This document shows, in pieces, positions 1 to 64,000 of a stretch of DNA of 64,000 bases. The notes under the pieces are model-generated. The model searched no databases, had not been told where the DNA came from, and saw nothing but the letters and a program-made list of their open reading frames with translations. The position numbers and the translations under genes are program-made. Every line of letters begins with the position of its first letter. Position 1 is the first letter of the stretch. Origin of the DNA: Bacteroidales bacterium. GTDB taxonomy: Bacteria > Bacteroidota > Bacteroidia > Bacteroidales > Muribaculaceae. The stretch lies in assembly GCA_015061085.1 (NCBI GenBank), contig SUXG01000003.1:1-64000 (forward strand), in the 5' to 3' direction.

Positions 1-567
1 GATCGCTCGCTGACGTCGAGTGTCCCAGTCCCAATAGTTGGATAAATCCATGGGACAGGGACGCATCTCCTTTAGCTTCGCTAATAATTATTTCTATTAA
101 AGATTCGCTAAACGCTCATCTCCAATCTTTTGGAGAATACTTCGCTAAACGCTTCGCTTCGGCTCTGCCAATCCCTACGGGATAAAGCTCCGCTAAACGC
201 TTCGCTTATTCTATAAATTTTAATTTATAATCAGGAGTGTTTAGTGATTGATGACTGACGCATCACGTTGCTTCGGCAAGACTGCCTGCCTCCAATCTTT
301 TGGAGAAAGCTTCGCTAAACGCTCTCCTCAATTTGGAGCAAAAGCACTGCTTAGGCTCCGCCTCCTCGCAGGGAGAGAGATATTATAGTATCTATAATCA
401 CTTTAATTTCTATCCCTTCTATGGCATCTATCGGGAAGTGATTCGGAGAGGAATTGGTGTTTAAAAAATGCAAATCCGACTATAAGTCTTGTCTGATTTT
501 TATTTTTTTGCTAACTTTGTAGAGAAAAATTTGTTAATATAATAACACGCTAAATATTGATAAAGAA
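1..567. repeat. Repeat-rich non-coding leader region before gpmI
   Basis: I see no supported gene here. A near-perfect 12-base inverted repeat (GTCCCAGTCCCA at 22-33, TGGGACAGGGAC at 51-62) opens the window. The core CGCTAAACGCT then recurs at about 104-116, 141-153, 190-201 and 311-323. A small hairpin, CTCCAATCTTTTGGAG, occurs identically at 120-135 and 290-305, each time followed within a few bases by a TTCGCTAAACGCT unit. A degenerate third hairpin lies at 324-336. The pattern looks like a dispersed palindromic intergenic repeat rather than coding DNA. The gpmI promoter occupies the last 80 bases. Confidence 0.6.
489..519 (+). promoter_or_regulatory. gpmI promoter, Bacteroidetes type
   Basis: TTG at 489-491, a 20-base spacer, then TAACTTTG at 512-519. 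This fits the TTTG / TAnnTTTG promoter consensus of the primary sigma factor in Bacteroidetes. It lies about 50 bases before the gpmI start. Confidence 0.6.
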
Positions 568-2076
568 ATGGCAAAAAAAGCATTATTAATGATTCTCGAT
601 GGTTGGGGCATCGGCAATCAAGACAAAGGAGATGTGATTTTCAACACCCCGACACCCTACATTGATTATCTGACAAAAAACTACCCTAATTCGCAACTTA
701 TGGCATGCGGCGAGGATGTCGGTTTGCCTGACGGACAAATGGGTAACTCGGAAGTCGGTCACCTCAATATCGGTGCCGGACGCGTTGTCTATCAAGATTT
801 GGTCAAAATCAACAAAGCAATCGAAGACAAATCAATCCTTAAGAATAAAGAAATCATAAACGCATTCAGCTACGCAAAGCAAAATGGCAAGTCAATCCAT
901 TTTATGGGTCTTGCATCGAATGGTGGTGTTCACAGCTCGTTGGTTCACCTTTATGCTCTTTGCGACATTGCAAAAGAGTATGGCTTGCAAGATGTGTTTA
1001 TCCACTGCTTTATGGACGGACGAGACACCGATCCTAAATCGGGTGCAGGCTTTATCTCCGACATCCAAGAGCATTGTAGCCATAGCGCAGGGCAAGTGGC
1101 AACAATCATCGGTCGCTACTATGCCATGGACCGCGACAAACGTTGGGAACGAGTGAAAGAGGCATACGATATGCTCATCGACTCAAAAGGCAAACAAGCC
1201 GACGACATGGTCGAAGCCGTAAAAGAATCGTATGCTGAGGGTGTAACCGATGAGTTTATCAAGCCAATCGTCAACGCCAAAATCGACTCTCGCATCAAAA
1301 AGGGCGACGTGGTGATATTTTTCAACTATCGCAACGACCGCGCCAAAGAGCTCACAATCGTTCTTACCCAACACGAAGAAGGCGGCATGAAGCCCATCGA
1401 CAATCTTCAATACTACTGTATGACGCCATACGATGCGTCGTTCACAGGCGTCCATATCCTCTTCGACAAGGAAAATGTCAACAACACTTTGGGCGAATAT
1501 CTCTCGGCAAACTCCAAGAACCAGCTCCACATCGCAGAGACAGAGAAGTATGCCCACGTCACATTCTTCTTCAACGGCGGACGCGAGAAAGAGTTTGAAG
1601 GCGAAGAGCGCATCCTTGTGCCATCGCCAAAGGTGGCGACATACGACCTTAAGCCTGAGATGAGTGCCTACGAAGTCAAAGACAAACTTGTCGAAGCAAT
1701 CAGCACAGAGAAGTATGACTTCATCGTTGTCAACTATGCCAACGGCGACATGGTGGGACACACAGGCGTAATGGAAGCAATCGAAAAGGCAGTCATCGCA
1801 ATCGACGAATGTGTCAAAGAGACAGTCGAAGCAGCCAAGGCTCACGGCTACGAGACAATCATCATTGCCGACCATGGAAATGCTGACAATGCCCTCAACC
1901 CTGACGGCTCACCACAACCGGCACACTCGCTTAACCCTGTGCCATTTATCTACGTCACTGAGCACAAAGACGCAATAGTGGAAAACGGCAGACTTGCCGA
2001 TGTAGCTCCTTCATTACTCCAAATCATGGGTCTCCCTCAGCCAAAAGAGATGACAGGCAAATCGCTTATTAAGTAA
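568..2076 (+). CDS. gpmI: 2,3-bisphosphoglycerate-independent phosphoglycerate mutase
   Basis: Cytoplasmic glycolytic enzyme that interconverts 3- and 2-phosphoglycerate through a phosphoserine intermediate, using two divalent metal ions. The 502-residue length is normal for the family. Visible motifs are LDGWG at the N-terminus (metal-binding Asp11), GNSEVGH with the predicted phosphoserine Ser61, DGRDTDP near residue 150, and ADHGN close to the C-terminus, which supplies metal ligands of the alkaline-phosphatase-like fold. The start is the ATG just after a clear promoter. The gene is monocistronic, with a hairpin terminator directly downstream and typA following from its own promoter. Confidence 0.97.
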
Positions 2077-2102
2077 GCACTTTTTCATAACCATTCATAT
2101 TC

Positions 2103-2137
2103 AAGGCAGCCGACATTCAGCACGACTGCCTTTTTTT
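2103..2137 (+). terminator. Rho-independent terminator after gpmI
   Basis: Inverted repeat AAGGCAG ... CTGCC followed by seven T residues, 27 bases after the gpmI stop codon. Confidence 0.8.
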
Positions 2138-2183
2138 GCGCATAATTTTGGCACATATCATCGCAGTTACAGAAAAAAATCGC

Positions 2184-2191
2184 TAACTTTG
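2184..2191 (+). promoter_or_regulatory. typA promoter -7 box
   Basis: TAACTTTG matches the Bacteroidetes -7 consensus TAnnTTTG and sits 18 bases before the typA start. No convincing TTTG -33 element is visible at the usual spacing, so this is a weaker call. Confidence 0.4.
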
Positions 2192-2209
2192 TAGTTTAAA
2201 TCGAAATTT

Positions 2210-4006
2210 ATGCAGGATATTAGGAACATAGCAATCATTGCTCACGTTGACCATGGCAAAACGACACTTGTCGATAAGATGCTACTTGCCGGTCACCTAT
2301 TCAGAGAAAACCAAAACACCGGAGAGTTAATCCTCGACAATAATGATTTGGAACGCGAACGTGGCATAACAATCCTATCTAAAAACGTTTCTATCGACTA
2401 TAAAGGTACAAAGATAAACATCATCGACACTCCGGGTCACGCCGACTTCGGAGGCGAGGTGGAACGCGTGCTTAACATGGCAGACGGCTGCCTTCTGCTT
2501 GTCGATGCTTTTGAGGGTCCGATGCCGCAGACTCGTTTTGTGCTTCAAAAAGCCATTCAAATGGGGCTTAAGCCGGTGGTCGTTGTCAATAAGGTGGATA
2601 AGCCGAATTGTCGTCCTGAGGAAGTCAACGAAATGGTGTTTGACCTTATGTTCAACCTCAACGCCACTGAAGAACAGCTTGACTTTCCGACTATTTACGG
2701 CTCAGCAAAACAAAATTGGATGAGCAAAGATTGGAAAAATCCGACTACCGACATCACCGCATTGCTTGATACTATCATCGAACACATCCCTGCTCCGACT
2801 CAGCTCGAAGGCGACTCGCAGATGCTTATCACTTCGTTGGACTTCTCTAACTATGTCGGACGTATCGCAATCGGACGCGTACATCGTGGCGTAATCAAAG
2901 AAGGCATGGACATCGCTCTTTGTAAAAAAGACGGCTCTGTGCAAAAGCAACGCATCAAGGAGCTTCATACGTTTGAAGGCATGACACGTAAGAAGACCGA
3001 CCAAGTCGGCAGTGGCGACATTTGCGCTATCGTCGGACTTGAAAGCTTTGAAATCGGCGATACAATCTCGACAATTGAAAACCCTGAGCCTCTGCCTCGT
3101 ATCGCTATCGACGAGCCGACAATGTCGATGACTTTCACTATCAACGATTCTCCTTTCTTTGGCAAAGACGGAAAATATGTCACCTCTCGCCACATCGCCG
3201 AGCGTCTGACCAAAGAGCTTGACCGCAACCTTGCGCTCAGAGTCAGCAAGTCGGAGACTGAAGATATATGGACTGTCTATGGTCGTGGCGTGTTGCACCT
3301 CTCAGTGCTCATCGAGACCATGCGTCGCGAAGGCTACGAGCTACAAGTCGGTCAGCCACAAGTCATTATCAAAGAAATCGACGGAGTGAAATGCGAGCCT
3401 ATCGAAGCGCTGTCGATAAATGTCCCTGAAGAATATTCAAGCAAGGTGGTCGATATGGTGACACGTCGCAAAGGCGAAATTGTCTCTATGGAAACACAAA
3501 ACGACCGCATCCACATCGAATTCAATATCCCGTCGCGAGGAATCATCGGATTGCGCAACAATGTGCTGACAGCCACTGCCGGCGAAGCAATCATGGCTCA
3601 CCGATTTGCCGAATACCAACCATGGAAAGGCGACATCGAACGACGCACCAACGGCTCTCTAATCGCTATGGAAGCCGGTACTGCCTACGCCTACGCTATC
3701 GATAAGCTCCAAGACCGCGGACGTTTCTTCATCTTCCCTCAAGAGGAAGTCTATGCAGGACAAGTGGTCGGCGAAAATGCCAAGGATAACGACATTGTTG
3801 TCAACGTCACCAAATCCAAGAAGCTGACCAACATGCGTGCCAGCGGTGCCGACGACAAAGCGCGTATCATCCCTCCGGTGGTGTTCTCTTTGGAAGAAGC
3901 GTTGGAATACATCAAGGAAGACGAATACGTCGAAGTCACCCCTAACCATATTCGCCTGCGTAAGATTATCCTCGACGAAATCGAACGCAAACGTGCCAAC
4001 CGATAA
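2210..4006 (+). CDS. typA: Ribosome-associated GTPase TypA/BipA
   Basis: Translational GTPase of the EF-G/LepA superfamily that binds the ribosome and supports 50S assembly and growth at low temperature or under stress. The 598-residue length is typical. The N-terminal G domain shows the P-loop [10 protein letters not shown] (residues 11-20), the switch II motif [12 protein letters not shown] and the NKVD base-recognition motif. Domain II, the EF-G-like fold and the TypA-specific C-terminal domain follow. The gene stands alone, between the gpmI terminator and its own strong terminator. Confidence 0.97.
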
Positions 4007-4097
4007 GTCCGACAGGGGGATATGTCGCCTATGGCATACTCGTCAATCGACATCACGTCGCACTCTTATTCAGACAAGACTAACGACTAATATTATC

Positions 4098-4133
4098 AAA
4101 GGCTTTCAGTCACACCCGACGAAAGCCTTTTTT
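4098..4133 (+). terminator. Rho-independent terminator after typA
   Basis: AAAGGCTTTC ... GAAAGCC followed by a T-run, about 90 bases after the typA stop. Confidence 0.8.
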
Positions 4134-4183
4134 CTGCACCGACTATTATTCGGAGAGCACTTAAGGTCTCTAATGACACACAG

Positions 4184-4262
4184 TGTCCCAGTGTCCCATT
4201 TGTCCCGCTTGTCCCGTTTGTCCCATTTGTCCCGTCCCCCCCGGGTGGGACAAGTGGGACAG
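4184..4262. repeat. 9-bp TGTCCC tandem repeat with inverted tail
   Basis: Six TGTCCC units spaced at nine bases (TGTCCC followed by ATT, GCT, GTT or ATT) run from about 4192 to 4236, after one earlier unit. They are followed by CCCCCGGG and two reverse-complement TGGGACA units. The array could fold back on itself. A related GTCCC/GGGAC inverted repeat lies at 22-62. The ORF that reads through it (3837-4415) is a shadow of typA. Confidence 0.7.
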
Positions 4263-4338
4263 TCGTTGACACAATGCGAACACAATAGCCCGAGAATGCG
4301 TTGTAACTATAGAAAAGACACTATGCTTAAACACTGCT

Positions 4339-4833
4339 ATGAAAAAACTTCTTCTGCTGTCTATTGCATTTTTTACGCTGACTCTGCCTGCTCAAAAGAC
4401 TTGGCAGACGACTGAGCCTGTCGAGCAAATCAGCATACGCTCCAATCAGTTGCCGATCGCAGCCCAAACGTTTATCAACACCCTTTTTCCATCGATTGCC
4501 ATAAAATCGGCAATACGCGACATCGCTGACGATGAGTACGACGTCACGATGACCAACGGCTATGAGATGATTTTCGACAACGAAGGATATTGGCTTGAAA
4601 TCGATGCTCCGGACAACGCGATGTTTCCCTGTGGCATCATCGAGCAAATTGTCGAGACCGATGTATTTATCTCCCTTTTGGAAAACGAAATATCTGCCGA
4701 GCCGATAGCCTGCTACGTCAAGTCGGTGGCCTATATCCCCGACTATGGCTATGTCATCCTATACTCTCTTCCAAATCGCGAGGAGGAGAATATCATCATC
4801 GATACCGAGGGAAACATTTGGGGTTGGCACTGA
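4339..4833 (+). CDS. Secreted PepSY-like (DUF2874 type) protein
   Basis: A 164-residue protein with an N-terminal Sec signal peptide (KKLLLLSIAFFTLTLPAQ). It has two imperfect copies of a PepSY-like unit: a short helix with LP...A..FI...FP, followed by beta strands with YDVTMTNGYEMIFDNEGYW. This resembles the Bacteroidetes family called putative beta-lactamase-inhibitor-like, PepSY-like. Such proteins are periplasmic and of unknown function. The second copy (residues about 95-164) is more diverged. The gene converges on the SNF transporter with only three bases between the stops and no terminator visible in between. The assignment rests on pattern recognition only. Confidence 0.65.
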   Translation: MKKLLLLSIAFFTLTLPAQKTWQTTEPVEQISIRSNQLPIAAQTFINTLFPSIAIKSAIRDIADDEYDVTMTNGYEMIFDNEGYWLEIDAPDNAMFPCGIIEQIVETDVFISLLENEISAEPIACYVKSVAYIPDYGYVILYSLPNREEENIIIDTEGNIWGWH

Positions 4834-4836
4834 CGA

Positions 4837-6216
4837 CTACGACATCAGTTGGTAGGCAAAGACCGATAGTATCATTATCGGAGCAAGGTATCTGACCAAG
4901 ACTCTGACTATCGGGAAAAAGCGTACGGCGACTTTGCCATTGTTAGTAACCTCATTGCGGAAAAAGCCCTTAGGCACTACCCAACCGACATAAATACACG
5001 TCAGCAAAGCCGCTATCGGAAGCATGTAATTGGTCGTCGTCGAATCCAAAAAGTCAAAAAGGTTTTTGCCAAACAAAGTCATATCCGAAAGCACACCTTG
5101 CGACAATGAGCATAGAGGGCTGAAAATCAGCAACGGCAATATCACCAATAACGTTGCTTTCTTTCTCGAAAACCTCATTTTCTCCTGAAAAAACAATATT
5201 GACACCTCCGAAATCGACACCGTCGAAGTCAAGGCCGCGATGACCAGCAAAAGGAAGAATAATGCCGACCACACTTGCGTCAATGGCATTTGTGCAAACA
5301 CTTGTGGCAGAGTGACAAACACTAATGCAGCGCTTTGCAATTCACTGCCGTCACCACCAATTCCGAACGACCTCACTGCCGGAAAGATGATGAAGCCCAT
5401 CAACAATGCCACCAAGAAATCGCAGAACGACACCGAAACAGCCGTCGTCGTCAAATTGTCTTTCTTCGGAAAATAGGAGCTGTAAGTAATCAATATTCCC
5501 ATTCCCAACGATAGAGAGAAAAATGCCTGACCTAATGCACTGATAAAGACGCCTGCATTCAATTTACTGAAATCAGGACGCAAGAAAAATTCCACTCCTT
5601 CGTCGGCGTTAGGTAACGACAAAGCCACACCACAAAGCACCAATAAAATAACAAAAAGCAACGGCATCAACGCATTCGACATCCTTTCTATCCCGCTCTT
5701 TACGCCTTTAAGCAGAATAAACATATTGACAGCCAACACTATTACAATCCACAACATTGGCGACCATGCAGAGCCGACAAAGTCTGAAAATTGCGTAGCG
5801 AACACATCTTTCATATCCGATGCTGTAATGCCTTCACCCACACCTGCATACAGCGAGCCGTCGATTGAGCCCCACAGGTAGTGCATCGTCCATGCCGCCA
5901 CCACCATATAAAAACATGTTATCATATATGATGCGAGCAACGAGATTACGCCTATACCCCACCACGGCTTCGAGGGCGTCAATCGTTTGAAAGCACCGAC
6001 TGTGTCCAACCCCGTCCCTCTACCAAGCGAAAACTCTGCCAACATCACCGGTATTCCAAGCAATAAAATACAGCCGATATAGACCACTAAAAAAGCAGCA
6101 CCTCCATTTTCTTGCACTTCATTCGGAAAACGCCAAACATTTCCCAATCCGACTGCCGACCCTACTGTCGCAGCTATCAGACTTATCTTGCTGCCAAAAC
6201 TCACTTTTTCACTCAT
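4837..6216 (-). CDS. Sodium-dependent transporter, SNF/NSS family
   Basis: Inner-membrane Na+-coupled symporter of the neurotransmitter:sodium symporter family (LeuT fold). It likely imports an amino acid or related amine; the substrate is not predictable from sequence. The 459 residues contain about 11-12 hydrophobic segments. The first carries the family signature SAVGLGNVWRFPNEVQENGG, which forms the unwound TM1 with Na+ and substrate contacts. A bacterial-type short C-terminus follows. It is transcribed toward the PepSY-like gene. The upstream tamL gene ends 38 bases away, so it may be the last gene of the tamB-tamL transcript. Confidence 0.93.
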   Translation of the reverse strand: MSEKVSFGSKISLIAATVGSAVGLGNVWRFPNEVQENGGAAFLVVYIGCILLLGIPVMLAEFSLGRGTGLDTVGAFKRLTPSKPWWGIGVISLLASYMITCFYMVVAAWTMHYLWGSIDGSLYAGVGEGITASDMKDVFATQFSDFVGSAWSPMLWIVIVLAVNMFILLKGVKSGIERMSNALMPLLFVILLVLCGVALSLPNADEGVEFFLRPDFSKLNAGVFISALGQAFFSLSLGMGILITYSSYFPKKDNLTTTAVSVSFCDFLVALLMGFIIFPAVRSFGIGGDGSELQSAALVFVTLPQVFAQMPLTQVWSALFFLLLVIAALTSTVSISEVSILFFQEKMRFSRKKATLLVILPLLIFSPLCSLSQGVLSDMTLFGKNLFDFLDSTTTNYMLPIAALLTCIYVGWVVPKGFFRNEVTNNGKVAVRFFPIVRVLVRYLAPIMILSVFAYQLMS

Positions 6217-6253
6217 ACGAATAATACCTTTATCGTTGCTAAACTATTACAAA

Positions 6254-8581
6254 TCAGAATGGATAACCGATAGCGAGATGAAACGCAAAAGCGTTTTTAA
6301 ACGGAATGTTGAAATAGTGTGACGAGCCGGTGTTGTAGGGAGCATGAAGACCATATCCCAAGTCGCCTCGCACAACAATCATTCCCAAGTCGCATCGCAG
6401 ACCGATGCCGGTGCCTAAAGCCAAATCCTTTAAAAACGTAGAGCCTTTCAACAGCCCTCCCGGTCGTTGAGAATCCTCTTTGAGCAACCAAATATTTCCG
6501 GCATCAAGAAAGACTGCCCCATGAATAACACTAAACAATGGAAACCGATACTCTGCATTCAGTTCAACCTTGAACGTACCCGTCTGGTCGAAATATCCGT
6601 TCACCTGATCATGCGGTGCGCGATAACTGCCCGGACCTATCGAGCGAACAGTGAATGCACGTATCGAATTGGCCCCTCCGATGTAGAATTGCTCAGCGTA
6701 GGGCACTTCCTTCGAATTGCGATAAGCATGTGCCACTCCCAACGACGCTCTGACCACAAACCAATGCTCCGTTCTCGGAATTAATCGTCGGCTATAGACC
6801 ACTTGTGCCGTCCCCTTGACAAACTGCGAGAACGGTGTACCAAACAAATGCTTTTCACCCTTAGCCCCACACAACGTATAAATTCCGTCAAAGATATTGC
6901 CTGCCTCAGTCAATGTCGCTGTGAAATTTATACGATTTATCTTTTCACGTTCAAGATACTTATCCAACGTGTAGGAATAACTCAATTTCGGGATAAACTG
7001 ACTCTGAAAACTCAATGCGATAGCCGGATTGCTCTGCATTATCGAATCAAAAGCCGTTGTCGTATTTATCAGCTTTGTGTATGCCAATTTAAACGGAGTG
7101 AACGTGTGACGAGTATTTCTCGTTGCCCGCCATTCGTAGGAAATTCCCGTTTCAAACTGCGCCATCTTAAAATAATGAGGGCGATTAAGCAGTCGTCCGC
7201 TCAACGATATTGTAGTCCAATTCAGCTCGCGCTGACTACGTGGGATAAACTTCGGAGCAAGCAATCTCGGAAACGACAGCGAACTTGTCAACCCAAATTC
7301 ATAACTATTGAACAGCGACGACTTGTTGCGCCCCGTCTGCCATTCATACGTCGCATCCAACACCACCGACAGTTTTTCCGCTCCTCCGAAAATATTGTGA
7401 TGAGTCAACCCAAGACTTACACCCGGACCAAGATAGCTATTCGACTTTGATGCCACATTGACCTCAATCGTAGCCTCCATCGGCTGATCCATACGACAAT
7501 TGACAACCAAATCAAGCGTATCAATTAGCAACGCTGTGTCTCGCGGCACAGCCTGAATGTCGATAGCACTGAATATCCCAAGACGTGAAAGACGTGTCTG
7601 GGTGCGGTCCATCTCTCTGACAGCAAACAATCTGCCCTTCTTGAATGTGATGCACGACGGCACAAGATTATCGTCAAGATTAGTCGGACGCATCACGACG
7701 ACCTTTGCCTGTGGAGAATCAATCGTGTCGGCAAAATCTGTCGCCATCGGGTTTGCTCGCAATACGTTTACCTCGACATTCCCCGTTTTGTATTGACGCA
7801 ATGCCACTTGCGGCGTTGTTGCCGCGTATGCCAGCTTCAGAGTTACGCCTCCGGGATTAACCATCGTATCGGCAAGAAATTCGATATATTCCGGTCGGAA
7901 GAAATAATAGCCCCTATTTCGCATCCTATTGGCAACTACTGTCCTGACCGAAATCAAAGAGTCTGTGCAAAACTTCTCTCCCACCCTCAGATAGTCACTC
8001 TTCTTAAGCAACGAATCCACAAATTGGCTTGTCGGATTGCTCCTATCGTTGAAATAGATAATCGAATCTATAAGATACGGTTTCGACACACTCACTGCAT
8101 AGTTGACTCGCGCCTTCTTCGGATTCTTTTTATTATACTCCAACTCATATTTTGCAGTCGATGCGAAATAGCCGTTATTATCCAAAATATCTTCTATCAT
8201 TTTAACTCTGGCATCAGGTCGAACATCACTGACAAGCACCGGCATCGCCACCAACTTGTCATAGAGCCAACCCTCAATACCCTTGGCAGAATCGTTCCAA
8301 TTATTATAAACCCACAGCCCGATTGGAAACGGCGTGCGAACGTATGGCGACATGAACGGCATCGGATTATTCGGCGCAACATCGACTGCACCCTTAATTT
8401 CAGAAACCAAATCCGAATTAAGTTTCTCTCCTCCTGTCGTACTGATATTTATGTGATTAACACCGGTGTATAGCACCTCTCCTTCGTCCAAACGCTTGGT
8501 TGTAGAGCATGAGACTGCCATACAAACCACGACAATCAACAATACTATTATCCGACCATATTTCCTAATTGAGAACATCAT
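6254..8581 (-). CDS. tamL: TamL: lipoprotein BamA/TamA-family outer-membrane protein
   Basis: Outer-membrane assembly factor of the Omp85 superfamily: POTRA-like repeats in the N-terminal half and a C-terminal 16-strand barrel ending in a strand with terminal aromatic F. It carries a lipoprotein signal with lipobox AVSC (Cys25 from the chosen start), which marks the TamL form found in Bacteroidetes in place of TamA. The ORF track begins at 8608, but the ATG at 8581 (preceded by AAGGA) gives a compact signal peptide and a short 17-base overlap with tamB. I prefer that start. Overlap with tamB implies translational coupling, and the two products are expected to work together in envelope protein or lipid transport. 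It could also be called a BamA-like surface antigen. Confidence 0.87.
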   Translation of the reverse strand: MMFSIRKYGRIIVLLIVVVCMAVSCSTTKRLDEGEVLYTGVNHINISTTGGEKLNSDLVSEIKGAVDVAPNNPMPFMSPYVRTPFPIGLWVYNNWNDSAKGIEGWLYDKLVAMPVLVSDVRPDARVKMIEDILDNNGYFASTAKYELEYNKKNPKKARVNYAVSVSKPYLIDSIIYFNDRSNPTSQFVDSLLKKSDYLRVGEKFCTDSLISVRTVVANRMRNRGYYFFRPEYIEFLADTMVNPGGVTLKLAYAATTPQVALRQYKTGNVEVNVLRANPMATDFADTIDSPQAKVVVMRPTNLDDNLVPSCITFKKGRLFAVREMDRTQTRLSRLGIFSAIDIQAVPRDTALLIDTLDLVVNCRMDQPMEATIEVNVASKSNSYLGPGVSLGLTHHNIFGGAEKLSVVLDATYEWQTGRNKSSLFNSYEFGLTSSLSFPRLLAPKFIPRSQRELNWTTISLSGRLLNRPHYFKMAQFETGISYEWRATRNTRHTFTPFKLAYTKLINTTTAFDSIMQSNPAIALSFQSQFIPKLSYSYTLDKYLEREKINRINFTATLTEAGNIFDGIYTLCGAKGEKHLFGTPFSQFVKGTAQVVYSRRLIPRTEHWFVVRASLGVAHAYRNSKEVPYAEQFYIGGANSIRAFTVRSIGPGSYRAPHDQVNGYFDQTGTFKVELNAEYRFPLFSVIHGAVFLDAGNIWLLKEDSQRPGGLLKGSTFLKDLALGTGIGLRCDLGMIVVRGDLGYGLHAPYNTGSSHYFNIPFKNAFAFHLAIGYPF

Positions 8582-11500
8582 ATCCTTCACTTTCAGGGAT
8601 TTCATCACCCATGATAGAATCCGGAGTTACAACCACTTTTGTCGGCTTATCTTCCTTTTTAATGCTATCTGTGAGCGATTTTGTTTTCTTCTTTCCTATA
8701 TCGAAAAGCTGCTTTAAATTAGTCAAACGACGCTTCATCACAAAGCCGGCACCGGTCTCTATGATTTCTCCTTCGAGAATACTTTCATATTCGGCATGAC
8801 GAAACAGCTTAAGATACATGCTCAAATTATTCGCCTGCTTAAGCATATACTCAAACGATATGTTCGAAATCAGATTTTGAGCAAAATTCTCGTCGGCAGT
8901 GGCATCTGTGGTGTAATTACCACCGACCACAATCTTAAACTTATTATTAAACAACGACTTTGACACCTGATACGAATAACTCATCGACGACGAACTTCGG
9001 CCATTGACTGTCTTGTCGTATTGATCTATACCGAATGACAAATCCACTCCGCGAATATTGCTTGCCGCCCACGAATTAAGTTTTGAACTTAAGAACGAAT
9101 ATAGAGCATTTTCCCCTATATCAGACGCCGATGTCGCAGCCCCTCCGATATAGGCGTTAGTTATAAGCATATTCATAGCTTGATTGGAACGCTGATCCTG
9201 ACTCATCGACTTCAATTCGTTCTGGACCGTCACATCATCATCTGTCGTAACATCAAACAAAATGCCCATATTACTCAACGTGTTAGACAAGTTCAACGAA
9301 ATATCAAAATTCACAACTCTCGAATTTTGTCCATCTTGCTTCACCGATGCTTTCATCTTATTGATAGCCTTAATGTTTAGTATCGGATTCATCAGCTCGC
9401 CATTCCATAGCACATAACTGTTTGGCTCCAACGTAAACAATTTTTCACCCATAATCGGTGGCGTATATCTTACATATCCTGTCCCCAAATTCAGCTGACC
9501 ATTAAGTCGCATATCGCCCATATAGCTCTGACTATACACAAGATTGCCATACGGCGTCAGTTGCACCCTGTCTGCTCCGGACGCCGACAGATTAACCGTC
9601 GCTTTGGCGCCATTCACTATGTTGAGATTTGCATTGATTCGCATGCTTGTCGAGGACACAGCCTCTGTATCAACCTCTACTCGCTTCGTAGTATCCGAAA
9701 ATGCCACAAATTTCACAACCTCCGACGAACCTTGCTCCGTGATTATGGACTGTGCATCAGGAATTGTGTAATAGACATCTGTCGCAGGCAATACCGATGT
9801 AGTCAATGCTATATCAAGCGCACTGAGACTGCCTTTTGCCGATGCATCAAACGTCAGGAACAATTTGCCATAAATATCGCTCTTCGCTCGCTTGTCATTA
9901 TTAATCACCTGCATTTCTTTTGCCGACAACTTCAAATCCACACCGATACCATCAATCCTTCGCGCATCGATATCGCCTGTGACCACCAACGGATTATCAT
10001 TGGCACCCCACACCTTAAAATCATTAAATCTTATCACATTATCACTCACCGGCACATCCTCACTATCCAACGCCAACGAACTGCCCATTATCGGAAGAAA
10101 CACCGATGCCTCATCAAACCGAATATGACCATTCAGCAACGGCTCCGTCAGACTGCCCGTCATCGTCATATCACCACTTACCGTGCCTGCGACTTGCGCC
10201 ACATCCTTGCCTAAAAAAGCATTGGCTATCTTCATCGGGAATGAATCCAATTTAAGCCCAAGACGTGTCTGCGTATTACCGACCGAATCGGCTACATTCT
10301 TCAATCCATATCCCGTCAATACCTTCTTGTCATCGACAAGCAACGACACTCGCGCTCCTGCCTTGCCTTCATAACCCATGCCGGCAGCAAAATCCAAATC
10401 AAAATCGCCAAGCTTCTTTCGCTCATAGGTCAACGCATCGACGCCTATGCTCCCCTTTCCTCCGATGGAGTTTCCTCGGAACACAAGTTTCATATCCGAA
10501 CTGACTGTGCCCTGAATCGGTGGTGCCAAAGCCGACATTTTCAAAAAGTCCTCAATGTGCAAATTCGACAGGTTGACTTGCAACGCTTCTCCTTTATCGT
10601 CAGTGACTGTCTGTAATTTTATATAGCTATCCTGACTATGCGCCTCAAGATTGGCATCGACGTGCGACGACGTCAGTGTGTAGTCCAAATGATTATCATC
10701 ATTGAACGACCATGGCATATAAGCAATCGTCGCATTCAACGGTGTAAAGTGAACCGACACTACCGTGTCCTGCATTGCAGCAGTAAATCCCAAACGATAA
10801 CCGACTTCTCCGGCTATGTTTTTCTGAGTCAACGATGCCGATGCTCTATTGCCACCTATATAACCCTTCAAATCCACTTGCGCAAACTCATCAAGATTAC
10901 CCTTCTGATTACCGACATGCAAACGATAGTCGATCATTTTGCCCCTGTCGCCCATGTTAAGAGTCACCGTATCCAATCGCATTGCACCGAAATCAAAATT
11001 CTGAACATATCCATCAAATGCCAATTTCTCCGATTTGCTGAATTTGAAATCGACAGAATCTACCGACATCCCTGCCACTGCAAGCACTTGCTTTATCATT
11101 CCTTTTCCCCTTGCTTTGACCTCCATATCCATAGGCGGCATCAGCCTTTTTACTTCCTCGACAGATATATTTCGCCTATCAATCTGCAACTTCAACGAAT
11201 CAGTCATGGACATCAATCCGCCGACAAGCGAATCAAGAGCACACCGACTCGCAAATGTTGCCGAAACATTAGGAGCTTTGACATTCAAACCGACTCTCTG
11301 CACCTCACTTTCAAATTTAAACGAAAGCCCGTCAGGCAAATGTATCGCACGATTATTTAAATCCCAATCTATCGAACTCAATTTCAAATCGATGTCATAA
11401 ATATGTCTGTCTATATCAGCATTCCCCTTCAATGAAATTTCTGCCGAACCGGAATTGGCCTCATCTGTCAGACCGAGCTTTCGCAAATCGACATAATTTA

Positions 11501-13496
11501 TCTGTGCCTTTACGTCTGCCTCATAACTCTCTGCCATGCGTCCTACAGCTTTAATGTCGATATCTGCGTATGGATTGTACGACACCAAATCAATATCGAA
11601 ATTCCCTCCTTCAAGCATCGCCGACAATTCAATATCGCTATACATTACTCCGCCATATTCCAATTCACTGACATCCAACATTATTTCACTCCATGCCATA
11701 GCACTATTCGGATTGAAACCACTGCCTTGAGCATGAAGCTCACACCCGACAACTCCCAATCCTAACGACGGCATTATACTATTCATTTGCAATTGATTCA
11801 CACTCAAATCAGCATAATAATATTCCTTATTCAGATTCAACTCTCCATCAAGCACCACATCGCCATATTCGGTCAGCATCTCCAAATCTGCCTTATAATT
11901 ACCGGATGCCATATCCACACGTCCGTCAATACTAAACGCCGGCACACTGACCCCGACACCATAAACAATCTGATTTACAAACGATGAATTCGACAACTCT
12001 CCATTCAAATCCAAATACCCCGACAAGCGATTGAAATCTAATGGATTTCGCACCTCTCCTCGAGCCGTCAACGACAAATAATCCTTCATACGCACATCGA
12101 CCACATCAATGACGACATCAGATAGATTTCCACCGACATCTAATTCCAAATCCAACGAATTATGCGTAGGGACTCCCTTTACAAAATCCTTTACTGACGG
12201 CATAAAACAATAAATATCTCTCCAACCGATACTTGCCGAAACGACAGCCTCTATCGGTGCAGTTTTCTCAATTGCCATAAGAGAATATGAAACATCGGCA
12301 TCGGCATACACGCTTGAATTCTCTGTCTTAATCCTAAAGTCATCAAGACCAATACCATTATCACTCACTTCCAACACTCCTTCCCCCTGTGTGATAGCAA
12401 GTCCACATCGTTCTCGTGCCGACACATGTCGTAACGGCACAACGACATTTGCTCCATCAATCCTCATCCCTGAAATCTCTACATTGACACTGTCAGCTTC
12501 AATATATGAAGCATCAAAACCATTTTGTGGTACAACACCCTTAGTCGCATACAACGCCCGATAATTTCGCATCGACACACTATCGGCAACGATAACCATC
12601 GGTTTGCTTGACCTCACCGACGAATCTTTCGGTGCCGGATGAGATGCCACATAATCAGCCGTCGGAACAAAATATTTCAAATCACCACCCTCCGTCGATA
12701 AATATGACGCTGAAATTTTATTTTGTTGCAAATCGATAATTCCATCCTGCAACAACGTATGACCAAGTCTGACATCCAATGCCTCAATCGTAGGCAACAT
12801 CGACATCGAAAAATCCACATCATTCAACTCTGCCTCCTTAATCTTAATAAGCCATTTCGCGGCATTCACATCCTCAGGCTCCGGCTTCGCTTTCCAAACA
12901 TCCATATCAAGACTGATCTGACCACCGTCAATGACCGCCTTATCCAAATCTATAACGCTATTCTTAAGCGACACTTTGCTCGCATCGCCGACTATCAACG
13001 CCTCAATCTCAGCCTTCAACACCATGGACGAGTCCGCCGAAACCATTCGATACATCCCCTCCTTCAACTTCAACGTCTTAGGCGAAATATCCAATTCAAG
13101 CAATGGCTTCAACTTAAGGTCAACAATAGCCTCCTTGGCTCTGACCATTGTATCGCCCGACGATTCAACAACCACAACTCCTTGCAACGACACATCAAGA
13201 GGAAAACTTAGACGAAACTTTTCTATCGAAATTTGCATGCCTGTGGCATCAGAAACCAACGCACATGCCGTATCCTTCAAAAAACTTTGAATTGGCGGAA
13301 CATAAATCAGTACAGGCAGAAACAATAAAAATGCCAATATGCCTAACAGTATTCTCATAGCCCGTCGAATCGGGCTCTTCTTCGTTTTCTTTGACGGTGT
13401 ATTTCCAGACACATTGACATCCTCGACACCTTCTGTGGCATCGATTTTATCCGGTAAGAAATCTTTTTGCTTTAATTCTTTTCCCTTTTTCTGCAT
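8565..13496 (-). CDS. tamB: TamB-like translocation and assembly module protein (AsmA/DUF490 family)
   Basis: A 1643-residue protein with a cytoplasmic basic N-terminus, one membrane anchor (about residues 47-66, RILLGILAFLLFLPVLIYV), and a very long periplasmic stretch of repeated beta strands. It ends in the conserved TamB C-terminal domain (about residues 1250-1600). TamB-like proteins form a beta-taco bridge across the periplasm and are implicated in phospholipid transport and autotransporter assembly. The length exceeds that of E. coli TamB (about 1260) but suits Bacteroidetes homologues. Its C-terminal 17 bases overlap the tamL start. No interruption is visible across nearly 5 kb. Confidence 0.9.
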   Translation of the reverse strand: MQKKGKELKQKDFLPDKIDATEGVEDVNVSGNTPSKKTKKSPIRRAMRILLGILAFLLFLPVLIYVPPIQSFLKDTACALVSDATGMQISIEKFRLSFPLDVSLQGVVVVESSGDTMVRAKEAIVDLKLKPLLELDISPKTLKLKEGMYRMVSADSSMVLKAEIEALIVGDASKVSLKNSVIDLDKAVIDGGQISLDMDVWKAKPEPEDVNAAKWLIKIKEAELNDVDFSMSMLPTIEALDVRLGHTLLQDGIIDLQQNKISASYLSTEGGDLKYFVPTADYVASHPAPKDSSVRSSKPMVIVADSVSMRNYRALYATKGVVPQNGFDASYIEADSVNVEISGMRIDGANVVVPLRHVSARERCGLAITQGEGVLEVSDNGIGLDDFRIKTENSSVYADADVSYSLMAIEKTAPIEAVVSASIGWRDIYCFMPSVKDFVKGVPTHNSLDLELDVGGNLSDVVIDVVDVRMKDYLSLTARGEVRNPLDFNRLSGYLDLNGELSNSSFVNQIVYGVGVSVPAFSIDGRVDMASGNYKADLEMLTEYGDVVLDGELNLNKEYYYADLSVNQLQMNSIMPSLGLGVVGCELHAQGSGFNPNSAMAWSEIMLDVSELEYGGVMYSDIELSAMLEGGNFDIDLVSYNPYADIDIKAVGRMAESYEADVKAQINYVDLRKLGLTDEANSGSAEISLKGNADIDRHIYDIDLKLSSIDWDLNNRAIHLPDGLSFKFESEVQRVGLNVKAPNVSATFASRCALDSLVGGLMSMTDSLKLQIDRRNISVEEVKRLMPPMDMEVKARGKGMIKQVLAVAGMSVDSVDFKFSKSEKLAFDGYVQNFDFGAMRLDTVTLNMGDRGKMIDYRLHVGNQKGNLDEFAQVDLKGYIGGNRASASLTQKNIAGEVGYRLGFTAAMQDTVVSVHFTPLNATIAYMPWSFNDDNHLDYTLTSSHVDANLEAHSQDSYIKLQTVTDDKGEALQVNLSNLHIEDFLKMSALAPPIQGTVSSDMKLVFRGNSIGGKGSIGVDALTYERKKLGDFDLDFAAGMGYEGKAGARVSLLVDDKKVLTGYGLKNVADSVGNTQTRLGLKLDSFPMKIANAFLGKDVAQVAGTVSGDMTMTGSLTEPLLNGHIRFDEASVFLPIMGSSLALDSEDVPVSDNVIRFNDFKVWGANDNPLVVTGDIDARRIDGIGVDLKLSAKEMQVINNDKRAKSDIYGKLFLTFDASAKGSLSALDIALTTSVLPATDVYYTIPDAQSIITEQGSSEVVKFVAFSDTTKRVEVDTEAVSSTSMRINANLNIVNGAKATVNLSASGADRVQLTPYGNLVYSQSYMGDMRLNGQLNLGTGYVRYTPPIMGEKLFTLEPNSYVLWNGELMNPILNIKAINKMKASVKQDGQNSRVVNFDISLNLSNTLSNMGILFDVTTDDDVTVQNELKSMSQDQRSNQAMNMLITNAYIGGAATSASDIGENALYSFLSSKLNSWAASNIRGVDLSFGIDQYDKTVNGRSSSSMSYSYQVSKSLFNNKFKIVVGGNYTTDATADENFAQNLISNISFEYMLKQANNLSMYLKLFRHAEYESILEGEIIETGAGFVMKRRLTNLKQLFDIGKKKTKSLTDSIKKEDKPTKVVVTPDSIMGDEIPESEGYDVLN

Positions 13497-13574
13497 CTGA
13501 GAAACACAACTATTCTAAGAAAACGTAAATTTACAACAAATAGTTGACATTATCCTATTCAGATACAAAATATT

Positions 13575-13979
13575 TTATTCCACTCCATATTTTTTTAACA
13601 ATATGCGAATAATAAAAGTAAAAATCAATACACCGACAACATCTGCTACAATATCATAAGCCTCATAAGTTCGTCCATTAGCCATCCAATATTGCAACAT
13701 TTCTACTATTATACCGACGACTGACGAAATCACAATTGCGACAATCATACTCCCAACCCCTATCAGTACTGACCAATTCCTGCGCTGAATATCCAAACAA
13801 ATCGACATCGCCAATCCACCAAACATTATGCCATGCACCATCTTGTCAATACCAACAATATTAGGCAAATCTATCTTCACAGGATTTGAATCCAATGTCA
13901 AAATCAAAATCACAATCAGCACCACCACAGATATACTCCAACTTGGCAGTTTATCAAATATATGAATTAACTTTCTCAT
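13575..13979 (-). CDS. VanZ-like family membrane protein
   Basis: A small integral-membrane protein with four hydrophobic segments. It matches the VanZ-like family through DKMVHGIMFGGLA in the second segment region and EMLQYWMANGRTYEAYDIVADVVG before the last. Family members are of uncertain function; VanZ itself confers low-level teicoplanin resistance, which should not be assumed here. The ORF track begins at 14021, but the ATG at 13979 (MRKLIHIFDKLP) starts at the usual family position and is preceded by GGAGTGAGT, so I prefer it. tamB starts 78 bases downstream in the same orientation. Confidence 0.8.
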   Translation of the reverse strand: MRKLIHIFDKLPSWSISVVVLIVILILTLDSNPVKIDLPNIVGIDKMVHGIMFGGLAMSICLDIQRRNWSVLIGVGSMIVAIVISSVVGIIVEMLQYWMANGRTYEAYDIVADVVGVLIFTFIIRILLKKYGVE

Positions 13980-14043
13980 ACTCACTCCACACGTTTTATC
14001 GACACCGCTTTTTATCGGCAACGACTACAAAAGACTTTCCCTT

Positions 14044-14079
14044 AAAAAGAATCGGCAATCCTCAAAAAAAGACTGCCGA
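14044..14079 (-). terminator. Terminator after the M6 protease gene
   Basis: On the minus strand TCGGCA ... TGCCGA is followed by ATTCTTTTT, 25-60 bases past the protease stop codon. Confidence 0.5.
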
Positions 14080-14104
14080 CCCTCTAATATTTATCTCTTA
14101 ATTT

Positions 14105-16951
14105 TTACCAATTCACCTTGGCAACCTTTGAGCCCGCCTTAACAATGAACATTCCATTGTGTGGCAATCTGAATTCTCCTGCGACGTTCAACGCTATCAC
14201 TCTGCCATCGATAGAATAAACCGAGAACAATTCAGAAGAATCGCTAAGACTTACTACGCCATTCGCAAATTTGATAGCCAAACCATTATTTACAACACTA
14301 TTGACTGACGCAGAGTCCTTTGTCACAAAACTGATCGGACGTGAATACTTCGATTCTACACCGCCACCGACCGCTCTAACGTAGGCTACATACTCTGTCA
14401 ACTGATTCAATCCACTAACGCTGCAGTTTGTTGCATCTACTCGCAAATTATCATAACCCACTATCGGAGTATCAACCACGTCACTTGCAAAGTTAATCTT
14501 GATATCATCAATATACAAAACAGCATCCTTAGAAGCAAAATAATAATTAAGCGTGATTTGGCGTGTTCCGTATGGGATATTATCTATTGCCAATCTTGTA
14601 CCCTCTTCATCGCCTGCTATCTCTGTGATTGTTGTAATATAGTACTTTGAGATGCCATCGCTACCATAAACTTCCAATCGTGCACTTATATCTTCACGAG
14701 AGAAACGCGACCAAAATTCAACTGACTTGATATCCTTATCATACACCGGAGACTCAATCATATCGCCAATGCTTGAGAATTTCAACGATGGTGCAGATTC
14801 TCCAACGTAGCCTGTTCTTGTTTCCCAACCACCGAATGAGAACCATTGTGATGAAGGCAATTTCTTACCATCGAATGTCGCTGTTTCTGATTCTGTCGAT
14901 TCGCCGACAGTGCGTGTTGCTACTGTCAATTCATAATATTCTGCATCCTTAAGCGATGTCCACCACAAATCGACTTTGTCTGAACCAAGATTTCCCACAT
15001 TAATCAATGGTGATGATTCCTCCATATTTTCCGAAATTGTCGATACATTCACCTCACTTGCCGACGACATATTAAATCTATTATAAGCATACAAGCGCGT
15101 AACGTATGGAGTGTTTGAATCCAAATCTTCAATCACAATTGACGTAACATTGCCCAGATCCTTTGTCAAATAATCACCGACATGACCATATAACTCAGAA
15201 CCATCGCTATCTTCAAACGCATAGACTGTCAACATATAACCTTCTGCGACATCCACTGCATCCCATTCCAATTTAAATGACTCACTATCGACTGCCGCAA
15301 CTCTGACTTTAGGCACAGGCAAATAATAAGGAGATGTCTCATCGCCTCCACCTTTGACTTTAAACGAAATAACACCATCTACACTCTCCGAAATCTCCGT
15401 AATTGGACAATCTACTGCTTCATTTGCCCAATTTCTGAATGCAGGACGAGATTTTGATGTAAACTCAAAAACACTGCTTGTCCCAGGGAATGTATCGCCG
15501 GCACGCGTCTGTGAAGTCTGTGTATTATCTGCTTCTTCAATGTCCACACACTGATGACCAGCCGAATTATTTACCGTATTATAGAACCATTTATCCTTAT
15601 CAAAATCTATATGCCAAATCAGCATACCATGACCAGGAATATATGTATCCCAAATCTCGCGCTGACGATTTTCAAGCATAAAATATTCTTTAGGATTTGA
15701 TTCGCTTGCATTTATCTTATATGCTATATTTGCACGTGTCAATGGTGCCATATTGACTGTCATCGGCTGATCCACCAACACAGGATTTATCCATTCAAGC
15801 GCATAACGCTCGTATGACGAGAATGTCGGTGGCACATAACCATCGCCATTATATGGGCCTGAGTCCATTGCTGAATATTCGCCCGGTGTGAATGCTCCTG
15901 TTGAATATGTAGTCTCATACAAGTCTGGCAAACCTAACACATGGGCAAATTCATGGCAAAACGTACCGATACCATCAAACGTATCATCTCTATTAAGCTC
16001 ACTTGAAGTAGCATATTTGTCAACCTTTACACCATCCACTATTATCGGCGCACCCAATGCATACTGCAACTGGAATGAGTGAGGCCATATTGTTTCTTCC
16101 ATACCGGTATCCGCTTGTCCATAACCTGCATAGAACACATAAACGTTATCAACAAATCCATCATTATTTCTATCATATTGTGTATAATCGATTTGATCGT
16201 CAAGCAATTCAATGACATCCACTATCATTTCTGCTGCACGATAGTCGATATCAGAACCTCTGTCTGCTCCATAATAAGAGTACGACTTTGGCAACGCCAC
16301 CGGTCCATAAATATCAAATTTCGGCAAAAACTTACCTGCACTTGATGCATAATAGAAATCGTATGCACTACCCGATGCGCCATAGTCGCTATAACCGACT
16401 TGATTCATCATATTGACCATAGCAGTATGTGGATCTGCATCAAAACTGAATTTCACATCCGAGAAATTAACGCATATCACAAGCACATTCTGCTCTCCCT
16501 CTGTCGGGAATACTCGAATATCGTGACCATCTGAATTATCAAATTCATCACCATTTGCTCGTTGCATCGGAGCACGCATAGCCTTCTGTGAATTCCACAT
16601 CTTCGATGTTGCCAATGTGGAGGCTTTTAATTCATTGAACGTCTTCTCCGGATTCAATGCTACTAATGTTTGCTTAACTGCATCCGTACGTTTTGAAGCA
16701 TCACATGCCATGACATTCATTGCATTGCCTTCATTATCGACAAAATAATATACACCATCCGACGAACGCTTTACCAAATATCCGTCCTCTGTCATCATAC
16801 AATGAAAAAATTCATCGCCGATCATTCTGACTGTAAGCGTGCTTCCATCAGGTTGTGTTACCACAAATGGTCGTGGATCTGCAGGCACAGCAAAACACGC
16901 AGAAGCCCCTATTAGCCCTGCGCATACCAAGGTTAAAACTTTTTTCAACAT
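14105..16951 (-). CDS. Secreted M6-family metalloprotease with fibronectin-like and T9SS-type C-terminal regions
   Basis: A 948-residue secreted zinc metalloprotease of the immune-inhibitor-A (M6) type. Residues 1-21 form a Sec signal peptide, and an N-terminal propeptide-like region starts with PADPRPFVVTQPDGS. The catalytic domain holds the zinc motif HEFAHVLGLPD at about residues 333-343. Fibronectin-III-like segments follow (about 550-640 and 650-690, with a jelly-roll-like insert). The last 70 residues (SVYSIDGRVIALNV ... GMFIVKAGSKVAKVNW) resemble a type A T9SS sorting domain, so the protein is probably exported across the outer membrane and trimmed. Substrates are unknown; host or dietary proteins are plausible. 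The gene is monocistronic with its own promoter. Confidence 0.88.
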   Translation of the reverse strand: MLKKVLTLVCAGLIGASACFAVPADPRPFVVTQPDGSTLTVRMIGDEFFHCMMTEDGYLVKRSSDGVYYFVDNEGNAMNVMACDASKRTDAVKQTLVALNPEKTFNELKASTLATSKMWNSQKAMRAPMQRANGDEFDNSDGHDIRVFPTEGEQNVLVICVNFSDVKFSFDADPHTAMVNMMNQVGYSDYGASGSAYDFYYASSAGKFLPKFDIYGPVALPKSYSYYGADRGSDIDYRAAEMIVDVIELLDDQIDYTQYDRNNDGFVDNVYVFYAGYGQADTGMEETIWPHSFQLQYALGAPIIVDGVKVDKYATSSELNRDDTFDGIGTFCHEFAHVLGLPDLYETTYSTGAFTPGEYSAMDSGPYNGDGYVPPTFSSYERYALEWINPVLVDQPMTVNMAPLTRANIAYKINASESNPKEYFMLENRQREIWDTYIPGHGMLIWHIDFDKDKWFYNTVNNSAGHQCVDIEEADNTQTSQTRAGDTFPGTSSVFEFTSKSRPAFRNWANEAVDCPITEISESVDGVISFKVKGGGDETSPYYLPVPKVRVAAVDSESFKLEWDAVDVAEGYMLTVYAFEDSDGSELYGHVGDYLTKDLGNVTSIVIEDLDSNTPYVTRLYAYNRFNMSSASEVNVSTISENMEESSPLINVGNLGSDKVDLWWTSLKDAEYYELTVATRTVGESTESETATFDGKKLPSSQWFSFGGWETRTGYVGESAPSLKFSSIGDMIESPVYDKDIKSVEFWSRFSREDISARLEVYGSDGISKYYITTITEIAGDEEGTRLAIDNIPYGTRQITLNYYFASKDAVLYIDDIKINFASDVVDTPIVGYDNLRVDATNCSVSGLNQLTEYVAYVRAVGGGVESKYSRPISFVTKDSASVNSVVNNGLAIKFANGVVSLSDSSELFSVYSIDGRVIALNVAGEFRLPHNGMFIVKAGSKVAKVNW

Positions 16952-16973
16952 ATTTATCTATTTAATTTTGACG

Positions 16974-17004
16974 CAAAGTTAAGAAAAGCAAGTCAGAGTG
17001 CAAA
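16974..17004 (-). promoter_or_regulatory. Promoter of the M6 protease gene
   Basis: On the minus strand: TTTG (17004-17001), a 19-base spacer, then TAACTTTG (16981-16974). This is a near-ideal Bacteroidetes promoter placing transcription start about 15 bases before the ATG at 16951. Confidence 0.75.
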
Positions 17005-17212
17005 ATAATTAATTATTTTTTACATTACAAATGCCACATATCTTTTAAATTTGACATAAACAAAACACTCACAAATACTTCTATTTATCAAAACAAAATC
17101 ACCTCTTTATTTAAGACATCCCGACTACTATTCGAAAATTACCATCATTTATTTCAAAAAAAATATAAAAAATTTTTAGAAACACTCCTTTTTTGCTATC
17201 TTCGCATTCATT

Positions 17213-18058
17213 ATGAAGAATCTATCAATCAACATAAAAGGAAAACTTCATTATTTTCACAACCCCTGGGTTATGGGAATAGTCAACGTAACGCCTGACT
17301 CTTTCTATGCCGACTCTCGAACTTTCGACAGCCAATCAATCTACAATCGAATTGCAGACCTCATCGAACAAGGAGCCGACGCAATCGACATCGGTGGATA
17401 CTCTTCTCGCCCGGGAGCTGCAGACGTGTCTGCGCAAGAAGAATACTCCCGACTTGCCTCTGCACTCGAAATTATACGAAAACATTTTCCCGACACAATC
17501 GTTTCTATCGACACTTTTCGTGCCGACGTCGCCCGCAAATGCGTCCTCGATTGGCAAGCTGATATTATAAACGACATCTCCGGTGGCATCGCCGACCCCG
17601 AAATGTGGAACACTGTAGCAGAGCTAAAAGTGCCATACATCCTCATGCACATGCGCGGCACACCTAAAACAATGCAATCACTCTGCGACTACTCCGACGT
17701 AACCGCCGACGTTATCAAAGATTTGGCTGCCAAAATTGACAAAATGCGTCAACTCGGAATTGCAGACATTATCATCGACCCGGGATTTGGATTTGCTAAA
17801 ACATTAGAACAAAACTACACTCTGATGTCAGAACTGCAAGAATTCAAACGCCTAAACATGCCTTTACTCGTCGGCATCTCCCACAAATCAATGATATACA
17901 AAGCACTTGACATAAAACCCGAAAACGCGCTGAACGGAACGACCGTCCTAAACACAATTGCACTCTCCAAAGGAGCAGACATCCTTCGAGTTCACGACGT
18001 CAGAGAAGCTAAAGAAGCCGTCAAAATAATAAATCTTCTAAACGAAAATTCACGATAA
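17213..18058 (+). CDS. folP: Dihydropteroate synthase
   Basis: Folate-biosynthesis enzyme that condenses p-aminobenzoate with dihydropterin pyrophosphate; the sulfonamide target. It is a TIM barrel of 281 residues. The first signature VMGIVNVTPDSFYAD is near residues 20-34, and the second, a variant GGYSSRPGA where GGESTRPGA is usual, lies near 62-70. DPGFGFAKT and the C-terminal RVHDV follow. The start is the ATG nine bases after a TATCTTCG promoter-like box, suggesting a very short leader. The cdaA gene follows 12 bases downstream, the common folP-cdaA pairing in Bacteroidetes. Confidence 0.95.
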   Translation: MKNLSINIKGKLHYFHNPWVMGIVNVTPDSFYADSRTFDSQSIYNRIADLIEQGADAIDIGGYSSRPGAADVSAQEEYSRLASALEIIRKHFPDTIVSIDTFRADVARKCVLDWQADIINDISGGIADPEMWNTVAELKVPYILMHMRGTPKTMQSLCDYSDVTADVIKDLAAKIDKMRQLGIADIIIDPGFGFAKTLEQNYTLMSELQEFKRLNMPLLVGISHKSMIYKALDIKPENALNGTTVLNTIALSKGADILRVHDVREAKEAVKIINLLNENSR

Positions 18059-18070
18059 ATACTCAACAAC

Positions 18071-18838
18071 ATGATCGACTTTGGAATAAAAGACATAATT
18101 GACATTATCCTCGTTGCCCTATTACTCTACTACCTTTATCGAGTAATGAAAAAAAGCGGCACCATCAACATCTTCGTCGGAATATTGTCAATAATTGGCG
18201 TTTGGATTGTCACATCCGGTATATTCGAAATGAAACTGACCGGAACAATCCTCGACAAATTCATGAACATCGGTCTGATCGTTTTGGTAATCCTATTTCA
18301 AGACCAAATCAAACGCTTCCTCGTCGATCTCGGTTCGCAAAACAAATGGCGTGCAATCCGACGACTAATATTCCGTCAAGAAGAGACATCCGAAGAAAAT
18401 CATGCTGACATCATGACAATCGTTTACTCATGCATGAACATGGCAAAAACAAAAACAGGCGCACTAATCGTAATACAACGAAAAATGCCACTCTCCGACT
18501 ACGAAAAAACCGGCGATGAAATCAACGCAAACATCAACGTCCGACTCATCGAAAACATATTTTTCAAAAACTCACCACTTCACGACGGTGCAATGATAAT
18601 TGCTCAACGTAAAATAACAGCTGCCGGATGCATCCTGCCTGTAAGCCACGACATGAACATACCCAAAAGCCTCGGACTGCGCCACCGTGCAGCACTCGGA
18701 ATGTCACAAGTCACAGACGCCATTTGCATAATTGTCAGCGAAGAGACCGGCAAAATATCTGTAGCCAAAGACGGCGAAATCAAAGTCCACGTCTCAGCAA
18801 TCGACCTCGAAAACATCCTCTCCCAATCCCTCTCCTAA
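18071..18838 (+). CDS. cdaA: Membrane diadenylate cyclase CdaA (DacA)
   Basis: Synthesises cyclic di-AMP from two ATP. The first 80 residues hold three membrane helices. The DAC (DisA_N) domain that follows contains the DGA motif (LHDGAMII) and RHRAA motif (LGLRHRAALGMS), both catalytic signatures. At 255 residues it is a standard CdaA without the long C-terminal extension of Firmicute forms. It is likely co-transcribed with folP, and a hairpin follows the stop. Downstream targets of c-di-AMP (potassium and osmolyte control) are not in this window. Confidence 0.95.
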   Translation: MIDFGIKDIIDIILVALLLYYLYRVMKKSGTINIFVGILSIIGVWIVTSGIFEMKLTGTILDKFMNIGLIVLVILFQDQIKRFLVDLGSQNKWRAIRRLIFRQEETSEENHADIMTIVYSCMNMAKTKTGALIVIQRKMPLSDYEKTGDEINANINVRLIENIFFKNSPLHDGAMIIAQRKITAAGCILPVSHDMNIPKSLGLRHRAALGMSQVTDAICIIVSEETGKISVAKDGEIKVHVSAIDLENILSQSLS

Positions 18839-18866
18839 CCCCTTTTAGTCAAATATTACAAAACAA

Positions 18867-18903
18867 AAGTGCTTGACCATAAACAAATTACAGCCAAGCA
18901 CTT
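18867..18903 (+). terminator. Terminator after cdaA
   Basis: Perfect inverted repeat AAGTGCTTG ... CAAGCACTT with a T-rich tail, 29 bases past the stop. Confidence 0.65.
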
Positions 18904-18939
18904 ATCATTTATTATTTTTTATTGGTGTCCGATAAAAAT

Positions 18940-19157
18940 TTAATCGTTTCTGTCGTAACGTTTTATTTCTAATTTGGATACATTTAGTTTCCCTTTTACA
19001 TATTCTTCATACAACTTCTCTGCAGATGTAGATTTTCTTACTTTTGGTAATACTGAATGCCTATGGCAATTAGCGCAAAAATAGCGCTGGCGACCCGCAT
19101 TAAATCCATGTTTTACAAGGGCATTTTGTCCACATTTTGGACATACTTTTTATCCAT
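18940..19157 (-). pseudogene. Zinc-ribbon protein remnant, transposase N-terminus-like, start displaced by a one-base frameshift
   Basis: Absent from the ORF track. On the minus strand an open frame reads VCPKCGQNALVKHGF then AGRQRYFCANCHRHSV and ends RYDRND-stop, about 68 residues. The Cys pair plus C-x-x-C-H looks like the zinc ribbon at the N-terminus of IS1/InsA-like and IS1595-like transposases. No in-frame ATG exists: TAA lies just upstream. An ATG at 19157 (ATGGAT, then five A) would join the frame if the A-run had six bases. It is either a decayed insertion-sequence fragment or a real small zinc-ribbon protein disrupted by an A-run indel or sequencing error. No terminal inverted repeats or catalytic domain were found. 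Confidence 0.5.
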
Positions 19158-19251
19158 TTTTAACTCAAATACTACAAAGATATGTATTTCAATTAATTAT
19201 AGCGCTTTTATGTACTATTTTTGACTAATAAGCCTGATTTTGAATATATAC

Positions 19252-19290
19252 AAAAATAGGAGTAAAGTTCTTTACAACTTCACCCCTATT
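19252..19290 (-). terminator. Terminator after the calycin-like lipoprotein gene
   Basis: On the minus strand AATAGGGGTGAAGTT pairs imperfectly with AACTTTACTCCTATT and ends in TTTTT, beginning about ten bases past the stop codon. Confidence 0.7.
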
Positions 19291-19299
19291 ACTCGATTA

Positions 19300-19743
19300 T
19301 TATTCTCTTCTACCATTAAAAGTAATTGAATAACCTTCTTCCCCACCAACTGTTATGTTAGGATTATAGTAATGCATATTACCACTCTTGTCAATAGTCA
19401 CTTCCACATTTGGAGCATTTGAGTCACGAAGCATATACCCAGTACTTGTTTCAATTACATTATATACTCTATCACTTTGCAAAATAGTTGTCCCGTCAGC
19501 AAATCTAAGTGTAAGGATAACATACTCGTTTGATGAGCGAACAACATCGATTTTCATACCATTCCACACTTCTTCATCTAAAATGTCCATCCAACTTAAT
19601 TTACCATTACCAACGTATGTACCTTGAATTGCACCTGCTGGATTGTCGTTCCACTTCGGTTCATCTTCTTTACTACATGAGTTTAAACCTACACACATTG
19701 TCAATGCTATGAGAAGCATTCCTAAAAATTTAATCTGTTTCAT
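19300..19743 (-). CDS. Small lipoprotein, calycin-like beta-barrel type
   Basis: A 147-residue predicted lipoprotein with signal peptide and lipobox LNSC (Cys23), followed by the S-K-E-D-E-P stretch. Acidic residues after the lipidated Cys favour surface export in Bacteroidetes. The mature part is a string of short beta strands (GTYVGNGKLSW, YVILTLRFADGT, EVTIDKSGNMHYY, EGYSITFNGRR). It resembles the calycin/lipocalin-like lipoproteins common in gut Bacteroidales, but I do not recognise a specific family with confidence. It lies downstream of the HTH gene and structured RNA copy 1, so all three may share a transcript. Function unknown. Confidence 0.65.
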   Translation of the reverse strand: MKQIKFLGMLLIALTMCVGLNSCSKEDEPKWNDNPAGAIQGTYVGNGKLSWMDILDEEVWNGMKIDVVRSSNEYVILTLRFADGTTILQSDRVYNVIETSTGYMLRDSNAPNVEVTIDKSGNMHYYNPNITVGGEEGYSITFNGRRE

Positions 19744-19830
19744 ATTGTTAAAATAGTTTAATTAATATTGTTGCAAATTTAACAACTGTACACAACAACA
19801 ACACAAAACTTATGTCGCGAATAAATCACA

Positions 19831-20064
19831 TTATTGTTGCATCTTTTTCACAGATATTTTCTCTTCTGCTTCTCTTGAAAGGTCGTCAAAAAAATTATGA
19901 TTCAATATTATTGAAATTCTCATCAGCTGGTCAGTATCAATGCTGTGTTTTTCAAATATGCGATAAATATTTGTGCGATCGCACGCCAATTTTCGTGCAA
20001 ACCACACAATACTCCTCTCTTGTTTTAGAAATTCTATTTTAATCAGCTCTCCTATCGGAGTCAT
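19831..20064 (-). CDS. Small helix-turn-helix DNA-binding protein
   Basis: A 77-residue all-helical protein. The region LIKIEFLKQERSIVWFARKLACDRTNIYRIFEKHSIDTDQLMRIS reads as a helix-turn-helix of the XRE/Cro superfamily, with an invariant-looking FARKLACDRTNIYRIF recognition element. Residues after 55 are basic and probably disordered. The ORF track starts at a GTG (20073), but the ATG at 20064 is better placed. It lies 19 bases after the GGGGA-loop hairpin that follows structured RNA copy 1. It may regulate the downstream lipoprotein or its own operon. No partner toxin is visible. Confidence 0.7.
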   Translation of the reverse strand: MTPIGELIKIEFLKQERSIVWFARKLACDRTNIYRIFEKHSIDTDQLMRISIILNHNFFDDLSREAEEKISVKKMQQ

Positions 20065-20083
20065 AAAATACACTCCTTATTAT

Positions 20084-20107
20084 GCCATTAGATTCCCCAG
20101 ATATGGC
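20084..20107 (-). promoter_or_regulatory. GGGGA-loop hairpin before the HTH gene
   Basis: On the minus strand GCCAT ... ATGGC encloses a loop containing CTGGGGAATCT. The equivalent position after RNA copy 2 has a hairpin of different stem sequence (CGATA ... TATCG) with TGGGGAGCC in the loop. The hairpin is 19 bases before the ATG, against 20 in copy 2. Confidence 0.5.
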
Positions 20108-20114
20108 AATATAT

Positions 20115-20154
20115 AAAAAAGGCGCAGGAATCTGTACTTTCACTTATCCTGCAC
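20115..20154 (-). terminator. Terminator of structured RNA copy 1
   Basis: Minus strand GTGCAGGA ... TCCTGCGC followed by CTTTTTT. Two stem pairs are compensated in copy 2 (C-G to T-A and A-T to G-C), supporting the helix. Confidence 0.75.
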
Positions 20155-20392
20155 TTCAGGCTCTCGCATTGCCTATGCCACAAGGATAAGCAACTCAGTT
20201 AGCCCACGCCAGAATGTATATAGCATTAAATTCCAACATCTTTCGACATTGGTAAAACTATAAACATACCGCGAACGCTCCCGGTTGCTTTATCTTCTGT
20301 GACCTATGAATTTGCGAGATTCGAAGTGCTGAAGATAATGCTTGGTAAACGTCTTATTTTATCTACCTCAATAACCCTCCGGCTACTGAGTC
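20115..20392 (-). ncRNA. Structured RNA, copy 1 (candidate Bacteroidales-1-like RNA or regulatory leader)
   Basis: A ~278-nt non-coding unit with its own promoter (TAACTTTG at 20404-20397) and a terminator hairpin with T-run at its 3' end (20154-20115). It shares ordered blocks with 29719-30042: CCGGAGGGT, AAGACGTTTACCAA, CACAG.AAGA, TGGGCTA.CTGAGTTGCTTATCCTTGTGG and GTACAGA. Paired segments co-vary between copies, including TTATCTTC/GAAGATAA here against TTTCTTC/GAAGAAA in copy 2. An alternative helix, GCTTATCC/GGATAAGT, would compete with the terminator arm. The layout (promoter, structure, terminator, Bacteroidales only) fits what I recall of the Bacteroidales-1 motif, but identity is not established. 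Confidence 0.6.
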
Positions 20393-20396
20393 GCTA

Positions 20397-20404
20397 CAAA
20401 GTTA
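20397..20404 (-). promoter_or_regulatory. Promoter -7 box of structured RNA copy 1
   Basis: TAACTTTG on the minus strand, 5-6 bases before the first block shared with copy 2. The -33 element is weak (TTTATGG at about the right spacing). Confidence 0.5.
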
Positions 20405-20460
20405 ATCATTTTTTAGTACTACACCATAAAAAATATTATTTTTTGGTATAATACTATAGT

Positions 20461-20494
20461 AAGAGGGCAGAACCTCGAAAGATTCTGCCCTCTT
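20461..20494 (-). terminator. Terminator after rplU-rpmA
   Basis: AAAGAGGGCAG ... CTGCCCTCTT inverted repeat with short T tracts, 23 bases past the rpmA stop. It could act on either strand. Confidence 0.6.
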
Positions 20495-20516
20495 TAATTT
20501 CTTTAATTCTGCAATA

Positions 20517-20780
20517 TTAGTTAGCAGCGTGTGGCTCAACGTTGATGTATTTGCGGCCTTCTTTACCTGTTGTGAAGACTACTACTCCATCAATAAGAGC
20601 GAACAATGTGTGGTCTTTACCCATACCCACGTTCAAACCTGGGTGGTGTACTGTACCACGTTGACGCTTGATAATGTTACCTGCTTTACATTTAGATCCA
20701 CCATAGATCTTAACACCAAGTCGTTTGCTTTCTGATTCGCGGCCGTTCTTAGAACTACCGACACCTTTTTTATGTGCCAT
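20517..20780 (-). CDS. rpmA: 50S ribosomal protein L27
   Basis: An 87-residue large-subunit protein whose N-terminal arm reaches the peptidyl-transferase centre. It begins [24 protein letters not shown], the exact family signature, and lacks the cleavable N-terminal extension found in Firmicutes. It is second in the rplU-rpmA operon, 18 bases after rplU. Confidence 0.98.
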
Positions 20781-20798
20781 ATCCGAGAGTGGTTTTAA

Positions 20799-21122
20799 TT
20801 AAGCTTTAACAATTGATTTAACTAACACTTTAGAGAAGCTTTGACGATGACCGTTCAAACGGCGATAGCCTTTACGTCTCTTTTTCTTAAACACTAATAC
20901 TTTTTCACCTTTTACAAGTGATTCAAGTACTTCACATGTTACTTTTGCGCCTTTAACGGTAGGCATGCCAACTTCTACAGCACCGTCGGCATCTACGAGG
21001 AGTACTTTTTCGAAGTCAATTGCTTCGCCATTTTTTACTGCCTCACCGAGATAGTGGACATAAAGGTATTTACCTTCTTCAGCTTTGAACTGTTGTCCTT
21101 GAATTTCTACGATAGCGTACAT
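20799..21122 (-). CDS. rplU: 50S ribosomal protein L21
   Basis: A 107-residue 23S rRNA-binding protein beginning [20 protein letters not shown], with the basic C-terminal motif [18 protein letters not shown]. It is first gene of the rplU-rpmA pair, with its promoter about 90 bases upstream and a leader rich in GC hairpin-forming sequence. Confidence 0.98.
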
Positions 21123-21210
21123 TGCTAATTAATTGATTTACAAATTAATCCGTTGGGCGGCATCCCCTATTTGGGCTGCTCTTATTCGTGCCTTGGCGGA
21201 ATGAGCGGTG

Positions 21211-21241
21211 CAAAATTACTACTTTTATCCGAATTGAGCAA
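21211..21241 (-). promoter_or_regulatory. rplU-rpmA promoter
   Basis: Minus strand TTG (21241-21239), 20-base spacer, TAATTTTG (21218-21211). Confidence 0.6.
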
Positions 21242-21297
21242 GTTTTTTCACTAATTTTCAAAAAAATCACAAAAAGATAGATTTTTTTGCCCAAAAA

Positions 21298-21329
21298 TTT
21301 GGTGGTTCCAAAAAATAGTCGTAACTTTG
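21298..21329 (+). promoter_or_regulatory. tRNA-Gln promoter
   Basis: TTTG at 21298-21301, 20-base spacer, TAACTTTG at 21322-21329, about 40 bases before the tRNA. Confidence 0.7.
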
Positions 21330-21368
21330 CATCGCTTTTGAGAGATAGACCTCTCGGAGACTAAGGAT

Positions 21369-21439
21369 AGTCTTATGGTGTAATGGTAGCACTACAGGTT
21401 TTGGTTCTGTCTGTCCAGGTTCGAATCCTGGTAAGACTA
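21369..21439 (+). tRNA. tRNA-Gln (anticodon TTG)
   Basis: A 71-base cloverleaf: acceptor AGTCTTA/TAAGACT, anticodon stem ACAGG/TCTGT with loop TTTTGGT (anticodon TTG), T-arm CCAGG-TTCGAAT-CCTGG, discriminator A. CCA is not encoded. It has a dedicated promoter and terminator. Confidence 0.95.
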
Positions 21440-21441
21440 CG

Positions 21442-21473
21442 AAAGGGTTGGGATTCCAACCCTTTTCTTTTTT
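21442..21473 (+). terminator. Terminator after tRNA-Gln
   Basis: AAAGGGTTGG GATT CCAACCCTTTT followed by CTTTTTT. Confidence 0.85.
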
Positions 21474-21557
21474 GTATATCCTCAATCCACAATACACCCT
21501 ATAGCTGCTATTGATACCATAAAAAGTCCACCCAATCTCAATCCGGCAACTATAAAC

Positions 21558-21592
21558 AAAAAATCCGAACCCACTGAGTGAGATCGGACTTT
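21558..21592 (-). terminator. Terminator after rpsO
   Basis: On the minus strand AAGTCCGA ... TCGGATTTTTT, 27 bases past the rpsO stop. Confidence 0.75.
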
Positions 21593-21618
21593 GTTTCTTT
21601 CTTCGCTTGCGTCTAAGA

Positions 21619-21894
21619 TTACTTACGGATACCGAGTTCTTTCTTAGCGATGATTGCACGGTAGCGATTGATATCCTTACGGATAAGGTAGTCAAGAAGG
21701 CTACGACGCTTACCTACAAGTGCTTTCAACGCGCGAGCTGTCTTATGATCTTTGTGATTTGACTTAAGGTGTTCAGTCAAATGAGCAATACGGATAGAGA
21801 ACAATGCTATCTGCGCTTCTGGTGAGCCGGTATCAGTCTTACCCTGACCGTATTTCTCGAAGATCGCTTGTTTGTCTTCAGAACTTAAGAACAT
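21619..21894 (-). CDS. rpsO: 30S ribosomal protein S15
   Basis: A 91-residue primary 16S rRNA-binding protein with the family core TDTGSPEAQIALFSIRIAHLTEHLK and the basic segment LVGKRRSLLDYLIRKD. It is monocistronic, with its own promoter about 105 bases upstream and a terminator. That long leader could host autoregulation, as known for S15 in other bacteria, but I did not resolve a structure. Confidence 0.97.
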   Translation of the reverse strand: MFLSSEDKQAIFEKYGQGKTDTGSPEAQIALFSIRIAHLTEHLKSNHKDHKTARALKALVGKRRSLLDYLIRKDINRYRAIIAKKELGIRK

Positions 21895-22001
21895 TCTTCT
21901 AAAAATTTTAATTGTTAATAATTTGGTTTACTTTGTTTTGAAAAAGACCGAAATCCGACGAGTCAAATCATCCGACCGCGACCTTTCGTCAAAAAGCGGT
22001 G

Positions 22002-22033
22002 CAAAGTTAGTGTTTTATTCCAACATAGACAAA
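22002..22033 (-). promoter_or_regulatory. rpsO promoter
   Basis: Minus strand TTTG (22033-22030), 20-base spacer, TAACTTTG (22009-22002). Confidence 0.7.
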
Positions 22034-22126
22034 TTATCCGACATATTTTTTACTCAATCAATCTATAATTCTCTCTTTTTCTTGTTAATAAGCTTTAATG
22101 CATACCTCTGTTTTCAAGTTTTTCAT

Positions 22127-22134
22127 TATCTTTG
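22127..22134 (+). promoter_or_regulatory. pullulanase promoter -7 box
   Basis: TATCTTTG fits TAnnTTTG, about 68 bases before the pulA start. The -33 element is not clear. Confidence 0.45.
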
Positions 22135-22201
22135 CACCTTATTATATACATCACTTATTTTGCTATAAATTATAACTAAATAAATTATTACGAATTTAAA
22201 A

Positions 22202-24241
22202 ATGAAAAAATCAGTTTTTGCTTATTTTATGGCAGCCACAATGATTTCTACATCATTGACTGTTGCTCCTACTGAAGCATCAGCTCAAAGCAAATTTGAC
22301 GAACAATTTGTTGACTACCCTTCTTATGCAGGCGACGACCTCGAAATGCGCGTTGACAAGTCGGGCACTCACTTCAAGCTTTGGAGTCCTAAAGCCGACA
22401 AGGTCAACCTCCACCTCTACAACGATGGTCGCACCGGCGAAGCCTACAAGACTATCGCCATGACTTTCAATAGCGCCGACGGCACTTGGAGTACTTCGGT
22501 TGCCGAGCAGCTCTACGGCAAGTTCTACACTTTCCAGATTGAGCAAGGTGGCAAACTATACGCTGAAACTCCGGGCGTCTGGGCAAAAGCCGTAGGCGTA
22601 AACGGCAAACGTGCCGCTATCATCGACTTCGCAAATACCAACCCTAAGGGCTGGACTGAAGACCGCGGCCCTAAAGTGGACTATTTTACCGATGTCATCA
22701 TCTACGAAATGCACCACCGCGACATGTCGGTTCACACCAACTCAGGCATCGCCAACAAGGGTAAATTCCTCGCTCTCACCGAAGAAGGCGTGCGCTCTCT
22801 CAACGGCGAAAAGACCGGCATCGACCACCTCAAAGAACTCGGTATCACTCACGTGCATATCCTCCCTTCTTACGACTACAACTCTGTCGATGAAACTCAG
22901 CTCCCATCAAACGTTTACAACTGGGGCTACGACCCGATGAACTACAACACTCCTGAGGGCTCTTACTCTACCAATCCTTCCGACCCTGAAACTCGCATCC
23001 GCGAAATGAAGGAGATGATTAAGGCGCTCCACGATGCAGGCATCGGCGTTATCCTCGACGTAGTATATAACCACACTGCAGAAAACGACGGTTCAAACTT
23101 CCACCTCACTGCTCCGGGCTACTACCACCGCCATTGGGAAAACGGCAACTACGGCGACGCTTCAGGTTGCGGCAACGAGACAGCTTCCGACCGTCAACAA
23201 ATGCGTAACTACATCATCAACTCTACCAAATACTGGGTTAACGAATACCACATCGACGGCTTCCGTTTCGACCTCATGGCTATCCACGATATCGAAACTA
23301 TGAACCAAGTCGCTGCAGAACTCAAGAAAATCGACCCACGCATCTTCGTTTACGGCGAAGGTTGGACTTGTGGCGACTCGCCTCTCAAAATCGAAAAACG
23401 TGCACTCAAAGAACACGTTTCTCAGATGTCGGGCATCGCTGTCTTCAGCGACGACCTCCGCGATGCTGTCAAGGGCCACTACTCTAACGCTGCCGACCGT
23501 GGCTTCGCTTCAGGCAAACCGGGCAACGAAGAGACCGTAAAAATCGGTATCGTAGCTGCTACTGCTCACCCTCAAGTTGACTACAGCAAGGGACAAAACT
23601 CTAAATTCCCTTACGCAGCATCACCTCAAATGATTGTCAACTATGTGTCATGCCACGACGACCTTTGTCTCACCGACAAACTCCGTCTCTCAATGCCTGA
23701 TGCTACAGACGCTGAACGCATGGCTGTCGCTAAACTCGCACAGACTATCGTCTTCACATCTCAAGGCACTCCATTCATGTTCTGCGGCGAAGAAATTTTC
23801 CGCGACAAGAAAGGCATCCACAACACCTACAATCAGCCTGACCACGTCAACGCTATCGACTGGAACCTCAAAGCGACAAACAAAGACCAATTCAACTACT
23901 ACAAAGGTCTCATCGCACTCCGAAAGGCTCACCCTGCATTCCGAATGCCGACTGCCGAAATGATTGCAAAACACATCGTTTTCGACAAAATCGACTCTAA
24001 AAAGCAACCAAACCTCATCGCTTACTCTCTCGTTGACAACGCCAACGGCGACAGCTGGAAAGAGATTAAAGTCGTGCTCAATGGTGCAGCCACAGCTCAA
24101 GAAGTAAAGATTAAGAAAGGCGACTGGATGATCGTAGCACAAGACGGCAAAATCTGCCCTGAAGGCCAACTCGGCACTACCAAGGGTGGCAAAATCACCG
24201 TTGCTCCTTACTCAGCACTCATCATCGCCCGCACAAAATAA
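22202..24241 (+). CDS. pulA: Secreted type I pullulanase (GH13)
   Basis: A 679-residue debranching enzyme that hydrolyses alpha-1,6 links in pullulan and related glucans. A Sec signal peptide (cleavage near ASAQ, residue 29) is followed by a CBM48-like beta domain (about 45-145) and the GH13 barrel. Visible landmarks are the type I pullulanase signature YNWGYDP, region I DVVYNH, nucleophile Asp357 in DGFRFDLM, acid/base Glu386 in GEGW and transition-state Asp486 in SCHDD. The C-terminal beta domain is complete. There is no lipobox, so periplasmic location is likely. No SusC/D partners are nearby. Its codon use looks biased (many CTC, GAC, GGC codons), suggesting high expression. Confidence 0.93.
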   Translation: MKKSVFAYFMAATMISTSLTVAPTEASAQSKFDEQFVDYPSYAGDDLEMRVDKSGTHFKLWSPKADKVNLHLYNDGRTGEAYKTIAMTFNSADGTWSTSVAEQLYGKFYTFQIEQGGKLYAETPGVWAKAVGVNGKRAAIIDFANTNPKGWTEDRGPKVDYFTDVIIYEMHHRDMSVHTNSGIANKGKFLALTEEGVRSLNGEKTGIDHLKELGITHVHILPSYDYNSVDETQLPSNVYNWGYDPMNYNTPEGSYSTNPSDPETRIREMKEMIKALHDAGIGVILDVVYNHTAENDGSNFHLTAPGYYHRHWENGNYGDASGCGNETASDRQQMRNYIINSTKYWVNEYHIDGFRFDLMAIHDIETMNQVAAELKKIDPRIFVYGEGWTCGDSPLKIEKRALKEHVSQMSGIAVFSDDLRDAVKGHYSNAADRGFASGKPGNEETVKIGIVAATAHPQVDYSKGQNSKFPYAASPQMIVNYVSCHDDLCLTDKLRLSMPDATDAERMAVAKLAQTIVFTSQGTPFMFCGEEIFRDKKGIHNTYNQPDHVNAIDWNLKATNKDQFNYYKGLIALRKAHPAFRMPTAEMIAKHIVFDKIDSKKQPNLIAYSLVDNANGDSWKEIKVVLNGAATAQEVKIKKGDWMIVAQDGKICPEGQLGTTKGGKITVAPYSALIIARTK

Positions 24242-24343
24242 TCGCCACATAAGTCAATTAGATTAATTAGATTACACAAAGAAAGACACTCCTCTTGATA
24301 ATCATAGTGAAAACTATCAAAAGAAAGTATCTTTCCCTTAATA

Positions 24344-24379
24344 AAAAAAGTCTCGACACCACTCTGTGCCGAGACTTTT
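24344..24379. terminator. Bidirectional terminator between pulA and tatC
   Basis: AAAAGTCTCGACACC ... GTGCCGAGACTTTT with A-run and T-run on opposite sides, so it can stop both the pulA transcript and the minus-strand tat/peptide operon. Confidence 0.7.
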
Positions 24380-24456
24380 CTATTTGCGCTAAGACAATAT
24401 CACCTTATATTATATCTATCTATACTATAGCTACTATAAATACTATCCCGCAAATC

Positions 24457-24515
24457 TACTGCTTGAAGAGCTCTTTGATTGAGCCAATTGAGCCGAGCAC
24501 GCCGGATACATCCAA
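24457..24515 (-). pseudogene. Orphan copy of the 3' end of the SPFH gene
   Basis: On the minus strand this reads DVSGVLGSIGSIKELFKQ-stop, matching the last 16 residues (SGVLGSIGSIKELFKQ-stop) of the SPFH gene at 30538. Over about 47 bases only five differ, all at third codon positions, and the stop is TAG instead of TAA. An in-frame TAG lies a few codons upstream, so only the tail is present. It sits directly after tatC, so two direct copies of this tail bracket the peptide/Tat cassette. It is best read as the trace of an insertion at, or recombination with, the 3' end of the SPFH gene. Confidence 0.7.
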
Positions 24516-24532
24516 GCACGCCTATCATCTTC

Positions 24533-25324
24533 CTAATCAGCTTGCACTCGCTTCGCTATGAGTACCCCAAGCAAATACAACAGATACATCGGTAATGTCA
24601 CAATAACCAAAGTAAATGCATCCGGAGGCGTAATAATCGCCGCTATAACGAGTATCACGATAAACGCATGTTTCTTATAACGTGCCAACATATCACCACT
24701 CACCAAGCCCATCTTAGCCAAGAAGAAACAGATAACCGGCAATTGAAACACAACGCCCATCATAAACGACAACGTTACAAATGTCGAAATATAAGACGAC
24801 AAGGTGATTGTATTTTCAATCGATGAATCTACTTGATAGTTTGCTAAAAACTGAAACGATATAGGAAAAAGCAAAAAATAGCTCAACAAAATACCTATAA
24901 TAAACAGGCCATAGATCGATAGCGCTATTTTGACTGAATGTTTACGCTCATCATCGTATAGAGCCGGCAATATAAACCTAAACAACTCATACACCAAAAA
25001 TGGCGAACCCATCAGCAGTCCTAAATAAAGCGATGTCGAAATGTGAGTCATAAACTGAGCTGACAAATCCGTACTGATAAGCTTAATGTCATACTCCGGA
25101 AATCTAAAATTCCAACCAAGTTCTTTAGCCAACCACTCTATAAATTCAAATGTCACAAAGTGGTTATTCTGTGGAGCAAGCAATATATCGAAAGTAATAT
25201 CCTTAAAGCAGAATATTACGACGGCAAACGTTGCGATTACCCCTATAACTCTGAAGAGCATCTTGCGTAAAACCTCAAGATGCCCTCCAAATGTCATCAT
25301 TCCTTCTTGTGTGGAATCACTCAT
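24533..25324 (-). CDS. tatC: Sec-independent protein translocase TatC
   Basis: The twin-arginine signal receptor of the Tat pathway, a six-helix inner-membrane protein (263 residues). N-terminal MTFGGHLEVLRKMLFRV matches the TatC start motif (HL.ELR.R), and the first periplasmic loop, the SPFLVYELFRFILPALYDDERK segment and PPDAFTLVIVTLPMYLLY follow the family pattern. Its start overlaps the end of tatA by four bases. It is the last gene of the minus-strand cassette that encodes three precursors with twin-arginine leaders, its likely cargo. Confidence 0.96.
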   Translation of the reverse strand: MSDSTQEGMMTFGGHLEVLRKMLFRVIGVIATFAVVIFCFKDITFDILLAPQNNHFVTFEFIEWLAKELGWNFRFPEYDIKLISTDLSAQFMTHISTSLYLGLLMGSPFLVYELFRFILPALYDDERKHSVKIALSIYGLFIIGILLSYFLLFPISFQFLANYQVDSSIENTITLSSYISTFVTLSFMMGVVFQLPVICFFLAKMGLVSGDMLARYKKHAFIVILVIAAIITPPDAFTLVIVTLPMYLLYLLGVLIAKRVQAD

Positions 25325-25578
25325 TTGCTTTCTTTATTAGACTCCGCATCGATTTTTACATCCTTTGCAGAATCAAGTTCCTCTGTTTTTTCAGCCACCG
25401 ACTGCTCTTCATCTTTCTTCTCTTCCGGCAGGCCTTCTGCCATTCCTTGCTTAAAGCTTCTGACACCCTGTCCCATGCTACGCATAAGTTCCGGTATCTT
25501 CTTTCCACCAAAGAGCAACAACACTGCGCCACCGATAATGAGCAACTCGGTAGTGCCTATCATACATAATATACTCAT
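25321..25578 (-). CDS. tatA: Sec-independent protein translocase TatA
   Basis: An 85-residue protein with a short N-terminal membrane helix (TTELLIIGGAVLLLFGGKKIPEL), the FGGKKIPEL hinge and an amphipathic helix (MRSMGQGVRSFKQGM). A long acidic/basic charged tail follows. This is the pore-forming component; no TatB is present, so the system is a two-component TatAC. It lies 12 bases after the small modification-system gene and overlaps tatC by four bases. Confidence 0.96.
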   Translation of the reverse strand: MSILCMIGTTELLIIGGAVLLLFGGKKIPELMRSMGQGVRSFKQGMAEGLPEEKKDEEQSVAEKTEELDSAKDVKIDAESNKESK

Positions 25579-25590
25579 ATCTCTTCCGTT

Positions 25591-25866
25591 TTAGTCATTA
25601 GTCACCAAAAATATCTCACATGTCTCAAAATTGATTTCCCAATGACCATTTTCAGCAGATTCCCACTGGTAATTACGGGCCATCGTGTCCCACCAATTCT
25701 GGAACTTTGCACCTGTTTCGCCCATATCGGCAACAAGTTTTTCATACAAGTCTTGATTGTCGGCTGTCAAGATTTTAGCCAACTCATTCAGACCGTTTCT
25801 TCTCTCAAAAAGGCTTTGAATATCATTCTTCTCTACCTCTGTCACTTTTCCTACTAATTTTTTCAT
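25591..25866 (-). CDS. CXXX-repeat peptide modification system protein (small accessory)
   Basis: A 91-residue soluble acidic protein, mostly helical, with a C-terminal segment WWDTMARNYQW ... HWEINFETCEIFLVTND. It has no signal peptide and one Cys. Its size and setting match the small protein that NCBIfam lists with CXXX-repeat radical SAM peptide systems, whose biochemical role is not known to me. A precursor-binding or chaperone role is my inference. It starts one base after the stop of precursor C and ends 12 bases before tatA, so it belongs to the same operon. Confidence 0.65.
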   Translation of the reverse strand: MKKLVGKVTEVEKNDIQSLFERRNGLNELAKILTADNQDLYEKLVADMGETGAKFQNWWDTMARNYQWESAENGHWEINFETCEIFLVTND

Positions 25867-25867
25867 A

Positions 25868-26221
25868 CTATCTTTTAAACTTTATTGTATCACTTCCAAC
25901 TGATGATGCTTCACAAGTAGCATGACATGAACCATGACAACTTCCTTTGCAAATATCCGAGCACTCATCACATTTACCGGAATATCTACACGTTCCTGCA
26001 CAACCTGAGCATCCGTCTACGCAAAGCCCCTTACACGTTTTAATACAAGTAAAACTACATGTACCCGTACAAGATTGTGAACAGGATGCACTACAGTAAC
26101 CTTCACACGATGTGGGGATATTTGCAATAGTCTTAATTGGATTAGACATAGCCGACAACAGTATCACTGGTAATACTGTTGCCACCCTCTTGAAAAATCT
26201 TCTTCTATCAAATTTACCCAT
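25868..26221 (-). CDS. Cys-Xaa-Xaa-Xaa repeat precursor peptide C, Tat leader
   Basis: A 117-residue precursor. The leader MGKFDRRRFFKRVATVLPVILLSAM has a twin-arginine motif (DRRRFFK) and a short hydrophobic stretch. The core has 17 Cys: eight successive C-x-x-x units from CEGY to CVDG, a C-x-x slip (CSG), CAGT, the longer CRYSGK, CDE, then CSDI CKGS CHGS CHAT C and a Cys-free tail ending DTIKFKR. The ORF track starts at 26242, but the ATG at 26221, one base after the lipoprotein stop, puts the Tat motif at the correct N-terminal distance. It lies apart from precursors A and B and is the most irregular. Confidence 0.8.
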   Translation of the reverse strand: MGKFDRRRFFKRVATVLPVILLSAMSNPIKTIANIPTSCEGYCSASCSQSCTGTCSFTCIKTCKGLCVDGCSGCAGTCRYSGKCDECSDICKGSCHGSCHATCEASSVGSDTIKFKR

Positions 26222-26222
26222 G

Positions 26223-26705
26223 TTACCAATACATATTTCCAAATTTATCTACATACCAATATCCATAACCATTACAAATATTACACAAACGGATATGACC
26301 AGACCCTCCGCATGAGGAGCATGCTCCATCGTAACACCATATGCAATCTTTTAATGTATAGCCATATCCATCACACGCATAACATGATTCATCATTATCA
26401 CATACAGGACAATCTGACTTTATATCTCCATATCCTCCACAATGATAGCAGTCACCAGATCCATGGCACACAGGGCAGTCAACATATCCGCTACCACCAC
26501 ATGAATGACAGCTTACATATTTAAGACTACCCGTTCCTCCGCAGTATTCACATGTACCAACCTGACCCCCAAAGTCATTCATTATGTAGCCTATTCCGTT
26601 CTCACAATAGGGACAATCCATTCCGTTTGATGAATAAGATGGTCCATCATCATTACATGAAACAAGAAAGAATAATACAGCGAAAAACAATAACAATTTT
26701 TTCAT
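26223..26705 (-). CDS. Lipoprotein of DnaJ-type CxxCxGxG zinc-finger repeats
   Basis: A 160-residue predicted lipoprotein: signal KKLLLFFAVLFFLVSC with lipobox LVSC, then about nine CxxC knuckles, many in the DnaJ cysteine-rich form CxxCxGxG (CEYCGGTG, CHSCGGSG, CPVCHGSG, CSSCGGSG, CNICNGYG). There is no J domain. DnaJ zinc centres bind unfolded polypeptide and have thiol chemistry, so a periplasmic-side role handling the Cys-rich peptides or metal is my inference. The start is the ATG at 26705 whose ATGA overlaps the upstream gene stop, implying translational coupling. I do not recall this as a standard component of the system. Confidence 0.75.
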   Translation of the reverse strand: MKKLLLFFAVLFFLVSCNDDGPSYSSNGMDCPYCENGIGYIMNDFGGQVGTCEYCGGTGSLKYVSCHSCGGSGYVDCPVCHGSGDCYHCGGYGDIKSDCPVCDNDESCYACDGYGYTLKDCIWCYDGACSSCGGSGHIRLCNICNGYGYWYVDKFGNMYW

Positions 26706-27667
26706 TGCCATTCTTCTTTATTTTCAAATGGGTCTAAATATGCGATCTCTTTTATTTCAATCTCAGGCATAAACACGCCATGTTTGCGAATATTCTGCAA
26801 GAGATTGCGACTTACGTTTCGCTCTGTGTGAGCCACTATACACTGTTCATGGCTTGGGGTATTAACTTCAAGCGTCATCTTGCGATTAAGCCAAACGCAA
26901 CGCTTACATTGGTTGGCATCACAATTGCGACATATCGGAGCATGCGATAACTTGTAAAGCTGTGGATTTCTGACATTTAATCCCGATTTCAAATCTCCAA
27001 TGCTCTGCGCCTTATTCTCAATTGTTGTTGCAGTTTCTGCTTGATAGAACGCAGGACAAACATAGAACTTACCATCAGATACCAACGTGATATTCTCATC
27101 TCCGGCATTACAATTGTTCATTGCAGAGAGCATCATACGATCGGTAAGCAAATTGAATTGCACTGCATGACATTTCGTATATTCAGATTCAACCACTTCC
27201 GATAAATCAGACAGCAATGCTTGATATGTTTGTAAATCATCATCTGAGAACGTCTCCACATCGGTAATCACCACGTTCAATCGCTCCAATTTCTCTAAGA
27301 ATGGTATCAAACACTTATAGTTAGCAAACAATTCATCCTTCTGAACTCGGAATACAACAGCCGATGCGCCCTGATATTCCTCCGGATTTTCATCAGTCAA
27401 TCCATCGACAACCACGACATCAGCATCCTTTGTCAACGATGCAGGCACTATATTGGCATGGTCTATCGAATGAATTGCGTCCTTGTATTCTTGTGGCAAT
27501 TCATAATCTGGATAGACAAACTGAATCATTAGATTTTGCTTCATTGCAAAGAGAATACCAGCCTGCAAATCCTCCAATGCAATTAATTTACGCTCAGTCT
27601 TCTGATTTTCATAATGACAATATGACACGCTCGTATCATCTAATAAAACTACAAGATATTTCAGCAT
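26702..27667 (-). CDS. CXXX-repeat peptide maturase, SPASM-like partner without radical SAM motif
   Basis: A 321-residue protein with one Cys in its first 160 residues and no CxxxCxxC, so it does not carry the SAM-cleaving cluster. Its C-terminal third has a SPASM-like cysteine arrangement: CNAGDENITLVSDGKFYVCPAFY, then CRNCDANQCKRCVW and a final C in HEQCIVAHTERN. It matches the family called CXXX repeat peptide maturase. The role is probably to bind auxiliary iron-sulfur clusters or the precursor alongside the neighbouring radical SAM enzyme. It begins four bases after that gene and overlaps the next by ATGA. The N-terminal half has a degenerate barrel look (VVITDVETFSDDD). Confidence 0.75.
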   Translation of the reverse strand: MLKYLVVLLDDTSVSYCHYENQKTERKLIALEDLQAGILFAMKQNLMIQFVYPDYELPQEYKDAIHSIDHANIVPASLTKDADVVVVDGLTDENPEEYQGASAVVFRVQKDELFANYKCLIPFLEKLERLNVVITDVETFSDDDLQTYQALLSDLSEVVESEYTKCHAVQFNLLTDRMMLSAMNNCNAGDENITLVSDGKFYVCPAFYQAETATTIENKAQSIGDLKSGLNVRNPQLYKLSHAPICRNCDANQCKRCVWLNRKMTLEVNTPSHEQCIVAHTERNVSRNLLQNIRKHGVFMPEIEIKEIAYLDPFENKEEWQ

Positions 27668-27671
27668 AGCA

Positions 27672-28919
27672 TCAACATATTACATCGTTTGACTTCTTTT
27701 TATTGCTCTCAAATGCTTCTCGTTCACCTTCAAGTTCGAGTTTGCGATAGAGTTTGTTCCAATAGTAGTTATTGGCACGAACACGAGCCTTGTGCATCTT
27801 GCATATAGCAGTTGAGCGTTGATAGATGGTCGGAGTCTCAGCCGCATCATAGTTTTCACCTTGACACCAAGCGCAACCACTACCTACCTCGCAATCTATA
27901 CACTCTTGTGTTGACTGAGTGCAACGATCAAGTGTCAAGAATGGGCGAAGCTTATTCTTATCAATACCATCACGCACATTACCGATAATCCAAGCCTTTT
28001 TATCACGCAAAGAGTATTGTGCAAAACGAGTACAAGGATAGAAATTACCTGCTGCATCTACCGACAACATTTTACCTGCACCACACCAATTCTGATTTTC
28101 AAGAACACAATCGAGAGGTTTACCCATGTTTTCAGTAAAGAACGAGCAAGCGTTATTTTCGTAAAGTTTGCCGTCAATGATAGCATCAGCAAGTTGCATC
28201 AACTGCTCCTCAAATTTCACATCATCACCTTCTGTCCACACATCCTCAAAAACGCAATTGATATTAACCTCATGGATACCAAGATCAAACAGGTGCAATA
28301 CGCTTTCCTTTATATATGGTATATCCGCACTACTGATTGTTACCTTGGTACCTGCATTTGGGAATTGACTTAACCACAATGGAATATTTCGTACAACATC
28401 TTTGTAAGACCCTTTCTCGTCCTCAGGCGCCGGTGCTATACCGGCTTCCATCTCAGGCGTCTTATAGATGCGATTGAGGTCGTGTTTTCGTTCTGTGCCA
28501 TCGATTGTAATACCAATAGACAGATGATCACGATTTTTCGCTATAAATCGTTGAACCTTATCCTCATGGTAATTAATGCCATTTGTAGAGAACGAAAAAC
28601 GATAGGAATTAAACCAATGGTGATTGCGTCTAAAAAGCTCCACCTTAATATAGTCACATATCTTATCAATAAGGTCTATTTCAAGGAATGGCTCTCCACC
28701 GATAAAATCCCATATTACAGACTCCTCACGAAAGTCCTCCTCATGGTCGAGAATGTAGTCAATTGCTTGCTTTGCTACATTCCACGACATTCGCTCCTTG
28801 ATGTTTTTACCCACCAAGTAACAATACTTGCAAGCAAGCTGGCAATCCTTAGTAACAATAAACGTAATATTTTTGGCTATTCCGGATTGCCAAGCTTCAC
28901 TATTTGTTTTAATACTCAT
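27672..28919 (-). CDS. Radical SAM/SPASM peptide maturase, CXXX-repeat target family
   Basis: A 415-residue radical SAM enzyme. The SAM-binding cluster motif is CQLACKYCY (about residues 30-38). The GGEP-like motif (IGGEPFLEIDLI) and a ligand-binding barrel follow. A SPASM domain in the last third carries CGAGKMLSVDAAGNFYPC, CTQSTQECIDCEVGSGCAWC and CKMH, giving enough Cys for two auxiliary clusters. It likely crosslinks or epimerises residues in the three C-x-x-x precursors of the operon; the reaction is not known. The ORF starts at a GTG (28928), but the ATG at 28919 is preferred. Gene order with a SPASM-like partner supports the CXXX-repeat family assignment. Confidence 0.87.
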   Translation of the reverse strand: MSIKTNSEAWQSGIAKNITFIVTKDCQLACKYCYLVGKNIKERMSWNVAKQAIDYILDHEEDFREESVIWDFIGGEPFLEIDLIDKICDYIKVELFRRNHHWFNSYRFSFSTNGINYHEDKVQRFIAKNRDHLSIGITIDGTERKHDLNRIYKTPEMEAGIAPAPEDEKGSYKDVVRNIPLWLSQFPNAGTKVTISSADIPYIKESVLHLFDLGIHEVNINCVFEDVWTEGDDVKFEEQLMQLADAIIDGKLYENNACSFFTENMGKPLDCVLENQNWCGAGKMLSVDAAGNFYPCTRFAQYSLRDKKAWIIGNVRDGIDKNKLRPFLTLDRCTQSTQECIDCEVGSGCAWCQGENYDAAETPTIYQRSTAICKMHKARVRANNYYWNKLYRKLELEGEREAFESNKKKSNDVIC

Positions 28920-29009
28920 TTTTAGCACGAATTTAAACCTATTAATGCAAGTTTCATTTATTAACTATTATTACAAAATAGATTTTAGTCTTTACTCATT
29001 ACAATTGAA

Positions 29010-29336
29010 TTATAAATATGCACTACTTCCGCATCCTGTGTAACAAGTTCCGTCACAACCACCTCCGCAACTTCTTTCACAGCCACCAAGACAACTTCTA
29101 GCACATCCACCAGAACAGCTATAATCACATCCTCCACAACCGTTCTTACATCCACCGTAACATGAACTATCACACCCCCACTTGCAACCATAGTCACAAT
29201 AAGATGTTGCTTTACTTTCATGAGATTTTGCCACAAACGGCAATTGAGTCAATGCAATAGCACCAAAAATTGGAAGAGCCTTTTTGACTGCACTTTTGAA
29301 GAATTCCCTTCTACTTTGTATTTTATTGTCTTTCAT
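29010..29336 (-). CDS. Cys-Xaa-Xaa-Xaa repeat precursor peptide B, Tat leader
   Basis: A 108-residue precursor. The leader begins MKDNKIQSRREFFKSAVKK, with a classic twin-arginine motif (SRREFFK), then the hydrophobic ALPIFGAIALTQLPF. The core has 15 Cys in almost perfect four-residue period: CDYG CKWG CDSS CYGG CKNG, a single C-x-x slip (CGG), then CDYS CSGG CARS CLGG CERS CGGG CDGT CYTG C, ending GSSAYL. Gly and Ser dominate the x positions. The first 26 residues closely match precursor A, showing recent duplication with core divergence. It ends 91 bases before the radical SAM gene. Confidence 0.87.
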   Translation of the reverse strand: MKDNKIQSRREFFKSAVKKALPIFGAIALTQLPFVAKSHESKATSYCDYGCKWGCDSSCYGGCKNGCGGCDYSCSGGCARSCLGGCERSCGGGCDGTCYTGCGSSAYL

Positions 29337-29363
29337 ACTATCCAGTTATCTATTTATTAATAT

Positions 29364-29669
29364 TTAATATGATGATCCGCCGGTACATTTATTTTGACAT
29401 GTATTTTTGCATGTACTTCTACATGATGACTTGCATCCCGAGCTACATTCATATTTACATGCGCCTTTACATTCTCCATAGCATGAACCTTTACATGAAG
29501 CCATACATGTTCCATGGCACCCATTACAACCCATCTCGACTTTCGATGCTGTAATATCAAGAGGTAGATTTGCTAATGCGATAACGCCAAGGATTGGGAG
29601 CGCTTTTTTAGCCGCACTTTTGAAGAATTCGCGTCTTGACTGAACTTCTTCCTTTTTGTTTTCTTTCAT
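29364..29669 (-). CDS. Cys-Xaa-Xaa-Xaa repeat precursor peptide A, Tat leader
   Basis: A 101-residue precursor, first gene of the cassette. Leader MKENKKEEVQSRREFFKSAA carries a twin-arginine motif, followed by the hydrophobic ALPILGVIALANLPL. The core has 13 Cys: after an initial CNG, eleven consecutive C-x-x-x units (CHGT CMAS CKGS CYGE CKGA CKYE CSSG CKSS CRST CKNT CQNK), a final C, then TGGSSY. Lys, Ser and Gly fill the x positions, so the product is basic. The ORF track extends upstream to 29786 through the RNA terminator; the ATG at 29669 is the right start, 20 bases after a GGGGA-loop hairpin. Confidence 0.87.
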   Translation of the reverse strand: MKENKKEEVQSRREFFKSAAKKALPILGVIALANLPLDITASKVEMGCNGCHGTCMASCKGSCYGECKGACKYECSSGCKSSCRSTCKNTCQNKCTGGSSY

Positions 29670-29689
29670 GATTAATAAAGAGTTTTTTT

Positions 29690-29708
29690 CGATAGGCTCC
29701 CCATATCG
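29690..29708 (-). promoter_or_regulatory. GGGGA-loop hairpin before precursor A
   Basis: Minus strand CGATA TGGGGAGCC TATCG, 20 bases before the start codon. It corresponds in position and loop, but not stem sequence, to the hairpin at 20084-20107. Confidence 0.5.
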
Positions 29709-29718
29709 GTAACACAAT

Positions 29719-29760
29719 AAAAAAGACGTGGGAGTCTGTACTTCTTCGCTTATCCCACGC
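29719..29760 (-). terminator. Terminator of structured RNA copy 2
   Basis: Minus strand GCGTGGGA ... TCCCACGT followed by CTTTTTT. The stem co-varies with copy 1. Confidence 0.75.
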
Positions 29761-30042
29761 TCAGGCCTTCGCATTGCCACCCACAAGGATAAGCAACTCA
29801 GCTAGCCCACGTCAGGATACGATTATAGACGGACACACCACGCACTGCGCAATGATTCGTATATTTTCATATACCATTAATGGACGCTTCCGTTGCTATT
29901 TCTTCCTGTGGTTCAAAGTTGCGAAGTTTGAGCGTAGAAGAAAACGCTTTGGTAAACGTCTTTTTAAAACAATTAAACACCTTAGATTCAGACTATTATC
30001 TTTATCCAAAGTCCCACCCACACACCCTCCGGTCCGCGAGCT
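29719..30042 (-). ncRNA. Structured RNA, copy 2 (candidate Bacteroidales-1-like RNA or operon leader)
   Basis: A ~324-nt non-coding unit homologous to 20115-20392, transcribed toward the peptide cassette. Promoter TTG-N20-TAAATTTG lies at 30077-30047. The 5' block CCGGAGGGT and the central AAGACGTTTACCAA are conserved. TTTCTTC/GAAGAAA forms the counterpart of the copy 1 helix. The 3' domain has GCTTATCC/GGATAAGC as a possible antiterminator that overlaps the terminator arm GCGTGGGA. I see no separate promoter between the terminator and precursor A, so cassette expression may depend on read-through. Whether it acts in cis or is an independent small RNA cannot be decided here. Confidence 0.6.
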
Positions 30043-30046
30043 ATCG

Positions 30047-30077
30047 CAAATTTAGAACATTATTTTAAATTACACAA
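30047..30077 (-). promoter_or_regulatory. Promoter of structured RNA copy 2 and probably the peptide cassette
   Basis: Minus strand TTG (30077-30075), 20-base spacer, TAAATTTG (30054-30047). Confidence 0.6.
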
Positions 30078-30468
30078 CATTTTTTGTAATTTATTTTTCC
30101 ACTTACCGACCAAGAATCGCACATTTTCATCGTCAACAACATTCGACACCTCACGAAATTCCATTGTCGCCCAATAACAAATTCATGACTTACAGGTCAT
30201 TTTTGCAAATTCGAAATGAGTATGTGCTATTCTATATAAATTAATATATATTAACTCTACTGACGAAATTTCAGATTTTTCGAATTTTCGTCAGAAGAAA
30301 TAAAATCAGCACCATGGCTTGCTATTCGCGAAGAACTTATCAATTTCGCACAACGAAGCAGCGAAAATCGGTCAATCAGATCTATTCTTGCCGAATTAGT
30401 GATTCGCATTTTTTACATTACGCTTCATCTACTAAAAGTTCGTTTTGTTTAACTCGGTATATAGCTAC
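30078..30468. other. AT-rich non-coding gap between the cassette and the SPFH gene
   Basis: About 390 bases without a supported gene; the ORF at 30314-30607 crosses the SPFH terminator and is rejected. The only clear structure is an inverted repeat, CTGACGAAA (30260-30268) and TTTCGTCAG (30286-30294), with a T-rich loop. It may be an operator or remnant. Confidence 0.5.
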
Positions 30469-30504
30469 AAAAAAGGTGGTCCGACTGCATGATGCAACCG
30501 GACC
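30469..30504 (-). terminator. Terminator after the SPFH gene
   Basis: Minus strand GGTCCG GTTGCATCATGCAGT CGGACC followed by ACCTTTTTT, about 35 bases past the stop. Confidence 0.8.
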
Positions 30505-30537
30505 GAAGCCTAAACGTATTATGAAAAAACTAAAAAT

Positions 30538-31503
30538 TTACTGTTTGAAAAGCTCTTTGATTGAGCCGATTGAGCCAAGCACACCAGAGGCTTCGTATGG
30601 CACATAGACAGTCTTGTTGTCTTGACCTGAAGTCATCTCTTTGAGCGTCTCGATGTATTTCATTGCGAGCATGTAGGTCGCAGGGTCAGTCTGCGATTCC
30701 TTGATGGCTTCAGCGACGCGACGTATTGCTTCTGCTTCAGCCTCTGCCACAAGCACCTTAGCGCGTGATTCACCTTCGGCTCTTAAGATTTCAGCTTGCT
30801 TGATAGCTTCTGCCTGGTTGATTTGTGATTGTTTTTCACCTTCAGAACGCAGAATCAAAGATTTCTTTTCACCCTCTGCGTTAAGGATTTCAGCACGACG
30901 ATTACGCTCTGCCTGCATCTGCTTTTCCATAGCTACGCGCACACTTTCCGGAGGCGTAATATCTTGAAGTTCAACGCGATTAACCTTTACACCCCACTTG
31001 TTGGTAGCTTCGTCAAGGATAGCTTGTAACTTAGAGTTGATGGTGTCGCGTGATGTGAGCGTTTCATCGAGTTCGAGTTCACCGATTACGTTACGAAGCG
31101 ATGTTTGCGTCAACTTTTCGATAGCGTTAGGGAGGTTTTCGATTTCATAGACCGACTTTTTAGGATCGACGATTTGGAAGTATATCAAAGCGTTGATTTC
31201 GGTGGTCACGTTATCCTTGGTGATCACTTGCTGAGAAGGGAAGTCATAGACTTGCTCACGAAGGTCGATTACAGAAGTCGATACGATACGCGCATAGTTG
31301 CCCACCATACTGCGAGTATAGACCATCTTAGGTTTATCGATAAACGGCCAAATGATATTCAATCCAGGAGGCAGAACAGCATGGAAGCGACCGAGACGCT
31401 CGATGACGCGTGTTTCCGACTGTGGCACCACCTTTACTCCGGCAGATACCAATACAATCACTATCAAAGCCAAAAGACCTAAAAAAATCATTGAACTTGT
31501 CAT
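30538..31503 (-). CDS. SPFH/Band 7 domain protein (stomatin-like, QmcA type)
   Basis: A membrane-anchored scaffold protein of the stomatin/prohibitin/flotillin group, implicated in lipid-domain organisation and membrane protease control. One N-terminal helix (IFLGLLALIVIVLVSAGV) is followed by the SPFH domain (VPQSETRVIERLGRFHAVLPPGLNII) and a long Ala/Glu-rich coiled coil (RRAEILNAEGEKKSLILRSEGEKQSQINQAEA). The 321 residues include the conserved C-terminus SGVLGSIGSIKELFKQ. The gene follows an NfeD-family gene by 13 bases; NfeD/SPFH pairs are a well-known functional couple. The last 16 codons recur at 24457. Confidence 0.93.
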   Translation of the reverse strand: MTSSMIFLGLLALIVIVLVSAGVKVVPQSETRVIERLGRFHAVLPPGLNIIWPFIDKPKMVYTRSMVGNYARIVSTSVIDLREQVYDFPSQQVITKDNVTTEINALIYFQIVDPKKSVYEIENLPNAIEKLTQTSLRNVIGELELDETLTSRDTINSKLQAILDEATNKWGVKVNRVELQDITPPESVRVAMEKQMQAERNRRAEILNAEGEKKSLILRSEGEKQSQINQAEAIKQAEILRAEGESRAKVLVAEAEAEAIRRVAEAIKESQTDPATYMLAMKYIETLKEMTSGQDNKTVYVPYEASGVLGSIGSIKELFKQ

Positions 31504-31516
31504 AATATACTGGTTT

Positions 31517-31960
31517 TTAATTGATTGATTCTACATCTAATATAATACTGTCATAACCGACCACCCTGACTTTGTCGCCTACCGAGAATGCACCTCCATC
31601 GACACTTCGTGCTTGCCAACGGTCGCCATCGACGCGTACTCGTCCAAAACCACCGTCAGACGGAATTGTCTCCACGACCTCCGCCACGCGACCCTTCAGC
31701 GCATCCATATTGCTCACTTCTGTAGCTGCCTTACCTCTGCGACTTTGCAATCGACGAATCAATGGAGCAAACGCTATGAACGCAATCACCGTACCGATAG
31801 CCAACGCTCCCAATTGCCACTCTATGCCACAGCCAAACAATGTCAAAACCATTGCCAGTAAGCAACCGAACGCCAAGCAAAATGTCGCAATCATTCCGGT
31901 AAATAATTCTATCAAAATCAAAACGGCTGTTACAATAAGCCATAATATCCAACTTTCCAT
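31517..31960 (-). CDS. NfeD-family membrane protein
   Basis: A 147-residue protein of the short NfeD form: three hydrophobic helices in the first 75 residues (WILWLIVTAVLILIEL, MIATFCLAFGCLLAMV, LGALAIGTVIAFIAF), then a C-terminal OB-fold (GRVAEVVETIPSDGGFGRVRVDGDRWQARS ... VGDKVRVVGYDSIILDVE). The short form lacks the ClpP-like protease domain. It lies upstream of the SPFH gene as usual and is likely its partner. Confidence 0.92.
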   Translation of the reverse strand: MESWILWLIVTAVLILIELFTGMIATFCLAFGCLLAMVLTLFGCGIEWQLGALAIGTVIAFIAFAPLIRRLQSRRGKAATEVSNMDALKGRVAEVVETIPSDGGFGRVRVDGDRWQARSVDGGAFSVGDKVRVVGYDSIILDVESIN

Positions 31961-32157
31961 AGTTATATTTTTCTATTTACTGCAAATTTAATAAATCTTA
32001 GGTTATCCACCAAATCCGATAAAACATTTTTCAATTATTGCGCACAAAAACATTCCAAATTACCAAAAATATCCATATATAATACCTATTTTCATTAATA
32101 AATGTTAATATCAAGATTTTTTCCACCAAAACATATACAACATATCAATTTTATCAC

Positions 32158-32236
32158 TAACTTTGCAGTGAGTTTTTCATGGTATTAGATTTTAAGGTTA
32201 ACATTAGATTGGTTGTCGAGAGACAATCAATTTTTT
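32158..32236 (+). ncRNA. Candidate short RNA with own promoter and terminator
   Basis: TAACTTTG at 32158-32165 is followed by about 65 transcribed bases containing CATGGTATTAGATTTTAAGGTT, then the hairpin TTGGTTGTC GAGA GACAATCAA and six T (32207-32236). There is no ORF. I recall similar CATGGTATTAGATTTAAGG stretches in other Bacteroidetes leaders, which would make this a family, but cannot confirm it. Confidence 0.45.
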
Positions 32237-32331
32237 ATTTATATTCCAACCCTCAATTTAAATCCCTATCGTTTTGTGGCATCATATTATAAAGGATAGC
32301 ATGGTGTTGTACCCTCCCTAAAACAAGAAAC

Positions 32332-32365
32332 AAAAATCGACCGTCCTGACTAACAAGACGATCGA
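32332..32365 (-). terminator. Terminator after tRNA-Arg
   Basis: Minus strand TCGATCGTC ... GACGGTCGA with one mismatch, followed by TTTTT. Confidence 0.55.
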
Positions 32366-32379
32366 AACAAATCTTATGG

Positions 32380-32451
32380 TACGCCCATGGGGAGTCGAAC
32401 CCCAATCGAAGGAACCGGAATCCTTTATTCTATCCATTGAACTATAGGCGC
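32380..32451 (-). tRNA. tRNA-Arg (anticodon CCG)
   Basis: A 72-base cloverleaf on the minus strand: acceptor GCGCCTA/TGGGCGT, anticodon stem AAGGA/TCCTT with loop TTCCGGT (anticodon CCG), T-arm TGGGG-TTCGACT-CCCCA, discriminator A. The neighbouring ung gene diverges from it. Confidence 0.93.
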
Positions 32452-32521
32452 TTCTGCCATTATTGATAGCAAAGTTACGCATTTTTTGTGAGATTTGGAA
32501 TTTTTTACCTAAATTTGTGCG

Positions 32522-33184
32522 ATGAATGTACAAATAGAAGATAGTTGGAAACGTCAGCTCAGCGACGAGTTTGAGAAGGAATACTTTTACAAACTCACAG
32601 ATTGGGTAAGACACGAATATGCCACTCAACAGGTATTTCCACCGGGCAGAAACATCTTTGCCGCATTTGATGCTTCTCCCTTTGACGCTACAAAAGTTGT
32701 TATAATAGGCCAAGACCCCTACCATGGCCCCGGTCAGGCAAACGGGCTATGCTTTTCCGTCAACCCCGGAGTAGAAATGCCCCCATCATTGGTCAACATC
32801 TTCAAAGAAGTGCAATCCGACACCGGTGCTTCATTTCCCGCCGACGGCGATCTTTCGCGTTGGGCTAAGCAAGGCGTGTTGCTGCTCAACTCCACGCTAA
32901 CCGTCAGAGCTCACACCCCGAAATCGCATAGTGGCAAAGGTTGGGAACGCTTCACCGACCGTGTGGTGCATGAACTCGCTGAAAATCGTGAAAATCTGGT
33001 ATTCATCCTATGGGGAGCCGATGCCAAGCGCAAATGTGATTTCATCGATCGTTCGAAACACCTTGTCCTCACTTCTGCACACCCATCGCCACTCTCCTCC
33101 TATCGCGGATTTTTTGGCAACCACCACTTTTCTCTCGCTAACGACTATCTTAAAAGACACAACAAACAACCCATAATTTGGTAA
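32522..33184 (+). CDS. ung: Uracil-DNA glycosylase, family 1
   Basis: Base-excision repair enzyme that removes uracil from DNA. The 220-residue length is normal. The catalytic water-activating motif GQDPYHGPGQANG is near residues 63-75, and the C-terminal DNA-intercalation loop HPSPLSSYRGF is complete. It starts at an ATG two bases after a T-rich stretch containing CTAAATTTGTG, so the leader is very short. The following C_GCAxxG_C_C gene begins five bases after its stop, with likely co-transcription. Confidence 0.96.
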   Translation: MNVQIEDSWKRQLSDEFEKEYFYKLTDWVRHEYATQQVFPPGRNIFAAFDASPFDATKVVIIGQDPYHGPGQANGLCFSVNPGVEMPPSLVNIFKEVQSDTGASFPADGDLSRWAKQGVLLLNSTLTVRAHTPKSHSGKGWERFTDRVVHELAENRENLVFILWGADAKRKCDFIDRSKHLVLTSAHPSPLSSYRGFFGNHHFSLANDYLKRHNKQPIIW

Positions 33185-33189
33185 ACAAT

Positions 33190-33588
33190 ATGAAACCAAA
33201 CGAAAGAATAGAAATAGCTAACAGGCTTCGTGCTCAAGGACTTAATTGCTCACAATGCGTAGCAATGGCTTTCCCTGACATCCACAAACTGCCCGACGAA
33301 ATAATGGCAAAACTATCAATCGGCTTCGGAGGTGGCGTCGGTGGTCAAGGTGAAGTGTGTGGTGTCGTGAGCGGAATGGCTATAATAGAGGGCTTCAGAA
33401 GCCAAGGCTCTGCACAAGACAAACGAATGGTTTATCCACGCGTTTCAAACCTTTCGGAAATTTTCAAGTCTAAACATGGATCTATCATCTGCAGAGAGCT
33501 AAAAGGGATGACTCCTCCACGCCCTTGCAACGATTTGATTTTAAATGGTATTGAAATATTACACAACTTCATCAACGAGACCAAATGA
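33190..33588 (+). CDS. C_GCAxxG_C_C family protein (putative redox protein)
   Basis: A 132-residue protein with the spaced cysteines that name the family: NCSQCVAMAF near residue 20, GGGVGGQGEVCGVVSGMAII near 55, then ICRELKGM and the C-terminal PRPCNDLI. Members are predicted redox-active or metal-binding proteins, but function is unproven. The ATG at 33190 is preferred over the ORF-track start (33178), which overlaps ung. Its end overlaps the next gene by four bases (ATGA), implying coupling. Confidence 0.85.
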   Translation: MKPNERIEIANRLRAQGLNCSQCVAMAFPDIHKLPDEIMAKLSIGFGGGVGGQGEVCGVVSGMAIIEGFRSQGSAQDKRMVYPRVSNLSEIFKSKHGSIICRELKGMTPPRPCNDLILNGIEILHNFINETK

Positions 33589-34853
33589 GACGCTTTTATT
33601 CTCTCCTCTTTTTGTCGCTGTTATGTTGCACTCTAAACATTTATGCACAATCAGTTGACACTGAAACAAAAATATTCTACCCCGATTTTAAGACTCTTAA
33701 AATTCAGGTGGCAGATGACTTTCTTGCGCCTCCAATTATTCATCTAAACTCAAACGAACAGATAACAATCACATTCGACGAAATATCCGACGATGTGAGA
33801 TACATGCAATATCGACTCATCCACTGCAATGCTGATTGGCAACCGTCGCAATTGCTTGATAGCGAAATCGTTGATGGCTTCAACATCGCCAATGTCAATG
33901 ACTATGCCTTTTCGAGCAACACGTTCATCCATTATGTGAATTATCTGATTACGATACCCAATCAAGACATCAAGCCATTGGTGTCAGGTAATTTCCTTCT
34001 TCAAGTTTTCCCTGAAAATGACCCGGACGACATTATTCTGCAAGCTCGTTTTTGCATAGACGAAGCGAAAGTGAAAATATCGGGAGAGACCACATCTCGC
34101 ACTGACCTCGGATATAACGATATATACCAACAAGTCAATTTCAAAATCGACCAAAAGAATTATACCATCCGCGACCCATACAACGATATTATTGCCGTCG
34201 TTGAGCAAAACGGACGCAATGACAATAAAGCCATTATAGCTCATCCGCAACGCGTGCTTGGCTCGGAGATATATTATGAGCATATCCCTCAACTAATCTT
34301 TAAAGCTGGCAACGAATTTCGGCGTTTCGAAACAGTACGTGCCAACTACCCCGGGATGAATGTCGACTCTACAAGATATATCGACGACTCATATAATGCC
34401 TATTTAAAAATAGATGAACCTCGTGCAAATCAATCATACTATTACGACCAAACTCAATATGGCAGATACATGATTGACGAGTATAATTCTACCGACGCAA
34501 ATCTTGGAGCAGACTACATTATGACCCATTTCTCGCTTGACTTACCATACGTTATGAATGCAGACATCTACATCGACGGAGAACTTTCAAACCACAATTT
34601 CTCCGACGAAAACAAGATGGTATATAACTATAACACCAACCTCTATGAAAAAACAATGCGTCTCAAGCAAGGGTCCTACAATTACCAATATCTTGCTATC
34701 CCTCGCAATGGCAATACTATCGGCGACCCGACTTTAGTCGAAGGAAACTATTACGAAACAATCAACGAATACGTCATTAAAATATATCAACGCCAACCGG
34801 GAAGTCGTGCCGACAGACTGATTGGTTCATACACTATTTACTCAGGAAAATAA
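33585..34853 (+). CDS. Type IX secretion system plug-domain protein (DUF5103)
   Basis: A 422-residue secreted protein with Sec signal (RRFYSLLFLSLLCCTLNIYAQ). The N-terminal part (residues about 30-160: FKTLKIQVADDFLAPPIIHLNS ... QYRLIHCNADWQPSQL) matches the type IX secretion plug domain, in which a related protein seals the lateral-gated SprA channel. The C-terminal half is beta rich (DAYLKIDEPRANQSYYY-like YNAYLKIDEPR, and YQYLAIPRNGN). It presumably sits at the periplasmic face of the outer membrane. Together with the M6 protease carrying a sorting-like tail, it indicates a T9SS in this organism. Confidence 0.85.
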   Translation: MRRFYSLLFLSLLCCTLNIYAQSVDTETKIFYPDFKTLKIQVADDFLAPPIIHLNSNEQITITFDEISDDVRYMQYRLIHCNADWQPSQLLDSEIVDGFNIANVNDYAFSSNTFIHYVNYLITIPNQDIKPLVSGNFLLQVFPENDPDDIILQARFCIDEAKVKISGETTSRTDLGYNDIYQQVNFKIDQKNYTIRDPYNDIIAVVEQNGRNDNKAIIAHPQRVLGSEIYYEHIPQLIFKAGNEFRRFETVRANYPGMNVDSTRYIDDSYNAYLKIDEPRANQSYYYDQTQYGRYMIDEYNSTDANLGADYIMTHFSLDLPYVMNADIYIDGELSNHNFSDENKMVYNYNTNLYEKTMRLKQGSYNYQYLAIPRNGNTIGDPTLVEGNYYETINEYVIKIYQRQPGSRADRLIGSYTIYSGK

Positions 34854-34862
34854 AAAACGACA

Positions 34863-35453
34863 ATGATTCAGATAGACAAAACTCTCGTATCTTTAGACCT
34901 AATAGAAGAATTCTTCTTGTGTGATTTAGACACTTGCAAAGGTGAATGTTGTATCGAAGGAGATGCCGGTGCTCCTATCACAAACGATGAATATGAAATC
35001 CTAAAAAAATTGTTACCCATCGTATGGGACGACCTTACACCGGCAGCCAAACAAATAATTGAAGAACAAGGTGTGGCATACATCGATGAAGACGGTGACC
35101 TTGTGACTTCCATAGTCAACGGTCGAGACTGCGTTTTCACAACCTACGCTCCAAACGGCATGTGCTTCTGCGCTTTAGAAAAAGCGTATCGGGAAGGTCG
35201 CAGCGATTTTTATAAACCAATATCGTGCCACCTATATCCTGTACGCCTCAATCGTTATCCCGATTTCACAGCCGTCAACTATCATAAATGGAGCATTTGC
35301 AAATGTGCTGAAGTGCACGGAAAAAAACAAAACGTCAGAGCATACCAATTTCTAAAGGAGCCTCTCGTCCGTCGCTTTGGTCAAGAATGGTATGACGAAC
35401 TATGCACCATTGCCAATGAATATCTTACACAAAAAAGAGAAGGTAAAATATAA
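34863..35453 (+). CDS. DUF3109 family protein
   Basis: A 196-residue cytoplasmic protein with a dense cysteine pattern in its first two thirds: CDLDTCKGECCIEGDAGAPI, GRDCVFTTY, GMCFCALEKA, ISCHLYPVRL and WSICKCAEVHG. This is the DUF3109 signature found across Bacteroidetes. The cysteines resemble those of the YkgJ/zinc- or iron-chelating group, suggesting metal binding, but no function is known. It begins nine bases after the plug-domain gene and closes the ung-to-DUF3109 operon. Confidence 0.88.
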   Translation: MIQIDKTLVSLDLIEEFFLCDLDTCKGECCIEGDAGAPITNDEYEILKKLLPIVWDDLTPAAKQIIEEQGVAYIDEDGDLVTSIVNGRDCVFTTYAPNGMCFCALEKAYREGRSDFYKPISCHLYPVRLNRYPDFTAVNYHKWSICKCAEVHGKKQNVRAYQFLKEPLVRRFGQEWYDELCTIANEYLTQKREGKI

Positions 35454-35555
35454 ATACATTGGTCTCAAACAATACCTAAACACAACAATATAATATTATC
35501 AGTAAAATTAAGTTTTTTTAATTAAAAATATATGTATTTTATTTTAAATTATAAC

Positions 35556-35665
35556 TAACTTTGCACTCGATTTAAACATAGGTTATACTATAAACCTAGC
35601 ATGTAAGAATTTATTTAGTTAAGCTAAAAAAGAGTGAGACAATTGGGAAATTTTCTCACTCTTTT
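35556..35665 (+). ncRNA. Candidate small RNA between DUF3109 and cls
   Basis: TAACTTTG (35556-35563) is followed by an internal hairpin TAGGTT ATACTATA AACCTA (about 35579-35598) and a strong terminator, AAAAAGAGTGAGA ... TCTCACTCTTTTT (35626-35665). No ORF fits. It would be a ~100-nt transcript whose layout mirrors the element at 32158-32236. Alternatively the terminator serves the upstream operon. Confidence 0.45.
35626..35665 (+). terminator. Strong terminator
   Basis: AAAAAGAGTGAGA CAATTGGGAAATTT TCTCACTCTTTTT. Confidence 0.8.
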
Positions 35666-35839
35666 TATTTCCTATCTCAAATATCTATAAATCAAACACA
35701 CTGCCACATTCTTCCCTTATATAGCATTAACCCTTACTCATAACGTCTTATTCCGAGCGAACAAAATCACATAATTCTATTTTTTGTACCTTTATTAGCC
35801 ATTATATCCAAAAAAATTATTACCTTAGCCACAATTTAT

Positions 35840-37285
35840 ATGGATGTATTTAACAACATATCAGTAGACCAATGGATGTCAAATATTTTTTTGGCAATAT
35901 ATATTGTGATTATAGTCAGCTGCATTTATGTAATTCTGACTGAAAATAGAAATCCAATAAAATCATTAGCATGGGTAACCGTATTAATATTCATGCCGAT
36001 TGTAGGTTGGATTTTTTACATCTTCTTCGGACGAAGTATTAAAGGATTGCACTTGATCTCTCTTCAAAAAAAACGCAAACTACTTAATACACATCATAGT
36101 AAACACGAAAATCTTAATGACATTGATATTTCCGAAACTAACAAACAAATAATCAAACTGGCACATTCTTTATGCGGGATGCCAATATACACCAATAATG
36201 ATATTACAATCTTTAATAACGGCAAAGATAAATTCGAACAGTTAAAAACAGACTTACGTAATGCAAAATCTTCCATAAACATTCAATATTATATTTTCAA
36301 CAATGATAAACTCGGCAGCGAAATAGCCGACATATTATCTAAAAAAGCTCAAGATGGAATCAAAGTCAGAGTTATATATGACCACGTGGGAAGTTTCAAC
36401 GTTAACAATAGCTTCTTCAAAAAGCTACGACAAAATGGCGTCGATGCACAACCCTTCTTCAGAGTGACATTCCCTCAATTAGCAAATAGAATCAATTGGC
36501 GCAATCACCGTAAAATTATAATCATAGATGGTGAAATCGGATATATCGGAGGAATGAATATAGCCGACAGATATATTGACGGACCATCACCAAATAAAAA
36601 ATGGCGCGACACCCACATTAGAGTGACCGGAGACATTGTCAACTCACTGCAAGTATCGTTTGCCACAGATTGGAATTTTGTCAGAAACGACTTGATAATT
36701 GACCAGAGCATACCTTCTAACAAATTTTCGCAAGAAAAAAATGTTATGCAACTCATCACAAGTGGTCCGACTTCCACTTGGTCAAACATTGCATTGATAT
36801 TTCATAAAGCAATTGCAGGAGCAAAAAAATCCATCTACATTCAGACTCCGTATTTCTTGCCGACAGAAGCACTAATGAAAGCCCTACTAACGGCAGCACT
36901 ATCCAAAGTCGATGTAAGAATAATGCTACCACGTAAAAGTGACTCAAAAATACTTAAATACGCATCATACTCCTACATTGACGAATGTCTTAAGGCAGGA
37001 ATTAAAATTTACCTTTATGACGCAGGTATGCTACATTCAAAAAACATAATTATCGACGACGATTTTTATTCCACTGGCTCAACAAACTTTGATTTTAGAA
37101 GCTTTGAACACAACTTTGAAGCCAATATGCTGATATACAATAAGCAGACAAATCAAATAATGAAAGAGCAATTTTTTGACGACATAAAAGACTCATCAAA
37201 AATCACATTATCAAGCTGGCAAAAACGTCCTAAATCACAAAGTCTTTTAGAATCAATTGTGCGTCTCTTCGCCCCGATTCTCTGA
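35840..37285 (+). CDS. cls: Cardiolipin synthase (phospholipase D family)
   Basis: Inner-membrane enzyme that makes cardiolipin from two phosphatidylglycerol molecules. The 481 residues include two N-terminal helices (IFLAIYIVIIVSCIYVIL, IKSLAWVTVLIFMPIVGWIFYIFFG) and two HKD motifs: HRKIIIIDG at His223 and HSKNIIIDD at His399. Each is followed by the usual GG.N or GS.NFD.RS block. No close partner gene. A 290-base upstream gap carries a candidate small RNA. A bidirectional terminator separates it from rplQ. Confidence 0.94.
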   Translation: MDVFNNISVDQWMSNIFLAIYIVIIVSCIYVILTENRNPIKSLAWVTVLIFMPIVGWIFYIFFGRSIKGLHLISLQKKRKLLNTHHSKHENLNDIDISETNKQIIKLAHSLCGMPIYTNNDITIFNNGKDKFEQLKTDLRNAKSSINIQYYIFNNDKLGSEIADILSKKAQDGIKVRVIYDHVGSFNVNNSFFKKLRQNGVDAQPFFRVTFPQLANRINWRNHRKIIIIDGEIGYIGGMNIADRYIDGPSPNKKWRDTHIRVTGDIVNSLQVSFATDWNFVRNDLIIDQSIPSNKFSQEKNVMQLITSGPTSTWSNIALIFHKAIAGAKKSIYIQTPYFLPTEALMKALLTAALSKVDVRIMLPRKSDSKILKYASYSYIDECLKAGIKIYLYDAGMLHSKNIIIDDDFYSTGSTNFDFRSFEHNFEANMLIYNKQTNQIMKEQFFDDIKDSSKITLSSWQKRPKSQSLLESIVRLFAPIL

Positions 37286-37327
37286 GATAGTAATCCAATC
37301 TAACACATACAAAATTTACAATATGCA

Positions 37328-37358
37328 CAAAAAGACCGCCACTAAATGACGGTCTTTT
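37328..37358. terminator. Bidirectional terminator between cls and rplQ
   Basis: AAAAAGACCGCCA CTAAAT GACGGTCTTTT. It ends both the cls transcript and the ribosomal supercluster. Confidence 0.8.
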
Positions 37359-37386
37359 ATATCTCATGTCGTATGATGACTTAAGA

Positions 37387-37851
37387 TTATTCTGCAGTTT
37401 CAGCTGGAGCTTCAGCAGCAGGAGCTGCCTTTTTACTACGAGAACGGCGAGTCTTTGGAGCTTTCTTTTCAGTCTTTTCTTTAAGCATAGCTTCGTTGAA
37501 ATCAACAAGCTCTATAAAGCAAGTTTCTGCGTTGTCACCAAGACGATTACCAGTCTTAAGGATACGAGTATAACCACCCGGACGATCTGCGATCTTATCA
37601 GCGATTACACCGAAAAGTTCCTTAACAGCTTCCTTGTTTTGAAGATAGCTAAATACAAGACGGCGGTTTGCCATATCATCTTTCTTAGCACGATTGATGA
37701 TAGGTTCAGCAAAGATACGAAGAGCCTTTGCCTTAGCCACTGTTGTATTGATTCTCTTATGCATGATAAGAGAGATAGTCATATTTGACAACATCGCATC
37801 ACGATGTGCCTTTTTACGACCTAAATGATTGAATTTTTTATTGTGTCTCAT
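37387..37851 (-). CDS. rplQ: 50S ribosomal protein L17
   Basis: A 154-residue large-subunit protein near the peptide exit tunnel. N-terminal [24 protein letters not shown] is diagnostic. The C-terminal 30 residues form a low-complexity Ala/Lys/Arg tail ending [11 protein letters not shown], an extension beyond the core. Last gene of the alpha operon, five bases after rpoA. Confidence 0.97.
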
Positions 37852-37856
37852 CGTTT

Positions 37857-38855
37857 TTAGTCTTTATCTAATTTATACTTTGAAATGTCCATGTCGAAAG
37901 ATAGGTTCAAACTTGCGAGCAACTCATCAAGCTCAGTGAGGGATTTCTTACCGAAGTTACGGAACTTCAACAAATCTTGCTTGTTAAAGACAACCAATTC
38001 GCCAAGAGTTTCAACCTCTGCTGATTTCAAGCAATTAAGTGCACGCACAGAAAGATCCATATCAACAAGTTTGCTCTTTAACAACTGACGCATGTGAAGA
38101 ACTTCTTCATCAAACTCATTAGACGCATCATCTTGTTGCGAGTCAACAGTGATTTTCTCATCGCTGAAGAGCTGAAAGTGATGAATCAAAATCTTAGCTG
38201 CTTCTTTTAAAGCTTCCTTTGGTTGAATAGAACCATCTGTAGTAACTTCCAACACAAGTTTTTCGTAGTCGGTCTTTTGCTCAACGCGATAGTTTTCAAC
38301 AGCATATTTCACATTCTTTATAGGAGTGTAAATAGAGTCGATAGCAATTACGTTTACATCCTCTCCGACCAACATTTCGCGATTTTCATCGGCTGGCACC
38401 CATCCACGACCCTTATTGATGCTGAATTCCATTTGGAATCCGGCTTTAGGATCTAAATGACAGATTTCCAACTCCGGATTCAATACTTCAAATCCGGACA
38501 AAACTTTGTTGAGGTCACCGGCTTTGAACACATCTTGACCCGACACGTTGACTGTCGCCTTTTCGGTCTCTGTCTCTTCAACAATATGCTTGAAGCGAAC
38601 TTGCTTAAGGTTTAGAATGATGTTTGTAACATCCTCTCTAACTCCCGGGATAGTTCCCAACTCATGAGCAACGCCATCAATACGAATTGAGCATATTGCA
38701 AAGCCTTCCAATGAAGACAACAATATACGACGCAATGCGTTGCCTATGGTCTGACCATAACCAGGCTCCAAAGGCCTAAACTCAAACTTTCCGTAGAAGT
38801 TATCAGCCTCCAACATTAAAACTTTGTCAGGTTTCTGAAATGCTAAAATAGCCAT
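37857..38855 (-). CDS. rpoA: DNA-directed RNA polymerase subunit alpha
   Basis: A 332-residue polymerase assembly subunit. The N-terminal dimerisation domain ([28 protein letters not shown]) and the C-terminal DNA/activator-binding domain ([25 protein letters not shown] ... [20 protein letters not shown]) are both intact. It lies between rpsD and rplQ, 16 bases after rpsD. Confidence 0.98.
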
Positions 38856-38871
38856 GGATCTCTATAATTTA

Positions 38872-39477
38872 TTATTTAGAATATAACTCAACGATCAACT
38901 GTTCCTTAATTGTTTCAGGAATATCTTCTCTTTGTGGAAGATGTAGGAATTTACCGCCTTTCACACTTTCATCCCATTCAATCCAAGGATATTTGCTGTG
39001 ATTGAAGCCTGCAAGGCAATCTGCAATTACTTCAAGTGATTTTGATTTTTCACGTACAGCGACTACATCACCTGGTTTTACTTGATATGAAGCGATATTT
39101 ACTACTGCACCATTCACTGTGATGTGTTTGTGCAACACAATTTGACGTGCTGCAGGACGTGTTGGTGCAATACCCAAACGATAAACTACATTGTCAAGAC
39201 GGCTTTCGAGCAATTGAAGAAGTACTTCACCGGTAATACCTTTTGTTCGTGCTGCCTTATCAAATAGATTGCGGAACTGACGTTCCAAAACACCATAAGT
39301 GTATTTTGCTTTCTGCTTTTCACGCAACTGCATACCGTACTCTGATGTTTTCTTTCTACGATTTACACCGTGCTGACCAGGAGGATAGTTTTTCTTGCTT
39401 AAAACTTTATCCTCGCCATAAATAGCCTCACCAAATTTGCGGGCAATTTTTGATTTTGGACCAATATATCTTGCCAT
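38872..39477 (-). CDS. rpsD: 30S ribosomal protein S4
   Basis: A 201-residue 16S rRNA-binding assembly protein with the S4 RNA-binding domain ([34 protein letters not shown]). The N-terminus ([14 protein letters not shown]) has no zinc-binding Cys, so this is the zinc-free form. A 140-base gap containing a predicted hairpin separates it from rpsK, the longest gap within the cluster apart from rpsL-rpsG. It may be a site of autoregulation. Confidence 0.98.
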
Positions 39478-39512
39478 TGTTTTTGCTTTTATTTAAATTA
39501 AAGTCTAAAGTC

Positions 39513-39578
39513 CGCTCCTTAGCGCAGCCGCGACTATCGAGAGAAAGCTTATCAGATAGTCTATTCGCATTCAGAGCG
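39513..39578 (-). promoter_or_regulatory. Structured intra-operon leader before rpsD
   Basis: On the minus strand CGCTC and GAGCG enclose a nested helix GACTATC ... GATAGTC, all within the 140-base rpsK-rpsD spacer. It is an obvious candidate for S4 binding and feedback control; no known S4 leader was matched. Confidence 0.45.
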
Positions 39579-39617
39579 CACTATAAGGTTTTAATCTAAG
39601 AAAAAATTAATTTGTTA

Positions 39618-40007
39618 TTAAACTCTTCTTCTCTTAGGAGGACGGCAACCGTTGTGTGGTAATGGTGTTACGTCGATGATTTCTGTTACTTCAATACCGG
39701 CACCATGCACTGTACGAATTGCTGATTCACGACCGTTACCAGGACCCTTAACATAAGCCTTTACCTTACGTAAACCAAGGTCGAATGCAACCTTAGCACA
39801 ATCTTGTGCGGCCATTTGTGCTGCGTATGGAGTGTTCTTTTTAGAACCACGGAAGCCCATCTTACCAGCTGATGACCATGAAATTACTTGACCTTCACTG
39901 TTTGTCAAGCATACGATAACGTTGTTGAAAGATGAGTGAACGTGTAGTTGACCCATTGCGTCAACCTTAACATTTCTCTTCTTTGCTGCGACTGTCTTTT
40001 TTGCCAT
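39618..40007 (-). CDS. rpsK: 30S ribosomal protein S11
   Basis: A 129-residue platform protein with the signature [18 protein letters not shown] and the C-terminal [18 protein letters not shown]. The start is nine bases after the rpsM stop. Confidence 0.98.
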
Positions 40008-40016
40008 ACTTTAATT

Positions 40017-40397
40017 TTATTTAGTAGCTTTTTTCTTATTAGCAACTGTTTTCTTACGACCCTTACGTGTACGCGCATTGTTCTTTGTGCTTTGTCCACG
40101 TAGTGGAAGACCGATACGGTGACGGATTCCACGATAGCAACCGATGTCCATCAAACGCTTAATGTTAAGCTGAATTTCTGAACGAAGATCACCTTCTACT
40201 TTATAGTTCGCTTGAATTACTTCACGAACTGCTGCTGCTTGATCGTCTGTCCAATCTTTTACTTTTATATCACGGTCAACGCCTGCTTTTTCTAAAATTG
40301 TATTCGCTGCACTGCGTCCAATACCGAAGATATATGTCAAGGCTATTTCACCTCTTTTGTTTTGCGGCAAATCAACGCCGACGATTCTTACTGCCAT
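40017..40397 (-). CDS. rpsM: 30S ribosomal protein S13
   Basis: A 126-residue head protein ([27 protein letters not shown]) with the [24 protein letters not shown] motif that contacts P-site tRNA and the subunit bridge. It is 31 bases after rpmJ. Confidence 0.98.
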
Positions 40398-40428
40398 ATT
40401 GTTAATTACAATTTTTTAAGGAATAAAA

Positions 40429-40545
40429 TTATCCTTGACGAGTTTTATATTTTGGATTCTTTTTGTTAATTACATATAATCTACCCTTACGGCGAACAAT
40501 CTTGCTGTCCGGGGTACGCTTCTTAACTGAGGCTCTTACTTTCAT
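40429..40545 (-). CDS. rpmJ: 50S ribosomal protein L36 (cysteine-free form)
   Basis: Too short for the ORF track. It encodes 38 residues, beginning [20 protein letters not shown] and ending [10 protein letters not shown]. The CxxC...C...H zinc ligands of standard L36 are absent (RTPDS where CRNCK is usual), so this is the zinc-independent paralogue. It lies between infA and rpsM, the canonical position. Confidence 0.95.
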
Positions 40546-40560
40546 ATCTTGTTTCTTTTT

Positions 40561-40779
40561 TTATTTGTATCTAAAAGCTATTCTTCCCTTTGACAAATCG
40601 TATGGAGACATTTCTACTCTCACTTTGTCGCCGGGTAAAATTTTAATGTAATGCATTCTCATTTTTCCGGAGATATGAGCTGTAATCTCATGCCCATTTT
40701 CTAATTCAACCTTAAACATAGCATTTGACAATGCTTCGAGAATTACTCCGTCTTGTTCAATTGCAGCTTGTTTTGCCAT
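40561..40779 (-). CDS. infA: Translation initiation factor IF-1
   Basis: A 72-residue S1/OB-fold protein that blocks the A site during initiation. [41 protein letters not shown] and [11 protein letters not shown] are family-typical. It lies between map and rpmJ as in other Bacteroidetes. Confidence 0.98.
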
Positions 40780-40790
40780 ATATTTTTTTA

Positions 40791-41573
40791 TTAAATAAAT
40801 CTTTCTCCAAGTGATTCCTTGATATAATCAAATGTTGTCAACACTTCTGTCTTTCCATCTACTATGGCAATCGTATGCTCATAATGTGCCGATGGCTTTC
40901 TATCCTTTGTTCGGCATTGCCAACCATCTCTCTCTATGACAATATTTTTACTTCCCATATTTATCATAGGTTCGATAGCAATACACATGCCGTTTCTTAA
41001 TATCGGACCGATACCACGACGTCCGTAATTCGGAACTTCAGGATCTTCGTGCATCTTTTTTCCAATACCATGTCCACACATTTCACGAACCACACTATAT
41101 CCGTGTCGTTCGCAATATGTTTGGATAGCATTTGCAATGTCGCCAATTCGCTTACCTTCTTGCGCTACAGCAATTCCCTTATATAAAGATTCCTTAGTCA
41201 CTTTACAGAGGTCCATTACTTTTGAATCAATTTCTCCAATAGCAAAAGTGTAACAACTATCACCATGGAATCCATTTAATTCAACAACACAATCGGTTCC
41301 GACTATATCCCCATCCTTTAATGTATATGTACTTGGAAAACCATGCACAACAGTCTCATTGACTTCTATACACAAAGTTCCGGGAAAACCACCATATCCT
41401 AAACATGCAGGTCTGCCACCATTATCAAGAATAAATTCTCTTGCGATGGTATCGAGTCGCTGAGTAGTTACACCCGGAGCCACCCACTTGGCAACTTCGC
41501 CAAGTGTTCGGCTCACAAGAGTATTTGCTGCTCTCATCAATTCGATTTCTTCCGATGTTTTGAGATAGATCAT
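40791..41573 (-). CDS. map: Methionine aminopeptidase, type I
   Basis: A 260-residue cytoplasmic metalloprotease that removes the initiator Met. The pita-bread metal ligands are visible: [19 protein letters not shown] (two Asp), [13 protein letters not shown] (His), AIEPMI (Glu) and EHTIAI (Glu). It sits between secY and infA in the spc operon, 29 bases after secY. Confidence 0.97.
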
Positions 41574-41602
41574 TTACTTTATATAGTATAAAAAGTTACA
41601 AT

Positions 41603-42940
41603 TTAAAATGCAGCATTACCGGTTGTACGACCTTTAATTCTTCCGTCTTTCATCAATCCGTCATAATGACGCATCAACAAGTGACCTTCAATGATACGAA
41701 GTGTATCAAGAATTACACCTACCAAGATCAAAAGAGAAGTACCACCGAAGAATTGAGCAAAGCTACGATTAAGACCGCATACAGTTGCAATTGCTGGAAG
41801 GATTGCAACCAAACCCAAGAAAATAGATCCAGGAAGTGTGATGCGAGACATAATCGAGTCAAGATAATCAACTGTCGGCTTACCAGGTTTTACCCCAGGT
41901 ATGAAACCATTATTTCGCTTCATATCTTCAGCCATTTGTGCCGGACGCACTGTAATGGCTGTGTAGAAATATGTAAATGCCACAATCATAAAGAAGTATA
42001 CAAGATTGTACCAGAAGCCATACATATCAGAGAATGTACGTGCAAACCAGCCTTCACCACCTGTAAAACCAGTCAATGTGATAGGGATAAACATAATTGC
42101 CTGAGCAAAGATAATAGGCATTACACCGGCTGCGTTAACTTTCAATGGGATATATTGGCGCGCACCACCATATTGCTTGTTGCCTACAATGCGTTTTGCA
42201 TATTGTACTGGCACCTTACGTGTTCCTTGTACCAACAATACCGCACCTGCAATTACTGCAAGCAAGATGACTATTTCAATCAAGAAGATTACAAGACCTC
42301 CTCCTTCTGTATTTAGAAGACGACCTGTAAATTCTTGAATGAATGCTTCAGGCAAACGAGCAATAATACCTACAAGGATAATGAATGAAATACCATTACC
42401 TATACCCTTTTGGTCAATTCGTTCACCCAGCCACATAATGAACATAGAACCGGCTGCAAGAATCAATGTCATGTAGGCAATTGTCCAATAACCTAATTCT
42501 ACATTACCACCTGCAGACATGACTTGATACTTCAAGTTAAGAAGATAAGCAGGACCTTGAACCAAAAGAATCAATACAGTCAAATATCTTGTATACTGAT
42601 TCATCTTCATTCTGCCACTCTCTCCTTCACGCTGCATCTTCTGGAATGCAGGTAATACCATACCCAATAATTGGATTACGATAGAAGCCGTAATATATGG
42701 CATAATACCTAAGGCAAAAATTGATGCTTGTGCAAATGCACCACCTGAGAACATATCAAGCAATTGCATCAATCCATCCTTTGTGAAATCCTTTAGCGCC
42801 ATAAGTTCATTTGGATCAATACCCGGAAGAACTACATAGCAACCAAAGCGATAGATAATCACAAGCAATAGGGTAATCCCTATTCGCTTGCGAAGATCTT
42901 CTACACTCCAGATATTTTTAACTGTTTGAATAAATCCCAT
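41603..42940 (-). CDS. secY: Preprotein translocase subunit SecY
   Basis: Core of the SecYEG channel, 445 residues with ten hydrophobic segments. IGITLLLVIIYRFGCYVVLPGIDP (first helix), FALGIMPYITASIVIQLL (second helix, plug region) and the C-terminal GHLLMRHYDGLM are typical. It exports the many Sec-dependent proteins encoded here. Six bases after rplO. Confidence 0.98.
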   Translation of the reverse strand: MGFIQTVKNIWSVEDLRKRIGITLLLVIIYRFGCYVVLPGIDPNELMALKDFTKDGLMQLLDMFSGGAFAQASIFALGIMPYITASIVIQLLGMVLPAFQKMQREGESGRMKMNQYTRYLTVLILLVQGPAYLLNLKYQVMSAGGNVELGYWTIAYMTLILAAGSMFIMWLGERIDQKGIGNGISFIILVGIIARLPEAFIQEFTGRLLNTEGGGLVIFLIEIVILLAVIAGAVLLVQGTRKVPVQYAKRIVGNKQYGGARQYIPLKVNAAGVMPIIFAQAIMFIPITLTGFTGGEGWFARTFSDMYGFWYNLVYFFMIVAFTYFYTAITVRPAQMAEDMKRNNGFIPGVKPGKPTVDYLDSIMSRITLPGSIFLGLVAILPAIATVCGLNRSFAQFFGGTSLLILVGVILDTLRIIEGHLLMRHYDGLMKDGRIKGRTTGNAAF

Positions 42941-42946
42941 TGTTTT

Positions 42947-43393
42947 TTATTTTTTAGTTACTGTACCACCTGCTGCAACAATAGCTTCCTCAGCTTTCTT
43001 TGAGAATGCATTAGCTTCAACTTCGATAGCTTTTGTCAATGCACCATTGCCAAGAATCTTGACAAGCTGATTTTTAGAAACTAAACCTGCTGCCAACAAG
43101 TCAGCAACTGTAATTTTGCTTAAGTTCTTAGCTGTTGCTAATACTTCAAGCACATCGAGATTAATTGCTTTATATTCAACTCGGTTAAAGTTCTTGAAAC
43201 CGAATTTAGGAACACGACGTTGCAAAGGCATCTGACCACCTTCAAAACCTACTTTATGTTTGTAGCCTGAACGTGATTTTGCACCTTTGTGACCACGTGT
43301 AGAAGTACCACCGTAGCCTGAACCTGGACCACGTCCTATTCTCTTCCTGTCTTTGTTGCTACCAACTGCAGGTTGCAAATTACTTAAATCCAT
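42947..43393 (-). CDS. rplO: 50S ribosomal protein L15
   Basis: A 148-residue late-assembly protein with the Gly/Lys-rich N-terminus MDLSNLQPAVGSNKDRKRIGRGPGSGYGGTSTRGHKG. Gene order rpmD-rplO-secY is conserved. Confidence 0.98.
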   Translation of the reverse strand: MDLSNLQPAVGSNKDRKRIGRGPGSGYGGTSTRGHKGAKSRSGYKHKVGFEGGQMPLQRRVPKFGFKNFNRVEYKAINLDVLEVLATAKNLSKITVADLLAAGLVSKNQLVKILGNGALTKAIEVEANAFSKKAEEAIVAAGGTVTKK

Positions 43394-43407
43394 ATTCTTA
43401 TTTAATT

Positions 43408-43587
43408 TTAGGCGTTGATAACTTCAACCAAGTGACGTACTTTATTTACCATTCCCATAATTGCAGGACTATCTTCCTTTACAACTACTTGGTTCATTTT
43501 TCTCAATCCAAGAGCATCAAGCGTTCTCTTTTGAACGGCCGGACAATTGATGCGGCTCTTTACTTGTTTAATTTTAATCTGTGCCAT
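43408..43587 (-). CDS. rpmD: 50S ribosomal protein L30
   Basis: A 59-residue protein ([35 protein letters not shown]). The start at 43587 (MAQIK) is chosen over the track start two codons upstream, because it matches the family and leaves eight bases to rpsE. Confidence 0.96.
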
Positions 43588-43595
43588 ATTCAATA

Positions 43596-44117
43596 TTATT
43601 TGCCGTTAAACACTTTTTCTACTGATACTCCACGATTTTGAGCGATTTGTGCAGGACTACGCATTTCACCAAGTGCTGCGATAGTCGCTTTCACCAAGTT
43701 GTGAGGGTTAGATGATCCTTTTGATTTTGCAAGTACGTCTGTGATACCTACGCTTTCAAATACGGCACGCATCGCACCACCTGCTTTTACCCCTGTACCG
43801 GTAGATGCCGGTTTCATCAAAACACGTGAACCACCGAATTTTGCAACTTGTTCATGAGGAATTGTTCCTTTATGTACCGGAACTCTGATAAGGTTCTTCT
43901 TTGCTGATTCTACGCCTTTTGCGATTGCTGCAGTTACTTCATTTGCCTTACCAAGACCCCAGCCTACTACGCCATCTTCGTTACCTACGACAACGATAGC
44001 AGCAAAACTGAAAGCACGTCCACCCTTTGTAACCTTTGTTACACGATTGATGGCTACAAGACGGTCCTTCAATTCCAAATCATTTGTTGACTTTACTCTG
44101 TTATTCTTATTTGCCAT
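43596..44117 (-). CDS. rpsE: 30S ribosomal protein S5
   Basis: A 173-residue fidelity protein: double-stranded RNA-binding-like N-terminal domain ([28 protein letters not shown]) and a C-terminal domain. It lies between rplR and rpmD. Confidence 0.98.
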
Positions 44118-44125
44118 GATTCCAA

Positions 44126-44467
44126 TTAAAATTTAAGACCGGCTTTGCGTGCTGCATCGGCCAATGATTTAACTCTACCATGGAAAAGGTAACCATTTCT
44201 GTCGAATACAACTTCTGTGATACCCATTTCCATTGCTTTTTTAGCAATTGCTTCACCAACTCTTTCTGAGATCTCGCATTTTGTTCCTTCTGCAATTCCT
44301 TTTGAAGATGCTGCACAAAGTGTCTTGCCTGCCAAATCGTCAATTAGTTGAACATAGATTGCTTTATTACTGCGAAATACTGTCATACGTGGACGCTGAG
44401 CAGTGCCTGAAATTTTACCGCGAATACGCGTTTTAATCTTATTTCTTCTTGCTATCTTAGATACCAT
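44126..44467 (-). CDS. rplR: 50S ribosomal protein L18
   Basis: A 113-residue 5S rRNA-binding protein: basic N-terminus ([25 protein letters not shown]) and C-terminal [27 protein letters not shown]-type motif (here [21 protein letters not shown]). Confidence 0.98.
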
Positions 44468-44483
44468 GATTTCTTAATTTTAA

Positions 44484-45038
44484 TTATTTAGCACTTGCCG
44501 ATTTACCCGACTTACGACGAATTACTTCGCCAACAAACTTAATACCCTTACCCTTGTATGGTTCAGGCTTACGCAATGAACGAATCTTTGCGCATACTTG
44601 ACCTAGCAATTGCTTGTCAGCAGACTCAAGAATGATAAGAGGGTTCTTATTTCTTTCTGTCTTTGCCTCAACCTTTATCTCTTTAGGCATTTTAATATAA
44701 ATTGCGTGAGAGAAACCGAGAGCCAATTCTAATACTTGACCGGTTGATGTTGCACGATAACCGACACCTACAAGTTCCATTTCCTTCTTATAGCCTTCTG
44801 AAACACCAACTACCATGTTGTTAATCAATGCACGATACAAACCATGAAGTGAACGATGTTCGCGAGCGTCTGATGGACGTGTCAACTCGATTTTTCCTTC
44901 TTCAACATTTACTGTGATTTCAGGATTTACTTCTTGAGAAAGTTCTCCCTTAGGGCCTTTTACTGTTACTACGTTATCCTTAACCTGGATGCTTACGCCA
45001 GCAGGTACTGTGATCGGTGATTTACCTATTCTTGACAT
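44484..45038 (-). CDS. rplF: 50S ribosomal protein L6
   Basis: A 184-residue protein with two homologous domains; MSRIGKSPITVPAGVSIQV at the start and the C-terminal signature PEPYKGKGIKFVGEVIRRKSGKSA. Confidence 0.98.
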   Translation of the reverse strand: MSRIGKSPITVPAGVSIQVKDNVVTVKGPKGELSQEVNPEITVNVEEGKIELTRPSDAREHRSLHGLYRALINNMVVGVSEGYKKEMELVGVGYRATSTGQVLELALGFSHAIYIKMPKEIKVEAKTERNKNPLIILESADKQLLGQVCAKIRSLRKPEPYKGKGIKFVGEVIRRKSGKSASAK

Positions 45039-45056
45039 ATCAATACCTCCTTCCGA

Positions 45057-45455
45057 TTAATAAACATAACATAATACTTCACCACCGATTTTCTTCTCTT
45101 TAGCTTCCTTGTTTGTCATAACACCTTGAGAAGTTGAAATGATGGCAATACCTAAACCATTCAATACACGTGGCATTTCCTTGTAGCCTGTGTATTGACG
45201 AAGACCAGGACGAGATACGCGACCAAGAGCCTTGATTGCGTTTACTTTGTCAACCGGATCATACTTAAGCGCAATTTTAATCGCACCTGAAGGAGTGTTG
45301 TTCTCAACAAACTTATAGTTGAGGATATAACCCTGTTCGAATAGGATTTTTGTAATCTCCTTCTTCATTTTTGATGCAGGAACTTCTACTACACGGTGAC
45401 CCGCCTTAATAGCGTTCCTCAATCTTGTTAAATAATCTGCTATTGGATCAGTCAT
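45057..45455 (-). CDS. rpsH: 30S ribosomal protein S8
   Basis: A 132-residue 16S rRNA-binding protein (MTDPIADYLTRLRNAIKAGHRVVEVPASKMK; GLGIAIISTSQGVMTNKEAKEKKIGGEVLCYVY). A 76-base spacer separates it from rpsN, longer than its neighbours, and could hold an S8 regulatory site. No structure was resolved. Confidence 0.98.
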   Translation of the reverse strand: MTDPIADYLTRLRNAIKAGHRVVEVPASKMKKEITKILFEQGYILNYKFVENNTPSGAIKIALKYDPVDKVNAIKALGRVSRPGLRQYTGYKEMPRVLNGLGIAIISTSQGVMTNKEAKEKKIGGEVLCYVY

Positions 45456-45531
45456 TTTATTGATGTTTTAAATTGATTCAGATGTACTGAACAATATTTA
45501 ATACTCTCTTTTATAAAATTTGATGTAAAAA

Positions 45532-45834
45532 TTACCAACTTGCTTTCTTTACACCTGGGATAAGCCCCGCTGAAGCCATTTCACGGAATTGAATACGTGA
45601 AATTCCAAATTGACGCATAAAGCCTTTTGGACGGCCTGTGATTGAACAACGATTGTGAAGGCGTACTCTTGAAGCATTCTTTGGGAGCTTTTGAAGCTTT
45701 GTCAATGCATCATAGTCGATGTTGCCGTTTTCGTCAGCAAGTGCAGCTTTCTTAAGCGCAGCCTTGCGTTCTGCATACTTTGCAACCATTCTTTGACGCT
45801 TCACCTCGCGGGCTTTCATTGATTCTTTTGCCAT
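45532..45834 (-). CDS. rpsN: 30S ribosomal protein S14 (zinc-free form)
   Basis: A 100-residue long-form S14 lacking the two CxxC motifs of the zinc form. [20 protein letters not shown] and [26 protein letters not shown] are diagnostic. Three bases after rplE. Confidence 0.98.
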
Positions 45835-45837
45835 ATC

Positions 45838-46386
45838 TTATTTCTCGTTTTTAAATGGTAAGCCGAATTGTTTGAGAAGAGCAAAACCTTCTTCATCTGT
45901 GTTTGCAGATGTTACGAATGTGATATTCATACCCATCATCTTAGATACTGAATCAATATTGATTTCAGGGAAAATGATTTGCTCTGTAACACCAAGTGTG
46001 TAATTTCCACGTCCATCAAGTTTTGCATTAATACCCTTGAAGTCACGAATACGTGGCAATGCGACACGTACCAAACGTTCCAAGAATTCATACATGCGCT
46101 CGCGTCGAAGTGTTACCATTACACCAACAGGCATTTTCTTACGCAACTTAAAGTTAGAAATATCTTTACGTGAAAGTGTTGCTACTGCCTTTTGACCTGT
46201 GATAGCAGTCAATTCATTGATTGATGTTTCAATCAATTTCTTGTCTTGAGTTGCTGCACCCAAACCTTGATTGATAACGATCTTTTCAAGTCTTGGAACT
46301 TGCATCACTGTCTTGTAGTTAAACTCTTTCATTAGTGCAGGTACAATTCTTTCATTGTAATCCTTGCTAAGTGTTGTGCTAGCCAT
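45838..46386 (-). CDS. rplE: 50S ribosomal protein L5
   Basis: A 182-residue 5S rRNA- and P-site tRNA-contacting protein ([36 protein letters not shown]). Its ATG overlaps the rplX stop codon by one base (TAATG), indicating coupled translation. Confidence 0.98.
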
Positions 46387-46706
46387 TACTTAATCTCCTC
46401 TCCTGATTTTTTTGAATAACGTACTAACTTACCTGCATCATTCAACTTACGACCGATACGAGTAGGCTTGCCACTCTTAGGATCTACAAGATTAAGATTA
46501 GAAATGTGTACAGGAGCTTCTATTTTCACGATTCCACCTTGTGGATATTTAGCACTAGGTTTTGTGCTCTTAGAGACGATATTAACACCCTCTACAATTG
46601 CACGGTTTTTCTTAACCTGCACAGAGAGTACTCGTCCTGTTTTGCCCTTATCATCACCTGCAAGGACAGAAACGATATCACCCTTTTTAATATGTAATTT
46701 TGCCAT
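46386..46706 (-). CDS. rplX: 50S ribosomal protein L24
   Basis: A 106-residue assembly initiator with KOW motif ([23 protein letters not shown]). Confidence 0.98.
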
Positions 46707-46726
46707 TACTTAAATTCTTTAGCTGA

Positions 46727-47092
46727 TTAGAGAACTTCTGGAGCAAGTGATACTATCTTCATGTTCACTGCACGCAATTCACGCGCTACAGGGCCGAAAA
46801 TACGGCTACCACGAATTTCACCTGCATTATTCAATAACACACAAGCATTGTCATCAAAACGAATGTAGCTACCATCTGCACGACGAATTTCTTTCTTTGT
46901 GCGAACAACAATCGCTTTTGATACTGTACCCTTCTTAACATCTGATGAAGGGATAACGCTCTTAACCGAAACTACGATAATGTCGCCAACTGATGCGTAA
47001 CGACGACCTGTACCGCCTAGTACGTGGATACAAAGTGCTTCTTTTGCACCACTGTTATCTGCTACTGTCAAACGTGATTCACTCTGTATCAT
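46727..47092 (-). CDS. rplN: 50S ribosomal protein L14
   Basis: A 121-residue subunit-interface protein ([27 protein letters not shown]). Two bases after rpsQ. Confidence 0.98.
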
Positions 47093-47094
47093 AA

Positions 47095-47355
47095 TTACTT
47101 AACTTTTTCGATTATTTCAACAAGTCTCCATCTCTTAGTCTTGCTCAATGGACGAGTTTCCATTAGACGCACTGTGTCGCCGATTGAACACTCGTTGTTT
47201 TCATCATGAGCATGATACTTCTTTGTCTTATTGACAAACTTACCATAAATTGGGTGTTTCTCTTTCCACTTAATCTCAACAGTGATTGTCTTATCACCCT
47301 TGTTGCTAGAAACAACCCCAATTCTTTCTTTTCTTAAATGTCTTTTTACTTCCAT
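47095..47355 (-). CDS. rpsQ: 30S ribosomal protein S17
   Basis: An 86-residue OB-fold 16S rRNA-binding protein ([57 protein letters not shown]). Confidence 0.98.
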
Positions 47356-47376
47356 TTTCTTAAATACTTAATGGGA

Positions 47377-47592
47377 TTATTCAACTACAGAAGCATTTTG
47401 AGCTTCAATTTCCTTTTGACGCAACACGGTCTTCAGACGAGCAATCTCGCGACGATCAGAAGTGATCTTCGCGGGATTGTCTATAGGAGATATCGCGTGC
47501 GTTACTTTCAATTCACGATAAGCTTTCTCAGCAACCTCAATTTGGGCTTTGAGTTCTTTAATGCTTAATTCCTTGATTTCTTCCTTTTTCAT
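47377..47592 (-). CDS. rpmC: 50S ribosomal protein L29
   Basis: A 71-residue two-helix protein at the exit tunnel (MKKEEIKELSIKELKAQIEVAEKAYRELK; ARLKTVLRQKE). Confidence 0.97.
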   Translation of the reverse strand: MKKEEIKELSIKELKAQIEVAEKAYRELKVTHAISPIDNPAKITSDRREIARLKTVLRQKEIEAQNASVVE

Positions 47593-47608
47593 TGTTAAAA
47601 TTTATTTA

Positions 47609-48040
47609 TTATACGTTCTGTGAAGGATCATAGTCTCTTCTCACAACGAATTTTGTAATAACAGGAAGTTTTTGTGCAGCAAGACGAAGTGCTTCTTTTG
47701 CAATGTCATAGCTTACACCTTCAACTTCGATAAGGATACGTCCCGGAGTAACAGGCGCTACGTAACCTTCCGGGTTACCTTTACCTTTACCCATACGTAC
47801 TTCTGCAGGCTTCTTAGTGATTGGTTTGTCCGGGAAAATACGGATCCAAATCTGACCTTGACGCTGCATATAACGTGTCACAGCGATACGAGCTGCCTCA
47901 ATTTGACGTCCTGTAATCCATTTTGCTTCAAGAGTTTTGATGCCAAAAGATCCAAAAGCCAATTGATTGCCACGTTGAGCCTCACCTTTCATGCGGCCCT
48001 TTTGTGATCTACGATATCTGGTTTTCTTTGGTTGTAACAT
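47609..48040 (-). CDS. rplP: 50S ribosomal protein L16
   Basis: A 143-residue protein organising the A site ([60 protein letters not shown]). Confidence 0.98.
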
Positions 48041-48060
48041 TGTTCTGTAATCTCAGTTAA

Positions 48061-48801
48061 TTAACGATTGTTGTTTTTCTTATTACGGAAACCACCCTTG
48101 CGAGCGCCACCACCTTGACGTGCGCCTTCCTTAGAATTTGCAGTGTATTGTGGTGTAAGATCACGTTTGCCATAAACTTCTCCACGGCAAATCCAAACCT
48201 TGATACCGATAATACCTACTTTAGTTAATGCTTCAACAAGTGCGTAATCGATGTCTGCACGTAATGTATGAAGCGGTGTTCTACCTTCTTTATACATTTC
48301 AGAACGCGCCATTTCAGCACCATTCAAACGTCCGCTTACTTGTACTTTGATACCTTCAGCGCCCATACGCATTGTTGATGCAATTGCCATCTTAACAGCA
48401 CGACGATAAGCAATCTTGCCTTCTACTTGACGTGCAATGTTAGCTGCAACGATTTCAGCATCCAATTCAGGACGTTTGATTTCGTGGATATTAATCTGAA
48501 CTTCCTTGTCTGTAAGTTTCTTGAGTTCTTCTTTAAGAGCATCAACATCCTTACCGCCCTTACCGATAATCATACCAGGACGAGAAGTGCAGATTGTCAC
48601 TGTCACCATCTTAAGCGTACGCTCAATGATAATTCTAGAAACGCTAGCTTTAGAAAGACGAGTTTGGAGATATTTACGAATCTTACTGTCTTCAAGAAGA
48701 GTTTCACCAAACTTCTTACCTTTCTTGCCACCATACCAGTTAGAGTCCCAACCGCGGATGACACCTAAACGATTTGCAATAGGATTTACTTTCTGACCCA
48801 T
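48061..48801 (-). CDS. rpsC: 30S ribosomal protein S3
   Basis: A 246-residue mRNA-entry protein with KH domain ([30 protein letters not shown]). The C-terminal tail is Gly/Lys/Asn rich ([21 protein letters not shown]), a modest extension. Confidence 0.98.
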
Positions 48802-48808
48802 CTTTTAA

Positions 48809-49216
48809 TTAAGCTTTAGCGTTATTATCTTTTGTATCCACAAACAATGTCACATGATTAGAGCGCTTACGAATTCTGTAGCCTCTACCTTGTGGAGCAG
48901 GACGAAGACGCTTAAGCATCGGAGCGCAATCTACAAAAATTGTAGTTACAAATAATTCACCTTGCTCAGCCTTGCGTTCGTTCTTTTGCTCCCAGTTAGC
49001 GATTGCAGAGCGGAGAAGTTTTTCTACACGCTGTGCAGCCTCTTTATTTGAGAATTTAAGGATGCCAAGAGCTTTGAATACTTCTTGACCGCGCACCATG
49101 TCAGCGACTAAACGCATTTTACGTGGAGATGTCGGAACATTGCGCAGCTTAGCGAAGCTCTGAGATTTACGGGCCTCCTTTATCATTTCAGCTGATTGTC
49201 TTTTTCTTACACCCAT
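48809..49216 (-). CDS. rplV: 50S ribosomal protein L22
   Basis: A 135-residue exit-tunnel protein ([55 protein letters not shown]-like [20 protein letters not shown] in the beta loop). Confidence 0.98.
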
Positions 49217-49259
49217 TGTATTTTATTCTTTATTTTTCTTGAATTAATATTACGGGCCA

Positions 49260-49529
49260 TTATTTCTTCTTGTTACCACCGTGACCACGGAAGTTACGAG
49301 TCGGAGCAAATTCTCCGAGCTTGTGACCAACCATGTTTTCAGTTACGTAAACAGGAATGAACTTGTTACCATTGTGTACCGCGAAAGTGTGACCTACGAA
49401 ATCCGGAGAAATCATTGAAGCACGACTCCATGTCTTAATTACAGACTTCTTGCCTGATTCTTCCATTGCAGCCACTTTCTTTTCGAGCTTAACGCTGATA
49501 AATGGTCCTTTTTTTAATGAACGACTCAT
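49260..49529 (-). CDS. rpsS: 30S ribosomal protein S19
   Basis: An 89-residue head protein ([60 protein letters not shown]). Confidence 0.98.
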
Positions 49530-49548
49530 AGTTGTTTAATTAATCAAT

Positions 49549-50376
49549 TTACTTTTTTCTTCTTTCAATAATGTACTTAGAAGACTGTTTCTTAGGAGCA
49601 CGTGTCTTCAAGCCCTTAGCATACAAGCCTGTACGTGAACGTGGATGACCTCCGGAAGCACGTCCTTCACCACCACCCATAGGGTGATCTACTGGATTCA
49701 TTACAACACCACGGTTGTGTGGACGTCTGCCGAGGTGACGAGTTCTACCTGCCTTACCTGAGCGTTCAAGAGCATGGTCAGAGTTACCAACTACGCCTAC
49801 TGTCGCTTTACAAGTAGCAAGGACTTTGCGTGTTTCTCCTGAAGGTAATTTGATAATTGCGTAATCGCCTTCACGCGATGTCAACTGAGCGAACGTACCT
49901 GCTGAACGAGCCATAGAAGCTCCTTGTCCAGGACGTAGTTCAATACAATGGATTACTGTACCTACAGGTATCTTATTTAGTGGCAATGCATTACCTACTT
50001 CAGGTGCTGCATCAGGACCACTTACGACTGTAGTGCCAACTTCCAATCCGTTGGGTGCAATCATATAAGCTTTTGTTCCATCAACATAGTAAAGCAATGC
50101 GATACGAGCCGAACGGTTAGGATCGTATTCGATTGACTTAACTACTGCTGGTACACCGTCTTTTGTTCTCTTAAAGTCTATGATACGATATCTACGTTTG
50201 TGACCACCTCCACGATAACGTGTAGCAAGGTGTCCTTCAACGTTACGACCACCAGTAGAACGCTTTCCTACTGTTAGAGATTTTTCTGGTGTAGTAGCAG
50301 TGATTGTTCCTTTAAATACACCAATAATTTTGTGACGTTGCCCCGGTGTAGTGGGCTTAAATTTTCTAACTGCCAT
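49549..50376 (-). CDS. rplB: 50S ribosomal protein L2
   Basis: A 275-residue protein essential for subunit joining and the peptidyl-transferase centre ([47 protein letters not shown], containing the key His). Confidence 0.98.
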
Positions 50377-50384
50377 TCTTTTTA

Positions 50385-50675
50385 TTAAATATTGCTATAG
50401 TAGTCAATTGTTTGTCCTTCAGCAACCATTACAATGGCTTTCTTGAAAGCAGCTGTTTTTCCTTTAAGCAATCCACTCTTAGTATAACGCTGTTTTCTTT
50501 TGCCGGCAAAGTTTGCTGTGTTTACTTTAACCACTCTGACGTTGTACAATTTCTCTACAATGTCCTTGATTTGAAATTTGTTTGCGTCTGGAGACACAGC
50601 AAAAGTGTAACGATTTAGCTTTTCAGTAAGTGCTGTAGCCTTTTCTGTTACGATTGGTCTAATTTGAATATCCAT
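50385..50675 (-). CDS. rplW: 50S ribosomal protein L23
   Basis: A 96-residue exit-site protein that docks trigger factor and SRP ([11 protein letters not shown]-type start [32 protein letters not shown]). Confidence 0.97.
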
Positions 50676-50697
50676 AATTTTCTATATCTCCTTTGAA

Positions 50698-51333
50698 TTA
50701 AAGTTCATTTATTTGATTTACGCTATCTTCTGTCAATACTAACGCGTTATTATTCAATATTGCGTATGTATTTAGCTCTCTTGCAACGATTGTTTTTGCA
50801 TTCGCCACATTTCGAACAGACAAATATACGTTTTTATTTGCTTCTGACAAAACTAAAAGGACTTTTTTATCATCTATTTTAAGATTTTTTGCCAAATCCA
50901 TGTAGTTTTTAGTCTTTGGAGCCTCAAAAGTGAAGTTTTCCACTACAATTATCTCATTGTTCTGAGCTTTTGCAGTAAGAGCAAGTTTACGAGCCAATCC
51001 TTTCACTTTTTTATTGATTTTGAATCTATAGTCACGAGGTTTTGGACCGAATACTCTACCACCACCGATAAGCACCGGAGAGTTGATGTCACCACGACGT
51101 GCACCGCCACCACCTTTTTGACGACCGAGCTTGCGAGTTGATCCAGAAACTTCACTACGTTCTTTGCTCTTGTGAGTTCCTTGACGTTGGTTAGCGAGGT
51201 ATTGTTTTACGTCGAGATACACTACGTGTTCTGGATTAGCCTCGTTACCGGATGTATAAGCGAAAACTTCATCATTCAGGGTAATTTTACGCCCTGTATC
51301 TTGTCCTTTAATGTTATATACTGCTACTTCCAT
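50698..51333 (-). CDS. rplD: 50S ribosomal protein L4
   Basis: A 211-residue protein whose extended loop ([41 protein letters not shown]) lines the exit tunnel. Its ATG overlaps the rplC stop by one base (TAATG). Confidence 0.98.
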
Positions 51334-51950
51334 TATTTCTCAACTATAACGATTGAACCTTTACTACCTGGGATAGAACCCTTAATCATTAACAAATTGT
51401 GCTCTGGGAGGATCTTGATAACTTGAAGGTTTTGAATTGTAACACGTTCGTTACCTGTTTGACCCGCCATGCGCATACCCTTGAATACTTTTGCAGGGTA
51501 AGAACAAGCACCAATTGAACCCGGTGCACGAAGACGATTGTGTTGACCGTGCGTTCTTTGACCAACACCACCGAAGCCATGACGTTTTACAACGCCTTGG
51601 AATCCTTTACCCTTTGAAGTACCTACTACGTCAACAAAACCTCCTTCTTCGAAGATTTCTACTGTGAGAGTTTCACCTAAAGCAGGCAAATTTGTAAATG
51701 ATTTGAACTCGGCCAAGTGTCTCATTGGAGCTACTCCTGCTTTCTTGAAGTGACCAGCTTCAGGCTTAGTTGTGTGCTTTTCCTTCTTTTCTTGGAAACC
51801 AACTTGAACAGCTTGATAGCCATCATTTTCAATAGTCTTGATTTGAGTAACTACACAAGGACCTACTTCGATAACAGTGCACGGAATATTTTTTCCGTCG
51901 GCACTGAAAACGGATGTCATTCCGATTTTCTTTCCTAATAATCCTGGCAT
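51333..51950 (-). CDS. rplC: 50S ribosomal protein L3
   Basis: A 205-residue assembly initiator ([52 protein letters not shown]). Confidence 0.98.
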
Positions 51951-51977
51951 TTCTACTAATTTTTTAAATTAAATTAA

Positions 51978-52283
51978 TCACACTTTAATTGACACATCTA
52001 CGCCGCTAGGCAATTCAAGTTTCATAAGAGCGTCTACAGTCTTAGATGTAGAACTGTAAATGTCGATAAGACGCTGGAATGAAGACAACTGGAACTGTTC
52101 GCGTGACTTTTTGTTTACGAAAGTCGAGCGGTTAACAGTAAAGATACGTTTGTGAGTGGGAAGCGGAATTGGACCGCTTACCACTGCACCTGTAGCCTTA
52201 ACTGTCTTTACAATCTTTTCAGCTGATTTATCAACCAAGCTGTGATCGTAAGATTTCAATTTAATTCTAATTTTTTGGCTCAT
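51978..52283 (-). CDS. rpsJ: 30S ribosomal protein S10
   Basis: A 101-residue head protein ([61 protein letters not shown]). It follows fusA directly by 16 bases; tuf, which stands here in Proteobacteria, is absent. Confidence 0.98.
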
Positions 52284-52299
52284 ATATTTTTAAATAAAT

Positions 52300-54420
52300 T
52301 TATTTCAACAAATCAACACGACCTTGACATTCTGTAAGAACGTTCCTAGCGATTGAAGAGCTAACCTCAGCATAGTGAGAGAATGTCATTGTAGAAGTTG
52401 CACGACCTGATGTGATTGTACGGAGTGCAGTCACATAACCAAACATTTCAGCAAGTGGAGATTTAGCTTTCACGATACGAGCACCGCTACGGCTTGTTTC
52501 CATACCTTCTACTTGACCACGACGCTTGTTAAGGTCACCAATTACATCACCCATTGATTCTTCCGGTGTAACAACTTCAATCTTCATGATAGGCTCTTGA
52601 AGCACAGGACCTGCCTTTTCACAAGCCTTCTTGAATGCTTGGATAGCACAAAGTTCGAATGAAAGTTGGTCAGAGTCAACCGGGTGGAAGCTACCATCGA
52701 GAAGTGTAACCTTGAGTTGTTCTACAGGATAACCAGCAAGAACACCATTCTTCATTGCAGTTTGGAAACCCTTTTGAACAGATGGGATATATTCCTTCGG
52801 AACGTTACCACCCTTAACTTCGTCGATGAATTGCAAGCTACCTTCGAAGCCTTCATCTACAGGCTCAACGCGAACGATAATGTCTGCAAACTTACCACGA
52901 CCACCGGTTTGCTTCTTGAATGTTTCACGAAGTTCAACAGCTTGTGTAATAGCCTCTTTGTAAGTAACTTGTGGACGACCTTGGTTACACTCTACCTTGA
53001 ACTCACGACGGAGACGGTCGATAATAATATCGAGGTGAAGCTCACCCATACCGCTGATAACAGTTTGACCTGTTTCCTCGTTAGTTTCAACGCGGAATGT
53101 CGGGTCTTCTTCAGCAAGTTTTTGAAGACCTACTCCAAGTTTATCAAGGTCTTTTTGAGTCTTAGGCTCTACTGCGATACCAATCACAGGATCTGGGAAT
53201 TCCATTGCTTCAAGTACAATTGGAGCATCCTCTGCACAGAGAGTGTCACCTGTGCGAATATCTTTAAAGCCAACTCCTGCGCCAATATCACCACATCCGA
53301 TAACTTCTCTTGGATTTTGCTTATTAGAGTGCATTTGGAAAAGGCGTGAGATACGTTCTTTCTTTCCTGAGCGACTATTGAAACAGTAACTACCAGCAAC
53401 CATTTCACCAGAGTAAACACGGAAGAAACAAAGACGACCTACGTATGGGTCTGTCGCAATCTTAAATGCAAGAGCAGCCAAAGGCTCTTCTGCACTTGGT
53501 TTACGTGTGATGATTGATTCAGGATCGCCAACCTCATGACCTTCGATAGCACTTTGGTCAGCAGGTGATGGAAGGTAAGCACATACGTTATCAAGCAATG
53601 CTTGAACACCCTTGTTCTTGAAAGATGAACCACAAGTCATTGGGTTAACGTGCATACCGAGAGTTGCTGTACGGATTGCTGATTTGATTTCCTCTACTGT
53701 GATTGTAGATGGGTCATCAAAGTATTTTTCCATAAACGCTTCGTCAAACTCAGCAAGAGTTTCAAGCATTTTATCTCTCCACTCTTCAGCTTCAGGAAGA
53801 AGGTTAGCAGGAATATCTTCGATTGAATATTCAGCACCCATAGTTTCATCGTGCCAGAAGTATGCCTTCATCGTAACGAGGTCAACTACGCCCTTGAATG
53901 TTTCTTCAGCACCGATTGGAATTTGGATTGGAAGCGGGTTAGCACCGAGCACTTCACGTACTTGGCGAACCACCTCAAAGAAGTTAGCACCAGAACGGTC
54001 CATCTTGTTGACATAACCGATACGTGGCACATTATATTTGTCAGCTTGACGCCAAACTGTTTCTGACTGAGGCTCAACACCACCTACTGCACAAAATGCA
54101 GCTACAGCACCGTCGAGTACACGCAAAGAACGTTCTACTTCCACTGTAAAGTCAACGTGTCCCGGAGTATCAATAAGGTTAATCTTGTATTGAGTACCAT
54201 TATATTTCCAGAACGCTGTTGTTGCAGCAGATGTAATTGTGATACCACGTTCTTGTTCCTGTTCCATCCAGTCCATTGTAGCTCCACCATCGTGAACTTC
54301 ACCAATTTTGTGAGTAAGACCTGTATAGAAGAGGATACGTTCAGAAGTAGTTGTCTTACCGGCATCGATGTGAGCCATGATACCGATATTTCTGGTAAGT
54401 TTAAGATCTTCTTTTGCCAT
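52300..54420 (-). CDS. fusA: Elongation factor G
   Basis: A 706-residue translational GTPase that drives translocation. The P-loop [19 protein letters not shown] (residues about 16-34), [24 protein letters not shown] and [10 protein letters not shown] are all intact, and domains III-V are complete. It lies in the str operon between rpsG and rpsJ, 22 bases after rpsG, and is the usual target of fusidic acid. Confidence 0.98.
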
Positions 54421-54442
54421 TGTGAAAAGTGTCTATCAATTA

Positions 54443-54919
54443 TTAAAATCTGAAGTGAGCGAATGCACGGTTAGCTTCTGCCATACGATGCATATCTTCT
54501 TTACGTTTGAAAGCACCACCTTGCTCATTGAAAGCATCAACGATTTCTGCAGCAAGTTTGTCTGCCATAGTTTTACCACCACGCTTACGAGCGAAGATGA
54601 TAAGGTTCTTCATTGAGATAGACTCTTTACGATCCGGACGGATTTCAGTTGGAACTTGGAAAGTTGCACCACCGATACGGCGTGACTTAACTTCCACTTG
54701 AGGAGTAATCTTTTCAAGAGCTGCTTTCCAGATTTCGAGAGCAGTCTTCTCCTCGTTAGGCAATTTAGACTTCACAGTCTCAAGAGCTGTATAGAAAATT
54801 GTGTATGCAGTATTCTTCTTACCATCATACATCAAGTGATTTACGAATTTTGTAACTCGCACATCATTAAAAACAGGATCCGGAAGGATCACTCTTTTTT
54901 TGGGTTTTGCTTTTCTCAT
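54443..54919 (-). CDS. rpsG: 30S ribosomal protein S7
   Basis: A 158-residue head-assembly protein ([62 protein letters not shown]). Separated from rpsL by 138 bases, which may carry regulatory structure. Confidence 0.98.
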
Positions 54920-55057
54920 TTTTAAAAATTTGTGTTTTTGTTTTTGGCTGCATTTACTTCTTCAACGACATACTCTTATGTCATTTACTCAACCTTAGCC
55001 ATCCAATAAATCAAAAACTAGTTTTAAATTGTGATTTAATTGAATTTGCAGTTAATC

Positions 55058-55441
55058 TTATTTCTTAGCTGCTTTAGGACGTTTTGCTCCATATTTTGAG
55101 CGACGTTGCGTACGGCCGTTTACACCTGCAGTATCTAAAGTACCACGCACGATGTGATAACGAACACCCGGAAGGTCTTTAACACGACCACCACGTACCA
55201 TTACGATTGAGTGCTCCTGAAGGTTGTGACCTTCTCCCGGAATGTAAGAGTTGACTTCCTTACCGTTAGTCAAGCGCACACGCGCCACCTTACGCATAGC
55301 CGAGTTAGGCTTCTTAGGAGTTGTTGTGTAAACTCTCACGCAAACGCCACGACGTTGTGGGCATGAATCCAATGCCGGTGATTTGCTCTTATCCTGCAAA
55401 GCCACACGTCCTTTTCTTACTAATTGTTGAATTGTAGGCAT
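55058..55441 (-). CDS. rpsL: 30S ribosomal protein S12
   Basis: A 127-residue decoding-site protein ([60 protein letters not shown]). The PKKPNSA loop holds the Lys at the usual streptomycin-resistance position (wild-type Lys). First gene of the str-S10-spc-alpha cluster, with a promoter 140 bases upstream. Confidence 0.98.
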
Positions 55442-55578
55442 TCTTTGTCTTTTTTACGTTTATTTTTATTAATAATTTAAAATTTATTGGCTCTTTAATA
55501 CACCACACAAACGCCACCAAAAACCTATTAATCAGGCAATTAGCAACATTTGACCTCTAAATATCTTTAAAAGCGATG

Positions 55579-55610
55579 CAAAGTTACTAATAATTAACGA
55601 ATTACACAAA
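55579..55610 (-). promoter_or_regulatory. Promoter of the str-S10-spc-alpha ribosomal supercluster
   Basis: Minus strand TTTG (55610-55607), 20-base spacer, TAACTTTG (55586-55579). The leader before rpsL is about 130 bases. No other equally good promoter was seen inside the cluster. Confidence 0.7.
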
Positions 55611-55620
55611 CAATAAAGAC

Positions 55621-55654
55621 AAAAAAATTGAGCACAAATTTTATTCTGCACTCA
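55621..55654 (-). terminator. Terminator after the GlmU-like gene
   Basis: Minus strand TTGAGTGCA ... TGTGCTCAA followed by seven T, 37 bases past the stop. Confidence 0.75.
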
Positions 55655-55690
55655 ATCTTGCACTAATTCGCATTTCTTGCATCAAACCAT

Positions 55691-56866
55691 TTACTTATAT
55701 GTAGATGCTATTTTATATATTTCTTCAAATATTTCATAGTCGATTTCCGTCAGCAACATTCCTCGACGAGCCATAGCCCTATTGGCAATTTCAAAAAATT
55801 TCTTCAACTGCACATCAACAAATCCTCCGACAGGAGAGCCTTCACTAAAGGATGGAATAAATGTTCGAGGAAATCCCGAACCATGAATATTCACCCCTAC
55901 CCCCACGACCGTCGCTGTATTAAACATGCAGTTTATTCCAACTTTTGAATGATCACCCATTATCAACCCACAGAATTGCAAATCTGTACGCATAAACGTA
56001 TGATCAGGATAATTCCAAAGACGTATTTTCGAATAATCATTCTTTAGATTAGAAGCATTAGTACCGGCTCCTATATTACACCACTCTCCGATAACCGCAT
56101 TACCAAGAAAACCGTCATGAGCTTTATTACTATAACCAAAAACCAAAACATTATTTAGCTCACCACCCATTTTAGACCATGGACCAATTGTTGTATCACT
56201 ATATATTTTTGCCCCCATATTAATATATGAGTGTTCACACAAAGCCATAGGACCCCTCACACAACTACCTTCCATTATTTGAGAATCCTTTCCTATATAT
56301 ATAGGACCACCGAGAGTATTTAGACACGCGCCCTCTACGCTTGCCCCCTCTTCAACAAATATCAGCGATTTATCACCTATTATTGTATTTGATTCTGAAA
56401 TAGCACAACTAATTCTATCTTTGGTTATTGCATCGAAATCGTCCTTTATCATCGCTCCGTTATTTGTAAACAATTCATACAAATAATGCAAAATCAGACA
56501 ATCGCCTTCGTACGACACCTGTTTATAGCGTCCATTTTCAAAATCATCAATACTTCCTTTGTATGCAATCATATCATCGCCTTTAAACAAAGCCTCACCA
56601 ACGCTCAACGACTCTATAACTCCAACCACATCTTTGTTTGGAACCACATTACCGGCTATCACCAAATCTTCATCACCTTTGGTCAATGTATACTTTTTCT
56701 CAAGAAACGACACTGTCTTATAACTGTAGTTTCCTGAGATAAAAAGTTCCCATTTCTGACGAATTGTAGTTATACCTATTCTAAAATCCGCAATAGGTCG
56801 AGTGAACGACATCGGCAGCAAATCCGCATGCACTCTTGGAACATCATATAAAATTATATTTCTCAT
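55691..56866 (-). CDS. GlmU-like nucleotidyltransferase/left-handed beta-helix acyltransferase
   Basis: A 391-residue cytoplasmic protein. The N-terminal part (RNIILYDVPRVHADLLPMSFTRPIADFRIGITTIRQKWE) is the diverged uridyltransferase-like domain seen in Bacteroidetes. The C-terminal part has hexapeptide repeats (VFGYSNKAHDGFLGNAVIGEWCNIGAGTNASNLKNDYS), with the Asn-Leu-Lys motif as in GlmU acetyl-CoA sites. It probably makes UDP-GlcNAc or a related nucleotide sugar for cell-wall and surface glycan synthesis. The ATG at 56866 is chosen; the track start at 57007 adds a spurious 47-residue extension. Its promoter is likely TACTTTTG at 56928-56921. Confidence 0.85.
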   Translation of the reverse strand: MRNIILYDVPRVHADLLPMSFTRPIADFRIGITTIRQKWELFISGNYSYKTVSFLEKKYTLTKGDEDLVIAGNVVPNKDVVGVIESLSVGEALFKGDDMIAYKGSIDDFENGRYKQVSYEGDCLILHYLYELFTNNGAMIKDDFDAITKDRISCAISESNTIIGDKSLIFVEEGASVEGACLNTLGGPIYIGKDSQIMEGSCVRGPMALCEHSYINMGAKIYSDTTIGPWSKMGGELNNVLVFGYSNKAHDGFLGNAVIGEWCNIGAGTNASNLKNDYSKIRLWNYPDHTFMRTDLQFCGLIMGDHSKVGINCMFNTATVVGVGVNIHGSGFPRTFIPSFSEGSPVGGFVDVQLKKFFEIANRAMARRGMLLTEIDYEIFEEIYKIASTYK

Positions 56867-56987
56867 ACAAAATCCACTTTTAGTTACTAAAATCCCCAAA
56901 AACAAGAGATTTACATTGTGCAAAAGTAATCTTTTTTTCACATATAGCACTAAATAGCACCCTAAAATCATTAAATTATCCAAAAGA

Positions 56988-57019
56988 TTTGCATATAACA
57001 CTATCATTTCGTATCTTTA
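56988..57019 (+). promoter_or_regulatory. Promoter of the aminopeptidase P gene
   Basis: TTTG (56988-56991), 20-base spacer, TATCTTTA (57012-57019), 35 bases before the start. Confidence 0.55.
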
Positions 57020-57053
57020 CACCATTAAATTAACATCAATTGAAATCATAAAT

Positions 57054-58847
57054 ATGAAAAAGAATTTCGAATATCTGACTCGTCTGCGCCAAGTTATGGC
57101 AGAACAAAAAATTGATGTCGTAATTATCTCCGGCACGGACCCTCATCAAAGCGAAAATCCTCCACACCATTGGAGAGATCGTGAATGGATTACCGGTTTC
57201 TGGTCAACAAACGGAACAAACGGAACAGCTGTAGTCCTTCAAGACCAAGCATATTGTTGGACTGACTCTCGTTATTTCATCCAAGCCGAAGAACAACTTG
57301 CCGACACCGGCTTTAAAATGATGAAAGAAGATGGTCCGGAAGCGATTGACCTTATCGGATGGATCGCTCAAAACGTTACAAAAGGCTCCACAGTTGCAAT
57401 CGACGGCATGACTTTCTCCACATCACTTGCCAACAAGATTCAAAGCGAACTAAATGCCGCAAACCTTAAGTTTGCAACAGATTTTGCACCATTTGACATC
57501 ATTAACCCGGAGCGTCCTAAACGTCCTCTCAACAAACTATTCGTTCACGACGAAAAAATTGTCGGAGAGTCAGTCGACTCAAAGGTAAATCGCGTCATTG
57601 AGCAAGTTACATCCGAAGGCGCAGAAGCCATCATTATGGCATCGCTTGACGACATCGCTTGGACTACAAACTTACGCACAGCAAACGACATTTCTTACAG
57701 TCCGATGTTTGTGTCATACGTATTCTTAAGCAATAAACAAAGAATACTTTTCATCGACGAGGAAAAACTCACAGACGAAGTTAAAGCCCACCTAAATAAA
57801 TACAACTTCGAAATCAAACCATACGATGCAGTTCTCGACTTTATTGCATCACTCCCTGAAAACACTCGTCTGCTTGTCGACCCTGATAAAGTATCAAGAG
57901 GACTTTTCGACAAAGTGAGATGCAATGCTGTATTTGGGGGTACAAAAGTCGCCAAACTAAAGAGTATCAAAAACGACTCAATGCTTCGCAGCATCGACAC
58001 TGCAATGGAAAAAGATGGCGTGGCGCTCACTCGTTTCTTCATGATGGTAGAAAGAGAACACCAAAAGGGCGAACTCACAGAGCTCATTCTCAGCGAACGT
58101 CTTCGCGAAATACGTCTTTCTGACCCAAGCTGCGTAGACGAAAGTTTCGCATCAATTCTTGGGTTCAAGGAACATGGCGCTATCATCCACTACGAGGCTA
58201 CCGAAGAGAGCAACATTCCTGTCGTAGGCGACGGCCTTCTCTTGGTGGATTCAGGCGGTCAATACATCTACGGCACAACCGACATTACTCGCACAGTAGC
58301 ATTAGGCACACCGACTGCTGAAGAAATTCACGACTATACACTCGTGCTCAAGGGCCACATCGCAATTGCAAACGCTGTATTCCCTGAAGGCACAACAGGC
58401 CACCAACTTGATGCAATGGCACGCCAATATCTCTGGAAAGAAGGTAAAGCTTACTATCACGGCACAGGTCATGGTATCGGATTTTTTATCAATTGCCATG
58501 AAGGTCCGCAAAGCATTCGTCTCAACATCAACCCTACTCCACTCGAAGTCGGTATGGCTACAAGTAATGAGCCTGGCGTTTATTACGAAGGCAAGTATGG
58601 CATCCGCACCGAAAACATCATTATCACAGTTCCTGCAATGGAGACAGAGTTTGGCAAGTTTTTCAAGTTTAAAACAGTGACACTCTTTCCATACGATCGT
58701 CGCTTGATCGACACAAGCATCATGAGTGACAATGAAATCCAATGGGTGGACGACTACCACAAAATGGTCAGAGATCGCCTGACTCCTCTTTTGACAGCAG
58801 AAGAAGCTGCATGGATGGAAACTAAAACGCAACCACTAAAACGATAA
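57054..58847 (+). CDS. Xaa-Pro aminopeptidase (M24B, aminopeptidase P family)
   Basis: A 597-residue cytoplasmic metallopeptidase that removes N-terminal residues ahead of proline. It is the long three-domain form (two creatinase-like N-terminal domains, residues about 1-310, then the pita-bread catalytic domain). Metal ligands are seen at LLVDSGGQYIYGTTDITRTV (two Asp), GTGHGIGFFINCHEGP (His), TSNEPGVYYEGKYGIRTENI (Glu) and a final Glu near the same segment. The gamma-carbonic-anhydrase-like gene begins four bases later, so they form a pair. Confidence 0.92.
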   Translation: MKKNFEYLTRLRQVMAEQKIDVVIISGTDPHQSENPPHHWRDREWITGFWSTNGTNGTAVVLQDQAYCWTDSRYFIQAEEQLADTGFKMMKEDGPEAIDLIGWIAQNVTKGSTVAIDGMTFSTSLANKIQSELNAANLKFATDFAPFDIINPERPKRPLNKLFVHDEKIVGESVDSKVNRVIEQVTSEGAEAIIMASLDDIAWTTNLRTANDISYSPMFVSYVFLSNKQRILFIDEEKLTDEVKAHLNKYNFEIKPYDAVLDFIASLPENTRLLVDPDKVSRGLFDKVRCNAVFGGTKVAKLKSIKNDSMLRSIDTAMEKDGVALTRFFMMVEREHQKGELTELILSERLREIRLSDPSCVDESFASILGFKEHGAIIHYEATEESNIPVVGDGLLLVDSGGQYIYGTTDITRTVALGTPTAEEIHDYTLVLKGHIAIANAVFPEGTTGHQLDAMARQYLWKEGKAYYHGTGHGIGFFINCHEGPQSIRLNINPTPLEVGMATSNEPGVYYEGKYGIRTENIIITVPAMETEFGKFFKFKTVTLFPYDRRLIDTSIMSDNEIQWVDDYHKMVRDRLTPLLTAEEAAWMETKTQPLKR

Positions 58848-58851
58848 TACA

Positions 58852-59376
58852 ATGGCATTAATCAGACCCGTCAGAGGTTTTACACCGGAAATAGGGAAAG
58901 ACTGCTTTTTAGCAGAAAACGCAGCCATAATCGGCGACGTAATTATGGGAGACGAGTGTAGCATTTGGTATGGAACAATTCTACGTGGAGACGTAAATTC
59001 TATCAGAATAGGCAATCGCGTAAATATCCAAGATGGCTCAGTACTGCACACACTCTATCAGAAATCAACTATCGAAATTGGCGATGATGTATCGATCGGA
59101 CACAACGTAGTGATTCATGGAGCCAAGATTCGTGATTTTGCTCTCATAGGCATGGGGGCAATCGTAATGGACGATGCCATAGTCGGCGAAGGCGCATTAG
59201 TTGCAGCCGGATCTGTCGTTTTAGGCAAAACCGTTATCGGCCCTAACGAAATGTGGGCAGGAGCTCCTGCCAAATTTGTAAAAATGGTAGAACCGGAAAA
59301 AGCCAAAGAGATGAATCAGAAAATTGCCCGCAATTATCTGATGTACTCAAAATGGTATGATCAGGAAGCAGAATAA
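58852..59376 (+). CDS. Gamma-carbonic anhydrase family protein (left-handed beta-helix)
   Basis: A 174-residue hexapeptide-repeat protein forming a trimeric beta-helix. The three zinc-binding His of the family are present: VLHT, and two in IGHNVVIHGA. Many bacterial members (YrdA/PaaY-like) have weak or no anhydrase activity, so catalysis is unproven. The C-terminal helix (AKEMNQKIARNYLMYSKWY) is intact. Four bases after the aminopeptidase P gene, with a strong terminator after it. Confidence 0.9.
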   Translation: MALIRPVRGFTPEIGKDCFLAENAAIIGDVIMGDECSIWYGTILRGDVNSIRIGNRVNIQDGSVLHTLYQKSTIEIGDDVSIGHNVVIHGAKIRDFALIGMGAIVMDDAIVGEGALVAAGSVVLGKTVIGPNEMWAGAPAKFVKMVEPEKAKEMNQKIARNYLMYSKWYDQEAE

Positions 59377-59398
59377 TGCAATTTACACCTTAATATAT

Positions 59399-59436
59399 AA
59401 GAGGCCAAGTTTGGAGTAAAACTTGGCCTCTTTTTT
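59399..59436 (+). terminator. Terminator after the gamma-CA gene
   Basis: AAGAGGCCAAGTTT GGAGT AAAACTTGGCCTC followed by TTTTTT. Confidence 0.88.
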
Positions 59437-59573
59437 GCCATTCAAGACTTCATACAAACATTTTTCTTAGCTGTGTTAGAGGCCCTCAAAGCACAAAAAT
59501 CGCTTCTTATATCGCCAAAGAAGCTCAAAACGAATAAATTGACAACAAAAAACAAATATTTTCCCCAAAAAAT

Positions 59574-59604
59574 TTTGCTATTAGAATAAAGTTGCCTAAT
59601 TTTG
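59574..59604 (+). promoter_or_regulatory. rpsU-xerC-hpf promoter
   Basis: TTTG (59574-59577), 19-base spacer, TAATTTTG (59597-59604). A textbook Bacteroidetes promoter, 75 bases before rpsU. Confidence 0.75.
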
Positions 59605-59679
59605 CACCGCTAAATCTCTAAGTAATATCATTACTTGGAAAATAAATTTGATTAATAACTAAAAACAACAATAAAAAAC

Positions 59680-59871
59680 ATGATCATTGTACAAGTAAAA
59701 GAAGGTGACAACATCGAAAAAGCATTAAAAAGATTCAAACGCAAATTTGAAAAAACAGGTATCGTAAAAGAACTTCGTAGCCGTCAGGCATTCGAAAAAC
59801 CATCTGTAGCAAACCGCAAAAAAATGATGAAAGCGGTTTATGTTCAAAAACTTCGCCAAGTAGAAGAATAA
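59680..59871 (+). CDS. rpsU: 30S ribosomal protein S21
   Basis: A 63-residue late-assembly protein (MIIVQVKEGDNIEKALKRFKRKFEKTGIVKELRSRQAFEKPS). In Bacteroidetes S21/bS18/bS6 occupancy influences anti-Shine-Dalgarno exposure. It is followed by a recombinase gene 90 bases downstream. Confidence 0.97.
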   Translation: MIIVQVKEGDNIEKALKRFKRKFEKTGIVKELRSRQAFEKPSVANRKKMMKAVYVQKLRQVEE

Positions 59872-59961
59872 TTTTTCAAATTTATTTGGGTATCTCAAAA
59901 AAAACGATTATCTTCGTAAAATAAATCCATTCTATACAGAAATGGAGAAAATACGAAGATT

Positions 59962-60861
59962 ATGACAGTTGACAACTTCTTGAAATATATACGGTATGAG
60001 TTGAATTATTCAACACATACCGTTTTGTCATATTCTATCGACTTAAATCAATTTGTCAACTACCTCACAAACAACGAAGCTGACAAATTCAATCCCACCG
60101 ACATAACATCTAATGACATCCGCAGTTGGCTCGGCAAATTAGCAAAAGAAGGATTAAGTCCACGTACCCTTCGACGTAAAGCTCAGTCAGTAAGGGCTTA
60201 TTTCAAATATTTGATCAAATCAAAATTCATAACTACAAATCCAGCCGTTGACATTACATTATCCAAAACGAACAAACCATTACCGGAATTTGTTAGAGAT
60301 AATGAAATACAAGAGATAATAGCACTATTGGAGCCATCAGACAACGACTTCTTCAGTCATCGCAACTACCTAATTTTCTTGTTATTATACACAACAGGAA
60401 TTCGACAATCCGAGCTATTAGGAATTAGCGATTGCGACATTGACTTCACAAGAATGGAGGTAAAGGTTACAGGAAAGCGCAACAAACAACGTCTGATTCC
60501 TATTGCCAATGAAATTGCAGAAGTTATAACAAAATATCAACAGTTACGAAACGCGCAATACCCGGATTTAAAGGATTGCAAATTAATAATCCACAAAGGC
60601 AAACCCATGACAACAAATACGTTGTACTACATAGTGAGTCGCATTCTCAAAGGCACATCCTCCCGACAGAAGGGTGCACACGTCATACGTCACACATTTG
60701 CCACTGCAATGCTTAATAACGGTGCCGGACTGAACTCGATAAAGGAAATACTGGGACATAGCTCTATAGCAACGACCCAGATATATACACATATAACACT
60801 CAGAGAGTTACAAACTAATTATGAACACGCTCACCCAAGAGCACTAAAAAAGGAGGTTTAA
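59962..60861 (+). CDS. xerC: Tyrosine recombinase, XerC/XerD type
   Basis: A 299-residue tyrosine recombinase. The N-terminal SAM-like core-binding domain (NFLKYIRYELNYSTHTVLSYSIDLNQFVNYL) precedes a complete catalytic domain: Arg148 in TGIRQSELLG, the H-x-x-R box HVIRHTF (His240, Arg243), LGHSSIATTQIYTHI with the second His and nucleophile Tyr. It resolves chromosome dimers with its partner at dif, or may serve integrative elements. Its position next to rpsU and hpf is typical of the housekeeping Xer gene in Bacteroidales, so I do not read it as prophage. Confidence 0.9.
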   Translation: MTVDNFLKYIRYELNYSTHTVLSYSIDLNQFVNYLTNNEADKFNPTDITSNDIRSWLGKLAKEGLSPRTLRRKAQSVRAYFKYLIKSKFITTNPAVDITLSKTNKPLPEFVRDNEIQEIIALLEPSDNDFFSHRNYLIFLLLYTTGIRQSELLGISDCDIDFTRMEVKVTGKRNKQRLIPIANEIAEVITKYQQLRNAQYPDLKDCKLIIHKGKPMTTNTLYYIVSRILKGTSSRQKGAHVIRHTFATAMLNNGAGLNSIKEILGHSSIATTQIYTHITLRELQTNYEHAHPRALKKEV

Positions 60862-60862
60862 T

Positions 60863-61156
60863 ATGGAAACTAAGATTAAAGCCATTCATTTCGACGTATC
60901 TGAAAAACTTGTTGCATTCATCAACAAGAAAGTAGAAAAACTCACTCGCAGATTTGATGCAGTGACAGAAGTAGAAGTGACACTCAAGGTGGTTAAGCCG
61001 GAAACAGCTATGAACAAGGAAGCTGCTATCCAACTTGCTGTACCTCCAACAGATGATCTTTTTGCATCAAAGACTGCTGATACATTTGAAGAAGCCGTTG
61101 ATTTGTGCCTTGACGCACTTGAAAAACAACTTGAAAAAAATAAAGCTAAGAAATAA
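60863..61156 (+). CDS. hpf: Ribosome hibernation/stability factor, HPF/RaiA family
   Basis: A 97-residue short-form protein (METKIKAIHFDVSEKLVAFINKKVEKLTRRF; TVKVVKPE-like TLKVVKPETAMNKEAAI) that binds the 30S decoding region in stationary phase. It starts one base after the xerC stop. Downstream lies a hairpin and then a sugar-modifying locus, instead of the tRNA/tuf block I recall after hpf in other Bacteroidales. Confidence 0.9.
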   Translation: METKIKAIHFDVSEKLVAFINKKVEKLTRRFDAVTEVEVTLKVVKPETAMNKEAAIQLAVPPTDDLFASKTADTFEEAVDLCLDALEKQLEKNKAKK

Positions 61157-61189
61157 AACTTTTATACCAAAATAATAATCTAAACCAGA

Positions 61190-61219
61190 ATTGCCGGCAT
61201 ATAAAGTCATGCCGGCAAT
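61190..61219 (+). terminator. Perfect hairpin at the hpf/glycan-locus junction
   Basis: ATTGCCGGCAT ATAAAGTC ATGCCGGCAAT: an 11-bp perfect stem. The following T-run is weak, so it may be a terminator or a recombination remnant. Confidence 0.6.
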
Positions 61220-61244
61220 CTTACTAAAACAATTCATTGCCATT

Positions 61245-61661
61245 ATGTCACTGCTTGATTTAGCACGAACAATTGAATTTCCCAAAATTTGCGACCCCAG
61301 AGGTAATCTTTCGTTTGTAGAAAGCGCACGCCACATTCCATTCTCAATAAAACGAGTTTTCTACATCTACGACGTACCCGGAGGCGAAACAAGAGGTGGA
61401 CATGCCCATAAAGAATGTTGGTGTATTCTGATTGCAGTATCAGGCTCTTTGGAAGTAAGATTAACTGATGGCACAAATGAAAAGATTGTCAAATTAAATC
61501 GTTCCAACAAAGGATTGATTATTCCCCCGGGCGTATGGGACACCATGCACGACTTCACGACCGGGACTGTTGTACTGGCATTAGCATCTCACCCATACGA
61601 AGAGGAGGACTACATTCGCGATTACGACGAGTTTCTCGAATATGTAAAAACACAAAAATAG
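61245..61661 (+). CDS. FdtA/QdtA-type cupin, sugar 3,4-ketoisomerase
   Basis: A 138-residue single-domain RmlC-like cupin (DLARTIEFPKICDPRGNLSFVE; GGETRGGHAHKECWCILIAVSGSLEVRLTDG). It likely isomerises dTDP-4-keto-6-deoxyglucose to the 3-keto form, preparing it for the adjacent aminotransferase (3-amino-3,6-dideoxyhexose pathway). Some relatives are WxcM-like acyltransferase parts. The ATG at 61245 is chosen over the track start at 61191, which crosses the hairpin. One base before the DegT gene. Confidence 0.85.
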   Translation: MSLLDLARTIEFPKICDPRGNLSFVESARHIPFSIKRVFYIYDVPGGETRGGHAHKECWCILIAVSGSLEVRLTDGTNEKIVKLNRSNKGLIIPPGVWDTMHDFTTGTVVLALASHPYEEEDYIRDYDEFLEYVKTQK

Positions 61662-61662
61662 A

Positions 61663-62784
61663 ATGAAATACCCATTTCTTCAACTCAGCGATGTAAACGT
61701 CCCATACGCAAAGCAACTAAAAGAAGCCGCAGCAAGAGTAATCGACTCGGGATGGTATCTCAACGGCAATGAAAACAAAGCATTCGAACAAGAATTAGCC
61801 CTGAAATGCAATTCTAAATATGCTGTAGCCACGAGCAATGGCCTTGATGCTTTAAAATTGATTTTCAGAGCATACATAGAGCTCGGCAAACTATTACCCG
61901 GCGACGAGGTGATTGTTCAAGCGAATACATATATTGCGTCTATTTTATCAATCAGCGAAACAGGACTGACACCAATATTAGTCGAACCCTGCGAGACAAC
62001 TTTCAATATAGACTCTTCTCTTATTGAGAAATCAATCACTTCGAGAACAAAAGCCATTTTGGTTGTTCACTTATATGGAACTCCTTGTTGGGACGAAAAA
62101 ATAAAAAATATCGCACAACGATACAATCTGCTTATTATTGAAGATAATGCACAATCCATTGGTGCATCTGCCGATACAAGCGGTATAAACGGGCACTATA
62201 CCACAGGATCACTTGGAGATGCTGCAGCATTCAGTTTTTACCCCACCAAGAACATAGGAGCATTAGGCGATTCCGGAGCTATAACATCATCCGATGAGGA
62301 GTTGATAAAAACTATACGCGCATTGGCAAATTATGGAAGCGACCGAAGATACCACAATATATACAAAGGTCTAAACTGTCGTATGGACGAGATACAAGCA
62401 GCCTTCCTTAGAGTAAAACTGCAACATCTCGATTCTGAATCAAAGCATCGCAATGAAATTGCAAAAACATACGATACCTACATCACCAACCCTTTGATTA
62501 TAAAGCCATTAATTTTTGATAGCATGACACAGGTATGGCACCAATATGTCATCCGATGCACTCATCGTTCTGCACTATGCAAACATCTTGAAGAAAACGG
62601 CGTAGGCACAGACATACATTATGCCACACCACCACATCTGCAACCTTGCTATAGAGATTTTTTCAAAAGCACCTATCCTATTACTGAACAATTAGCTAAC
62701 GAGGTTATAAGCCTTCCTATAGCATCCATTGACAATGATGCCGCCAAAGAAATTGCGCAAATCATCAATTCATTTAAAGTCTGA
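61663..62784 (+). CDS. DegT/DnrJ/EryC1/StrS family aminotransferase (FdtB-like)
   Basis: A 373-residue PLP enzyme that transaminates a keto sugar nucleotide. The catalytic Lys196 is in SFYPTKNIGALGDSG. The active-site loop RTKAILVVHLYGTP and EDNAQSIGA are family signatures. Paired with the upstream ketoisomerase, it suggests dTDP-3-amino-3,6-dideoxygalactose (Fuc3N) synthesis for O-antigen or S-layer glycan. The exact sugar depends on other genes outside the window. Confidence 0.9.
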   Translation: MKYPFLQLSDVNVPYAKQLKEAAARVIDSGWYLNGNENKAFEQELALKCNSKYAVATSNGLDALKLIFRAYIELGKLLPGDEVIVQANTYIASILSISETGLTPILVEPCETTFNIDSSLIEKSITSRTKAILVVHLYGTPCWDEKIKNIAQRYNLLIIEDNAQSIGASADTSGINGHYTTGSLGDAAAFSFYPTKNIGALGDSGAITSSDEELIKTIRALANYGSDRRYHNIYKGLNCRMDEIQAAFLRVKLQHLDSESKHRNEIAKTYDTYITNPLIIKPLIFDSMTQVWHQYVIRCTHRSALCKHLEENGVGTDIHYATPPHLQPCYRDFFKSTYPITEQLANEVISLPIASIDNDAAKEIAQIINSFKV

Positions 62785-62902
62785 CACGTTGACCATATTC
62801 TCTCGTTAATTTTACGCCATATCGATTTGAACTAAACAGGAAAAATCTCAGATTTTAAGGCGTATTGAGCAGCAGACTTTTGCATGATAATTTCCTGGAC
62901 AC

Positions 62903-62935
62903 AAAAACAGTGAGATAGCTTTTACTACCTCACTG
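62903..62935 (-). terminator. Terminator after the Cys/Lys repeat gene
   Basis: Minus strand CAGTGAGGTAG ... CTATCTCACTG followed by TTTTTG. Confidence 0.75.
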
Positions 62936-62957
62936 CCTTAAAATATTAACATTCGTC

Positions 62958-63350
62958 TTATTTCTTTTCACACTGCTTTTTGCATTCTTGCTTCTTAGCG
63001 TCGCATTGTTTCTTGCAAGCTTGTTTTGGCTGAACTTTTGCACGCTTATCGCACTTTGTCAACTTGCAATCTTTTTTCTTTGCATCGCATTGCTTCTTGC
63101 AGTCTTGTTTCTGCTTATCGCATTGCTTCTTGCATTCTTGCTTCTTAGCGTCGCATTGCTTCTTGCAAGCTTCTTTGTTTTGCTTACACTCTTTCTTGCA
63201 ATCTTTGCAATCCTTAGTGCATTCTTTCTTGCATTCTACTTTTTCACATTTTGCTTTCTGACATTGCTTTTCACATTGCTTTTGAGTTTGAGCAACACTA
63301 ACTGTTGCCATTAATACTAAAGCAAAAAATAATACTGTTAATTTTTTCAT
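62958..63350 (-). CDS. Secreted Cys/Lys-rich repeat protein
   Basis: A 130-residue protein: Sec signal (KKLTVLFFALVLMATVSVAQ), then a mature part made almost only of C, K, Q, E, D and A. An 11-residue unit, CKKQCDAKKQE, repeats about five times with variations (CKKQCDKQKQD, CKKQCDAKKKD). Cys pairs are spaced CxxxC and C-x6-C, an alternation of 4 and 7 suited to one face of a helix. I recognise no family. Metal binding or a disulfide-stapled helix are possible. It is monocistronic, between the glycan locus and the partial flippase. Confidence 0.75.
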   Translation of the reverse strand: MKKLTVLFFALVLMATVSVAQTQKQCEKQCQKAKCEKVECKKECTKDCKDCKKECKQNKEACKKQCDAKKQECKKQCDKQKQDCKKQCDAKKKDCKLTKCDKRAKVQPKQACKKQCDAKKQECKKQCEKK

Positions 63351-63432
63351 ACTGTCTTTTATTTACATTGATTATTATTTGAGCACAAAGTAAACACTTT
63401 AAACCGAAAACACCAAAATCTATGGCATTAAT

Positions 63433-64000
63433 TTATGTTAATAATGATTTCGATTTCTTATTTCTACTCCACAATCTCTTTAACGGACGTAAATAAAACA
63501 TTGCACCCATAGGTAAGACAACAAGACTAAACCACATTGGCATCTCATTCATTACCCAATATGCCAACAATGTTGAAACAATACTTACAACTATCGTTTT
63601 ATAAACCTCTGACGACAGTCTAAGTTTGTATTTACCAAAATAGACTATTCCGACTATAACACAATAGGACAAGAACCATAATATATACGCAATTCCTATT
63701 CCTTCCAATCCCCAGTATTTATAAAATAATATATTGAGCACCAAACCGATTATCGCATCCACACCCTCAGTAATGACATAATACTTACCATCCCCTTTCG
63801 CAATAATAGAAAATGCCATACACCACGAAACAGCCTTAAAAATATTACACATAATAGCCCACGATATAAAAGGTATTATCGCATAAAATTCAGGCGTATA
63901 AAGAAGCCCTACAATCCACTTTCTTGCCCACAAGAACAAAATCATCATTGGGGTCACAACAAGCAACAACAAGACTATCTCGTGCGAAACAAAAAGCCTC
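63433..64000 (-). CDS. Polysaccharide flippase (Wzx/MATE-like), C-terminal part
   Basis: Runs off the right edge; about 189 residues are present. At least five hydrophobic helices (MILFLWARKWIVGLLY, FISWAIMCNIFKAVSWCMAFSI, IGLVLNILFYKYWGLEGIGIAYILWFLSYCVIVGIVYFG) and the KGDGKYYVITEGVDAIIGLVLNI segment fit the C-terminal half of an oligosaccharide/O-antigen flippase. It probably moves lipid-linked glycan across the inner membrane, in line with the amino-sugar genes nearby. The stop at 63433 is clear; the start is outside the window. Confidence 0.8.
   Translation of the reverse strand, partial: RLFVSHEIVLLLLVVTPMMILFLWARKWIVGLLYTPEFYAIIPFISWAIMCNIFKAVSWCMAFSIIAKGDGKYYVITEGVDAIIGLVLNILFYKYWGLEGIGIAYILWFLSYCVIVGIVYFGKYKLRLSSEVYKTIVVSIVSTLLAYWVMNEMPMWFSLVVLPMGAMFYLRPLKRLWSRNKKSKSLLT

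Follow-up and report, generated by a model that had tools for sequence, protein, structure and literature searches.

Peptides with CXXX repeats and the enzymes that mature them are described by the family models TIGR04115, TIGR04116, TIGR04117 and TIGR04119. Repeated CxxCxGxG motifs are characteristic of the central zinc domain of DnaJ (PF00684), which has four of them, and a single pair occurs in the anti-TRAP protein RtpA (NF058604). DnaJ-type zinc centres can bind unfolded chains and have been credited with thiol-disulfide activity. Among the papers covered, a literature search returned nothing specific on CXXX repeats, on the cassette reported here or on exported CxxCxGxG lipoproteins, and no described function of CXXX-repeat peptides. 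The locus analysed here, which combines a CXXX operon with a CxxC-rich lipoprotein gene (LIPO), was found in a window (the whole stretch of DNA analysed, 64,000 nucleotides) from a gut or rumen bacterium.

All genes of the operon are encoded on the reverse strand, in the transcript order PEPa, PEPb, radical SAM gene, TIGR04119 gene, LIPO, PEPc, TIGR04116 gene, TatA and TatC. The core enzymes, which lie beside three CxxxC peptides, all score above the cut-offs of their models: the TIGR04115 radical SAM peptide maturase of the CXXX-repeat target family (27672..28919; 634 bits, cut-off 350), the TIGR04119 CXXX repeat peptide maturase (26702..27667; 225 bits, cut-off 150) and the TIGR04116 CXXX repeat peptide modification system protein (25591..25866; 95.5 bits, cut-off 50). 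PEPa (29364..29669) and PEPb (29010..29336) share the Tat signal QSRREFFK and score 45 and 41 bits with TIGR04117, while PEPc (25868..26221), a c-type peptide with 13 CxxxC motifs and the Tat signal DRRRFFKR, scores 37.7 bits and starts 1 nt past the LIPO stop. None of the three reaches the TIGR04117 cut-off of 50 bits, and they were assigned by their CxxxC repeats, Tat signals and operon context rather than by that model. The operon ends with its own TatA (25321..25578; TIGR01411, 60.4 bits) and TatC (24533..25324; TIGR00945, 160.7 bits; PF00902, 202 bits). No relatives of its radical SAM enzyme were found on viral contigs.

The whole operon is bracketed by a 55-bp direct repeat (87%) at 24452-24506 and 30534-30588 of the window. 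The second copy is the 3' end of an SPFH/stomatin-like gene (30538-31503) and the first an apparent relic just past TatC, which suggests that the end of the SPFH gene served as the insertion site of the operon. When an empty site of the whole operon was sought, SPFH and GH13 lay on separate contigs in relatives, among the matches examined. A 188-bp direct repeat (96%) surrounds the operon of another surveyed locus (L074).

LIPO (26223..26705, reverse strand) encodes a protein of 160 aa. Its N-terminus reads as the Sec lipoprotein signal MKKLLLFFAVLFFLVS, followed by C17NDD; an n-region, a hydrophobic stretch and the lipobox MKKLLLFFAVLFFLVSC before the cysteine can be read directly, and lipidation is predicted from them. 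The lipobox L-V-S-C17 with the N-D-D that follows (26646..26666, reverse strand) precedes a repeat region of residues 31-144 (26274..26615, reverse strand), in which ten CxxC motifs start at residues 31, 52, 66, 77, 86, 99, 108, 121, 129 and 141. All 20 cysteines after the lipobox fall inside a CxxC, and seven of the ten motifs have the exact form CxxC-x-G-x-G. In 20,000 composition-preserving shuffles, the mean was 2.6 CxxC (maximum 9) and 0.09 CxxCxGxG (maximum 2). The top matches are DnaJ_CXXCXGXG (PF00684) in Pfam, at 24.6 bits against a gathering score of 32.7; anti-TRAP RtpA (NF058604) in NCBIfam, at 23.3 bits over residues 51-75 against a cut-off of 65; and, among PDB sequences, the zinc domain of human DnaJA3 (2ctt, E 5.5e-4). 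By these matches and its motifs, LIPO resembles the CxxC zinc-ribbon hairpins of DnaJ and anti-TRAP yet is a member of neither family. A J domain with an HPD motif is absent from its Pfam and NCBIfam matches, the 160 aa consisting of the signal and the CxxC region only. An AlphaFold2 model built from 8 sequences was poor (pLDDT 45) and was not carried into a fold search.

The LIPO start codon lies inside the TIGR04119 stop (ATGA overlap), and a second possible start (MAMKK) is found 6 nt upstream. The ORF is considered a real gene because a homologue (E 1.5e-10) occupies the same slot in another genome (locus L174). An earlier note on this DNA had described an exported lipoprotein with about nine CxxC motifs, several of them exact CxxCxGxG, no J domain, and ATGA coupling to the maturase gene. 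This description agrees with the present findings except for the count, which is ten. Its label "zinc knuckle" is replaced, since that term properly denotes CCHC motifs and LIPO is of the DnaJ/anti-TRAP zinc-ribbon type. LIPO as a substrate of the radical SAM enzyme was also considered and judged unlikely, its signal being of the Sec lipoprotein and not the Tat type and its cysteines having CxxC and not CxxxC spacing. LIPO is predicted to leave by the Sec and lipoprotein pathway, beside peptides with Tat signals and their own Tat genes.

Recurrence was surveyed in 146 distinct CXXX loci, of which 80 were obtained by scanning GTDB genomes with the radical SAM alignment (345 relatives found), the remainder coming from the order and the window's own family. 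The count covered exported proteins that have two or more CxxCxGxG motifs. Fourteen such proteins, with 6 to 12 CxxC each, were found in 11 of the 146 loci (the window included), in or beside the operon and all on the operon strand; in 7 of these 11 loci, again including the window, they occupy the slot between the TIGR04119 and TIGR04116 genes. None was found in approximately 1.1 Mb of DNA flanking the same loci. The 11 loci observed compare with about 0.2-0.9 expected by chance (P < 1e-8), an expectation that assumes 0.25-1 such genes per Mb genome-wide, these rates being rough estimates. Such a protein is lacking from 135 loci, so the core system can do without it. On a quick FastTree phylogeny of the radical SAM enzymes the trait changes at least 9 times and has therefore been gained and lost repeatedly. 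In the cultured type strain Leyella stercorea DSM 18206 (L094), the slot holds a CxxCxGxG lipoprotein and no peptide.

Comparison of closely related loci showed that the lipoprotein moves together with a peptide. A locus of Lentimicrobiaceae SIG104 (L095) has the window's exact order, from the radical SAM and TIGR04119 genes through lipoprotein and PEPc to TIGR04116, TatA and TatC, and its PEPc is 49% identical to that of the window, including the tail YSGKCD-CSDICKGSCHGSC...DTI-FK. Its close relative L090 is 96.6% identical over the radical SAM and TIGR04119 genes up to the TIGR04119 stop and 95% identical from the TIGR04116 start, and lacks about 0.7 kb of L095, namely the lipoprotein and the peptide together. 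L174 and L176, which are 88% and 95% identical on either side of the slot, differ by about 1.3 kb; here the L174 slot holds two such lipoproteins and one peptide that is frame-broken in the assembly. In both pairs, lipoprotein and c-type peptide have been gained or lost jointly between the TIGR04119 and TIGR04116 genes, and no other slot difference among 33 close locus pairs adds recognisable genes. As the pairs differ by exactly the lipoprotein or lipoproteins plus the peptide, the lipoprotein and third peptide travel as one unit, and because both genes come and go together the lipoprotein is probably the dedicated partner of the cassette peptide. A slot peptide was counted in 4 of 11 loci with an exported CxxCxGxG protein and in 7 of 126 without one (Fisher p = 0.006; the frame-broken L174 peptide taken as absent). 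A sign test over independent pairs drawn from the radical SAM tree had too few informative pairs and did not reach significance. The earlier note had placed LIPO in the CXXX system and proposed a search beside other CXXX loci; the exported CxxCxGxG proteins of 10 other loci, the recurrence in the same slot and the movement with a CXXX peptide as one cassette bear this out.

Elsewhere the slot is filled differently. In four loci it contains one soluble CXXX peptide plus a CXXX peptide with a Tat signal and a lipobox (L050, 6917-7393; L056, 3385-3705; L066, 11199-11558; L087, 12469-12792), the lipobox cysteine standing in the context C-x-K-(D/E)-(D/E). From these signals the four are probably Tat-exported, surface-anchored lipopeptides, and LIPO seems to stand in for the membrane-anchored (lipidated) member of such a pair. 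The surface signal reported for Capnocytophaga has the K-(D/E)2 form, and that of SusG in Bacteroides is C-S-D-D (PMC6222051). LIPO carries the acidic residues at +3 and +4 after the cysteine that define a surface lipoprotein export signal (LES), in the form C-N-D-D, a start shared by its L174 homologue and one that predicts surface display.

Exported CxxCxGxG proteins also occur outside CXXX operons. PF00684 was searched against 55 CXXX-positive and 60 CXXX-negative genomes of the family, and 31 match sites were inspected. Secreted or lipidated CxxCxGxG proteins are encoded elsewhere in CXXX-positive genomes with no shared neighbour among the inspected sites, and most such proteins of the family lie away from CXXX loci. 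The earlier note had named presence mainly in unrelated contexts as a finding that would refute its reading, and this applies in part. The class is therefore general, and LIPO a member of it recruited to the CXXX system. All-motif lipoproteins rich in CxxCxGxG, with 7-14 CxxC and away from any CXXX peptide, were found in other genomes of the family (L254, 5797-6396; L255, 5459-6094; L262, 5338-5850) and apparently represent an undescribed Bacteroidales class. Within the window's genus, extra exported CxxCxGxG proteins are present in 6 of 13 CXXX-positive and 0 of 20 CXXX-negative genomes. Their use as a marker of CXXX genomes was dropped, small CxxCxGxG frames being about as common in a second negative set from other genera, as judged from open-frame lengths in the match table.

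The window's own genome encodes two more small exported CxxCxGxG proteins off the CXXX operon (L264, 5496-5780 on contig C3; L265, 5608-5838 on contig C45). Pairs of cytoplasmic CxxCxGxG proteins of 63-72 aa, about 1.6-2 kb apart, were seen in several genomes (among them L250, 6031-7857, and L270, 5060-7209) and possibly reside in a mobile element such as a phage. CXXX operons often contain variable exported proteins, such as secreted proteins of about 150 aa and SH3-like domains (L038, L040, L041, L062, L080, L115 and others), encoded either between the peptide genes and that of the radical SAM enzyme or inside the slot. With other exported proteins present in many CXXX operons, LIPO represents one choice among a variable set.

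The reading preferred here, with a probability of roughly 0.42, is that LIPO is a cassette-encoded, Sec-exported, surface-anchored zinc-ribbon partner, for anchoring or display, of a single Tat-exported CXXX peptide, PEPc. LIPO and PEPc would be an exchangeable cassette of two genes, placed between those for TIGR04119 and TIGR04116. In the cytoplasm, the core (TIGR04115, TIGR04119 and TIGR04116) presumably introduces crosslinks into the Cys-repeat peptides, which would then be exported in folded form by the operon-encoded TatA-TatC. LIPO, as a lipoprotein, would take the separate Sec route, and from its C-N-D-D start it is predicted to be flipped to the outer surface. Consecutive CxxC pairs may each bind one zinc in short hairpins, as in DnaJ and anti-TRAP, giving up to five sites, and LIPO would then be a rigid scaffold of repeats on which mature PEPc is held or displayed at the cell surface. 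The sequences show the gene order, the motif content, the recurring slot, the joint gain and loss, and the lipidated CXXX peptide in the lipoprotein's position in other cassettes; zinc binding, surface location, physical interaction with PEPc and the role in anchoring or display are inferred. The variable motif number (6 to 12 CxxC) is more in keeping with a repeat scaffold than with an enzyme.

The main rival, which we consider improbable, is that LIPO is a dedicated immunity or self-protection lipoprotein that neutralises or sequesters PEPc at the producer's envelope, the peptide being active against other bacteria. Joint gain and loss of peptide and lipoprotein is the classical toxin-immunity pattern, CXXX operons differ greatly in their peptides and also vary in their small exported proteins, and presence in only some loci would be accounted for; against this, no antibacterial activity of CXXX peptides is known, PEPa and PEPb are encoded in the same operon without such a partner, and the corresponding gene in other cassettes is a lipidated CXXX peptide, which is unexpected for an immunity gene. 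Immunity is ranked second because it fits the joint gain and loss but would not explain why the same position can hold a lipidated CXXX peptide. It is similarly unlikely that the slot merely accepts hitch-hiking exported genes, so that LIPO would belong to the general Bacteroidales class of exported CxxCxGxG proteins and its function would have nothing to do with the peptides. The occurrence of such proteins elsewhere in CXXX-positive genomes, the similar frequency of small frames in CXXX-negative genomes of other genera and the unrelated exported proteins of many CXXX operons would all agree with this, but the density of exported CxxCxGxG proteins in CXXX operons is far over background, as counted above, and joint gain and loss with the peptide was seen twice.

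Less likely still is a role as a thiol-disulfide helper or a zinc donor or chaperone for the exported Cys-rich peptide, as suggested by the earlier note, which also named a receptor for the exported peptides. PEPc is very Cys-rich, its gene is linked to LIPO, and the activities credited to DnaJ-type zinc centres would suit such a role; however, export through Tat implies folding or crosslinking of the peptide before it leaves the cytoplasm, no single redox-type CxxC is conserved, the number of motifs is free to vary, and PEPa and PEPb are equally Cys-rich and need no such helper. An anchor or display partner is preferred over a folding helper because LIPO sits where the membrane-anchored member sits elsewhere. 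Extending this partner reading to CXXX operons at large is tentative and, in our estimate, rather doubtful: they may be modular surface-display systems in which a fixed core matures and Tat-exports peptides, and cassettes add a peptide with a membrane-anchored Cys-rich partner (a lipidated CXXX peptide or a zinc-ribbon lipoprotein), the pair assembling outside the cell.

A candidate partner is now at hand for one CXXX-repeat peptide, and the close loci with and without the cassette, together with the cultured L094 strain, make the role of the lipoprotein in peptide location, metal content and activity testable. Beyond this operon, LIPO draws attention to exported zinc-ribbon proteins of the DnaJ type, a class in Bacteroidales that is largely undescribed. 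In comparison with known systems, LIPO shares CxxCxGxG repeats and weak profile and PDB similarity with the central zinc domain of DnaJ (PF00684). It differs from DnaJ in having no J domain or substrate-binding C-domains, and from the zinc domain in having ten motifs instead of four, at tighter spacing, and in being, by its signal, lipidated and exported. With anti-TRAP RtpA (NF058604) it shares a CxxC-x10-CxxC pair with CxxCxGxG, but anti-TRAP is a cytoplasmic inhibitor of TRAP with one motif pair, whereas LIPO is longer and is an exported lipoprotein built of repeats. Like surface lipoproteins of the SusG type it has Asp at +3 and +4 (C-N-D-D compared with C-S-D-D; PMC6222051); unlike SusG it is not a glycan enzyme, and its surface exposure is a prediction. 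The window matches the described CXXX-repeat maturation system (TIGR04115/04116/04117/04119) in its core enzymes, which exceed the cut-offs, and in its peptides, which resemble TIGR04117, and it adds to the described models a cassette of lipoprotein and third peptide that is part of none of them.
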